Source: Primula veris (Eukaryota; Streptophyta; Magnoliopsida; Ericales; Primulaceae). Taken from it: DNA of 64,000 nt. A program made the position numbers and the translations under genes. The notes below the pieces were generated by a model, which searched no databases, had not been told where the DNA came from, and saw only the letters and a list, made by a program, of their open reading frames with translations. This document shows positions 1-64,000 of the stretch, in pieces; positions within the stretch are counted from its first letter, which is position 1, and the number at the start of each line of letters is the position of its first letter. The DNA lies in contig OY821743.1 in the NCBI GenBank assembly GCA_963682055.1, positions 37,165,459 to 37,229,458 of the forward strand. The letters run 5' to 3'.

Positions 1-1620
1 TATCTTTAGTCTTTACTGCACCAAATGAAATAAAAAGTTTATTTAGTTGGAGAATAAAATCATGAGGATCGGGCCTAAAACTAGTCTATAATTAGGGGTA
101 ACTTTATTTCAATAAATTGGCCTATCATATGATTTCTGTAAGGAGTTGAACCAAACCCAATATCAAGTGTGAGCCTAAAGAGGAAGATCAAGGCTTGCAA
201 GGGTGACCGCTCCTAACCTCACGATTATAAGGATTGCCTAGGGACTTACGACGTCGAATGACACAAAATACGTTTTATATATGTAAGAAAATAATACTAG
301 TAAAATCTTCACCACACACTCAAATGAAATTATGATACAGTTTTGTTGTTATCGCTGTTTTAAAAAATATGATTACGCATATGTTTTAAAAAATAATATA
401 TTATTAGAAAAAATCATAAATATATCTTATTACAATTTTCTTAATGGGGAAGGACAACTTTTTTTTCCGGGAAACAAAACCTCCATCCCAAGCCAGTGGT
501 ACTAGAGCGAGTTTGGTGAATGAGTCAGTCATTGTCACCAACCATCGACTAGGTCTGATATTGATCAAACGGTCGTCTATTTCAGTTTAGAACTCGACTT
601 TGTTATCGAAACTTATTAAACTAAATTAATTTATCGTACTGTCAAGATTTATAGGTTGATGGTTTTACTTTATAACGTATATTGAAGCAGGTGATTTTAA
701 TTAGCATAAAAGATCTAGTATGGGTTCGGATTGTGAAACCGACAAATCTAAGCAAGGAGATGTATGAATTGTAAGATGACAAATCCATCATTGCTACTAA
801 TATTGCAATGATCAGTTAACGTAAGTGTTTGTAATTTATAGTGTCGTGAGCAAGCATGTCTCTGTTGTGAAGCACATGTGCTATTGAATTAATGATGAAT
901 TGCTATTGTCAGATCTTATTAGTGAGCGTAGGTTGACAATGCAACATAAGAATTAATTTGAGTGATGACGCGAAAGGGTTTGAACGATAAAGAAAAGCAC
1001 AAATGCAATGTACGTATAGTGCGAGGCAAACGGGAGTTTACATATTTGAGTTTTATTTATTTATATTTTTTGTTCAACATATTGATATGATTAAATTCAT
1101 CGACGACTTAAAATAAATGAGGCTATCAAGTAGTGTAACCGATAAAGTGGTCAAACATTGAAAAATCCGTCATTAATGGAAATAAAATGGTCAAAAAAGA
1201 AAAAAGTAAAAAATGTAATGCAAAATGTAGGTATTAAATGCATAGAAAAGAAAAAGTGATCTATAAGAAAAAAGAAATGAATGCAGATACAAAGTAAAAT
1301 GTGAATGTAGACAAAAAAAAAAAGAAAGAAGAGAAAGAAATAAATAAGAGTGAAGGAGAGTAATGAAAAAGGAAAAGAAAGATTTGATAGAATCGGTTTT
1401 ACAAAAAAAACAAAAAAAAAACATAAGTAGTAAGTAGTGTATGTATATAAGTTAAGAGTGATGATGATACAAAATAGAAGAGGTTGATGTAATAAAATAA
1501 AATCAAAAGAGTTGAATGGTTTGATGATATATGAGATAATAATAGGAGAAGGGATAATAATAATAAATAATAATAAGTAGTGTGTGTGAGTGTGTGTGTG
1601 TACAAGTAAAGTAGTACACA
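1..1620. other. AT-rich 5' flank, no gene seen
   Basis: No reading frame with recognisable protein similarity or plausible splice structure was found on either strand. The long minus-strand frame over about 1151-1939 is low-complexity Phe/Leu/Tyr/Ser translation of poly-purine and (TA)n sequence. Being immediately upstream of the first coding exon at 1786, this stretch probably contains the promoter of the PFP-alpha gene, but no single TATA box can be picked out of the many AT runs. Confidence 0.5.
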
Positions 1621-1694
1621 TATATATATATATATCTCCCTCCTCCTGTCGACGCGTAATAATAATAATAATAAAATATAAGTACTCCTCATAG

Positions 1695-1734
<40 letters not shown>

Positions 1735-1785
1735 GTACTTGCTTGCTTGCTGCTTGCTGCATCTGCAAGAGAGAGAGAGAGAGAG
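1621..1785 (+). repeat. (TA)n and (GA)n microsatellites in the probable 5' leader
   Basis: There are TA runs at 1621-1636 and 1695-1710, an AG run at 1711-1731, a GCTT/GCTG-rich patch at 1741-1760 and a second GA run that ends directly against the first start codon at 1786. GA/CT-rich leaders just before the ATG are common in plant genes, so this is probably 5' untranslated region or core promoter. That role is inferred; only the repeats are seen. Confidence 0.7.
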
Positions 1786-4700
1786 ATGAGAATGGATAGT
1801 GGTGAAGAGAGAGATTTGGGGGTTCGTTCGAATTATCTTCCTTCTCTTCCCCTCTGTCTCCTCCAGGTATATTTATTTTATTATTAATATTATGAGAATG
1901 GAGAACAATGCTGTAAGATCGGAGTAGAATGAAACCCATAATATGATATATGATATATATTGATATATGATATATGATCTGATCTGATCCATCTTCTTTA
2001 ACCCTTAATACACCACCCCCACCCCCCCGTTATTTTATTGGATCTCTCTCTCTCTTTTTTTTTTTACTTTCCTTTTTTCTTTTTTATATTATTATTATTA
2101 TTTTTGACCTTACTTTGCTTTTATTTTACCAGATCAAACCCTACATTATTACATTCACTCAACTCTCTCTTTGTTTTATTATTATTATTATTATTAGTTG
2201 TGGTTTTAGATAATAGATTATATATATATATATATATATATATAGTGGGGATGATGATGATGAATTGTGGTATAAATTTAAATGTAGCAGCCTGAAATGA
2301 TGGGGGAGGGTTGTGTAAAATGAGTGTAGAGAGAGAGAGAGAGAGTAAAAGGGACTGACTGACTGACTGCTCCTTTCATACTTAGGAGGGGGTAAGGGAT
2401 CCATGCCTACAAACTCCCTTTACATATTTATCTCCTTTCTAACCTCTCACCCCCAACATTATATTACACATCACCTCTTCTCTTCTAAACTATCTCTCTC
2501 TTCTTTTTTTATATTTTATACTATATATATATATATTTGTTTTCGGGTTTATGCTTTGTATCATTTAAATTACTTTTTTTTTTTTTTTTTGCCTTTTTCA
2601 CCTGCTGATCTTGTTTCAATTACTGTCCTAGTAATGGAGCTTTGCCCCTCAACCTTATTACACCCGTAAAAATATCTTCTTTCCAAAAATAACACATTAC
2701 AGTTTTCTTTTACCCTCTCTCTATCAACTTATAGAATATTAACTGTTGTTGTTGTTAAATTAGAGATGATTTACAGGTTTTCGACTTATGGTGTGTATAG
2801 TTTTATGTTTTGTTATGTTGATCGCAGATCATTTGTCTTGAGTTTCTTTTATTTTGCTTTCCTTCTAATGATCTGTTTTCAATTTGTATAGTGATCATAC
2901 GAGAGTTGGTCTGTTTATTAGTGTTAAATTGCTGCATTTCAGTCTTTCAGCTTGAGCTTCACTCAGTTTTATAGTTACTTCTCTTTCGACCTCCTTACCG
3001 CCACTTTTTGAAAAACTAATAATTGTTTTTGTCGTTATTAAACTAGAGATTATGTCCCAATTTGGTCTATCATGTTGGTCGCAGACCATATGTTGGCATT
3101 TATATGACTTTTGCTTTTTTCACAAATCTAGTTGAGATCTCTTTATTTACATGTGTATCAAAACTCAGTTTAGTAAAAAAAAAAAAAAAGCGGGATCTGT
3201 CCTGACACGTTGTATTTGCAGTTTTCTTATTCGAATGAACCACATAATCATAAGAATATGGGTAATAACAACAATATCGAAGTTGATTTTGTTTCGAGCC
3301 GGAAAAGCTAAAATTGGAAAAAGACTTGGTTTTTATTAGAAGATTCGGAAATAAATCATTTTACTTCAAAAAAAGAAGTAAAGATAGATCCACTTTCCAG
3401 GACTTTTCAAACATTCAGAGCCGGATGTGCTGCACACTTGTATTATACATACTCATTTAAGCTTTAAATATTCTTTCTCACCAGGGTACGAGTGTAAGGG
3501 TAGAATATGGCGAAGCAACTTCAGCGGCGAACCCATCTGATGCTCAAATGATCGGCGAAATGTTTCCACACACATTTGGCCAGCCTTTGGTTCGATTTCT
3601 TAGTGATACTGCCGACCTCCCCTCTACGTCTCTCTCCTCTAATAACAGTATCACTCCTATCAGAGTTGGGGTCGTCTTTTGTGGGAGGCAATCTCCTGGA
3701 GGTCACAACGTCTTATGGGGTATTCACAATGCTCTCAAAACTCATAACCCTGACAGTGTATTACTCGGATTTGTAGGTATGTATTCTCTTGGCAATCTTC
3801 GTTTCTTTATAATCTGCTTCCGCATGATTCATAAAAATTTGCAGACTGTTTTGTTTGTCAATATAAAGAGAGGAAAAATACTCCCCTGGCATATTTAAAA
3901 TCTTACTGTCCCGTTTCTGAAAGTGGCAAAGAATATGTCGTGACTCTAATTTTCGCCTACTTTTTAATTTGCATTATACCTTGACAAGACAAAGGGTGAG
4001 AGTAAACTTGGAAAAATAGCAAAAACAAAGTGTAACGGATCTGTCCCCATTAAATAGTAGGAATCCACGTAATGAACATTTATTTAGGAAGGTAGGGGTT
4101 CAAAAAAAGAAACTAAGAAAGATTCCCTGTCTGATTAAGAACCTAAGTGCTTATTCATAATCATCACTACGTGGCTAGGTCCCTCTTTCTTGGTTTACTC
4201 CTATGTTATTTGTCTTTGGCGTCTTTTCACACTCCTTTACGAGGTAGTGTCGTAACTTTTCAGTTGTAACTGTTATGACAGTAACAATACTGTGCCCATC
4301 GATTTTGTTTAAGAACCATAACATTTTATTAAGTTATATTGTGGCCTGCATGGCACAGACCTACTTTCATAGTAGAAAATTTTGCTTTTGGTTATCAAGG
4401 CATTATAATTTATTCTTGAGAATCTTGTTTCACTCTTTCTTTCAGATGGTTATGAAGGGTTATCTGCACAGAAAACTCTTGAGATCACAGATGACATACT
4501 TTCAACCTATAAAAATCAAGGTAGCGCTGGATTTTAGTAACCGTTTGAATTTTCATTTGCATGCCTTCTCCCTGGAGACTCAAATTAACAAAAATTGACC
4601 ATTTTTTTCTAGGTGGCTGTGATTTGCTTTTTAAGAAAGAAGATCAAATAACGACCGCTGAGCTGGTTAACGCTGCAATGACTTCTTGTACTTCGTTAAA

Positions 4701-7490
4701 ATTGGATGGCCTTGTTATCCTTGGAGGTAATTTCCCTTTTCCCTTTAATTTTCCGAAATAAACAGTGTTTTCAGACTCCTTAACAATATGCCTCTACATC
4801 TATAGGTGTCACATCAAATAACTATGCTGCTCAGCTTGCTGAAAGATTTACGGAAGCAAAATGTCCAACAAAGGTAGCATTTAGCATGTGATTTTTTGGT
4901 AGAATATAATTACGTTCCTTATTTATCACATTGTTAAGAAGCTGCGATCATACTCATCGAAATCGTATTTATTTTCCTTTTTTAAGCTTGTTTATACTTT
5001 ATACCATGTGCTTGTTTTGTTCAAGAAATTGATTTAAATTATCCAAATTTAATGCAGTTTATTGTGATTAACATTTACGAATTACCACATTATCTTTTCA
5101 GGTGGTTGGGGTTCCTGTGACCGTAAATGGAGATCTCAAGAACCAGTTTGTTGAAACAAATGTTGGTTTTGATACCGTATGTAAGGTAATATTACTAGCT
5201 TCTGTTCAATTATTAAACTATTGTTTTTAACCAGGAACTGAACATTTTGTGTGTGGTTGTCCGTCTTGGATTCCAGGTCACTTCTCAGCTAATCAGTAAT
5301 GCATGCACTGACGCTCTATCTGCAGGGAAGGTAACAAATTAAAGTTCAAATTCATGTTTTTCAGAGGGGCATGCACTTTTTAACTTTCTATAAAATGTCA
5401 AATGTCGTGTTCGTCTCAAACTTGCGCCGCTATCGTTTATCGAGCTCTTCTTGGTTCTTCATTATCGTGAACTGCTATGTAATTTTTTTGTTTGTTATTC
5501 CATTTGCAGTATTATTATTTTCTCCGTCTCATGGGGGGTAAAGCATCACATTTCGCTCTAGAATGCACTCTTCAGTCACATCCAAACATGGTATGATTCA
5601 TCTATGTCAATTGCTCTAATGATTTTCCTATTTGGAGGCAGTATCTTTCCAGCTCTCATCACATTCGTACTGATTTAGCTACTTCCTTTTTAGGTGATTC
5701 TTGGTGAGGAGGTTTCTGCTTCAAAGTTTACTCTCTCTGACCTGATAAAACAAATTTGCGACTCAGTACAAGCCAGGGCAGACCAAGGTTTGGTGGCCTA
5801 CTTTATTTTTTATTTGTTTCTTAAAAGTTTTCTTTTTCTCTTCTCATTGTTATTCACTTTACTAACCTACCTAGACAAGTATCATGGAGTCATTCTGCTG
5901 CCAGAGGGCCTGACTGGGAGCATCCCTGAAGTGTACGCTCTCTTGAAGGTATTTATACTCTTGAATTATTAATGTGATTGTTCCTTCTTTATTACTCTAT
6001 CTAAACGAAATAACAACTTCCTTATTCTGTTACATGCTACACATGCTACACTAGTTTTGTGTTTTGCCTCCCCATGTAAAATTCAATCCATGAATATTTT
6101 GTACCTTCTCTGCTTTTATTTCTATATAAGTGAACCTCTTTTAATATGCTATGTATTGCTTATTGTGTGTCATAGGAAATTCATGCCTTGCTTGAGAAAG
6201 GCGTATCAGTTGATGAGATTCCTTCTCAACTTTCACCGTCGATATCTGCCTTGTTTGAGTCTTTACCCTCATCCGCAAGGGATAAGGTTCACCTCTCACA
6301 CAATTCTATCTTTAAGTTTCCATATTATTTCTTGTCCCCAGTCCTCATGCTTACGTGTGCTTATGTGGTTACAGCTTTTTCTCCTCCCAGAACTAGATGA
6401 TCCTGCACAATTATCTCAGGTAATGTTGTCTGAGAACACTATCGTACTAGAGAACCACATTGTTATGAAGATCATTTATTAACTTATTTCTTTTGTGCTT
6501 TCTTGCAGATTGAGACAGAGAAAATTTTAGCTCAACTTGTTGAAATAGAAATGAACAAGAGATTGGTATGTAATAATATATATAAGAACTAGATACTTTC
6601 TGAGGATTTGCTTATTATATCTTTTGTTGGCCTTACTCTTTGCTGGAAACTCAAACAGAAAGAAGGAACATACGAGGGGAAGAAGTTCAATGCTATTTGC
6701 AACTGTTTTGGTTACGAAATGAGAGGATCCTCACCTTCCAAGTTCGACTGCGATTATGCATTTGTAAGTTCTGGCTTAATGCTATTTTCCCATGTTTTCG
6801 CTAATAGATGTTCTCTTCATTATTTGATGGTTATTTTGCTTTCTGGACTAGGTTGTTGGGCACGTCTGTTACCATATATTGGTAGCTGGACTGACTGGTT
6901 ATTTAGCATCTGTTACCAAACTTAAGAATCCAGTGAATGAGTGGCATTGTGGTGCAGCTCCAATTACGGTAGGTTCTATCTTTGGGCAATATTCCGTATC
7001 TGTGTCCTGATAATATTACAAGGAGATAGTGTTGGTTCAGTTCCAATATCTGAAAGTTGTTGGATTGGTCCAGTTCTTTTGGTTTGCTAATATGCCTTGA
7101 TTTACAGAAGCGAATGTTGACTTTTTCTATTAATTTATTTAACACAGGCAATGATGACTGTGGAATCTCATGGAAAGCCTGCTTTGCATCCTGCTACTGT
7201 GGATTTGAAAGGAAAAGCATATGAGTATGATTCTTTTGTTGACCCGTGACACATTTTGTTATCATTGATTTGCATTCCGCATCGTAATTTCTGTTAGTTA
7301 TCTATCATGAAATACTGTTTTTCACGTTCTATAATTATCTGTTGGTTTGGTTTGCAGGATGCTGAGACAGAATGTAACAAAGTTCTTGATGGAAGATGTT
7401 TACAGAAATCTTGGACCCATCCAATTCGATGGTCCTGGCGCTGATTCGAAATCTACCACTCTGTGCATCGAGGGTGAAGATTGCGTGGGC
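1786..7490 (+). CDS. PFP alpha (regulatory) subunit-like part, 17 exons, no own stop codon
   Basis: Pyrophosphate-dependent phosphofructokinase interconverts fructose 6-phosphate + PPi and fructose 1,6-bisphosphate + Pi in the cytosol; the alpha chain is the regulatory partner of the catalytic beta chain. Exons read: 1786-1866, 3485-3776, 4446-4520, 4613-4726, 4806-4873, 5102-5185, 5277-5330, 5510-5590, 5694-5787, 5875-5948, 6176-6286, 6375-6419, 6509-6565, 6659-6763, 6852-6968, 7148-7224 and 7358 onward. All are GT-AG and in phase, giving about 554 residues (alpha chains are usually about 617). Landmarks are [23 protein letters not shown] (alpha type; beta has GGDD), [32 protein letters not shown] and FDGPGADSK. 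Oddities: a short first exon ([13 protein letters not shown]...), MGG instead of the usual MGR, about 12 residues missing between MTV and GKPALHP, and the usual C-terminus absent. Translation continues into the PPI-like segment. The family call is firm; whether it works as PFP is uncertain. Confidence 0.9.
1867..3484 (+). other. Intron 1 of the PFP-alpha-like gene (1,618 bp)
   Basis: The intron lies between exon 1, which ends in CCTCTGTCTCCTCCAG just before GTATAT, and exon 2, which begins GGTACGAGTGTAAGG after a CAG acceptor; both are phase 0. It holds (TA)n at 2219-2244, (GA)n at 2329-2345, poly-T at about 2573-2590 and a weak internal duplication (about 2740-2850 against 3020-3100). The short frames inside it are low complexity. 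No transposon was recognised. Confidence 0.7.
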
Positions 7491-7631
7491 ATTACCCAAG
7501 ATGAGGAGGTTGCGGTGGATCGAGTTACATCTGAGACTTCACCCCCTTCTCATGATGTTACACAATCTTTTGATGAAGAAAAAGCTATTGTTTCAGAATT
7601 TTCGACTCATTTAGAGTCGAGAGAAGAAGAT

Positions 7632-10600
7632 ATGGTGGCTGAGGCCGTCGAATATGTAATAGTCGATGGCAAAGACACCTTCCCCTCTTCTAGACCAGAG
7701 AAAGAAGAAGCCTCGGCAATAAAAGATCCAAATAATTGCCAAATTCAAGATACTGATCACATGAAACCAGAAAGTAATGGGGTTGATCTTTTGTGCCCGG
7801 TTGATAATGCCGTGGAAACAAAAGAGGAGGAAGCCTCTCTGACCAAATATCCGTCTGATGTCCCAAATGAAGATGAAGCTGTACAAAAGAAGAACAGTTT
7901 GAATTTAACTGGTGATTTTATGGAATCAGAAGCTAGCAGGGGTGATGAAGAAGAACTGTTGGTAACCAAATCTTCTCGTGATTCGCATTCACCAGAACCT
8001 AAGGAGGATGATCTTTTGTGTCCGCTTGAAAACGCCGCGGAATCTATATCGGAACAGGAAGCCTCAGTGAGCAAAGATATTGTGTGTCCGTTTATTAACG
8101 TTGCAGAGGGAGAGAAAACCATACTACCTATAAAACCTTGTGATTGCCGAATAGAAGATGAAATTGTACAGAAAGATTTGTCTCAAACCGACAATAATAT
8201 CCCAGAAGCAGACGAGGAAGAGGAAGCCTCGGTAACTAGACTTCCGTGTGATTGCCCAATTTCAGATGCAGTGGTACATAAAGAGTCCTCTGAAGTTGAA
8301 GTTGTACAGAAAAATTTGTCTCAAAACGACAATAATATCTCAGAAGCAAAAGAGGAAGATGAAGCCTTGGTAGCGGGACTTCCGTGCGATTGCCCAGTTC
8401 CAGATGCAGCTGTACATAAAGAGTCCTCTGAAGATGAAGTTGTACAAAAAGATTTGTCTCAAAATGACAATAATATCCCAGAAGCAAAGGAGGAAGAGGA
8501 AACCTTGGTAATGGGACTTCCGTGTGATTGCTCGATTCCAGATGCATCGGTACATAAAGAGTCCTCTGAAAGTGACAACTATGTGAACTCACCTATTGAT
8601 TTAATGACACCAGAAATTGTGGCGACTGAACTTTTGTGTGTGGTCGATAACATTGCAGAACCAGAAAAGGAAGCCTTAGTAACCGAAGATTCAAGTGATT
8701 GCCACATTCAAGATGCAGCTTTACTTCATGACTCCTCTGAAACCGCCAATAGTTGTAATTCTATTGGTGGCTTAAGAACACTAGAACCTGATGCGAACGA
8801 ACTTTTATGCCCAGTTAAGAACATTTTGGAAGCTGAAGAGGAAGAGGAAGTTTCAGTAGTCGAAAATCCGAGTGATTGCCAAGATGCAAGCTTACGGCAA
8901 GATTCCTACGAAAATGGAAATAATTTGCATTCGTCTGAAGATTCCATTAAATCGGAAACTAAGGGGGGTAATATTATGTCTCCGGTCAATAATGGTGCGA
9001 ACGTGCAAGTTAAAGTTACAAAGGCATCTGATGAAGTTGATGAAATATCCAACGGCGCAGAAGAGGATGTTGAAGTTAAAAAAGGCTCCAACGAGGTTGA
9101 TGAATTATCCAACGGCACAGAAGTAGAAGTTGCAAAACCCTCCGACGAAGTTGACAAAATATCCACCGGTACAGAAGTAGAAGTTGAAGTTGCAAAACCC
9201 TCCAACAAAGTTGATGAAATATCAGACGGCGTAAAAGTAGAAGTTGTGAAAACCTCAGAGGAAGTTAATGAAATACCCAATAGCACAGAAGGGGAAGTTG
9301 ATGTTGCGAAAGCCTCTAACAAAGCTAATGAAATATCCAACGGCACAGAAGCCATGCCTTGCCATGTAAAAGGTGGTTTAGTTCATGAAATCACAAGCAG
9401 TGTTGATAATATCGTATCAGATTCTGAAATGCCCAACTCTTCTTTAAATGGGATGAAAGTTTCTTACACTAATGCTCCAGTCATATCTCGGGCATCAGTT
9501 CAATTTGGATCTTTTGTCCCTGGGATATATCAAGCCAGTTGTGTCTCTGAAAATGATGTCTCGAAGCCACCCCCTGCAGCGGAGGAGAGTACCGCTCATC
9601 CGAAGGTTGAAAAAGATGTTGACGTGGAAGTGGAATTTGTTGTAGAAAGGCCATTCAACTTCTTAATCAGAATGCCCAAGTATTACGATGATGAACTTAA
9701 TGAACAAATCAGACAAGCTGAGGTACAAGTAACTGAAAAAACGCAAAAGAGGGAGGGCATCAAATTCCAGATGCAGGTCATCAGGGTAAACAATTCTTCC
9801 AAGGTCTTTTTCAAACTTTTAGCTATTTTTTCATATGTTTAATATGATTTGTCTGTTAAACAGGGAAACTTGCAGCAGGCTCGGAGTGATTACACAGCCA
9901 AAGTATCAGAAGAGAGAGATGCACGTCGTTTAGTTAGGTTGAAAAGGCAGGAAATTGACCATGTTCAATCCATCATTAATCGGGTTAAGAATGCCATCTC
10001 TGTCGAAGACATTGACACCAGGGTTAAGATCTTTCATCTCTTAGCATATTTTTTCTTTGCATGGACTCTTAAATCTTCATTGTCGTATTAGTATGAATGT
10101 ACTAATACTGTTGCGCACTTTATTGGCAGATAAAGCATATGGAACACATGATGCAACATGAAACGCTGCCTTTGAAAGAAGAAAAACAGTTTATTCGTGA
10201 AATCAAGCAGTTGAAGCTTTACCGTGAACAACTTTCCTCTAATATGGGTAGCCAGGATGAAGTTCGGAAAGCTATGGATGAGAGAGAACAAATTGAAGAG
10301 CAATTGAAGGTGACTAAGACTTGTTCTGAGAAACAGCAGTTTTCTTTCCACTTGTACTAATAATTAATTCGGTATTTCATTGCTGACAGTTTTCCTTTAA
10401 TTGCAGACCTTGAAGAAGGACCTTGAGCGTCTCAAGCAAAAGGTCTCAAATGCTGAAGCAATTGCTGTGGAGGCAGATACAAAGTTAAAGGAAGAAAAGA
10501 AAAAGCTAGAGAAAATATATACTCAGCATGGCGAAGCACAGAATATTCGTCAAGAAGCATACATGAATTTGCAGAATCTCCGAAAACAATTTTATGAGAA

Positions 10601-13143
10601 GGTTTGTTTTCTAATAGCATGTGTCTTTCCCTTTATTAAAAGATCAGATTAATCCTTGAATAGAAAGAACCAAGGGTTTTTCAAAATTATTATTTGGTAA
10701 AACCTGTAACAAGTCATGCTGTACTTATATGGCAAAACTGGTCCAGCAGACCAGCAAGCAGGCATGTGATGCATTTGAATTCACGGAAAAACAGTTTCCG
10801 ACCATTCATTTCTAACCTAGTTTTTTAATTGAGGGACTTGTTACTTTATTTTCCATTTGCCAATACACCTACATCCACACACAAACATACGTGCAAAGGA
10901 ATCCAATATCATTGCAATTTTGTGGGACCTTTCTTTTTGCAATATTTTGACCACCCAAACTGTGATGGAACCACACAATGCTGGAAACAGTGGTATTTTG
11001 TGTGATCAATTGTCCTCTCATGTGGTTGCTAGCTTTATGATGTTAACCCATTGATTAAAAAGATAAACAACTACGGATACTGAAAACAGTCTTTATGTGA
11101 GAATTATCTGCACAAACAACAAATACTCATCCCTGTACGTGTCCTTTTTCATTATTTATGTATATGAAATGACATGTACATGTATTAGGACTTTAATTAA
11201 AACACTTCGTTAAATGTGGTTGATAATTCTAATTTAAGATATTTCCATGTACAAGATGCAGTGTACATGTTCTTTTACTATAGCACATTTCTGTTCCATC
11301 GGGACTAGTGTTGCTGATACGTCAATGTGTACAGTGTTTCGTTGGGTATTTTAGTAACTTGCTCCAGTTTGGGGTATAAACAGTGATTTTTTTTTAACTT
11401 GCAGAATGCTCATTTTCGTACGTTCAAGGATGACACAACAGCAGCTCATAATTATGCATCAAGCAGAGATAAAGGGGCACTTCACCGTCTCTGTCTGAAC
11501 CAGGTTACCATTTTTTTACCTCTATTTTTGCTTCATGTCAGAAAAAAGGCAACTGCAACTTTTTTCTGATCTTTTGGAATTTTGATCAGGTGGAAAAAAT
11601 GATGGAATTGTGGAATAAAGATGATGAGTTTCGGAAGGAGTACGTGCGGTGCAATACAAGGAGTACTTTGTGGAGATTGAGAACTATGGATGGTCGTGCT
11701 CTTGGCCCAAACGAGGAACAAGTACCTGTAGGAGTTACCAGTTTTGTGGATAAAAGTATTACTTCGTCCTGTTATAGAGTAGGCCAGGTAAACCCCGAGT
11801 TACCACTGGTTACGCCAGAGGTGGATAAAAGGGAAAAACCATTATCAACCATAAAAGCTGCTGAAATACCAGAATTTAAATCTGTGGAAAAGGTTGTGGA
11901 ACAGACCAACAAGAAAGAGAAAGCAAAAAAACCTGCTATGGAGAACAATTCTCTGCCTGTCAACGATTCGGTGGAGAAGAAAAGAAAGATTGTAGATACA
12001 ATGGAAGAAGTGAGTAATAATAAGAAACAAACAAAAGAGGAGCAAGAGGTAAATAGAAAAGAAGAGCAATCGAGAAATAAAGAGGAAGAAGCTAAGCTGA
12101 AAGAGCAAAGACGGTTGGAGGAAACAGCCAAAGCAAAAGAGGCGTTGGAAAGGAAAAGAAAAATTGCTGAGAAGGCACAAATCAGAGCTGAGGCGCGGGC
12201 ACAGAAAGAAGCTGAACAGAAAGACAAGGTATATTTTTTCTAGATTCCTTTTTACTGTTTATGCACTTTCTATATCGAGATAATCGGATCTGTACACTAT
12301 TTTTTACGTTTGATACGATTACTTAAGAGTTAATAGACAAAACACCTCCAACCTTATGCTATTATAGTCAGTATACTAACTTTATGTTAATTATCGTTTG
12401 AATATTCTAACCTATATGCTAAAATGAACGAGTCTATCAAATCAGCAGTAAACATTACATCCCGTATTTCAAAAGGCGTCCGCCTAGGCGCTAGGCGGTG
12501 ACTATGCGCCTAGGCATTAGGCGGGCCTAGGCGGGAAAAAGGCGGCCTAGGCTGCCAATTAGGCACCAGGCAGACCCTATCCCCCTAGAACCCGCATAGT
12601 ACCTTTTGAAACCTTGATTACATCAGCCGAACTAATTACAAATCATTGTAGATCGGCCGTGATATGTTGGTGTGCAAAGCAGTAAATAGAAACCCTTGAA
12701 TATTAATAGTAGTAGTGCTCATGGTATTTTTCTTCTTTTCTCAATTTTCATTTATGGGTTGCCTACAGGAGAAGGAGAAAAGGGCGAAAAAGAAAGAAAG
12801 GAAGAAGGCAGGAGTAGGAGGAGAAGAAGGGGAGATAATCGCCCCGGCCTCAGATTTAACAGCTGTGATGACAGTGAAGGAGACTGATACCAAAGAACTC
12901 AATCCTACACCTGTGGTGGCGGTAACAGCAGCCAAGAAGCCTCCAAAAGCATTCACAAAACAGCACAACAAAATTAAAACTGCTTCTGCTCTACCGGCAC
13001 CTCTGCGTAACAAAAATAAAAGAAAATGGCAGCAATGGATTTGGTTCGTTGTTGGTGGTTTGGCTGTTATTGCAGTAGTCTTTTTAGCTAACATGGGATT
13101 ATATCCTAACCAACTTGGACGCAACCGGTACCCTGGCTATTAA
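7632..13143 (+). CDS. Proton pump-interactor (PPI) family protein, in frame with PFP-alpha
   Basis: PPI1-type proteins bind the C-terminal autoinhibitory region of plasma-membrane H+-ATPase and are held at membranes by a C-terminal segment. Exons: 7358-9785 (shared with the PFP part), 9864-10022, 10130-10309, 10407-10601, 11405-11503, 11590-12228 and 12769-13143. If translation begins at the in-frame ATG at 7632 (MVAEAVEYVIVDG, G at -3 and +4) the product is 1,266 residues; read through from PFP it forms residues 555-1867 of one protein. Order: a long acidic Glu/Asp/Ser region with two repeat families (about residues 30-600), the conserved PPI core from about 660 (VEVEFVVERPFNFLIRMP, PLKEEKQFIREIKQL, NMGSQDEV, ELWNKDDEFRKEYVRCNTRS), a Lys/Glu coiled coil, and a basic patch followed by one membrane helix (WIWFVVGGLAVIAVVFLA, about 1232-1252). 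It is far longer than PPI1 and resembles the large PPI-like proteins. The family call is firm; the start is not. Confidence 0.9.
8163..8575 (+). repeat. Three tandem 138-bp (46-codon) coding repeats
   Basis: The GTACA(G/A)AAA(G/A)ATTTG anchor recurs at 8166, 8304 and 8442, exactly 138 bp apart, so the reading frame is kept. Each unit encodes a VVQK(D/N)LSQ segment, an acidic EAKEEEE stretch, a LPCDCP-like cysteine pair and a VHKESSE end. Looser copies of the same theme (LLCPVDN, EEEAS, PSD) extend from about 7780 to 8900. Copy number is expected to vary between alleles. Confidence 0.85.
9011..9355 (+). repeat. Degenerate 60-66 bp coding repeats in the acidic region
   Basis: About six imperfect in-frame copies encode units of the form DEVDEISNGTEVEVAKPS, with a 3- or 6-bp length change between copies. 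They lie within the first, very long PPI-like exon, downstream of the 138-bp repeats. Confidence 0.75.
10602..11404 (+). other. Intron of the PPI-like part (803 bp)
   Basis: The intron separates the exon ending in RKQFYEK from the exon beginning NAHFRTFKDD. It is AT-rich, without a recognisable element or coding similarity; the short frame near 10857-11054 has no support. Confidence 0.6.
12467..12611. mobile_element. GC-rich 145-bp MITE-like element in the last intron
   Basis: A 10-bp perfect inverted repeat, TTTCAAAAGG at the left and CCTTTTGAAA at the right, bounds about 145 bp of unusually GC-rich DNA within an AT-rich intron (12229-12768). The inside is built of many CCTAGGCG / GCCTAGGC variants, which are themselves palindromic. 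No reading frame is present. This looks like a small non-autonomous DNA transposon remnant. No clear target-site duplication was seen, so its superfamily is not assigned. Confidence 0.55.
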
Positions 13144-13157
13144 ATTGATTTCTCGGA

Positions 13158-13383
13158 AATAAATTCGGCAAGCGACTGCAGAGATCATTCAAAGGAAACA
13201 GTCACAACAGATGATAACATAAGTTTTTTTTTTCTCTTTTTTTTTTTTTTTTTGGTTCTGGTCAGGATTATCGACTTATATTATATACAACATTTGATAG
13301 AATGGTGGGGGTTAAGTTATTCAAAGAAAGCAGAGCAGTTAGTTTGAGCTAAACTGAGTATTTATGGATTTTATAATAATAAA
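13158..13383 (+). terminator. Candidate poly(A) signals after the PPI-like stop codon
   Basis: AATAAA occurs at 13158-13163, only 15 bp after the TAA stop, and again at 13378-13383, with a T-rich tract (about 13225-13253) between them. Plant poly(A) signals are loose, so these are candidates; the second gives a more ordinary 3' UTR length. Confidence 0.35.
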
Positions 13384-16300
13384 CCAATGTGATTATTTGC
13401 AGAAGTTTTGTATCCTTACTGTTGTTTTTATATTTAGTTGTGGATGCTATAAGGTCTTCTTCTTCTTCTTTTTCATTGTTGTTGTTTAACTTGTTTTGAT
13501 TCATCAAGTAATGAATATGAGGAACCTAACTCCTATTCTGTAGAGGTTCTGGCACAAATACAATTAATAATTACTACTTTTTCTTCAGCATATGAAGATG
13601 TAAATTGTCCCTTTGACAACCTGTACAATAATCATTGCCGCTATCCCCATGATATTTCTATTTATGTTGGCATCATTTTTTCAAGTTACCATTTGAAACA
13701 GTACTAGGGTGGAGAAGAGGAATTCAAAACTTATTGTAGTTCCGGATGGTTTAATAGCTGCTAGCTTCTTATGAGGTACGACCTTCATATCAGTTTTAGT
13801 CTCACAAAAATTTGATATTTGTAGGGCCGATTAATTTAATATTACAAGTTATACTTATCACATAAACATTATAATTTATAGGTGGGCATTTAATCGCTGT
13901 TCCCTGATTTAGCCTAACTTATCTGTTGAAGTGATTTTTTTTTTGCATATGACAAACAATCTTGTTACTCTCTGAAAATCTTAAAAAAGAATCATCTGGT
14001 GTGCTCATTATTTAACGAAGTAAATGGGGATATGAAGCGGCGAGTCTAATAATGATACTCGTTGTTTGCAGGTTGAAAACATGGGGACTAGCCCAGCGTC
14101 GGGAAGATTCTGGTATATGAAAAGGTGAAAATTTTGTACGTCAATTATAAAAAGTTTCTTTTTTTCATTTTAAATGTAGCTTTTCTGAAAATATTTGTTC
14201 TTTCCAGAATTTCTTTTACAATTGGGAATGGTCTCTGAAAGATTTATTATTTTAATCGGAGAGGATATGTTTCTTTAACATTGCTGTTTGGAATTTTTAT
14301 CCAGAGAGTCGAGTAATAATCAAATTTTTAATCTATATAAATTGAGATTTCTAAAAAAATTTCTTCTTTCTTCCATATAAAATGACGTTACGACTATAAA
14401 TCTGAATGAAGTTATCTGTTAGCCACCACTATATATTCAGTGATACTTTGGTTAAAAGGGCCTAGCTCTAAGTTTTTTTATAGAGTTGTGTGATGCTTCC
14501 TTATGTTTTCTCCTATTTGCTCATCTTGGACCATTTAGTCTATTGTGCATATTCTTCGAAAACCTATCAGTTCTAAAAGGTCATTCAAAGTCTCTGATAT
14601 GAGTAAAATAGCCATGGAATGTCAGTGATACGAAACTATCTGGCAATTGTAGTTTTTGCATTTGAGCGTGCTCATATGTCCCATAGCAGGCTATGTTTGC
14701 CCTATAACCCGTAGAGACCTATGTTGCACGAAAACAGATAAGGGGTATGGCAATACGGAGAATTTTAAGATATACGTAGGATATTAATACGCTTAAGAAT
14801 AAGGAAGTAATTTATTTATTTATTCACTGATTTATGATATATTATGTTCAATTTATCAAAAGTTGCATTTTTTAAAAAGAAAAATATGCATAGTGGTCCC
14901 TAAGTGTGAGTCGGAGACGATGAGATGAGTTGTTGATCGACTCGTTGTCATCCCAACTGTCATGTTTTTGAAGATTGGAATCCCAATTGGTCCTAGAAAG
15001 TAGGAAGCCAGATATGAATCTCGTTTTTTTACGCCGTCATAGTCTCATAACCTGCCATCTCCCAGCTTTTATAGTTTTACCAGATCCATGTCGGTATAGT
15101 GAGGAATGAGGATATATAAGGCCTCGTTTGGCTGCGGGACTCAATAGTCCCTGTACTATGAGTCTGAAGGGACTATAAATACCACCTTCACATGGCTTTC
15201 CAAATACACCCATTTTGGATCATTTGACAAAATTGTAATCTCTCTTTAGTAACTTTCCAGTAGCAGTGTTTTGATTACTTAGCTAAGTGTGCTTTCATTA
15301 TCTCAGAATTCTTCAATCCAGTCATTGCCCAAATTCGCTAGTGCGTTAATCCAATTTGCTATATCTCCATTCTTTGGAAGTTTTTACTCTAAATCCGTGT
15401 CCATTTATTGAACTCCATATATTTACATTTATGTATGTGCTGGGGTGGGCTTGGCTTACTTGCTAGCATTCCTCGGACCTTGACCAGTGATACTGAGATT
15501 TGGCCGCAGGGTGTATTGCCTGAACAAGAAAAAATAATAATAGCTTTGAGGGCATGGAAAGACAACTACACCCTGCTCTCCCTGAAGGCTTAACAAGCAT
15601 TTGCTTGAGTATTGGCTTCGTTCTTTATTAATTTGGTGCCTAGTTTGGGACTTGATCTCGTTTTCTTACTTGATTGGAGACTTGTTTTACAAGTGAAGGG
15701 ATTAAAGACTCACTACAGGAAGGAAAAAGGATGTGTTGCACTTCTAGCCTTTATTTCATTGCAACATAGGAGAAGACGGTATTAGTACCGAGTCCACAAC
15801 TGGATTGTCTGTGTTGGTAGTGGCAATGCAGGTGTACGCCGTAAAGAAGTCTTTGCCTTGCTTTTCCCCTTTGTAATTACTCATTTATATATAGAATTAT
15901 TTGATTTTGAACTAATTCCAGTGCTTTTTGGACGGGAATGGAGCTATAATGTGACGTAGAGTTGCTGCAGCAAGTCCACAATTTAAGAAAATGGATTTTA
16001 TTTATTCTGTAAGATTCTTAGAAAATATTTCAAATACATTTTCTTCTGCAACCCTGAAACATCGCACTTTGAATTTGGCAACCTCAATATTAATTATAGC
16101 TCTGTCCCCGTCTTTGGAGTTGGAATCTGAGGTCCTCTTTTTAAATGTCAAAAACCTGTACCATTCCCTTTGTTTAATTGTTGCAGCTTATTCTGTTTTT
16201 GGCAGATTTCAATCACTCAAATATGATGATCCTGCCAACAGTCAAATGATGGAGGATGGTAAGAGCGACAACAGTTGAAGTCTGTTAGGAATGTGTACGA

Positions 16301-16668
16301 ATCCACCTGATACGAACCCCGACACAATTAGGTAGATTATAAATCATCTGTCGGCAATTACTGTTAACGGCGTGATGAAGAGTTGTCTGAAACAATGTAT
16401 ATCCAAAATATGAATTGTGTATAAAGAACAAGGCACACTACAATATAATAGTACATATGATTTAATGATTATACGAACTTCTCGAACTACTTTTGTTTAT
16501 TTGAGGAGAAAAATACATGTTTTACGGAAGGGTTGTGACTTGTGATTGTATCATGTACCATCACTGTGTGTTTATTGGATATGTAGTACTGTATCACTCA
16601 ATGTGTGCACAGGAACAAAACATCAAGATCAAGGTAGTGATTGACCTCGGTGCTAAAAAACAGTACTA
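13384..16668. other. Intergenic spacer, no supportable gene
   Basis: The spacer is about 3.3 kb and AT-rich between the PPI-like gene and the satellite. Three small segments have an acceptor-like TTTGCAG, CCGCAG or TTGGCAG followed by short open stretches (14073-14126, 15508-15593 and 16209-16278, the last ending YDDPANSQMMEDGKSDNS). None matches a family I know and they do not join into one frame, so no gene is called. At 15120 the sequence TAAGGCCTCGTTTGG resembles one terminus of a Tourist-like element, but no matching inverted end was found. Confidence 0.5.
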
Positions 16669-19600
16669 AAAGCGTGAGTTATAGGCCACAAAATCATGCA
16701 AAAATGGGCAGAAACGAATAACGGTAAAAATCGTGTCCAATAAGCCATAAATTCAAGAACTAAAATGACAATTTAAAATCTCAATAAAAGCGTGAGTTAT
16801 ATGCCACAAAATCATGCAAAAATGGGCAGAAACGAAGAACAGTAAAAATCGTGTACAATAAGCCATAAATACCAGAAATAAAATGACAATTTAAAATCTC
16901 AATAAAAGCGTGAGTTATAGGCCACAAAAATATGCAAAAATGGACAGAAACGAAGAACGGTAAATATCGTCTACAATAAGCCATAAATTCAAGAAATAAA
17001 ATGACAATCTAAAATCTCAATAAAAGCGTGAGTTATATGCCACAAAATAATCCAAAAATAGGCAGAAACGAAGAACGGTAAAAATCGTGTACCATAAGCC
17101 ATAAATCTAAGAACTAAAATGACAATCTAAAATATCAATAAAAACGTGAGTTATAGGCCACAAAATCATGCAAAAATGGTCAGAAACGAAGAACGATAAA
17201 AATCGTGAACAATAAGCCATAAATCCCAGAAATAAAATGACAATCTAAAATCTCAATAAAAGCGTGAGTTATAGGCCACAAAATCATGCAAAAATGGGCA
17301 GAAACGAAGAACGGTAAAAATCGTGTACTATCCATAAATCCAAGAAATAAATTGACAATCTAAAATCTCAATAAAAGCATGAGTTATATGCCATAAAATC
17401 ATGCAAAAATGGGCAGAAACGAATAACGGTAAAAATCGTGTACAATAAGCCATAAATCCAAATAATAAAATGACAATCTAAAATCTCAATGAAAGCGTGA
17501 GTTATATGCCACAAAATCATGCAAAAATGGGCAGAAACGAAGAACGGTAAAAATCGTGTACAATAAGCCATAAATCCAAGAAATAAAATGACAATCTAAA
17601 ATCTCAATAAAAGCGTGAGTTAGGCCACAAAATCATGCAAAAATGGACAGAAACGAAGAACGGTAAATATCGTGTACAATAAGCCATAAATCCAAGAAAT
17701 AAAATGACAATCTAAAATCTCAATAAAAGCGTGAGTTATAATATGCCACAAAATCATGCAAAAATGGGCAGAAACGAATAACGCTAAAAATCGTGTCCAA
17801 TAAGCCATAAATCTAAGAACTAAAATGACAATCTAAAATATCAATAAAAGCGTGAGTTATAGGCCACAAAATCATGCAAAAATGGGCAGAAACGAAGAAC
17901 GGTAAATATCCTGTACAATAAGCCATAAATCCAAGAAATAAAATGACAATATAAAATCTCAATAAAAGCGTGAGTTATAGGCCACAAAATCATGCAAAAA
18001 TGGGCAGAAACGAATAACGGTAAAAATCGTGTACAATAACCCATAAATACCAGAAATAAAATGACAATCTAAAATCTCAATAAAAGCGTGAGTTATAGGT
18101 CACAAAATCATGCAAAAATGGGCAGAAACGAATAACGGTAAAAATCGTGTCCAATAAGCCATAAATCTAAGAACTAAAATGACAATTTAAAATCTCAATA
18201 AAAGCGTGAGTTTGCCATAAAATCATGCAAAAATGGGCAGAAATGAAGAACGGTAAAAATCGTGTATAATAAGCCATAAATCCAAGAAATAAAATGACAA
18301 TCTAAAATCTCAATAAAAGCATGAGTTATAGGCCACAAAATCATGCAAAAATGGGCAGAAACGAAGAACGGTAAATATCGTGTACAATAAGGCATAAATC
18401 TAAGAAATAAATTGACAATCTAAAATCTCAATAAAAGCGTGAGTTATAGGCCACAAAATCATGCAAAAATGGGCAGAAACGAAGAACGGTAAAAATCGTG
18501 TACAATAAGCCATAAATCTAAGAAAAAAAATGAGACTCTAAAATCTCAATAAAAGCGTGAGTTATAGGCCACAAAAATATGCAAAAATGGACAGAAACGA
18601 AGAACGGTAAAAATCGTCTACAATAAGCCATAAATCCAAGAAATAAAATGACAATCTAAAATCTCAATAAAAGCGTGAGTTATAGGCCACAAAATCATCC
18701 AAAAATAGGCAGAAACGAAGAATGGTAAAAATCGTGTACCATAAGCCATAAATCCAAGAAATAAAATGACAATCTAAAATCTCAATAAAAGCGTGAGTTA
18801 TAGGCCACCAAATCATGCAAAAATGGGCAGAAACGAAGAACGATAAAAATCGTGTACAACAAGCCATAAATCCAAGAAATAAAATGACAATCTAAAAATC
18901 TCAATAAAAGCGTGAGTTATATGCCACAAAATCATGCAAAAATGGGCAGAAACGAAGAACGGTAAAAATCGTGTACAATAAGCCATAAATCTAAGAACTA
19001 AAATGACAATCTAAAATCTCAATAAAAGCGTGAGTTATAGGCCACAAAATCATGCAAAAATGGACAGAAACGAAGAACGGTAAATATCGTGTACAATAAG
19101 CCTTAAATCCAAGAAATAAAATGACAATCTAAAATCTCAATAAAAGCGTGAGTTATAATAGGCCACAAAATCATGCAAAAATGGGCAGAAACGAAGAACG
19201 GTAAAAATCGTGTACAATAAGCTATAAATCCAAGAAATAAATTGACAATCTAAAATCTCAATAAAAGCATGAGTTATATGCCATAAAATCATGCAAAAAT
19301 GGGCAGAAACGAAGAAAGGTAAAAATCGTGTACAATAAGCCATAAATACAAGAAATAAAATGACAATCTAAAATCTCAATAAAAGCGTGAGTTATATGCC
19401 ACAAAATCATGCAAAAATGGGCAGAAACGAAGAACGGTAAAAATCGTGTACAATAAGCCATAAATCCAAGAAATAAAATGACAATCTAAAATCTCAATAA
19501 AAGCGTGAGTTATAGGCCACAAAATCATGCAAAAATGGACAGAAACGAAGAACGGTAAATATCGTGTACAATAAGCCATAAATCCAAGTAATAAAATGAC

Positions 19601-21958
19601 AATCTAAAATCTCAATAAAAGCGTGAGTTATAATAGGCCACAAAATCATGCAAAAATGGGCAGAAACGAAGAACAGTAGAAATCATGTACAATAAGCCAT
19701 AAATCCAAGAAATAAAATGACAATCTAAAATCTCAATAAAAGCGTGAGTTATAGGCCACAAAATCATGCAAAAATGGACAGAAACGAAGAACGGTAAATA
19801 TCGTGTACAATAAGCCATAAATCCAAGAAATAAAATGACAATCTAAAATCTCAATAAAAGCGTGAGTTATAATAGGCCACAAAATCATGCAAAAATGGGC
19901 AGAAACGAAGAACAGTAAAAATCGTGTAGAATAAGCCATAAATACCAGAAATAAAATGACAATCTAAAATCCCAATAAAAGCGTGAGTTATAGGCCACAA
20001 AAATATGCAAAAATGGACAAAAACGAAGAACGGTAAATATCGTCTACAATAAGCCATAAATCCAAGAAATAAAATGACAATCTAAAATCTCAATAAAAGC
20101 GTGAGTTATAGGCCACCAAATCATGCAAAAATGGGCAGAAACGAATAACGGTAAAAATCGTGTTCAATAAGCCATAAATCTAAGAACTAAAATGACAATT
20201 TAAAATCTCAATAAAAGCGTGAGTTATATGCCATAAAATCATGCAAAAATGGGCAGAAATGAAGAACGGTAAAAATCGTGTACAATAAGCCATAAATCCA
20301 AGAAATAAAATGACAATCTAAAATCTCAATAAAAGCGTGAGTTATAGGCCACAAAATCATGCAAAAATGGGCAGAAACGAAGAACGGTAAAGATCGTGTA
20401 CAATAAGCCATAAATCCAAGAAATAAATTGACAATCTAAAATCTCAATAAAAGCGTGAGTTATAGGCCACAAAATCATGCAAAAATGGGCAGAAACGAAG
20501 AACAGTAAAAATTGTGTACAATAAGCCATAAATACAAGAAAAAAAATGATAATCTAAAATCCCAATAAAAGCGTGAGTTATAGACCACAAAAATATGCAA
20601 AAATGGACAGAAACGAAGAACGGTAAAAATCGTCTACAATAAGCCATAAATCCAAGAAATAAAATGACAATCTAAAATCTCAATAAAAGCGTGAGTTATA
20701 GGCCACAAAATCATCCAAAAATAGGCAGAAACGAAGAACGGTAAAAATCGTGTACCATAAGCCATAAATCAAAGAAATAAAATGACAATCTAAAATCTCA
20801 ATAAAAGCGTGAGTTATAGGCCACTAAATCATGCAAAAATGGGCAGAAACGAAGAATGGTAAAAATCGTGTACAATAAGCCATAATTCCAAGAAATAAAA
20901 TGACAATCTAAAATCTCAATAAAAGCGTGAGTTATATAATAGGCCACAAAATCATGCAAAAATGGGCAGAAACGAAGAACGGTAAAAATCGTGTCCAATA
21001 AGCCATAAATCTAAGAAGTAAAATAACAATCTAAAATCTCAATAAAAGCGTGAGTTATATGCCATAAAATCATGTAAAAATGGACAGAAACGAAGAACGG
21101 TAAAAATCGTGTACAATAAGCCATAAATCCAAGAAATAAAATGACAATCTAAAATCTCAATAAAAGCGTGAGTTATAGGCCACAAAATCATGCAAAAATG
21201 GGCAGAAACGAAGAACGGTAAAAATCGTGTACAATAAGCCATAAATCCAAGAAATAAAATGACAATCTAAAATCTCAATAAAAGCGTGAGTTATAATAGG
21301 CCACAAAATCATGCAAAAATGGGCAGAAAGGAATAACGGTAAAAATCGTGTCCAATAAGCCATAAATCTAAGAAGTAAAATGGCAATCTAAAATCTCAAT
21401 AAAAGCGTGAGTTATAGGCCACAAAAATATGCAAAAATGGACAGAAACGAAGAACGGTAAAAATCGTCTACAATAAGCCATAAATCGAAGAAATAAAATG
21501 ACAATCTAAAATCTCAATAAAAGCATGAGTTATAGGCCACAAAATCATCCAAAAATAGGCAGAAACGAAGAACGGTAAAAATCGTGTACCTAGCCATAAA
21601 TCCAAGAAATAAAATGACAATATAAAATCTCAATAAAAGCGTGAGTTATAGGCCACCAAATCATGCAAAAATGGGCAGAAACGAAGAACGATAAAAATCG
21701 TGTACAACAAGCCATAAATCCAAGAAATAAAATGACAATCTAAAAATCTCAATAAAAGCGTGAGTTATAGGCCACAAAATCATGCAAAAATGGGCAGAAA
21801 CGAAGAACGGTAAAAATCGTGTACAATAAGCCATAAATCCATGAAATAAAATGACAATCTAAAATGTCAATAAAAGCGTGAGTTATAGGCCACAAAATCA
21901 TACAAAAATGGGCAGAAACGAAGAACGGTAAAAATCGTGTACAATAAGCCATAAATCC

Positions 21959-22325
21959 AATAAATAAAATGAGAATGTAAAATATCAATAAAAGTATGTT
22001 ATGCCACAAATTCATGGAAAAATGGGCAGAAACGAAAACGGTAAAAATCATGTACAATGGGCCATAAATCTAAGAAATAAAATGATAATTCAAAATATCA
22101 ATTAAATCGTATGCTATATGCCACAAAATCATGCAAAAAATGGTATCAACGAAAAACCGTACAAAACCGTGTATTATAATATATAAATCCAAGAAATAAA
22201 ATGACAATGTTAAATATCAATAAAAGCGTGTGCTATAGATCAAAAAATAATGAAAAAAAGCGTCAAAACGAAAAAAAGGTAAAAAACGTGTAATATAAGC
22301 AATAAATAAAAGAAATAAAATGACA
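21959..22325. repeat. Divergent three-monomer block, copy 1
   Basis: Here the satellite changes to clearly diverged monomers: one shortened unit with GTTATGCCACAAATTCATGG, one with ATGGTATCAACG and ATTATAATATATAAAT, and one with CTATAGATCA, GAAAAAAAGCGTC and GTGTAATATAAGC. Near-identical blocks recur at about 27639-28013, 33190-33560, 38158-38530 and 46207-46575, and a version lacking the first unit lies at about 23829-24110. Confidence 0.85.
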
Positions 22326-23828
22326 TTCTAAAATCTCAATAAAAGCGTGAGTAGGCCACAAAATCATGCCAAAATGGGCAGAAACGAAAAACGGTAAAAA
22401 TCGTGTACAATAAGCCATAAATCTAAGAAATAAAATGACAATCTAAAATCTCAATAAAAGCGTGAGTTATATGCCACAAAATCATGCAAAAATGGACAGA
22501 AACGAAGAACGGTAAAAATGGTGTACAATAAGCCATAAATCCAAGAAATAAAATGACAATCTAAAATCTCAATAAAAGCGTGAGTTATATGCCACAAAAT
22601 CATGCAAAAATGGGCAGAAACGAAGAACGGTAGAAATCGTGTACAATAAGCCATAAATCCAAGAAATAAAATGCCAATCTAAAATCTCAATAAAAGCGTG
22701 AGTTATAGGCCACAAAATCATGCAAAAATGGACAGAAACGAAGAACGGTAAATATCGTGTACAATAAGCCATAAATCCAAGAAATAAAATGACAATCTAA
22801 AATCTCAATAAAAGCGTGAGTTATAATAGGCCACGAAATCATGCAAAAATGGACAGAAACGAAGAACGGTAAAAATCGTGTACAATAAGCCATAAATCTA
22901 AGAAAAAAAATGAGACTCTAAAATGTCAATAAAAGCGTGAGTTATAGGCCACAAAAATATGCAAAAATGGACAGAAACGAAGAACGGTAAAAATCGTCTA
23001 CAATAAGCCATAAATCCAAGAAATAAAATGACAATCTAAAATGTCAATAAAAGCGTGAGTTATAGGCCACCAAATCATGCAAAAATGGGCAGAAACGAAG
23101 AACGATAAAAATCGTGTACAACAAGCCATAAATCCAAGAAATAAAATGACAATCTAAAAATCTCAATAAAAGCGTGAGTTATATGCCACAAAATCATGCA
23201 AAAATGGGCAGAAACGAAGAACGGTAAAAATAGTGTACAATAAGCCATAAATCTAAGAACTAAAATGACAATCTAAAATCTCAATAAAAGCGTGAGTTAT
23301 AGGCCACAAAATCATGCAAAAATGGACAGAAACGAAGAACGGTAAATATCGTGTACAATAAGCCTTAAATCCAAGAAATAAAATGACAATCTAAAATCTC
23401 AATAAAAGCGTGAGTTATAATAGGCCACAAAATCATGCAAAAATGGACAGAAACGAAGAACGGTAAATATCGTGTACAATAAGCCTTAAATCCAAGAAAT
23501 AAAATGACAATCTAAAATCTCAATAAAAGCGTGAGTTATAATAGGCCACAAAATCATGCAAAAATGGGCAGAAACGAAGAACGGTAAAAATCGTGTACAA
23601 TAAGCCATAAATCTAAGAAAAAAAATGAGACTCTAAAATCTCAATAAAAGCGTGAGTTATAGGCCACAAAAATATGCAAAAATGGGCAGAAACGAAGAAC
23701 GATAAAAATCGTGTACAACAAGCCATAAATCCAAGAAATAAAATGACAATCTAAAATCTCAATAAAAGCGTGAGTTATAGGCCACAAAATCATGCAAAAA
23801 TGGGCAGAAACGAATAACGGTAAAAATC

Positions 23829-24110
23829 ATGTACAATGGGCCATAAATCTAAGAAATAAAATGATAATTCAAAATATCAATTAAATCGTGTGCTATATGC
23901 CACAAAATCATCCGAAAAATGGTATCAACGAAAAACGGTAAAAAACGTGTATTATAATATATAAATCTAAGAAATAAAATGACAATGTTAAATATCAATA
24001 AAAGCGTGTGCTATAGATCACAAAATAATGAAAAAAAGCGTCAAAACCAAAAAATGGTAAAACCGTGTAATATAAGCCATAAATAAAAGAAATAAAATGA
24101 CATTCTAAAA
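23829..24110. repeat. Divergent satellite block lacking its first unit
   Basis: An ordinary monomer (GAATAACGG) passes directly into the CATGTACAATGGGCC part of the divergent block, and the short GTTATGCC unit found in the other five blocks is absent. This looks like a recombination junction within the array. Confidence 0.75.
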
Positions 24111-27100
24111 TCTCAATAAAAGCGTGAGTTATAGGCCACAAAATCATGCAAAAATGGGCAGAAACGAAGAACAGTAAAAATCGTGTATAATAAGCCATAT
24201 ATCCAAGAAATAAAATGACAATCTAAAATCTCAATAAAATCGTGAGTTATAGGCCACAAAATCATGCAAAAATGGGCAAAAACGAAGAACGGTTAAAATC
24301 GTGTACAATAAGCCATAAATCCAAGAAATAAAATGACAATCTAAAATCTCAATAAAAGCGTGAGTTATAGGCCACCAAATCATGCAAAAATGGGCAGAAA
24401 CGAAGAACGATAAAAATCGTGTACAACAAGCCATAAATCCAAGAAATAAAATGACAATCTAAAAATCTCAATAAAAGCGTGAGTTATATGCCACAAAATC
24501 ATGCAAAAATGGGCAGAAACGAAGAACGGTAAAAATCGTGTACAATAAGCCATAAATCCAATAAATAAAATGACAATCTAAAATCTCAATAAAAGCGTGA
24601 GTTATAGGCCACAAAATCATGCAAAAATGGGCAGAAACGAAGAACGGTAAAAATCGTGTACAATAAGCCATAAAAACAAGAAATAAAATGACAATCTAAA
24701 ATCTCAATAAAAGCGTGAGTTATAGGACACAAAATCATGCAAAAATGGGCAGAAACGAAGAACGGTAAAAATGGTGTACAATAAGCCATAAATCCAAGAA
24801 ATAAATTGACAATCTAAAATCTTAATAAAAACGTGAGTTATATGCCATAAAATCATGCAAAAATGGGCAGAAACGAAGAACGGAAAAAATCGTGTACAAT
24901 AAGCCATAAATCCAAGAAATAAAATGACAATCTAAAATATCAATAAAAGCGTGAGTTATATGCCAGAAAATCATGCAAAAATGGACAGAAACGAAGAACG
25001 GTAAAAATCGTGTACAATAAGCCATAAATCCAAGAAATAAAATGACAATCTAAAATCTCAATAAAAGCGTGAGTTATAATAGGCCACAAAATCATGCAAA
25101 AATGGGCAGAAACGAATAACGGTAAAAATCGTGTTCAATAAACCATAAATCCAAGAAATAAATTGACAATCTAAAATCTCAATAAAAGCGTGAGTTATAT
25201 GCCATAAAATCATGCAAAAATGGGCAGAAACGAAGAACTATAAAAATCTTGTACAATAAGCCATAAATCCAAGAAATAAAATGACAATCTAAAATCTCAA
25301 TAAAAGCGTGAGTTATATGCCACAAAATCATGCAAAAATGGGCAGAAACGAAGAACGGTAAAAATCGTGTACAATAAGCCATAAATCCAAGAAATAAAAT
25401 GACAATCTAAAATCTCAATAAAAGCGTGAGTTATAGGCCACAAAATCATGCAAAAATGGGCAGAAACGAAGAACGGTAAAAATCGTGTACAATAAGCCAT
25501 AAATCACAGAAATAAAATGACAATCTAAAATCTCAATAAAAGCGTGAGTTATATGCCACCAAATCATGCAAAAATGGGCTGAAACGAAGAACGGTAAATA
25601 TCGTGTACAATAAGCCATAAATCCAAGAAATAAATTGACAATCTAAAATCTCAATAAAAGCGTGAGTTATAGGCCACCAAATCATGCAAAAATGGGCAGA
25701 AACGAAGAACGGTAAAAATCGTGTACAATAAGCCATAAATCCAAGAGGTAAAATGAAAATCTAAAATCTCAATAAAAGCGTGAGTTATATGCCACAAAAT
25801 CATGCAAAAATGGACAGAAACAAAGAACGGTAAAAATGGTGTACAATAAGCCATAAATCCAAGAAATAAATTGACAATCTAAAATCTCAATAAAAGCGTG
25901 AGTTATAGGCCACCAAATCATGCAAAAATGGGCAGAAACGAAGAACAGTAAAAATCGTGTACAATAAGCCATAAATACCAGAAATAAAATGACAATCTAA
26001 AATCTCAATAAAAGCGTGAGTTATAGGTCACAAAATCATGCAAAAATGGGCAGAAACGAATAACGGTAAAAATCGTGTCCAATAAGCCATAAATCTAAGA
26101 ACTAAAATGACAATTTAAAATCTCAATAAAAGCGTGAGTTATATGCCATAAAATCATGCAAAAATGAGCAGAAATGAAGAACGGTAAAATTCGTGTACAA
26201 TAAGCCATAAATCCAAGAAATAAAATGACAATCTAAAATCTCAATAAAAGCGTGAGTTATATGCCACAAAATCATGCAAAAATGGGCAGAAACGAAGAAC
26301 GGTAGAAATCGTGTACAATAAGCCATAAATCCAAGAAATAAAATGACAATCTAAAATCTCAATAAAAGCGTAAGTTATAGGCCACAAAATCATGCAAAAA
26401 TGGACAGAAACGAAGAACGGTAAATATCGTGTACAATAAGCCATAAATCCAAGAAATAAAATGACAATCTAAAATCTCAATAAAGCGTGAGTTATAATAG
26501 GCCACAAAATCATGCAAAAATGGGCAGAAACGAAGAACGGTAAAAATCGTGTACAATAAGCCATAAATCCCAGAAATAAAATGACAATCTAAAATCTCAA
26601 TAAAAGCGTGAGTTATATGCCATAAAATCATGCAAAAATGGTCAGAAACGAAGAACGGTAAAAATCGTGTACAATAAGCCATAAATCCAAGAAATAAAAT
26701 GACAATCTAAAATCTCAATAAAAGCGTGAGTTATAATAGGCCACAAAATCATGCAAAAATGGGCAGAAACGAAGAACGGTATAAATCGTGTACAATAAGC
26801 CATAAATCCAAGAAATAAAATGACAATCTAAAATCTCAATAAAAGCGTGAGTTATAGGCCACAAAATCATGCAAAAATGGGCAGAAACGAAGAACGGTAA
26901 ATATCGTGTACAATAAGCCATAAATCCAAGAAATAAAATGACAATCTAAAATCCCAATAAAAGCGTGAGTTATAATATGCCACAAAATCATGCAAAAATG
27001 GGCAGAAACGAAGAACGGTAAAAATCGTGTCTAATAAGCCATAAATCCAAGAAATAAAATGACAATCTAAAATCTCAATAAAAGCGTGAGTTATAGGCCA

Positions 27101-27638
27101 CAAAATCATGCAAAAATGGGCAGAAACGAAGAACGGTAAAAATCGTGTACAATAAGCCAAAAATCCAAGAAATAAAATGACAATCTAAAATCTCAATAAA
27201 GGCGTGAGTTATATGCCATAAAATCATGCAAAAATGGGCAGAAACGAAGAACGGTAAAAATCGTGTCCAATAAGCCATAAATCTAAGAACTAAAATGACA
27301 ATCTAAAATCTCAATAAAAGCGTGAGTTATAGGCCACAAAATCATGCAAAAATGGGCAGAAACGAAGAACGGTAATAATCGTGTACAATAAACCATAAAT
27401 CCAAGAAATAAAATGACAATCTAAAATCTCAATAAAAGCGTGAGTTATAGGCAACAAAATCATGCAAAAATGGGCAGAAACGAAGAACGGTAAAAATCGT
27501 GTACAATAAGCCATAAATCCATGAAATAAAATGACAATCTAAAATCTCAATAAAAGCGTGAGTTATAGGCCACAAAATCATACAAAAATGGGCAGAAACG
27601 AAGAACGGTAAAAATCGTGTACAATAAGTCATAAATCC

Positions 27639-30600
27639 AATAAATAAAATGATAATGTAAAATATCAATAAAAGTATGTTATGCCACAAATTCATGGAAA
27701 AATGGGCAGAAACGAAAACGGTAAAAATCATGTACAATGGGCCATAAATCTAAGAAATAAAATGATAATTCAAAATATCAATTAAATTGTGTGCTATATG
27801 CCACAAAATCATGCAAAAAATGGTATCAACGAAAAACGGTAAAAACCGTGTATTATAATATATAAATCCAAGAAATAAAATGACAATGTTAAATATCAAT
27901 AAAAACGTGTGCTATAGATCACAAAATAATGAAAAAAAGCGTCAAAACGAAAAAAAGGTAAAAACCGTGTAATATAAGCAATAAATAAAAGAAATAAAAT
28001 GACATTCTAAAATCTCAATAAAAGCGTGAGTTATAGGACACAAAATCATGTAAAAATGGGCAGAAACGAAGAACAGTAGAAATCGTGTACAATAAGCCAT
28101 AAATCTAAGAAATAAAATGACAATCTAAAATCTCAATAAAAGCGTGAGTTATATGCCACAAAATCATGCAAAAATGGACAGAAACGAAGAACGGTAAAAA
28201 TGGTGTACAATAAGCCATAAATCGAAGAAATAAAATGACAATCTAAAATCTCAATAAAAGCGTGAGTTATATGCCACAAAATCATGCAAAAATGGGCAGA
28301 AACGAAGAACGGTAGAAATCGTGTACAATAAGCCATAAATCCAAGAAATAAAATGACAATCTAAAATCTCAATAAAAGCGTGAGTTATAGGCCACAAAAT
28401 CATGCAAAAATGGACAGAAACGAAGAACGGTAAATATCGTGTACAATAAGCCATAAATCCAAGAAATAAAATGACAATCTAAAATCTCAATAAAAGCGTG
28501 AGTTATAATAGGCCACAAAATCATGCAAAAATGGGCAGAAACGAATAACGGTAAAAATCGTGTCCAATAAGCCATAAATCTAAGAACTAAAATGACAATC
28601 TAAAATCTCAATAAAAACGTGAGTTATAATAGGCCACAAAATCATGCAAAAATGGGCAGAAACGAAGAACGGTAAAAATCGTGTACAATAAGCCATAAAT
28701 CCAAGAAATAAAATGACAATCTAAAATCTCAATAAAGGCGTGAGTTATATGCCATAAAATCATGCAAAAATGGGCAGAAACGAAGAACAGTATAAATCGT
28801 GTACAATAAGCCATAAATCCAAGAAATAAAATGACAATCTAAAATCTCAATAAAAGCGTGAGTTGGCCACAAAATCATGCAAAAATGGGCAGAAACGAAT
28901 AACGGTAAAAATCGTGTCCAATAAGCCATAAATCTAAGAAGTAAAATGACAATCTAAAATCTCAATAAAAGCGTGAGTTATAGGCCACAAAATCATGCAA
29001 AAATGGGCAGAAACGAAGAACGGTAAAAATCGTGTACAATAAGCCATAAATCCAAGAAATAAAATGACAATCTAAAATCTCAATAAAAGCGTGAGTTATA
29101 GGCCACAAAAATATGCAAAAATGGACAGAAACGAAGAACGGTAAATATCGTCTACAATAAGCCATAAATCCAAGAAATAAAATGACAATCTATAATCTCA
29201 ATAAAAGCGTGAGTTATAGGCCACAAAATCATGCAAAAATAGGCAGAAACGAAGAACGGTAAAAATTGTGTACAATAAGCCATAAATCCGAGAAATAAAA
29301 CGACAATCTAAAATCAAAATAAAAGCGTGAGTTATAGGCCACAAAAATATGCAAAAATAGGCAGAAACGAAGAACGGTAAAAATCGTGTACAATAAGCCA
29401 TAAATCCAAGAAATAAAATGACAATTTAAAATCTCAATAAAAGCGTGAGTTGGCCACAAAATCATGCAAAAATGGGCAGAAACGAAGAAATGTAAAAATC
29501 GTGTACAATAAGCCAATAAATCCAAGAAATAAAATGACAATCTAAAATCTCAATAAAAGCATGAGTTATATGCCACAAAATCATGCAAAAATGGGCAGAA
29601 ACGAAGAACGGTAGAAATCGTGTACAATAAGCCATAAATCCAAGAAATAAAATGACAATCTAAAATCTCAATAAAAGCGTGAGTTATAGGCCACAAAAAT
29701 ATGCAAAAATGGACAGAAACGAAGAACGGTAAATATCGTCTACAATAAGCCATAAATCCAAGAAATAAAATGACAATCTATAATCTCAATAAAAGCGTGA
29801 GTTATAGGCCACAAAATCATGCAAAAATAGGCAGAAACGAAGAACGGTAAAAATTGTGTACAATAAGCCATAAATCCGAGAAATAAAACGACAATCTAAA
29901 ATCAAAATAAAAGCGTGAGTTATAGGCCACAAAAATATGCAAAAATAGGCAGAAACGAAGAACGGTAAAAATCGTGTACAATAAGCCATAAATCCAAGAA
30001 ATAAAATGACAATTTAAAATCTCAATAAAAGCGTGAGTTGGCCACAAAATCATGCAAAAATGGGCAGAAACGAAGAAATGTAAAAATCATGTACAATAAG
30101 CCATAAATCCAAGAAATAAAATGACAATCTAAAATCTCAATAAAAGCATGAGTTATATGCCACAAAATCATGCAAAAATGGGCAGAAACGAAGAACGGTA
30201 GAAATCGTGTACAATAAGCCATAAATCCAAGAAATAAAATGACAATCTAAAATCTCAATAAAAGCGTGAGTTATAGGCCACAAAATCATGCAAAAATGGA
30301 CAGAAACGAAGAACGGTAAATATCCTGTACAATAAGCCATAAATCCAAGAAATAAAATGACAATATAAAATCTCAATAAAAGCGTGAGTTATAATAGGCC
30401 ACAAAATCATGCAAAAATGGACAGAAACGAAGTACGGTAAATATCGTGTACAATAAGCCATAAATCCAAGAAATAAAAGGACAATCTAAAATCTCAATAA
30501 AAGCGTGAGTTATAGGCCACCAAATCATGCAAAAATGGGCAGAAACGAAGAACGGTAAATATCGTGTACAATAAGCCATAAATCCAAGAAATAAATTGAC

Positions 30601-33189
30601 AATCTAAAATCTCAATAAAAGCGTGAGTTATAGGCCACCAAATCATGCAAAAATGGGCAGAAACGAAGAACAGTAAAAATCGTGTACAATAAGCCATAAA
30701 TTCAAGAAATAAAATGACAATCTAAAATCTCAATAAAATCGTGAGTTATAGGCCACAAAATCATGCAAAAATGGGCAGAAACGAAAAACGGTAAAAATCG
30801 TGTACAATAAGCCATAAATCTAAGAAATAAAATGACAATCTAAAATCTCAAATAAAGCGTGCGTTATATGCCACAAAATCATGCAAAAATGGACAGAAAC
30901 GAAGAACGGTAAAAATGGTGTACAATAAGCCATAAATACAAGAAATAAAATGACAATCTAAAATCTCAATAAAAGCGTGAGTTATATGCCACAAAATCAT
31001 GCAAAAATGGGCAGAAACGAAGAACGGTAGAAATCGTGTACAATAAGCCATAAATCCAAGAAATAAAATGACAATTTAAAATCTCAATAAAAGCGTGAGT
31101 TATAGGCCACAAAATCATGCAAAAATGGACAGAAACGAAGAACGGTAAATATCGTGTACAATAAGCCATAAATCCAAGAAATAAAATGACAATCTAAAAT
31201 CTCAATAAAAGCATGAGTTATATGCCACAAAATCATGCAAAAATTGGCAGAAACGAAGAACGGTAAAAATCGTGTACAATAAGCCATAAATCCAAGAAAT
31301 AAAATCACAATCTAAAATCTCAATAAAAGCGTGAGTTATATGCCACAAAATCATGCAAAAATGGGCAGAAACGAAGAACGGTAGAAATCGTGTACAAAAT
31401 AAGCCATAAATCCAAGAAATAAAATGACAATCTAAAATCTCAATAAATGCGTGAGTTATAATAGGCCACAAAATCATGCAAAAATGGGCAGAAACGAATA
31501 ACGGTAAAAATCTGGTCCAATAAGCCATAAATCTAAGAACTAAAATGACAATCTAAAATCTCAATAAAAGCGTGAGTTATATGCCTTAAAATCATGCAAA
31601 AATGGGCAGAAACGAAGAACGGTATAAATCGTGTACAATAAGCCATAAATCCAAGAAATAAAATGACAATCTAAAATCTCAATAAAAGCGTGAGTTATAT
31701 GCCTTAAAATCATGCAAAAATGGGCAGAAACAAAGAACGGTATAAATCGTGTACAATAAGCCATAAATCCAAGAAATAAAATGACAATCTAAAATCTCAA
31801 TAAAAGCGTGAGTTATAGGCCACCAAATCATGCAAAAATGGGCAGAAACGAAGAACGATAAAAATCATGTACAACAAGCCATAAATGCAAGAAATAAAAA
31901 GACAATCTAAAAATCTCAATAAAAGCGTGAGTTATATGCCACAAAATCATGCAAAAATGGGCAGAAACGAAGAACGGTAAAAATCATGTACAATAAGCCA
32001 TAAATCCAAGAAATAAAATGACAATCTAAAATCTCAATAAAAGCGTGAGTTATATGCCACAAAATCATGCAAAAATGGGCAGAAACGAAGAACGGTAGAA
32101 ATCGTGTACAAAATAAGCCATAAATCCAAGAAATAAAATGACAATCTAAAATCTCAATAAAAGCGTGAGTTATAATAGGCCACAAAATCATGCAAAAATG
32201 GGCAGAAACGAAGAAATGTAAAAATCGTGTACAATAAGCCATAAATCCAAGAAATAAAATGACAATCTAAAATCTCAATAAAAGCATGAGTTATATGCCA
32301 CAAAATCATGCAAAAATGGGCAGAAACGAAGAACGGTAGAAATCGTGTACAATAAGCCATAAATCCAAGAAATAAAATGACAATCTAAAATCTCAATAAA
32401 AGCGTGAGTTATATGCCACAAAATCATGCAAAAATGGACAGAAACGAAGAACGGTAAATATCCTGTACAATAAGCCATAAATCCAAGAAATAAAATGACA
32501 ATATAAAATCTCAATAAAAGCGTGAGTTATAATAGGCCACAAAATCATGCAAAAATGGACAGAAACGAAGTACGGTAAATATCGTGTTCAATAAGCCATA
32601 AATCTAAGAAATAAAATGACAATCTAAAATCTCAATAAAAGCGTGAGTTATAGGCCACAAAATCATGCAAAAATGGGCAGAAACGAAGAACGGTAAAAAT
32701 CGTGTACAATAAGCCATATATCCAAGAAATAAAATGACAATCTAAAATCTCAATAAAATCGTGAGTGGCCACAAAATCATGCAAAAATGGGCAAAAACGA
32801 AGAACCGTTAAAATCGTGTACAATAAGCCATAAATCCAAGAAATAAAATGACAATCTAAAATCTCAATAAAAGCGTGAGTTATAGGCCACAAAATCATGC
32901 AAAAATGGGCAGAAACGAAGAACGGTAATAATCGTGTACAATAAACCATAAATCCAAGAAATAAAATGACAATCTAAAATCTCAATAAAAGCGTGAGTTA
33001 TAGGCCACAAAATCATGCAAAAATGGGCAGAAACGAAGAACGGTAAAAATCGTGTACAATAAGCCATAAATCCATGAAATAAAATGACAATCTAAAATCT
33101 CAATAAAAGCGTGAGTTATAGGCCACAAAATCATACAAAAATGGGCAGAAACGAAGAACGGTAAAAATCGTGTACAATAAGTCATAAAT
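27639..33189. repeat. Higher-order repeat unit A of the satellite (about 5.55 kb)
   Basis: This unit runs from one divergent block to the next. It has the same order of variant monomers as units B and C but is about 584 bp longer, because a five-monomer segment is present twice in tandem: variants at about 28962 and 29198 recur at about 29550 and 29786, 588 bp apart. Confidence 0.8.
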
Positions 33190-36100
33190 CCAATAAATAA
33201 AATGATAATGTAAAATATCAATAAAAGTATGTTATGCCACAAATTCATGGAAAAATGGGCAGAAACGAAAACGGTAAAAATCATGTACAATGGGCCATAA
33301 ATCTAAGAAATAAAATGATAATTCAAAATATCAATTAAATTGTGTGCTATATGCCACAAAATCATGCAAAAAATGGTATCAACGAAAAACGGTAAAAACC
33401 GTGTATTATAATATATAAATCCAAGAAATAAAATGACAATGTTAAATATCAATAAAAGCGTGTGCTATAGATCACAAAATAATGAAAAAAAGCGTCAAAA
33501 CGAAAAAAAGGTAAAAACCGTGTAATATAAGCAATAAATAAAAGAAATAAAATGACATTCTAAAATCTCAATAAAAGCGTGAGTTATAGGACACAAAATC
33601 ATGTAAAAATGGGCAGAAACGAAGAACAGTAGAAATCGTGTACAATAAGCCATAAATCTAAGAAATAAAATGACAATCTAAAATCTCAATAAAAGCGTGA
33701 GTTATATGCCACAAAATCATGCAAAAATGGACAGAAACGAAGAACGGTAAAAATGGTGTACAATAAGCCATAAATCCAAGAAATAAAATGACAATCTAAA
33801 ATCTCAATAAAAGCGTGAGTTATATGCCACAAAATCATGCAAAAATGGGCAGAAACGAAGAACGGTAGAAATCGTGTACAATAAGCCATAAATCCAAGAA
33901 ATAAAATGACAATCTAAAATCTCAATAAAAGCGTGAGTTATAGGCCACAAAATCATGCAAAAATGGACAGAAACGAAGAACGGTAAATATCGTGTACAAT
34001 AAGCCATAAATCCAAGAAATAAAATGACAATCTAAAATCTCAATAAAAGCGTGAGTTATAATAGGCCACAAAATCATGCAAAAATGGGCAGAAACGAATA
34101 ACGGTAAAAATCGTGTCCAATAAGCCATAAATCTAAGAACTAAAATGACAATCTAAAATCTCAATAAAAACGTGAGTTATAGGCCACAAAATCATGCAAA
34201 AATGGGCAGAAACGAAGAACGGTAAAAATCGTGTACAATAAGCCATAAATCCAAGAAATAAAATGACAATCTAAAACTCAATAAAGGCGTGAGTTATATG
34301 CCATAAAATCATGCAAAAATGGGCAGAAACGAAGAACGGTATAAATCGTGTACAATAAGCCATAAATCCAAGAAATAAAATGACAATCTAAAATCTCAAT
34401 AAAAGCGTGAGTTGGCCACAAAATCATGCAAAAATGGGCAGAAACGAATAACGGTAAAAATCGTGTCCAATAAGCCATAAATCTAAGAAGTAAAATGACA
34501 ATCTAAAATCTCAATAAAAGCGTGAGTTATAGGCCACAAAATCATGCAAAAATGGGCAGAAACGAAGAACGGTAAAAATCGTGTACAATAAGCCATAAAT
34601 CCAAGAAATAAAATGACAATCTAAAATATCAATAAAAGCGTGAGTTATAGGCCACAAAAATATGCAAAAATGGACAGAAACGAAGAACGGTAAATATCGT
34701 CTACAATAAGCCATAAATCCAAGAAATAAAATGACAATCTATAATCTCAATAAAAGCGTGAGTTATAGGCCACAAAATCATGCAAAAATAGGCAGAAACG
34801 AAGAACGGTAAAAATTGTGTACAATAAGCCATAAATCCGAGAAATAAAACGACAATCTAAAATCTCAATAAAAGCGTGAGTTATAGGCCACAAAAATATG
34901 CAAAAATAGGCAGAAACGAAGAACGGTAAAAATCGTGTACAATAAGCCATAAATCCAAGAAATAAAAATGACAATCTAAAATCTCAATAAAAGCGTGAGT
35001 TATAATAGGCCACAAAATCATGCAAAAATGGGCAGAAACGAAGAAATGTAAAAATCGTGTACAATAAGCCATAAATCCAAGAAATAAAATGTAAATCTAA
35101 AATCTCAATAAAAGCATGAGTTATATGCCACAAAATCATGCAAAAATGGGCAGAAACGAAGAACGGTAGAAATCGTGTACAATAAGCCATAAATCCAAGA
35201 AATAAAATGACAATCTAAAATCTCAATAAAAGCGTGAGTTATATGCCACAAAATCATGCAAAAATGGACAGAAACGAAGAACGGTAAATATCCTGTACAA
35301 TAAGCCATAAATCCAAGAAATAAAATGACAATATAAAATCTCAATAAAAGCGTGAGTTATAATAGGCCACAAAATCATGCAAAAATGGACAGAAACGAAG
35401 TACGGTAAATATCGTGTACAATAAGCCATAAATCTAAGAAATAAAATGACAATCTAAAATCTCAATAAAAGCGTGAGTTATAGGCCACCAAATCATGCAA
35501 AAATGGGCAGAAACGAAGAACGGTAAATATCGTGTACAATAAGCCATAAATCCAAGAAATAAATTGACAATCTAAAATCTCAATAAAAGCGTGAGTTATA
35601 GGCCACCAAATCATGCAAAAATGGGCAGAAACGAAGAACAGTAAAAATCGTGTACAATAAGCCATAAATTCAAGAAATAAAATGACAATCTAAAATCTCA
35701 ATAAAATCGTGAGTTATAGGCCACAAAATCATGCAAAAATGGGCAGAAACGAAAAACGGTAAAAATCGTGTACAATAAGCCATAAATCTAAGAAATAAAA
35801 TGACAATCTAAAATCTCAAATAAAGCGTGCGTTATATGCCACAAAATCATGCAAAAATGGACAGAAACGAAGAACGGTAAAAATGGTGTACAATAAGCCA
35901 TAAATACAAGAAATAAAATGACAATCTAAAATCTCAATAAAAGCGTGAGTTATATGCCACAAAATCATGCAAAAATGGGCAGAAACGAAGAACGGTAGAA
36001 ATCGTGTACAATAAGCCATAAATCCAAGAAATAAAATGACAATTTAAAATCTCAATAAAAGCGTGAGTTATAGGCCACAAAATCATGCAAAAATGGACAG

Positions 36101-38157
36101 AAACGAAGAACGGTAAATATCGTGTACAATAAGCCATAAATGCAAGAAATAAAAAGACAATCTAAAAATCTCAATAAAAGCGTGAGTTATATGCCACAAA
36201 ATCATGCAAAAATGGGCAGAAACGAAGAACGGTAAAAATCGTGTACAATAAGCCATAAATCCAAGAAATAAAATCACAATCTAAAATCTCAATAAAAGCG
36301 TGAGTTATATGCCACAAAATCATGCAAAAATGGGCAGAAACGAAGAACGGTAGAAATCGTGTACAAAATAAGCCATAAATCCAAGAAATAAAATGACAAT
36401 CTAAAATCTCAATAAATGCGTGAGTTATAATAGGCCACAAAATCATGCAAAAATGGGCAGAAACGAATAACGGTAAAAATCTGGTCCAATAAGCCATAAA
36501 TCTAAGAACTAAAATGACAATCTAAAATCTCAATAAAAGCGTGAGTTATATGCCTTAAAATCATGCAAAAATGGGCAGAAACGAAGAACGGTATAAATCG
36601 TGTACAATAAGCCATAAATCCAAGAAATAAAATGACAATCTAAAATCTCAATAAAAGCGTGAGTTATATGCCTTAAAATCATGCAAAAATGGGCAGAGAC
36701 AAAGAACGGTATAAATCGTGTACAATAAGCCATAAATCCAAGAAATAAAATGACAATCTAAAATCTCAATAAAAGCGTGAGTTATAGGCCACCAAATCAT
36801 GCAAAAATGGGCAGAAACGAAGAACGATAAAAATCATGTACAACAAGCCATAAATGCAAGAAATAAAAAGACAATCTAAAAATCTCAATAAAAGCGTGAG
36901 TTATATGCCACAAAATCATGCAAAAATGGGCAGAAACGAAGAACGGTAAAAATCATGTACAATAAGCCATAAATCCAAGAAATAAAATCACAATCTAAAA
37001 TCTCAATAAAAGCGTGAGTTATATGCCACAAAATCATGCAAAAATGGGCAGAAACGAAGAACGGTAGAAATCGTGTACAAAATAAGCCATAAATCCAAGA
37101 AATAAAATGACAATCTAAAATCTCAATAAAAGCGTGAGTTATAATAGGCCACAAAATCATGCAAAAATGGGCAGAAACGAAGAAATGTAAAAATCGTGTA
37201 CAATAAGCCATAAATCCAAGAAATAAAATGACAATCTAAAATCTCAATAAAAGCATGAGTTATATGCCACAAAATCATGCAAAAATGGGCAGAAACGAAG
37301 AACGGTAGAAATCGTGTACAATAAGCCATAAATCCAAGAAATAAAATGACAATCTAAAATCTCAATAAAAGCGTGAGTTATATGCCACAAAATCATGCAA
37401 AAATGGACAGAAACGAAGAACGGTAAATATCCTGTACAATAAGCCATAAATCCAAGAAATAAAATGACAATATAAAATCTCAATAAAAGCGTGAGTTATA
37501 ATAGGCCACAAAATCATGCAAAAATGGACAGAAACGAAGTACGGTAAATATCGTGTTCAATAAGCCATAAATCTAAGAAATAAAATGACAATCTAAAATC
37601 TCAATAAAAGCGTGAGTTATAGGCCACAAAATCATGCAAAAATGGGCAGAAACGAAGAACGGTAAAAATCGTGTACAATAAGCCATATATCCAAGAAATA
37701 AAATGACAATCTAAAATCTCAATAAAATCGTGAGTGGCCACAAAATCATGCAAAAATGGGCAAAAACGAAGAACCGTTAAAATCGTGTACAATAAGCCAT
37801 AAATCCAAGAAATAAAATGACAATCTAAAATCTCAATAAAAGCGTGAGTTATAGGCCACAAAATCATGCAAAAATGGGCAGAAACGAAGAACGGTAATAA
37901 TCGTGTACAATAAACCATAAATCCAAGAAATAAAATGACAATCTAAAATCTCAATAAAAGCGTGAGTTATAGGCCACAAAATCATGCAAAAATGGGCAGA
38001 AACGAAGAACGGTAAAAATCGTGTACAATAAGCCATAAATCCATGAAATAAAATGACAATCTAAAATCTCAATAAAAGCGTGAGTTATAGGCCACAAAAT
38101 CATACAAAAATGGGCAGAAACGAAGAACGGTAAAAATCGTGTACAATAAGTCATAAA
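33190..38157. repeat. Higher-order repeat unit B of the satellite (4,969 bp)
   Basis: Diagnostic variants in this unit recur 4,969 bp downstream in unit C again and again, for example 33686 to 38655, 34278 to 39247, 34747 to 39716, 35462 to 40431 and 35934 to 40903. This equals 42 monomers. Only occasional single-base differences were seen between the copies, such as AATAAGCC against AATAATCC near 38970. Confidence 0.85.
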
Positions 38158-41100
38158 TCCAATAAATAAAATGATAATGTAAAATATCAATAAAAGTATG
38201 TTATGCCACAAATTCATGGAAAAATGGGCAGAAACGAAAACGGTAAAAATCATGTACAATGGGCCATAAATCTAAGAAATAAAATGATAATTCAAAATAT
38301 CAATTAAATTGTGTGCTATATGCCACAAAATCATGCAAAAAATGGTATCAACGAAAAACGGTAAAAACCGTGTATTATAATATATAAATCCAAGAAATAA
38401 AATGACAATGTTAAATATCAATAAAAGCGTGTGCTATAGATCACAAAATAATGAAAAAAAGCGTCAAAACGAAAAAAAGGTAAAAACCGTGTAATATAAG
38501 CAATAAATAAAAGAAATAAAATGACATTCTAAAATCTCAATAAAAGCGTGAGTTATAGGACACAAAATCATGTAAAAATGGGCAGAAACGAAGAACAGTA
38601 GAAATCGTGTACAATAAGCCATAAATCTAAGAAATAAAATGACAATCTAAAATCTCAATAAAAGCGTGAGTTATATGCCACAAAATCATGCAAAAATGGA
38701 CAGAAACGAAGAACGGTAAAAATGGTGTACAATAAGCCATAAATCCAAGAAATAAAATGACAATCTAAAATCTCAATAAAAGCGTGAGTTATATGCCACA
38801 AAATCATGCAAAAATGGGCAGAAACGAAGAACGGTAGAAATCGTGTACAATAAGCCATAAATCCAAGAAATAAAATGACAATCTAAAATCTCAATAAAAG
38901 CGTGAGTTATAGGCCACAAAATCATGCAAAAATGGACAGAAACGAAGAACGGTAAATATCGTGTACAATAATCCATAAATCCAAGAAATAAAATGACAAT
39001 CTAAAATCTCAATAAAAGCGTGAGTTATAATAGGCCACAAAATCATGCAAAAATGGGCAGAAACGAATAACGGTAAAAATCGTGTCCAATAAGCCATAAA
39101 TCTAAGAACTAAAATGACAATCTAAAATCTCAATAAAAACGTGAGTTATAGGCCACAAAATCATGCAAAAATGGGCAGAAACGAAGAACGGTAAAAATCG
39201 TGTACAATAAGCCATAAATCCAAGAAATAAAATGACAATCTAAAACTCAATAAAGGCGTGAGTTATATGCCATAAAATCATGCAAAAATGGGCAGAAACG
39301 AAGAACGGTATAAATCGTGTACAATAAGCCATAAATCCAAGAAATAAAATGACAATCTAAAATCTCAATAAAAGCGTGAGTTGGCCACAAAATCATGCAA
39401 AAATGGGCAGAAACGAATAACGGTAAAAATCGTGTCCAATAAGCCATAAATCTAAGAAGTAAAATGACAATCTAAAATCTCAATAAAAGCGTGAGTTATA
39501 GGCCACAAAATCATGCAAAAATGGGCAGAAACGAAGAACGGTAAAAATCGTGTACAATAAGCCATAAATCCAAGAAATAAAATGACAATCTAAAATATCA
39601 ATAAAAGCGTGAGTTATAGGCCACAAAAATATGCAAAAATGGACAGAAACGAAGAACGGTAAATATCGTCTACAATAAGCCATAAATCCAAGAAATAAAA
39701 TGACAATCTATAATCTCAATAAAAGCGTGAGTTATAGGCCACAAAATCATGCAAAAATAGGCAGAAACGAAGAACGGTAAAAATTGTGTACAATAAGCCA
39801 TAAATCCGAGAAATAAAACGACAATCTAAAATCTCAATAAAAGCGTGAGTTATAGGCCACAAAAATATGCAAAAATAGGCAGAAACGAAGAACGGTAAAA
39901 ATCGTGTACAATAAGCCATAAATCCAAGAAATAAAAATGACAATCTAAAATCTCAATAAAAGCGTGAGTTATAATAGGCCACAAAATCATGCAAAAATGG
40001 GCAGAAACGAAGAAATGTAAAAATCGTGTACAATAAGCCATAAATCCAAGAAATAAAATGACAATCTAAAATCTCAATAAAAGCATGAGTTATATGCCAC
40101 AAAATCATGCAAAAATGGGCAGAAACGAAGAACGGTAGAAATCGTGTACAATAAGCCATAAATCCAAGAAATAAAATGACAATCTAAAATCTCAATAAAA
40201 GCGTGAGTTATATGCCACAAAATCATGCAAAAATGGACAGAAACGAAGAACGGTAAATATCCTGTACAATAAGCCATAAATCCAAGAAATAAAATGACAA
40301 TATAAAATCTCAATAAAAGCGTGAGTTATAATAGGCCACAAAATCATGCAAAAATGGACAGAAACGAAGTACGGTAAATATCGTGTACAATAAGCCATAA
40401 ATCTAAGAAATAAAATGACAATCTAAAATCTCAATAAAAGCGTGAGTTATAGGCCACCAAATCATGCAAAAATGGGCAGAAACGAAGAACGGTAAATATC
40501 GTGTACAATAAGCCATAAATCCAAGAAATAAATTGACAATCTAAAATCTCAATAAAAGCGTGAGTTATAGGCCACCAAATCATGCAAAAATGGGCAGAAA
40601 CGAAGACCAGTAAAAATCGTGTACAATAAGCCATAAATTCAAGAAATAAAATGACAATCTAAAATCTCAATAAAATCGTGAGTTATAGGCCACAAAATCA
40701 TGCAAAAATGGGCAGAAACGAAAAACGGTAAAAATCGTGTACAATAAGCCATAAATCTAAGAAATAAAATGACAATCTAAAATCTCAAATAAAGCGTGCG
40801 TTATATGCCACAAAATCATGCAAAAATGGACAGAAACGAAGAACGGTAAAAATGGTGTACAATAAGCCATAAATACAAGAAATAAAATGACAATCTAAAA
40901 TCTCAATAAAAGCGTGAGTTATATGCCACAAAATCATGCAAAAATGGGCAGAAACGAAGAACGGTAGAAATCGTGTACAATAAGCCATAAATCCAAGAAA
41001 TAAAATGACAATTTAAAATCTCAATAAAAGCGTGAGTTATAGGCCACAAAATCATGCAAAAATCGACAGAAACGAAGAACGGTAAATATCGTGTACAATA

Positions 41101-44100
41101 AGCCATAAATCCAAGAAATAAAATGACAATCTAAAATCTCAATAAAAGCATGAGTTATATGCCACAAAATCATGCAAAAATGGGCAGAAACGAAGAACGG
41201 TAAAAATGGTGTACAATAAGCCATAAATCCAAGAAATAAAATGACAATCTAAAATCTCAATAAAAGCGTGAGTTATATGCCACAAAATCATGCAAAAATG
41301 GGCAGAAACGAAGAACGGTAGAAATCGTGTACAATAAGCCATAAATCCAAGAAATAAAATGACAATCTAAAATCTCAATAAAAGCGTGAGTTATAGGCCA
41401 CAAAATCATGCAAAAATGGACAGAAACGAAGAACGGTAAATATCGTGTACAATAAGCCATAAATCCAAGAAATAAAATGACAATCTAAAATCTCAATAAA
41501 AGCGTGAGTTATAATAGGCCACAAAATCATGCAAAAATGGGCAGAAACGAATAACGGTAAAAATCGTGTCCAATAAGCCATAAATCTAAGAACTAAAATG
41601 ACAATCTAAAATCTCAATAAAAACGTGAGTTATAGGCCACAAAATCATGCAAAAATGGGCAGAAACGAAGAACGGTAAAAATCGTGTACAATAAGCCATA
41701 AATCCAAGAAATAAAATGACAATCTAAAATCTCAATAAAGGCGTGAGTTATATGCCATAAAATCATGCAAAAATGGGCAGAAACGAAGAACGGTATAAAT
41801 CGTGTACAATAAGCCATAAATCCAAGAAATAAAATGACAATCTAAAATCTCAATAAAAGCGTGAGTTGGCCACAAAATCATGCAAAAATGGGCAGAAACG
41901 AATAACGGTAAAAATCGTGTCCAATAAGCCATAAATCTAAGAAGTAAAATGACAATCTAAAATCTCAATAAAAGCGTGAGTTATAGGCCACAAAATCATG
42001 CAAAAATGGGCAGAAACGAAGAACGGTAAAAATCGTGTACAATAAGCCATAAATCCAAGAAATAAAATGACAATCTAAAATATCAATAAAAGCGTGAGTT
42101 ATAGGCCACAAAAATATGCAAAAATGGACAGAAACGAAGAACGGTAAATATCGTCTACAATAAGCCATAAATCCAAGAAATAAAATGACAATCTATAATC
42201 TCAATAAAAGCGTGAGTTATATAGGCCACAAAATCATGCAAAAATAGGCAGAAACGAAGAACGGTAAAAATTGTGTACAATAAGCCATAAATCCGAGAAA
42301 TAAAACGACAATCTAAAATCTCAATAAAAGCGTGAGTTATAGGCCACAAAAATATGCAAAAATAGGCAGAAACGAAGAACGGTAAAAATCGTGTACAATA
42401 AGCCATAAATCCAAGAAATAAAAATGACAATCTAAAATCTCAATAAAAGCGTGAGTTATAATAGGCCACAAAATCATGCAAAAATGGGCAGAAACGAAGA
42501 AATGTAAAAATCGTGTACAATAAGCCATAAATCCAAGAAATAAAATGACAATCTAAAATCTCAATAAAAGCATGAGTTATATGCCACAAAATCATGCAAA
42601 AATGGGCAGAAACGAAGAACGGTAGAAATCGTGTACAAAATAAGCCATAAATCCAAGAAATAAAATGACAATCTAAAATCTCAATAAAAGCGTGAGTTAT
42701 ATGCCACAAAATCATGCAAAAATGGACAGAAACGAAGAACGGTAAATATCCTGTACAATAAGCCATAAATCCAAGAAATAAAATGACAATATAAAATCTC
42801 AATAAAAGCGTGAGTTATAATAGGCCACAAAATCATGCAAAAATGGACAGAAACGAAGTACGGTAAATATCGTGTACAATAAGCCATAAATCTAAGAAAT
42901 AAAATGACAATCTAAAATCTCAATAAAAGCGTGAGTTATAGGCCACCAAATCATGCAAAAATGGGCAGAAACGAAGAACGGTAAATATCGTGTACAATAA
43001 GCCATAAATCCAAGAAATAAATTGACAATCTAAAATCTCAATAAAAGCGTGAGTTATAGGCCACCAAATCATGCAAAAATGGGCAGAAACGAAGAACAGT
43101 AAAAATCGTGTACAATAAGCCATAAATTCAAGAAATAAAATGACAATCTAAAATCTCAATAAAATCGTGAGTTATAGGCCACAAAATCATGCAAAAATGG
43201 GCAGAAACGAAAAACGGTAAAAATCGTGTACAATAAGCCATAAATCTAAGAAATAAAATGACAATCTAAAATCTCAAATAAAGCGTGCGTTATATGCCAC
43301 AAAATCATGCAAAAATGGACAGAAACGAAGAACGGTAAAAATGGTGTACAATAAGCCATAAATACAAGAAATAAAATGACAATCTAAAATCTCAATAAAA
43401 GCGTGAGTTATATGCCACAAAATCATGCAAAAATGGGCAGAAACGAAGAACGGTAGAAATCGTGTACAATAAGCCATAAATCCAAGAAATAAAATGACAA
43501 TTTAAAATCTCAATAAAAGCGTGAGTTATAGGCCACAAAATCATGCAAAAATCGACAGAAACGAAGAACGGTAAATATCGTGTACAATAAGCCATAAATC
43601 CAAGAAATAAAATGACAATCTAAAATCTCAATAAAAGCATGAGTTATATGCCACAAAATCATGCAAAAATGGGCAGAAATGAAGAACGGTAAAAATCATG
43701 TACAATAAGCCATAAATCCAAGAAATAAAATCACAATCTAAAATCTCAATAAAAGCGTGAGTTATATGCCACAAAATCATGCAAAAATGGGCAGAAACGA
43801 AGAACGGTAGAAATCGTGTACAAAATAAGCCATAAATCCAAGAAATAAAATGACAATCTAAAATCTCAATAAATGCGTGAGTTATAATAGGCCACAAAAT
43901 CATGCAAAAATGGGCAGAAACGAATAATGGTAAAAATCTGGTCCAATAAGCCATAAATCTAAGAACTAAAATGACAATCTAAAATCTCAATAAAAGCGTG
44001 AGTTATATGCCTTAAAATCATGCAAAAATGGGCAGAAACGAAGAACGGTATAAATCGTGTACAATAAGCCATAAATCCAAGAAATAAAACGACAATCTAA

Positions 44101-44400
44101 AATCTCAATAAAAGCGTGAGTTATATGCCTTAAAATCATGCAAAAATGGGCAGAAACAAAGAACGGTATAAATCGTGTACAATAAGCCATAAATCCAAGA
44201 AATAAAATGACAATCTAAAATCTCAATAAAAGCGTGAGTTATAGGCCACCAAATCATGCAAAAATGGGCAGAAACGAAGAACGATAAAAATCGTGTACAA
44301 CAAGCCATAAATGCAAGAAATAAAAAGACAATCTAAAAATCTCAATAAAAGCGTGAGTTATATGCCACCAAATCATGCAAAAATGGGCAGAAACGAAGAA
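38158..44400. repeat. Higher-order repeat unit C with an internal 2.49-kb duplication
   Basis: It starts like unit B, but from about 41139 the series of variants seen from 38655 begins again, at offsets of 2,484-2,489 bp (38655/41139, 39480/41965, 40431/42920, 40903/43392). The series then continues as in units A and B (43628 matches 36171, 43987 matches 36530). Beyond about 44.4 kb the match to the higher-order unit fades. Confidence 0.75.
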
Positions 44401-47400
44401 CGGTAAATATCGTGTACAATAAGCCCTAAATCCAAGAAATAAATTGACAATCTAAAATCTCAATAAAAGCGTGAGTTATAGGCCACCAAATCATGCAAAA
44501 ATGGGCAGAAACGAAGAACGGTAAAAATCGTGTACAATAAGCCATAAATCCAAGAGGTAAAATGAAAATCTAAAATCTCAATAAAAGAGTGAGTTAAAGG
44601 CCACAAAATCATGTAAAAATGGGCCGAAACGAAGAACGGTAAAAATCGTGTACAATAAGCCATAAATCCAAGAAATAAAATGACAATCTAAAAATCTAAA
44701 TAAAAGTGTGAGTTATATGCCACAAAATCATGCAAAAATGGGCAGAAACGAAGAACGGTATAAATCGTGTACAATAAGCCATAAATCCAAGAAATAAAAT
44801 GACAATCTAAAATCTCAATAAAAGCGTGAGTTGGCCAAAAAATCATGCAAAAATGGGCAGAAACGAAGAACGGTAAAAATCGTGTCCAATAAGCCATAAA
44901 TCTAAGAACTAAAATGACAATCTAAAATCTCAATAAAAGCGTGAGTTATAGGCCACAAAATCATGCAAAAATGGGCAGAAACGAAGAACGGTAAAAATCG
45001 TGTACAATAAGCCATAAATCCCAGAAATAAAATGACAATCTAAAATCTCAATAAAAGCGTGAGTTATAGGCCACAAAATCATGCAAAAATGGGCAGAAAC
45101 GAAGAACAGTAAAAATCGTGTACAATAAGCCATATATCCAAGAAATAAAATGACAATCTAAAATCTCAATAAAATCGTGAGTTATGGGCCACAAAATCAT
45201 GCAAAAATGGGTAAAAACGAAGAACCGTTAAAATCGTGTACAATAAGCCATAAATCCAAGAAATAAAATGACAATCTAAAATCTCAATAAAAGCATGAGT
45301 TATAGGCCACAAAATCATGCAAAAATGGGCAGAAACGAAGAACGGTAAATATCGTGTACAATAAGCCATAAATCCAAGAAATAAATTGACAATCTAAAAT
45401 CTCAATAAAAGCGTGAGTTATAGGCCACCAAATCATGCAAAAATGGGCAGAAACGAAGAACGGTAAAAATCGTGTACAATAAGCCATAAAAACAAGAAAT
45501 AAAATGATAATCTAAAATCTCAATAAAAGCGTGAGTTATAGGACACAAAAATATGCAAAAATGGACAGAAACGAATAACGGTAAAAATCGTCTTCAATAA
45601 GCCATAAATCCAAGAAATAAAATGACAATCTAAAATCTTAATAAAAGCGTGAGTTATAATAGGCCACAAAATCATGCAAAAATGGACAGAAACGAAGTAC
45701 GGTAAATATCGTGTACAATAAGACATAAATCCAAGAAATAAAATGACAATCCAAAATCTCAATAAAAGCGTGAGTTATAGGCTACCAAATCATGCAAAAA
45801 TGGGCAGAAACGAAGAACGGTAAATATCGTGTACAATAAGCCATAAATCCAAGAAATAAATTGACAATCTAAAATCTCAATAAAAGCGTGAGTTATAGGC
45901 CACCAAATCATGCAAAAATGGGCAGAAACGAAGAACAGTAAAAATCGTGTACAATAAGCCATAAATTCAAGAAATAAAATGACAATCTAAAATCTCAATA
46001 AAATCGTGAGTTATAAGGCCACAAAATCATGCAAAAATGGGCAAAAACGAAGAACGGTTAAAATCGTGTACAATAAGCCATAAATCCATGAAATAAAATG
46101 ACAATCTAAAATCTCAATAAAAGCGTGAGTTATAGGCCACAAAATCATACAAAAATGGGCAGAAACGAACAACGGTAAAAATCGTGTACAATAAGCCATA
46201 AATCCAATAAATAAAATGATAATTTAAAATATCAATAAAAGTATGTTATGCCACAAATTCATGGAAAAATGGGCAGAAACGAAAACGGTAAAAATCATGT
46301 ACAATGGGCCATAAATCTAAGAAATAAAATGATAATTCAAAATATCAATTAAATCGTGTGCTATATGTCACAAAATCATGCAAAAAATGGTATCAACGAA
46401 AAACGGTAAAAACCGTGTATTATAATATATAAATCCAAGAAATAAAATGATAATGTTAAATATCAATAAAAGCGTGTGCTATAGATCACAAAATAATGAA
46501 AAAAAGCGTCAAAACGAAAAAAAGGTAAAAACCGTGTAATATAAGCAATAAATAAAAGAAATAAAATGACATTCTAAAATCTCAATAAAAGCGTGAGTTA
46601 TAGGCCACAAAATCATGCCAAAATGGGAAGAAACGAAAAACGGTAAAAATCGTGTACAATAAGCCATAAATCTAAGAAATAAAATGACAATCTAAAATCT
46701 CAATAAAAGCGTGAGTTATATGCCACAAAATCATGCAAAAATGGACAGAAACGAAGAACGGTAAATATCCTGTACAATAAGCCATAAATCTAAGAACTAA
46801 AATGACAATCTAAAATCTCAATAAAAACGTGAGTTATAGGCCACAAAATCATGCAAAAATGGGCAGAAACGAAGAACGGTAAAAATCGTGTACAATAAGC
46901 CATAAATCCAAGAAATAAAATGACAATCTAAAATCTCAATAAAAGCGTGAGTTATATGCCACAAAATCATGCAAAAATGGGCAGAAACGAAGAACGGTAG
47001 AAATCGTGTACAATAAGCCATAAATCCAAGAAATAAAATGACAATCTAAAATCTCAATAAAAGCGTGAGTTATAATAGGCCACAAAATCATGAAAAAATG
47101 GGCAGAAACAAATAACGGTAAAAATCGTGTCCAATAAGCCATAAATCTAAGAACTAAAATGACAATCTAAAATCTCAATAAAAATGTGAGTTATAGGCCA
47201 CAAAATCATGCAAAAATGGGCAGAAACGAAGAACGGTAAAAATCGTGTACAATAAGCCATAAATCCAAGAAATAAAATGACAATCTAAAATCTCAATAAA
47301 GGCGTGAGTTATATGCCATAAAATCATGCAAAAATGGGCAGAAACGAAGAACGGTTTAAATCGTGTACAATAAGCCATAAATCCAAGAAATAAAATGACA

Positions 47401-48505
47401 ATCTAAAATCTCAATAAAAGCGTGAGTTGGCCACAAAATCATGCAAAAATGGGCAGAAACGAATAACGGTAAAAATCGTGTCCAATAAGCCATAAATCTA
47501 AGAAGTAAAATGACAATCTAAAATCTCAATAAAAGCGTGAGTTATAGGCCACAAAAATATGCAAAAATGGACAGAAACGAAGAACGGCAAAAATCGTCTA
47601 CAATAAGCCATAAATCCAAGAAATAAAATGACAATCTAAAAATCTCAATAAAAGCGTGAGTTATATGCCACAAAATCATGTAAAAATGGGCAGAAACGAA
47701 GAACGGTAAAAATGGTGTACAATAAGCCATAAATCCAAGAAATAAAATGACAATCTAAAATCTCAATAAAAGCATGAGTTATATGCCACAAAATCATGCA
47801 AAAATGGGCAGAAACGAAGAACGGTAGAAATCGTGTACAATAAGCCATAAATCCAAGAAATAAAATGACAATCTAAAATCTCAATAAAAGCGTGAGTTGG
47901 CCACAAAATCATGCAAAAATGGGCAGAAACGAAAAACGGTAAATATCGTGTACAATAAGCCATAAATCCAAGAAATAAAATGACAATCTAAAATCTCAAT
48001 AAAAGCGTGAGTATAGGCCACAAAATCATGCAAAAATGGACAGAAACGAATAACGGTAAAAATCATGTCCAATAAGCCATAAATCCAAGAACTAAAATGA
48101 CAATCTAAAATCTCAATAAAAGCGTGAGTGGCCACAAAATCATGCAAAAATGGGCAGAAACGAAGAATGGTAAAAATCGTGTACAATAAGCCATAAATCA
48201 CAGAAATAAAATGACAATCTAAAATCTCAATAAAAGCGTGAGTTATAGGCCACAAAATCATGCAAAAATGGACAGAAACGAAGAACGGTAAAAATCATGT
48301 ACAATAAGCCATAAATCAAAGAAATAAAATGACAATCTAAAATCTCAATAAAAACGTGAGTTATAGGCCACAAAAATATGCAAAAATGGATAGAAACGAA
48401 GAACGGTAAAAATCGTCTACAATAAGCCATAAATCCAAGAAATAAAATGACAATCTAAAATCTCAATAAAAGCGTGAGTTATAGGCCACAAAATCATCCA
48501 AAAAT

Positions 48506-49306
48506 GAATTTCTGACCTGAGGTTTTAGTCAATCCAGTTTAGACTAGCAAAGAGTTGCAATGTAGATTCAAGTATACAACTGTGTTTATGCAGAGTTTCC
48601 AAACTAAGATGATAAGTATATTTTTCTTTTGCTTGTGCTGGGTTCGTTTGCTATGTAGTGTGATGGGGAAATTTTCACCCATTCCGGCTGCCCAGAGAAT
48701 ATTCATAGAAGCTTAAAACTTAACAACCGGAAGAACATTAAAGTGAAATGCTGAATGCCTTTCTCACAAAACAAGGCAAGTAGACAGTAGCTATGTCTAT
48801 CTAGCTTGAAAGTAGACGGTCTACGATTACAAGATTATTCTAAAACTTCAATCCCATATAGAACAAGATGGGTTGGGGCACACCATTCAGTAACAAATAT
48901 TATACAGTTAAAAGCTGGGATAATTTCACTAAAGTCGTGCTCAGCAAAGCACTACTATGTCACTACTTACCTAGTCACTGATATTCAATACAGTTTACAT
49001 GAGCAGGCGACCTGATTCAGTGGACAACATTAAACATAAAGTAAATATGGGAAACTAAATTAAAAGCCCTGCTCAATAAAGCAATACTACGACACTGCTA
49101 ACCTAGACGTTAATATCCAACATGGTTTGCATAAACCACTAAAAAGACCTCCTATTTCCAGTACACACAAGAGGATGAAACTGAAAAGTTGCCAGTTATC
49201 CTTATTCTGCACAACCACTACAACAAAATAAGGTGATCGGGCCAAAATACCATACATAACAACAGTGGGGTGGTGTTTAGTGAGGAATTTGAGTATCCGT
49301 TAAGAA
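48506..49306. other. Spacer / probable 3' UTR side of the AHL gene
   Basis: This is unique AT-rich sequence from the satellite's edge to the AHL stop codon. The part next to 49307 is presumably 3' untranslated sequence of the minus-strand AHL gene. No coding similarity was seen; the 69-codon frame at 48806 has no support. A loose internal duplication (CTCAGCAAAGCACTACTA and CTCAATAAAGCAATACTA, about 48940 and 49074) is present. Confidence 0.45.
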
Positions 49307-52300
49307 TCACCTCCATGGCATGCCAAGCATGGCGTGTGGGTTACCGTTGTTGATGTGGTGGTGGTTGTTGGTAGCAGCGGTGCCACCTGTCCCATGGTCG
49401 GGTGGGCTACCGCCTTCTTCGTCTTCTTCTTGGTCAGAAGATTCTTCATCAAAGGACCCATCACCACCAGCCTGAGAAAGGGGGCTGCCGCTAGTAACAC
49501 CTGCTGTTGGTGGTGGTGGTGCATAGATGCCGCCACCACCACCATTACCGGAGAAGAGCATTGGTGGCATAGACATCGGCATAGGCATCGAGAGGGATGA
49601 AAAGTTGTGTGTGGGCTCTACTGTGTGGTTTACTGTCTTCATCAACTCCTTCTTACCATCCGGAATAAAGCTCCCCACTATCACCTGCACTTTTGATAAC
49701 CAATTACTCAAACCGGGGCCTTCGTTAGGGGGAAAGAATTAACTATTACGTAACATATTATTAATTAAACTTAATTGTGTAACAAGAAATCTTTCCAATT
49801 TATTTTAACATTATGGCTATACATATCTCAAATTGATATTTTTAGCTATTTATGGCAATGTTTAAAGACTCGTACATACTATCCTGTGTTTAAAGACTCG
49901 TACTTGATATGAACTTTTTAACATTTTTTCTCAATTCAATGTGTAAAATGTGCACCTTAAGTAGACGAATTGAGTGCACGATTGAAATAGAAAACATTCA
50001 CAAAATTTGATATTAGCATACTTCACATGGCAATGTTATTCCATGGACAATACAAATGTGTATCAACAACAATTAAACTACTCAAAATTTGTTTTCTTGG
50101 TAACTCTTGTTTTAATATAGGGTTGAAACACAAATAGCGGTTAATTAAAGATTTTAGTAACTGCCTACTAAAAGGGAAAAATAAATGTAAAAACTTCTTA
50201 TTGTATTTCTACGACAGGTTTGTCTTCTAAACAATATTTAGTCAAGACTCAAGAGATTGAATGCAAATATAGATACATCAAATTTTACTGATTAACAAGT
50301 TCCCTTTCTCATGATGGTCGGATACAAACATAAATACAATGACAATTAATATGATTAAACAATGTTGGTTAACACATTTACTTGATGCTTAACAAGTTCC
50401 CGTGGTCAATGTTTAGCATTTTTCACAAAGAAATAATAGGAAATAATTACTATGTAAAATGCACATGTCCATACAATAATCACGAACGGAATTGTGGATA
50501 AACCTGAATAGGAGAAGCAGCAGTGAGAAGTCCAGCAACACAACCGCCTAAAACACGGCCGTCTGGCCCAGCTAAGGAGACACTCAGCCCACCTGTTCTA
50601 CTCCTATGACCAGCAACCTCCGTCAAAAGGAATGAACCACACAGTGACAAGATCTCAAACCGCCCCTGCACCAACCATTTCATTAAAATAAAACACAAAG
50701 CCTTTATATATTAAAGCATGATATAAACATGAATATCATTTTAAAAGTGTCGTGTAGAAATTCGCAACCAATCTGCCAACAAACTAAAACTACTACATAC
50801 GCAAAAATTGCACATGCCACGGAATCAAGTTTGTATGCATAGATAGATACAGTAACAAATTTTTATATTATAAAAAAAAAAAGTCAATTCAACAAGGTAT
50901 CCATTGAAAGTGCATGTACCACTCTGATTACTATTTTTCTTTGAGAAGATTACACCAAGTCTCCATGAATCTTAGCAGAATAAATGAGACTTCAAGAGTT
51001 GGATAATATTCAAGATCCAAAAGAGGGGTCAAGGCTCATTGTAAACATGAATACTCAAACTACTAAGAATTGCAAAGTTACTTCACAAATAGATTTACCA
51101 ACTAATTGAAACTACTACATAAAAAAATTGCGCATGCCACTGCTTCAAGTGTGGAGAATAGATATAACAACAAAATCATATAAAATCAACCATGTTGAAT
51201 TTGGCATGTCATCCAATCAAAGTATGTTTTCTTCGAAAAGAACATAAGTTGTCTACATGAATTTTAGCAGAAGTAACGAGACTTCAAGAGTTTGAAAGTT
51301 CTCGAAATGGCCATATTGGCTTGACTGCTTCACGATAATCATTAACCAGAGTTCAGTTTAAAAAGACATCAGCAAGTTGAGACAAACCTCGTAAGTAGCT
51401 GTTCCACCAGATGTCGCAGTTTGGCGAAGGGTCACATTGGATATGGACCCATTAGCAGACAGTATGCAAACAGCCCTTGGACCATTTTGAGAGAAAGACA
51501 TTATCTTTGATGACACATCCTGAGTTCCAAATAAGCAATATTTGTTTTCAACTTATTAGGAATAAAGATAGAAACAATTCAGAGAGATAATATGGATATT
51601 TAAAAAAAGCAATTCCAGATGGGGACTTAACGCATGCAAGTGAAACACTAATGTAAGTTGAAAAGGAAAATAGATGAATTTATTAACAGAGGAACAAAGG
51701 AAAGTGTAAGACCTCTCCAGCTTTGACAAGGATGACATGTGGAGTAAATCCAACCCCTGGCGATCCTGCAAGTACAATAACCCTCCAAAATGATTAGATA
51801 CACAGTTAAAACCAAAATAATAATAAAAAAATCATGCAGGTCAAACAATAGAAAGTGATACTAAGACCAATAAAATTTACTACTGGAGAAAGGCTCGTTG
51901 AGTTAGATTATGTCTCGAAAACTCAAGTACCAGTATTTGAACGTAATCTTAAAAACAAAATGTTTTTTACATTGCCATTATATTGAAGATTTTGCACAAA
52001 GAAACTAAAAAATCAACATCGATTAGTGCTCGGAATAAAACAAACACAAAATAACTGGAGCAAAGGTACGAACTACTCATAAAGTCAAGTCGTGATAAAA
52101 GTAAGTTTCTCTCATAAAAAGGACCTATGTAATGCAATTTAATAAATCGCCACATCATTAAACAATTGCCACAACGACAAGGAAGGTCGAAACGGAAAAA
52201 ACAAACAACAAAAAGAATCTTAAAGGGAAAATGAGAGGAATATATGTAAATACTCCCTCTGATTCCTGAACGATAGGCAAGTTCAGTTTTTTACTCGGAG

Positions 52301-53251
52301 TAAGAAAGAGTAATAAATATGTTAAAATATTCAACAGCTTAATAACTTTCCATCTTTAAAACTCTCCCACCTATCACCTAGTTGATATCCAAATGCAGAA
52401 GATAAGTTCTGGTTAACATGAAAAAAGTTTAAGTAAGAGAATAATACTAGTAAATAACCCACTTTCTCGGTTTTCTTGATAAGAAACAAGCGTATAATTT
52501 GGAACATAGAGAAGACGGAAAAGCGGCATGTCTTTTAGGAGGGGAGGAAGCAGTACCTCAAGTTTCATACGTGACAGAATCAATAAACTTTACACCCTCA
52601 AATAAAAGACAGCAGCACAAAGATAAGCATACATAGAGGAGCAAATGCACACAGCAGTGTATAGAGAGAGGAAGTAGCAATACCAAGCGGTAGAAGAAGA
52701 GGTTGAAGTTGATGATGATGTTGAGGCTGGTGATTCTTTTTAATCTTATTTGTAGAACCAGGTGGACGACCTCTTGCCTTCTTGAACATCGCCTGATCCT
52801 CTGATCCTCCTCCTGATGCCGGAGAGAACTCTCCTCCTCCGGTGGTGGTGGGCGTCTGTAGATGATGAGCAGAAGAAGAAGCGGGAATAGCAGGCTGTGT
52901 AACCAAAGGTGGTGGTGGATGAGGCATGAGAGCCAATGACATGTTTCCATCTGTCCCTTCAGCTCCACTGTACTTACGAGGCCTTCCTCTCTTCTTCTTC
53001 ATCATCATCATCTGCTGTTGCTGATACTCGTTGGTTTGAGCGCCGTTCATGTGAGGATGATGTGATGGAGGAGGAGGAGGAGAGGAGCCTGGTGGTGTGA
53101 TGGATTTGTAGACGGGTGTACCGTCATAGGCCGCGACACGCATGCTTTGTGCGGAGGAGTTGGCCTGAGAAGGTGATGATGTGGCACCACCAATATCAAT
53201 ACCAAACAAGGCGTCTACGTTCCTCATTACACCCTCATTTGATCCCGACAT
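49307..53251 (-). CDS. AT-hook motif nuclear-localized (AHL) protein, clade B / type II
   Basis: AHL proteins bind AT-rich DNA in the minor groove and associate through the PPC domain to regulate growth, flowering and chromatin. Five exons, all GT-AG and in phase: 53251-52684, 51765-51713, 51519-51388, 50665-50504 and 49684-49307, giving 430 residues. The protein has a Ser/Pro-rich N-terminus, AT-hook 1 at about 86-94 (KKRGRPRKY), AT-hook 2 at about 158-168 (KKARGRPPGSTNK), and the PPC/DUF296 domain from 190 (GSPGVGFTPHVILVKAGE, MSFSQNGPRAVCILSANG, GRFEILSLCGSFLLTE, GGLSVSLAGPDGRVLGG, VIVGSFIP). A Gly/Pro-rich then acidic tail ends in NNGNPHAMLGMPWR. Two hooks with this PPC type and four introns fit clade B; clade A genes lack introns. 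A 5' UTR intron is likely, since an acceptor CAG lies about 15 bases before the ATG. Confidence 0.95.
49685..50503 (-). other. Last intron of the AHL gene (819 bp)
   Basis: The intron runs between the exon ending LLTAASPIQ and the exon beginning VIVGSFIP. It is AT-rich and contains a close 17-bp direct duplication, TGTTTAAAGACTCGTAC, at about 49859 and 49889. No transposon or RNA gene was recognised. Confidence 0.6.
50666..51387 (-). other. Third intron of the AHL gene (722 bp)
   Basis: The intron separates the exon ending GGTATYE from the exon beginning GRFEIL. Two related stretches (about 50760-51010 and 51080-51300) share CAAACTAAAACTACTACATA-like and TTGCACATGCCAC-like segments and an AGACTTCAAGAGTT match, so part of the intron is an old duplication. 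Confidence 0.6.
51766..52683 (-). other. First coding-region intron of the AHL gene (918 bp)
   Basis: The intron separates the AT-hook exon (ending PLLLPL and the first base of the next Gly codon) from the short exon encoding SPGVGFTPHVILVKAGE. It is AT-rich and carries a Stowaway-like remnant near 52250. Confidence 0.7.
52251..52392. mobile_element. Stowaway-like MITE remnant
   Basis: The left end reads TACTCCCTCTGATTCCTGAA, close to the Stowaway terminal consensus CTCCCTCCGTTCC with a TA target dinucleotide. About 110 bp further on, CACCTATCACC pairs loosely with the GATAGGCA next to the left end. The opposite terminus is not intact, so this is a truncated or decayed copy. Confidence 0.4.
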
Positions 53252-54821
53252 CTTTCCTTGACTTTCCTGTTTTTTTTTAGATAATAATATTACTAATCAT
53301 CTTCAGTCCAAAAAAAAAAAGGAACATAGCAAAACATCAAATAAGCTAATTATAAACCCTACTAATACTAAATCGTATATAATGATGTGAGTGAGGCGAA
53401 TACTCCCCTTAAATTACCTGATTTAAATCATAATGACTAATAAATAAATAAAAACACAATCTTCACTTTATAAGAGCAATAATTTAAAAGGTTTGAGAAT
53501 ATTAACTAATTTTCCAATTAAAATTTGAGGAAAGAAAGTAACAAAAAATTAAAAAGAGGGCCAAAAATAGCTGGAAAAGAATCTTCCAAGTCGTAGGGTG
53601 TGAGAGAGAGCAACAACAACAACAAAAATCATACTTATGAATATATCAATTAACAAAGAGATCAATCCCTTTGAATAGAATAGAATAGAATAGAATACTG
53701 AATTTCAACTCCACCCCGATCTGTTACCTAATGTTCTACTACTCTCCTCCTCCTCCTCCTCCTCCTCCTCCTATATATATATATATATACTGCATTTGAA
53801 TATAATTATAAATATAAAAAAACAATAACTCCACTACTACTAAATTAGGAGGAGAGAATCTTACTAGTTTATTTGATTGAAGAGATGAAATGTGCGAAAT
53901 AATACAATTAATAAATAAAACACACGGAAAACACTCAAAAGACTTTATTTATTTATTTGTTTGTTTGTTTGTACTTCACTCCATAGAGTTTACTAATCTG
54001 TATGTATGTATGTATGTATGTATGTATAGTGGTGAAGAGTTAGTTTACTAGGGAGGGAGTAGTATATATATATATATATAAAGTGGTAATAAAAGTAATT
54101 GGGAATATATTTACTACACCTTTACTTAAGTTAATTCTATTTCATTCACCCGCTCCCTTCCTTTATTTATTTATTTATTTATTTATAATTTACGGAAACT
54201 ACTTTTTCACACCCTCTTTTATCTTATCTCCTCCCTCCGTCATAGAGAGAAGTCATGGGTTTCAAACCTCCAACCCCCCTCCCACCCTATATATATATAT
54301 ATATATATCTCTTACCACTATTAACACACTAGTTTTACATTTTATTAATACCAACTAGTTTATTTTTAATTAAATGGTGTTTTATGTATTTTTCTTAGTG
54401 ACTGACTACTATTAATTTATTTATTTGGTTAATTTTTTATACAATCAATATTTAATGATAGTTGTTTGTCTAAGTAAAGAGACGTATGAATTGAATTGGT
54501 TAGCTACTAACAGAGTAATAAAAAGAAAATAAAAAACGTGGACTTCCCAGTCTTAACGTAAAGTTTATACCCTATAAAGTATAAAGTAATGAAATGAAAG
54601 TTTTTAATTAAATTGGTTAAATAATAATAATAATAATAGAGGGGATGAAGAGTAATACAAAAGAAGAAAAGAAAAAAACATGACCTCCCTCCCCCCATGT
54701 GGGACCTTGTCAAATAAAACACTGACTATATTATTTTTAGTTGTTTTTTCTCTCTCTATATATACATAATAGTCTTAGTATAGTATAGTATTATCCTCCC
54801 TTCCGGACAGCCGCAGCAGCA
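53252..54821. other. Upstream region of the AHL gene with dense microsatellites
   Basis: It contains AGAAT pentamers at about 53676-53696, a CTC trinucleotide run at 53744-53772 followed by AT at 53772-53789, a TATG run at 54001-54027, AT at 54063-54081, TTTA at about 54163-54186 and AT at 54288-54308. The CTC/AT block lies about 500 bp upstream of the AHL start on its coding side and is probably in the promoter or 5' UTR. No coding sequence was seen. Confidence 0.6.
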
Positions 54822-54921
54822 ATAATAATAATAATAAAAAAAAATAGATGGAGGTGTAAAGACGGCACCCTTCTTCTCCTCTTCATCAGGCGGAAGACGG
54901 TGTTTGTGGTGGTGATAAATG

Positions 54922-54960
<39 letters not shown>

Positions 54961-55133
54961 GAAGTAGATGGAGGTGAAAAGACGACGCCCTCCTTCTCCT
55001 CTTCATCAGGCGGAAGACGGTGTTTGTGGCGGTGATAAATGATAATAATAATAATAAAAGAAGTAGATGGAGGTGGAAAGACGGTGCCCTCCTTCTCCTC
55101 TTCATCAGGCGGAAGACGGTGTTTGTGGTGATG

Positions 55134-55175
<42 letters not shown>

Positions 55176-55342
55176 GAAGTAGATGGAGGTGGAAAGACGG
55201 CGTCCTCCTTCTCCTCTTCATCAGGCGGAAGACGGTGTTTGTGATGGTGATAAATGATAATAATAATAATAATAGAAGTAGTTGGAGGTGAAAAGACGGC
55301 GCCCTCTTCATCAGGCGGCAGTCAGTGTTTGTGGTGGTGATA

Positions 55343-55394
<52 letters not shown>

Positions 55395-55773
55395 GAAGTA
55401 GATGGAGGTGGAAAGACGGCGCCCTCCTTCTCCTCTTCGGAAGACGGTGTTTGTGGTGGTGATAAATGATAATAATAATAATAATAATAAAAGAAGTAGA
55501 TGGAGGTGGAAATACGGCGCCCTCCTTCTCCTCTTCATCAGGCGGCAGTCAGTGTTTTTGGTGGTGATAAATAATAATAATAATAATAATAATAAAAGAA
55601 GTAGATGGAGGTGGAAAGACGGCGCCCTCCTTCTCCTCTTCATCAGGCGGAAAACGGTGTTTATGGTGGTGATAAATGATGATAATAATAATAATAGAAG
55701 TAGTTGGAGGTAGAAAGACGACGTCCTCTTCCTCCTCTTCATCAGGCGGCAGTTAATGTTTGTGGTGGTGATA

Positions 55774-55801
<28 letters not shown>
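54822..55801. repeat. Compound minisatellite: about 85-bp core plus variable (AAT)n, nine copies
   Basis: A GC-richer core (AGAAGTAGATGGAGGTGGAA, AGACGGCGCCCTCCTTCTCC, TCTTCATCAGGCGGAAGACG, GTGTTTGTGGTGGTGATAAA) alternates with AAT runs of very different length. The GATGGAGGT or GTTGGAGGT landmark occurs near 54848, 54967, 55065, 55180, 55271, 55399, 55499, 55604 and 55703. Unit length varies from about 91 to 128 bp, mainly through the AAT tract. Open frames on both strands (poly-Asn one way, poly-Leu/Ile the other) are repeat artefacts. Confidence 0.9.
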
Positions 55802-55804
<3 letters not shown>

Positions 55805-58800
55805 GGGGCCGGGTGTGGGGGAAGGGAGGGGGGAAAGAAGAGGGAGGAGGGTTTTATTGAAACCGCTCTTGTCCCTCATCGCCTCCTTCATTGGCATCCA
55901 TTTTGTACAGTCCTAATTCATTCCCCCCGACCACTATATACAATGTGTGTATGTGAGAAAGAGAGAGAGCATTCCCCTTCTCCAGCGATTTGACTGCAAT
56001 ATTCGATTGGAGTTGTTTATAACCTCTTTGTTTTTTTTTTGTTTTTTTTTTGTATTATACAAAAGTGGTAGTAGTAGTAGTAGTATCCAAGCAATTATTT
56101 TTTCGTGTTCACTGTTTGGTGTATCCAGAGAACTTGTTTTAAGCTAATGTCTTCTTCCTATATATATATATATATATATATATAGCTTGTACGTACGTAC
56201 GTAGCTGATTCCATGCATGTTTGTTTCTAAGTTTAACTGTACTTACTTTTATTTTTGCACATTTTAGCTGTGTATTTGTAGTGCATGCACTAATTAACTG
56301 TGTATTAGTTTTTATAAAATTACTAGGAAGGGGGTTGTGACTCATGAATGCCTGGTCATTTCCATTCATGCATTGGAAATTAATTCGACAAAATTTGATG
56401 GAATTTAGTTTAATGACAGAGGAGTTTTAGTAAATATATATATATATCCTTTTGGTTGACGCGTGCTTTAACAGACTGATCATGCATGGGGATTAGAAAT
56501 CCGGGTGGGATCGATAAAAGAGTTGGACAAACATACATAAATATATAAATATTGACTCACAATCCAACCCCATATTGCATCATCCCCTATATATATATAT
56601 ATATATATGTCCTCTCGTGACTCTCGTCTCTTCCTTTATCTTCACTCTAAAACCAAATAATTACATTAATGGTGCTATTATTAAATTTATGTTTTTTTTC
56701 TTTTTATTATAACATGGTTAGAAGAGGAAAATGGCAGGAAAATGAGTAAAATATTATAGTAAAAAAAATATGAGTTAGTTTTGGCATATTATTACAGTTT
56801 TAGTAGTAGTAGAGTACACAGTAGGAGTAATTAATTACATGCGCGTTGTTAGATCGAAGAAGCTTAAAGTCTCACTGTTTTCCATGGAATATATGTTTTG
56901 TTCTTCCATCTCCAATGTGCGTTTGGACCCATGAAGATAGGCTAATTCGTTGGAAACCAACAAGGTCCAATGTTTCCATTTCAGAATTAATCAAAGAAAT
57001 CACTACTTTAAAAATCTAGTAGTTATCGCTTATCTTGATTGATGCCCTTCGCTTAGGTATCCGGTCTTCCTTCCACTCTATACTTACTTTCAAATAGATT
57101 TCATAAATGAGCCATACATATAAACACAAACTTTTTGACATAAATTCTTACATAGATTTAATGTAAATCATTAATTTATCCTCATATACATGATATGATA
57201 GTCCACATTGAGTCTCTACGAGAGTGTATGTCAAAAAGTTTCTCCTTATATCACCATTTTTCATAAATATATATCCATCCAACTCAGGTATAAATTTTAT
57301 TTGGCTATGTAAATTAAATCCAGAAGGAAATGGCTAAGGTTTTGGCTTCAGACACATGGCCATTTTGACATTAAATGAAGCTACTATATAAAAAAAAAAT
57401 GATTTTGAGAATAAGCACGTCCGTACTTTTGTGGAGTAGCTAGGCACAGCCGGTTGACCCTTTTCGAGCAATTTAAGGTCAAGTGCAGTTTCAGCGGTTA
57501 GCTCGACTATCCCAAGTCCCTAACCCTGAATCATGCCCATACTTTTTCGTCTCCTCGTTAAACTATATATTCCTTAGTAAGAGATTCAATAGGAGCAGCT
57601 ATTATAAACAAGAATGTCAAATGCCTGGCTAGAGATGGGATTCGGTAGCTTCTCAATTTCCTTCTTTATCAAATCATTATCTAGGACAGTAATTATCTCG
57701 CCAGCAACGTCTGCATGTGACTACATAAAGAGGAGGCCCCTAAGTTGGAGTTGTATAGCGCATGCACTAGCCATATATAGCCTCGCAGGCAGCTAACAAA
57801 ACGCTGGCGATATAAGTAAATTACAAAACTTTTTAGTAATTATAATTTCACGATCGAGGCTTCCAAGTTTGTGAACTTGGAATTTTTTGTTCCACAACTC
57901 CCTTTTGCATTTGATTTATAACTTTTATTTAGTCATGCATGCATGTACTCGAGGTAGGCATAGAAAAATTAGACGAGCTAGAGGAGAGCATTTTAACATG
58001 CTATACATATATATATATGGATTAGGGGTTTATGTGAAACGTCCATCAATTTATGTGATTTCCAAACTTTCAATGCCTCGACAATTTTAAGTGATTGCTA
58101 ATGTACTTATTTAAACTTTAATAGTCGATCTTAATAATAATTAAAAGTAGTAGAATAATTAGAGAATACGGTATAAGTTGTGTGCCAGTACGTCACCGAC
58201 TCACAATCATAATTTATAAGTTTTGTGTGTTTTACCTTTATCTCACTAACTTTCATTTATTGATGTTATTTGATACGCATAAGTGTATGGCATGCATATA
58301 TAACTTTGGTCTTTTTGGGATAATTAATAATGCAACAAATAATGATATGTAAATTATAATGTAACATTAAAAGGGTGGCCGGCTGCTATGATATATATTT
58401 ATTACTATATATGTTATATGTTACTACTATTAGTTAGGTCTTCCCATCTCATGGGGTGGTTGGGTGGGGAGATGCCGTTATTTAATAATAATAATAATAT
58501 GGCACACTCCCTCTTGTAGAGTAGAGTAGAGTAGAGTAGAGTGGTTCCAACTTCCACACCTGAAGTGTACACCTAACCTAATTTATTGTGTTCGGGAAAT
58601 TAATTATATTATTTAGAGTTGTTTTGAAGAGGATTTATTAATATGATGGGGGTTCGTTTTGTGATCTTGCTGCTACCAGCTACCATTAATAAATTATTAT
58701 AATTATTAGAGTAGTACTCCTACTAAACACATGCAGTGGTTGTAGGTTGTAGGTTGTAGTTGTAGTTGTAGTTGTTTGTCCAATAATTAAATATAATACT

Positions 58801-59575
58801 TCTCACCACCCCCATAATCTTTTATTTCTTTATATGATATGTTTTGATGGTTTTTTTACTATCATTTTCTTTATTTGTTTTTTGTGATCATAAGGTTATG
58901 TTATATGTGTGATTAAGAATTGTCTTTCTTTTTTCCTTTGCATCCCAGCTTCCCCTGTACAATTCAATCATATCCATACGTATGCTTGGGCTGTGGCGTT
59001 TCACATGCAAATTAATTAGTAGCTGACAAAAACCCATTAAAAAAAAAGTCACACATCATAAGCATGTTGAGAAAAATGTCTGATTCTTCTGCGTTGGTAA
59101 ATACTTATTTGTTTCTTTTAATTTCTTATTGGGTTGTTGAGTTGATATTTTTCTTTCTTTTAACAATGAGGTTATATATATATATGTCTGTGAAGTTGTA
59201 GTGTTACTGCCGTTGGACGTGGTGATATATAGTATATACGATGCTGCTGGAAATGACACCAAATCAGAAGTCTTCTTCATACCACTTCGACCCCGTACGT
59301 TTATACGATATTTATCTTTTTTTCAATTCAGACATAAAAAACACTAATCGCTCTACTTAGAGATGCAGTGGCTGTGCGCCGGGCCAAGCCTGGGATCCAA
59401 GTTAATTACTGCTGGAATTTTTTGTTCAAATTTTGTCTATGTATTGATATAATCTAATTTAGACTGTTGGAATTTTAGAGTTGGATTATCTATATTTAAC
59501 TAACTTTGCTTGTTTCTTGATTGGCTTGTGTGGTGGTTGGGTGACATTTTTACATAAAGTCTTGTCGTGCACAAG
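55802..59575. other. Long AT-rich spacer with microsatellites, no gene recognised
   Basis: The spacer includes TA at 56159-56184 followed by GTAC repeats (56189-56204), AT at 56588-56608, a GTAGA pentamer run at 58515-58542 and TTGTAG hexamer-like repeats at 58737-58775. The leading exon or exons of the DUF547 gene should lie in its right part. A short frame near 59241 (MLLEMTPNQKSSSYHFDP, followed by a GTACGT donor) is a weak candidate. Confidence 0.45.
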
Positions 59576-61803
59576 TATTGAGAAACGAGATTGCGTGGAT
59601 TGAGCTAGAAATAATGCATTTGGAGCGACATCTCATTTCTCTCTACAAGAATGCTCATCAGCAACCACAAAAACAACATAAGAAACTGCATAGTAGAACA
59701 CCTGATCTGTGTATTTCTCTGAAATCATATGGTTCTGAAATAGGAAGTGGGGATGCTGCTGCTTCTTCCCTGCAAGCTTCACCAATGAATTTAAAGGTCA
59801 GTGGAGAACAACTGATACGGCTTCCCTACGTAGTTAAGGTAGGATTTCCTTTTTGTCGATTAACTTAATAATTTTGTTTATTTTTCAAGTAGCCTTGTAC
59901 CTTTTCCTGTTGTTCATGTCATAATTTTTAGTCAATTAATTCATTTATTTAAGTTAATGATGCATGATCAGGAAAAGAAGGATGTTGTTACCCGTAATCG
60001 TGTAAGTCACAGCCACAGCCTAGCGGATCACCTTAGCACTTCTTCTTCCCCTAATACTTCCATTCCTCCAGATCAGCTCTCCGAAGATATCGTAAAATGT
60101 ATATCTAACATTTATTACAAGCTTGCTAACCCAGTTTCCGATAAGCATACTCAAATAGGAATAGGAGCAGGGTCTTCCAATTCTTCTTCTTCTTCTTCTT
60201 CTTCTTATTCCTCGTTCATATCTTCATCTTCGAGTAGACTTTATTCGGGATTTGTTTACAATGATGAAGATAAGTGGAGTCCTCGTTCCAAACCTAGGCG
60301 GCCCTATTGCGGAGCTGTACAAGTTTCGAACATATCAAGTGTGGATAATGATGATACTTTCCAATATGCTGCCAAGATGTTGGAGAAATTCAGGTACCCT
60401 GCTATTATCGACCATTTTCCACTTAGCTTGTAATATTTATTTTCATAGCTTGTCACCTGTTCTGCAAGTCCTTTTGTAGGTCATTGGTTAAAAGCTTAGA
60501 AAAGGTCGACCCTAGGAAGATGAATCGAGAGGAAAAGCTAGCCTTTTGGATCAACATCCACAATTCACTAGCTATGCATGTAAGCATAATTCAATTTTGA
60601 AAACAAATTTCTTCTATCTTCTTCAAACAAATTTCAGTTTTCCAAAGAAAAATTAAACGTGCAATTGCAGGATGACATGCCACTTCCATGATTTGCTTAA
60701 TTATACGACTCTTTCAAATGAAGCCAGGGTTTAAAGTAATACTGAAAAGCATCTAACATGTTCATGCATAATTAAACTAAAATTTAAAATCTTTTTTAGT
60801 CGATTTCTCGAGGTTGCTCAGCTATAACATCTTATTGCAGGCCCATTTAGCGTACGGCACACGAGATCGTGTCAAAAGTAGTTCCTTTTTTAAGGTTAGA
60901 GCCTATACTTCATGCCATCTCAAGTAAAGGTATGCATTCCGACATTGCGTAAACAGTGATTTTGAATTTTGATCCCCAGTGTGATCTTTCAGGCAACATA
61001 CAACGTGGGTGGACATTGCATAAATGCCCATATCATCCAAAGCTCCATTTTAGGGATCCATTCACACTATTCATTGCCGGTACTAATACCTTTAAATATT
61101 ATTAATTTTCTTTTCATGGAATTTGATATGTAGAATATATCCCGGTCTAAAGATGCTTGACAAGGTATATTGCATTATCAATTCCTATCGTTTGAAAACC
61201 CACGTAAAATAATATTTGTACCCTCGCAGTGGTTGCAATTCCTTCTGTCACCACGAAATAAATTCAAGATGGAAAACATGAAACATATATACGCCATTGA
61301 TTACCCAGAACCACTAGTTCATTTTGCACTTTGTTCAGGGGCATACTCGGACCCTGCGGTATATATTACTTGCTTCTTCAGCTGTTTACTTTGATTTATG
61401 ATCCCATTCTTATTGTCATTCTAACTTTTTCAAAAACTCATGCTAACTTCGATTCGTTTGGTATATGTGGATATAGGTTCGAGTGTATAGAGCAAAGAAT
61501 GTGTTTGACGATCTGAACCTTGCCATGGAAGAGTTTGCATATGCCGGCATACATGTTCTTAACGAAACAAAATTAGTGTTGCCGAAAATATTCAGCTACT
61601 ACGCCAAGGACATATCATTAGATGTTTCCGGGCTACTGAAAGTGGTTTACGAGTGTCTACCTGAGGAGGTAGAAGCTGTCACCAAGTGCTTAAATGATGG
61701 TAGTGCACCACATGATAAGCGTATTCACTGGCTATCACAAAGTTCAACATTTAGATACCTAATTCACAGGCAACTAGCTCAACAGATAATAACTAGCTTA
61801 TGA
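59576..61803 (+). CDS. DUF547 protein of the MIP1 leucine-zipper type, 5' end not resolved
   Basis: Plant proteins of this type join an N-terminal coiled coil (ternary complex factor MIP1 leucine zipper) to a C-terminal DUF547 domain; the biochemical function is unknown. Exons: about 59576-59838, 59972-60393, 60480-60579, 60841-60894, 60993-61079, 61230-61358 and 61477-61803 (TGA), in phase, giving about 459 visible residues. The first exon encodes the second half of the zipper (LRNEIAWIELEIMHLERHL). The second has a poly-Ser tract from a TTC run. DUF547 follows: NREEKLAFWINIHNSLAMHA, LAYGTRDRVKSS, YNVGGHCINAHIIQSSILG, YAIDYPEPLVHFALCSGAYS, DPAVRVY, and the end FRYLIHRQLAQQIITSL. Codon 1 at 59578 is not a real start; an acceptor (ACAAG) precedes it, so at least one upstream exon is missing from my model. 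The gene is convergent with the YjbQ-like gene. Confidence 0.88.
60183..60225 (+). repeat. TTC microsatellite inside the DUF547 gene (poly-Ser)
   Basis: A run of TTC/TCT triplets in the second visible exon encodes a tract of consecutive serines in a linker between the zipper and the DUF547 domain. It keeps the frame, so length changes would be tolerated. Confidence 0.8.
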
Positions 61804-62595
61804 GTTGTCTTTGCAGCATCCACTTAAGGACACGCATAATGGATTTGTCTCAGACATGAAACCTACAGTATAACCAAATTTTCCTGGATTAGTGTAATGA
61901 TTTTGAATTTATTTTGTTGCTTTTTTCGTATGGAAAACTCGTCATCCATAGTCACAGCCCACAAGCAGTCATTGAGATAAAAAAGGCTAAACAAGTTAAT
62001 TTGCTTGTAATTTGTCAGTATCTCGTAGTAATATGGAAACGTCTCAGTCTCTCCTCCTCTTTCACCTTAGTAGAGCAGATGTCACAATAGGGATGCTAAG
62101 CCTGGGGTGCTATTTTCATAAACTAAACATAAAAAACAACCAATAAACCCGGTATACCCCGTCACTGTTTCATTTGAAACAGAAATGATAAAACCAAGAT
62201 TACAGATTGCAACCAATGCTTGCTTCATTTATGATCTGAATTGCAACTAAATTTTGCATTTTGCATGCGTTAAATCTCATGATCCTAGTTATTTAGATAA
62301 AAAAAAAACACTATAGTTCGCATGCTCTTGTGCCATTCTCTCCTATTATGTAAACAAAGGTCAATCACTAGTCACTACCAGAATTTGACCGTAATGCCCA
62401 TGTCCTAAATTTTAATAGAAGAAAAGAAGAGCAAAGCTGGATTCCTGTTAATAGTTTCAATGTGATTTTCAATACTCAAAACATAATCTACCATACTTTC
62501 CCCTCTTTCAAAAGCATTCACTGGAACACAACGAAACATTTGATTTTAAACATCAAAGCTTCTTACAATAAACTGAAGTCCCCTAGCCTAAACAA
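61804..62595. other. Spacer between two convergent genes
   Basis: This stretch contains the 3' untranslated parts of the plus-strand DUF547 gene and the minus-strand YjbQ-like gene. No further coding sequence, RNA gene or element was seen. Confidence 0.5.
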
Positions 62596-63716
62596 TTAAA
62601 TTCCATTGAGGGTGACGACAACTTTGCGTGGAGTAGCCAAGTCTCTGTGCTCGCATAACCATATCCCCTAAAAATGAAAAAAAGGAAAAAGCGAGGAAAA
62701 GATGATAGATTGTGAAGAGATATTATCTATATAAAGGTAAAAAGAACTAAAAACATGGATAATCCGCAATTTCTGTTTAGTCATTTTATTCGCATTACAT
62801 TTACACTGTTAAACGTCATTGTTGCTCATTTAGATATGCCAACTTGACCAAAATAGTTGTAGTGATTACCATTGGTTTTAGGACTGTCCGTAACATGCCA
62901 AGGGAATATTAAGTAAGCAGCGAGAAGAGAAGAAATATTCTGTGACCAATTAGTATTAGGTTTGGCAGAATCCTGGTACTATGCTCATCATATTTTCGCA
63001 GCAACATGTTACACTAAGATTATTGTCTTTTTAAGAATATTTAGGTAAACTAACTAGGCATAAATTCAAAGTCAACCACGGATGGGCCAAGCATACTCAG
63101 AATTACTCAAAATGCCAAAAAATTAAAGCCCAATAAGCAGCACTTAAAAAACTTGGCACTATCTATAAGAAAACTTACACTACGATTCCTGGCTATTGTC
63201 AGTCATACTAGGAAATAGGAATAAATCTAGACACCATGCAGTTAAACTTTTTAAGATAAAAGGCCATAACAGGATACACCACATTTGAAATATAAACCAA
63301 AAAAGGAATGTACTATTAACGAGAATAATTATATGCCCGCCTGCAAAAAATTGTGTTTTCCAGGGAATATAAAGAACAAACACTCTGGAAAGATTTTCAA
63401 AATTAAAAAAAACACTCTGGAACCTTAATACTGGTGATCCATAACTTTTTTTAGTCCCAAAAGCAAAAGTACATGTAGCCTTTTTATGTGGAATATTCTC
63501 GATGCTTATCGCAATAAACAAACACAATTCTTTCTTACCTGCCAAGTCCCCATGTTAAGCCGACCCTCTGAGATTGGGATCCTGTCATTGTAAGGAGAAA
63601 CTTAATTTCATGTGAAACTTCAACACAAAAGCTGTACAAATAAAAGAGAATGTATTCATACGTGAGTGAGCAGCCAAACATTGATGATTTGATGTGCGCT
63701 GGCATGTCATCAGGAC
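62596..63716 (-). CDS. YjbQ/UPF0047 family protein, last three exons, 5' part beyond the window
   Basis: The family is small and conserved from bacteria to plants; E. coli YjbQ has a side activity as a thiamin phosphate synthase, but the plant role is not settled. Exons on the minus strand: 63716-63662 (PDDMPAHIKSSMFGCSL and the first two bases of the Thr codon), 63581-63539 (IPISEGRLNMGTWQ) and 62667-62596 (GIWLCEHRDLATPRKVVVTL, then NGI and a stop). Phases agree across both introns. The His in PAHIKSS and the GTWQGIWLCEHRD motif are the family's conserved core. The roughly 58 residues seen are the C-terminal third to half; upstream exons must lie beyond 63717. The 121-codon frame inside the intron (63180-63545) is not coding. 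Confidence 0.9.
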
Positions 63717-64000
63717 CTACAAAAGAATGAAAACAGACCTATAAGTTACATGTGTGGTAAAGTACACATTTTGACTGTTAAATGTGAACATACTCTGTAT
63801 GGTTAAGGGGAAAAAAACACTCTGTATGGTTAAGGGGAAAAAACACTCTGTATGGTTTGGCTGAAACAATAATCCAGAAATGAATGTCGTTCTTTTGCAT
63901 TCAAAGTGAGAGTATGAGGCTTCAATAGGAGTTGGAACTAATGACTAAAAGAATGCACTTGAGTTATGACTTTTAAAAAGGGAAAACAACTGGTTGATTC
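63717..64000 (-). other. Upstream intron of the YjbQ-like gene (partial)
   Basis: No exon was recognised. A short tandem triplication of CACTCTGTATGGTTAAGGGG-like units, about 27 bp each, lies at about 63790-63860. Confidence 0.5.

Follow-up and report, generated by a model that had tools for sequence, protein, structure and literature searches.

A probable in-frame fusion of a PFP alpha-subunit gene and a long proton-pump-interactor-like gene in Primula veris

We analyzed a 64-kb stretch of Primula veris DNA, called the window here, and rebuilt the spliced model of a 23-exon fusion gene on its + strand (1786-13143) that encodes 1,867 residues. Residues 1-554 of the protein are derived from the alpha subunit of pyrophosphate-dependent phosphofructokinase (PFP), and the sequence after residue 554 is derived from a long proton-pump-interactor-like (PPI) protein. 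The gene has the following features:

1786..7224, + strand: fusion exons 1-16, PFP-alpha-derived (residues 1 to about 510); spliced model, GT-AG
3657..3664, + strand: approximate position at which the canonical second intron is missing, with 6 extra nucleotides in frame; from the exon sizes of both intact paralogues
7165..7166, + strand: 27-nt (9-residue) in-frame deletion in exon 16; 77 nt against the canonical 104 nt
7358..7490, + strand: first part of exon 17, PFP-alpha-derived; 133 nt of the 166-nt canonical exon 18, aligned with both paralogues
7490..7491, + strand: fusion junction, residues 554/555; PFP homology ends in DCVG, P0177 alignment from 555
7491..9641, + strand: PPI-derived acidic region, residues 555 to about 1271; P0177 homology from its residue 285
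7632..7634, + strand: first in-frame ATG past the junction, M602; inside sequence aligned to P0177 332-363
8154..8570, + strand: tandem repeat of 138 bp, 3 copies, in the acidic region; Tandem Repeats Finder
9033..9351, + strand: tandem repeat of 60/114 bp in the acidic region; Tandem Repeats Finder
9642..9785, + strand: final part of exon 17, in which the conserved PPI core begins; alignment of the core with 27 relatives
9864..11503, + strand: exons 18-21, conserved PPI core; spliced model
11590..13143, + strand: exons 22-23 with the core end, basic tail and stop codon; spliced model, charge by segment
13039..13095, + strand: C-terminal hydrophobic segment, residues 1834-1852, candidate membrane anchor; Kyte-Doolittle

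Between the ATG at 1786 and the stop codon at 13143, the frame is open throughout. Each of the 22 introns has GT-AG ends, all exons are in phase, and no disabling change was found in the 1,867 codons or the 44 splice sites. The rebuilt model reproduces the 23 phase-keeping exons and the protein length proposed earlier from the letters alone (the sequence-only reading). Exon 17 (7358-9785) begins with PFP-alpha sequence and continues into PPI-type sequence without a stop, as that reading had also described; the exon frame is open, and the remaining two + frames contain 38 and 99 stops. The number 17 is valid within the fusion gene, but in the parent this exon is canonical exon 18 of 19, because the canonical second intron was lost from the fusion copy: fusion exon 2 measures 292 nt, or 173 + 113 + 6, and canonical exons 2 and 3 measure 173 and 113 nt.

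PFP coding sequence extends to 7490 and internal PPI coding sequence starts at 7491 without a visible spacer, placing the join after residue G554 with a precision of a few nucleotides. On the PFP side, the last 53 residues (canonical 565-617) are missing, corresponding to 33 nt at the end of canonical exon 18 and the whole of canonical exon 19. The truncation had been put at about 60 residues; the truncation itself was confirmed, and alignment with the paralogues corrects its length. Neither the window nor its flanking stretches contain this tail, and among the window and nine loci it matches the two intact paralogues only. On the PPI side, the start codon and the first ~284 residues are missing, as homology begins at about residue 285 of P0177, the nearest relative; the PPI promoter was presumably lost as well. 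Searching for the PPI start (P0177 1-560) in the window and seven other loci (L029-L035) gave no match, in a fast-evolving region for which sensitivity is limited. The join connects coding sequence to coding sequence inside both parent genes, which strengthens the proposal of an in-frame chimera at the DNA level.

Residues 555-573 aligned to P0177 285-303 (12 of 5000 shuffles were as good), and residues 576-607 aligned to P0177 332-363 (0/5000), collinear with the former match; for residues 555-607 together, none of 2000 shuffles was as good. The P0177 match is interrupted by an internal gap of 26 residues, and a further gap of about 200 residues separates it from the next stretch of homology. 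A weaker match was obtained with positions 276-319 of the Actinidia protein P0185 (4/1000 shuffles as good). None of four further PPI proteins matched residues 555-607 significantly, and the junction is placed only by P0177 and, weakly, by one Actinidia protein.

Other readings of the junction were examined. When residues 555-575 were considered as a diverged PFP tail, the PPI matches were better, with a shift of a few residues either way being possible; shuffle P values were 0.03 (550-575) and 0.20 (555-575) against the C5 PFP, and 0.13 and 0.08, respectively, against the C1 PFP. M602 (7632) was rejected as the old PPI start, as it lies within sequence homologous to the interior of P0177 (332-363); no match was seen between residues 600-640 and P0177 1-200 (shuffle P 0.43). 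Merging of neighboring gene models is reported to be a pervasive annotation error (PMC12220653). Such a merge of two adjoining models was rejected here because intergenic sequence is absent and PPI homology starts at the residue directly after PFP homology.

Over 551 codons, the PFP half shares 75.5% identity with the intact C5 paralogue, and its nearest protein among the matches listed is P0003 (76% identity). In the tree, it grouped with P0003, P0004, and its own C5 paralogue with support of 100/100, although the tool warns that the placement of a row this long is unsure. P0003 and P0004 are both candidates for the orthologue of the window copy, which shares 11 of 32 sites with the former and 8 with the latter. 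The end branch of the PFP half in the protein tree is 0.69, at least ten times longer than those of P0003 (0.03), P0004 (0.037), and C5 (0.069). By a three-way split of pairwise values, dN/dS was about 0.36 on its own branch and 0.06 for C5, figures that do not date the change relative to the fusion. All four indels are multiples of three, and no stop is present where about 14 would be expected under neutral change of 0.32 per site; none of 500 neutral simulations was free of stops. The PFP half has kept its open frame despite strongly relaxed constraint. Among 111 deeply invariant residues, defined on 18 plant and 3 protist-type sequences, the fusion keeps 102 and each intact paralogue 110. 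This half has probably ceased to function as a PFP regulatory subunit. The match to the Borrelia PFP structure 1kzh ends at residue 547, with the lost tail beyond it, and 1kzh has a 7-residue gap at the place of the exon 16 deletion; because of these two positions, the PFP fold may survive in the fusion protein.

The acidic region (residues 557-1265) contains 24% D + E with a net charge of -114, and its 138-bp repeat is read in frame as 46 codons per copy. The conserved core, aligned from residue 1276, is 71% identical to P0177 and retains all 33 columns that are invariant in 27 relatives. In the core tree, the fusion is sister to P0177 (support 100/100), with an end branch of 0.25 compared to 0.20 for this stand-alone relative. 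Family resemblance suggests that the core is of a coiled-coil type. The C-terminal hydrophobic segment has a Kyte-Doolittle mean of 2.38, the highest 19-residue value past residue 560, suggesting that the protein may be anchored in a membrane by its tail. A Pfam search of the PPI regions detected no family above the cut-off; the protein database assigns PF27883 to 115 of the 120 PPI-like matches listed. The motifs SYVFV, within the first 250 residues (69/120), and MTAE, at the N-terminus (27/120), occur among these matches in the region lost from the fusion. We take this long family to be of the At1g20970 type; some sources name its members proton pump-interactor 1.

Two intact PFP-alpha genes, each with 19 exons and 617 aa, are present elsewhere in the genome; cassava PFPA genes are also reported to have 19 exons (PMC8365977). 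A PFK family search misses all three PFP-alpha loci and is hence uninformative about them. A second long PPI was not found in the genome: the PPI part gave eight matches, seven in the fusion gene and one weak match on C7, and P0177 gave ten, eight in the fusion gene and two weak ones on C7, none of which covers P0177 1-577. The weak match at C7:11233025-11235623 may be the genome's own PPI1 relative. Thus, one parent type is found elsewhere as two PFP-alpha genes and the other, the long PPI, is not, as in fusion genes of type II. The fusion gene lies about 110 kb from the telomere, which its contig reaches, and 3.5 kb from a 32-kb satellite.

The sequence-only reading knew of no protein of this order and suggested a proteome search for proteins with both PFK and PPI regions. 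In three database searches, none of the 295 proteins among the matches listed matched both the PFP half and the PPI core, consistent with that reading. No PFP-PPI fusion was found in literature titles and abstract openings, a body of text in which subscription journals are little covered. Among the matches listed for both families, PFP-alpha and PPI-like genes share a contig in 12 of 22 species and are on separate contigs in 10, including Diospyros and both Actinidia species. These last three are near the Primula window in the trees. In Arabidopsis, BRR2 presumably lies between the PFP-alpha and PPI-like genes (At1g20950, At1g20960, At1g20970).

Taken together, the locus is probably a real fusion gene at the DNA level, in which the PFP half supplies the promoter and N-terminus to a PPI protein under selection. 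An unlikely alternative is that two transcription units exist, a truncated and dying or dead PFP-alpha gene followed by a PPI gene that has gained a promoter within intron 16 or exon 17 and uses an internal ATG such as M602. The normal constraint on the PPI core beside a relaxed PFP half would be expected if the PPI part alone were made, and M602 has G at both -3 and +4. However, the ancestral PPI start and its upstream DNA are gone, M602 belongs to the PPI interior, and the PFP half has neither a stop codon nor a final exon of its own. Neutral change would also have left stops in the PFP half, which retains an open frame and intact splice sites and is free of frameshifts. It is highly improbable that the locus is a recent accident decaying into a pseudogene. 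The fast PFP half, the absence of the fusion from the other matches listed, and the position near a telomere and a satellite are compatible with decay, but the intact codons and splice sites, the normal rate and fully retained invariant columns of the core, and the failure to find a replacement long PPI argue against it. The chance that the assembly united two loci appears very small, since the join is in frame inside one exon of a contig that reaches the telomere, P0177 1-577 matches nothing elsewhere in the genome, and the PFP tail is missing from the window and its flanks.

A bifunctional protein that tethers a PFP regulatory domain to the membrane and the H+-ATPase was also considered. It would agree with the kept frame, the large majority of deeply invariant PFP residues remaining, and a fold that may have survived the losses seen against 1kzh. 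The relaxation of the PFP half, with nine invariant residues changed compared to one in each intact paralogue, and the two remaining PFP-alpha genes make it very improbable. In the literature covered, H+-ATPase binding is reported for PPI1 only and not for the long PPI-like family; PPI1, a coiled-coil protein with a transmembrane domain, is reported to bind the H+-ATPase and to be located mostly at the ER (PMC11394911). The earlier suggestion that the chimera places sugar-phosphate metabolism beside the proton pump is therefore unsupported, given these changed residues, a branch at least ten times longer, and the two intact paralogues. A different role, for which we see an outside chance, is that the PFP fold serves as a membrane sensor or scaffold, for example for sugar phosphates or PFP beta, and ties the sugar-phosphate state to PPI function. 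It would have been released from enzyme regulation because the intact paralogues do that work.

Returning to the DNA-level fusion, the two families are linked in more than half of the species compared among the matches listed, and therefore a deletion between linked PFP-alpha and PPI genes is its likely origin. An ancestral PFP-alpha gene would have stood near a long PPI-like gene, as in a number of eudicots, and duplication of PFP-alpha would have freed the local copy from duty. A deletion could then have removed the PFP-alpha end (the codons for 53 residues, the final intron and exon, and the terminator) together with the intervening DNA and the PPI promoter, start codon, and first ~284 residues, joining both coding sequences in frame at 7490/7491. 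The fusion gene is most likely transcribed as one 23-exon unit from the PFP-alpha promoter, and its predicted product is the 1,867-residue protein, with a roughly estimated mass of about 205 kDa and a tail anchor, in which strong selection would act on the PPI core and the PFP half would form a new N-terminal extension.

Plants are well known to contain fusion genes. In this case, a fusion seems to harbor the only long PPI gene that was found in the genome, probably under a metabolic gene's promoter, while its front half is eroding. The locus offers a natural test of promoter capture and of the need for the N-terminal part of long PPI proteins. If the PFP half were still used, it would physically connect glycolysis with a membrane protein, which would be unusual.

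Compared with the plant PFP alpha subunit, residues 1-554 of the fusion share homology across the PFK fold and most exon sizes, but the complete 617-residue, 19-exon form is gone (tail, exon 19, and intron 2), the sequence is relaxed and lacks nine residues of exon 16, and the protein continues into PPI. Long eudicot PPI-like proteins share the acidic region, conserved core, basic tail, C-terminal hydrophobic segment, and normal core rate, and differ in that PFP replaces their first ~284 residues in the fusion. Arabidopsis PPI1 (At4g27500, 612 aa) belongs to the same broad family by source names; it is about a third as long, has no PFP part, and is reported to bind the H+-ATPase. Long protist PFPs also carry a PFP domain in a protein of more than 1,000 residues, but none of the 55 matches listed in the search that found them matched the PPI core. 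PFK is the sole listed domain in 54 of these 55, at 31-43% identity, and the length of the protist proteins suggests that they are double PFPs. According to Zhou et al. 2022 (PMC9199173), 35 of 69 expressed rice fusion genes have both parents still in the genome and 19 have one, and insertion of a duplicate next to the other parent accounts for 18 of the 19 type II genes. The Primula gene resembles type II as given there in having one parent detectable elsewhere in the genome and the other not, and differs in that its parents were probably linked already.

We rebuilt the gene model of the fusion gene on contig C4 (the window spans G000:C4:37165459-37229458). All 22 introns are GT-AG, and the 23 exons carry an open frame of 1,867 residues from 1786 to 13143, as the sequence-only reading had proposed. 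Its description of exon 17 was also borne out: sequence of PFP-alpha, the regulatory alpha subunit of pyrophosphate-dependent phosphofructokinase (PFP), is followed by sequence of a long proton-pump-interactor-like protein (PPI) without any stop between. The features of the window are as follows.

1786-13143 (+): fusion gene; residues 1-554 are PFP-alpha-derived (PFP half) and the rest PPI-derived
7490/7491: join of the two parts, in exon 17
16667-48506: 118-bp satellite array (32 kb, about 269 copies, 92% matches), beginning 3.5 kb 3' of the fusion gene
52598-53296 (-) and 59545-59868 (+): two frames; the matches are to an AT-hook, borderline at 17.4 bits (cut-off 17.4), and to a MIP1-type leucine zipper, below cut-off (25.9 against 32.2)
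54821-55795: arrays of ~100-120-bp repeats containing long AAT runs

Two neighbours lie upstream (L035 8530-8943; L052 6514-7089): the end of a gene of the Mlo family, ~1 kb from the window, and a C-terminal domain of glyceraldehyde-3-phosphate dehydrogenase. Downstream, about 110 kb separate the end of the fusion gene from the TTTAGGG telomere array at the C4 terminus (479 motif copies within the last 7 kb).

Compared with exon 18 of the intact paralogues, PFP homology in exon 17 stops at ...EDCVG, nt 7490, 33 nt short of the canonical exon end. Residues 555-607 aligned with residues 285-363 of P0177, the nearest stand-alone PPI relative, better than all 2000 shuffles and with one 26-residue gap. 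The first 20 PPI-side residues alone matched P0177 285-303 (12/5000 shuffles as good), and residues 574-607 matched P0177 332-363 in collinear order (0/5000); from residue 608 onward, the match picks up again at P0177 564. Residues 555-607 also matched residues 276-319 of P0185 from Actinidia (4/1000 shuffles), and no significant match was obtained with P0189, P0181, P0186, and P0183 (250, 180, 889, and 522 of 1000 shuffles, respectively). The end of PFP homology and the collinear P0177 matches thus indicate that the join is coding to coding. Judged by this alignment, the PPI start codon and the first ~284 residues are absent from the fusion gene, and we infer that the PPI promoter is absent too.

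Three PFP-alpha loci were found in the genome (436.5 Mb, 34 contigs searched). Spliced alignment with P0003, a close PFP-alpha relative, identified two intact genes, on contigs C1 and C5; both encode 617 residues in 19 exons, and their exon sizes agree with each other. The PFP half is 69.5% identical to C1 and 75.5% to C5 over 551 codons. Relative to these paralogues, the window copy lacks the canonical second intron and carries 6 nt extra in frame at that place (window 3485-3776), so the intron removal was not exact. It also differs in exon 1 (-12 nt, +3 nt) and exon 16 (-27 nt), and nothing is left beyond canonical residue 564. When the window and nine loci were compared, the 53-residue PFP tail was matched in the two intact paralogues only. 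In the PFP-alpha tree, in which many forks are open, the loci of this genome lie close to Actinidia, Diospyros, Impatiens, Bertholletia, and Camellia. Elsewhere in the genome, six near-equal PFK-domain exon matches (44-45.8 bits) inside 1 Mb (G000 C10:32381809-33377509) suggest local amplification of a phosphofructokinase gene.

The PPI part had eight matches in the whole genome, seven in the fusion gene and one weak on contig C7, and P0177 (1,395 aa, a Logan protein) had ten, eight in the fusion gene and two weak on C7. No match covering P0177 residues 1-577 was found in the genome search; given the acidic composition and rapid evolution of this stretch, and the scoring of the best candidates alone, its absence is no proof. 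The PPI tree placed the fusion gene in a 10-row clade (100/99) with P0177, Diospyros, Camellia, Bertholletia, Sarracenia, Vaccinium, Rhododendron, and two Actinidia rows. The genera named from the two trees belong to Ericales, which makes Ericales the likely order of this plant.

Among the 22 species found in the best 120 matches for both parents, 12 carry PFP-alpha and a PPI-like protein on a common contig, judged by equal contig size as a stand-in for identity. The tags of the two loci differ by three or four in three of the 12: Cinchona (ACH5RR_035369/_035372), Escallonia rubra (RJ640_020654/_020650), and E. herrerae (RJ639_008920/_008916). The listed copies are on differing contigs in 10 species, including Diospyros and both Actinidia species, with further paralogues possible beyond those listed. 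The Arabidopsis neighbourhood of PFP-alpha and PPI is presumably similar.

The PFP-alpha protein search gave 957 matches, and the closest of the best 120 compared is 76% identical to the window copy; the best 120 of 328 matches were compared for PPI. The PFP part matched 55 proteins of 1,027-3,267 residues; in 54, PFK is the sole listed domain, identity is 31-43%, and the named organisms are protists. The PFP-alpha and long-protein searches scored just the candidates with most shared words. Among the 295 proteins listed, the PFP half has matches in 175 and the PPI core in 120, and no protein matches both. No PFP-PPI fusion was found by title or abstract start in the literature searched. The remaining long protein, P0175 from Tanacetum coccineum (1297 aa), is a predicted protein that its source names reverse transcriptase domain-containing; besides several other domains, it has a PFK domain (52% identity over 48% of the PFP part). 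The 880-aa P0001 from Ilex paraguariensis is probably an annotation chimera: segments are duplicated in this PFP-alpha model, and we take its tail to resemble a glycosyltransferase start.

The PPI core retains all 33 columns invariant in 27 relatives. Its end branch is 0.25 vs 0.20 for P0177, and its identities to 26 other proteins are similar to those of P0177. For the PFP half, the figures of change take in the time before and after the fusion together: the end branch, the position of so long a row being unsure, is 0.69 vs 0.03 (P0003), 0.037 (P0004, also a close relative), and 0.069 (C5); pairwise dN/dS is 0.195 (window-C5), 0.172 (window-C1), and 0.082 (C5-C1); and a three-way split gives about 0.12/0.32 = 0.36 for the window branch and 0.02/0.40 = 0.06 for C5, with dS to C1 >1, near saturation. 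The PFP half keeps 102 of 111 deep PFP invariants (18 plant and 3 protist-type sequences; 110 each in C1 and C5) and 287 of 348 plant-invariant residues (334 in C1, 346 in C5). It does not resemble a pseudogene evolving freely: it contains no stops, vs about 14 expected under neutral change of 0.32 per site, and each of its four indels has a length divisible by three. Constraint on the acidic repeats seems weak, since pairwise differences among the three 138-bp copies are spread over codon positions 1/2/3 (8/4/5, 7/4/5, and 7/2/7).

The alignment of the solved Borrelia PFP structure (1kzh) with plant PFP-alpha is confined to residues 16-547, which leaves the lost tail outside the shared part, and the nine-residue deletion of the window copy coincides with a seven-residue gap in 1kzh. 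On these grounds, it is plausible that the PFP half can still fold. With nine invariant residues lost, it is less probable that it still works as a regulatory subunit. The suggested coupling of glycolysis to proton pumping has a low probability.

Most likely, a duplicated, dispensable PFP-alpha gene lay near a PPI gene, a deletion joined the two, and the PFP promoter would since then have driven expression of the PPI protein, whose N-terminus now derives from PFP. Such a history would explain why the join is sharp and runs from coding to coding sequence, why the PPI start is missing and a second PPI is lacking, and why the PPI core is normal and the PFP half relaxed yet open. A new promoter within the old PFP gene, driving the PPI part, would explain the rate difference between the halves equally well, but it requires one more event and explains the open PFP frame less simply. 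On present evidence, the fusion gene is genuine, clean, and of a known kind among plant fusion genes, the type II in which one parent is detectable elsewhere in the genome and the other is not (Zhou et al. 2022, PMC9199173).
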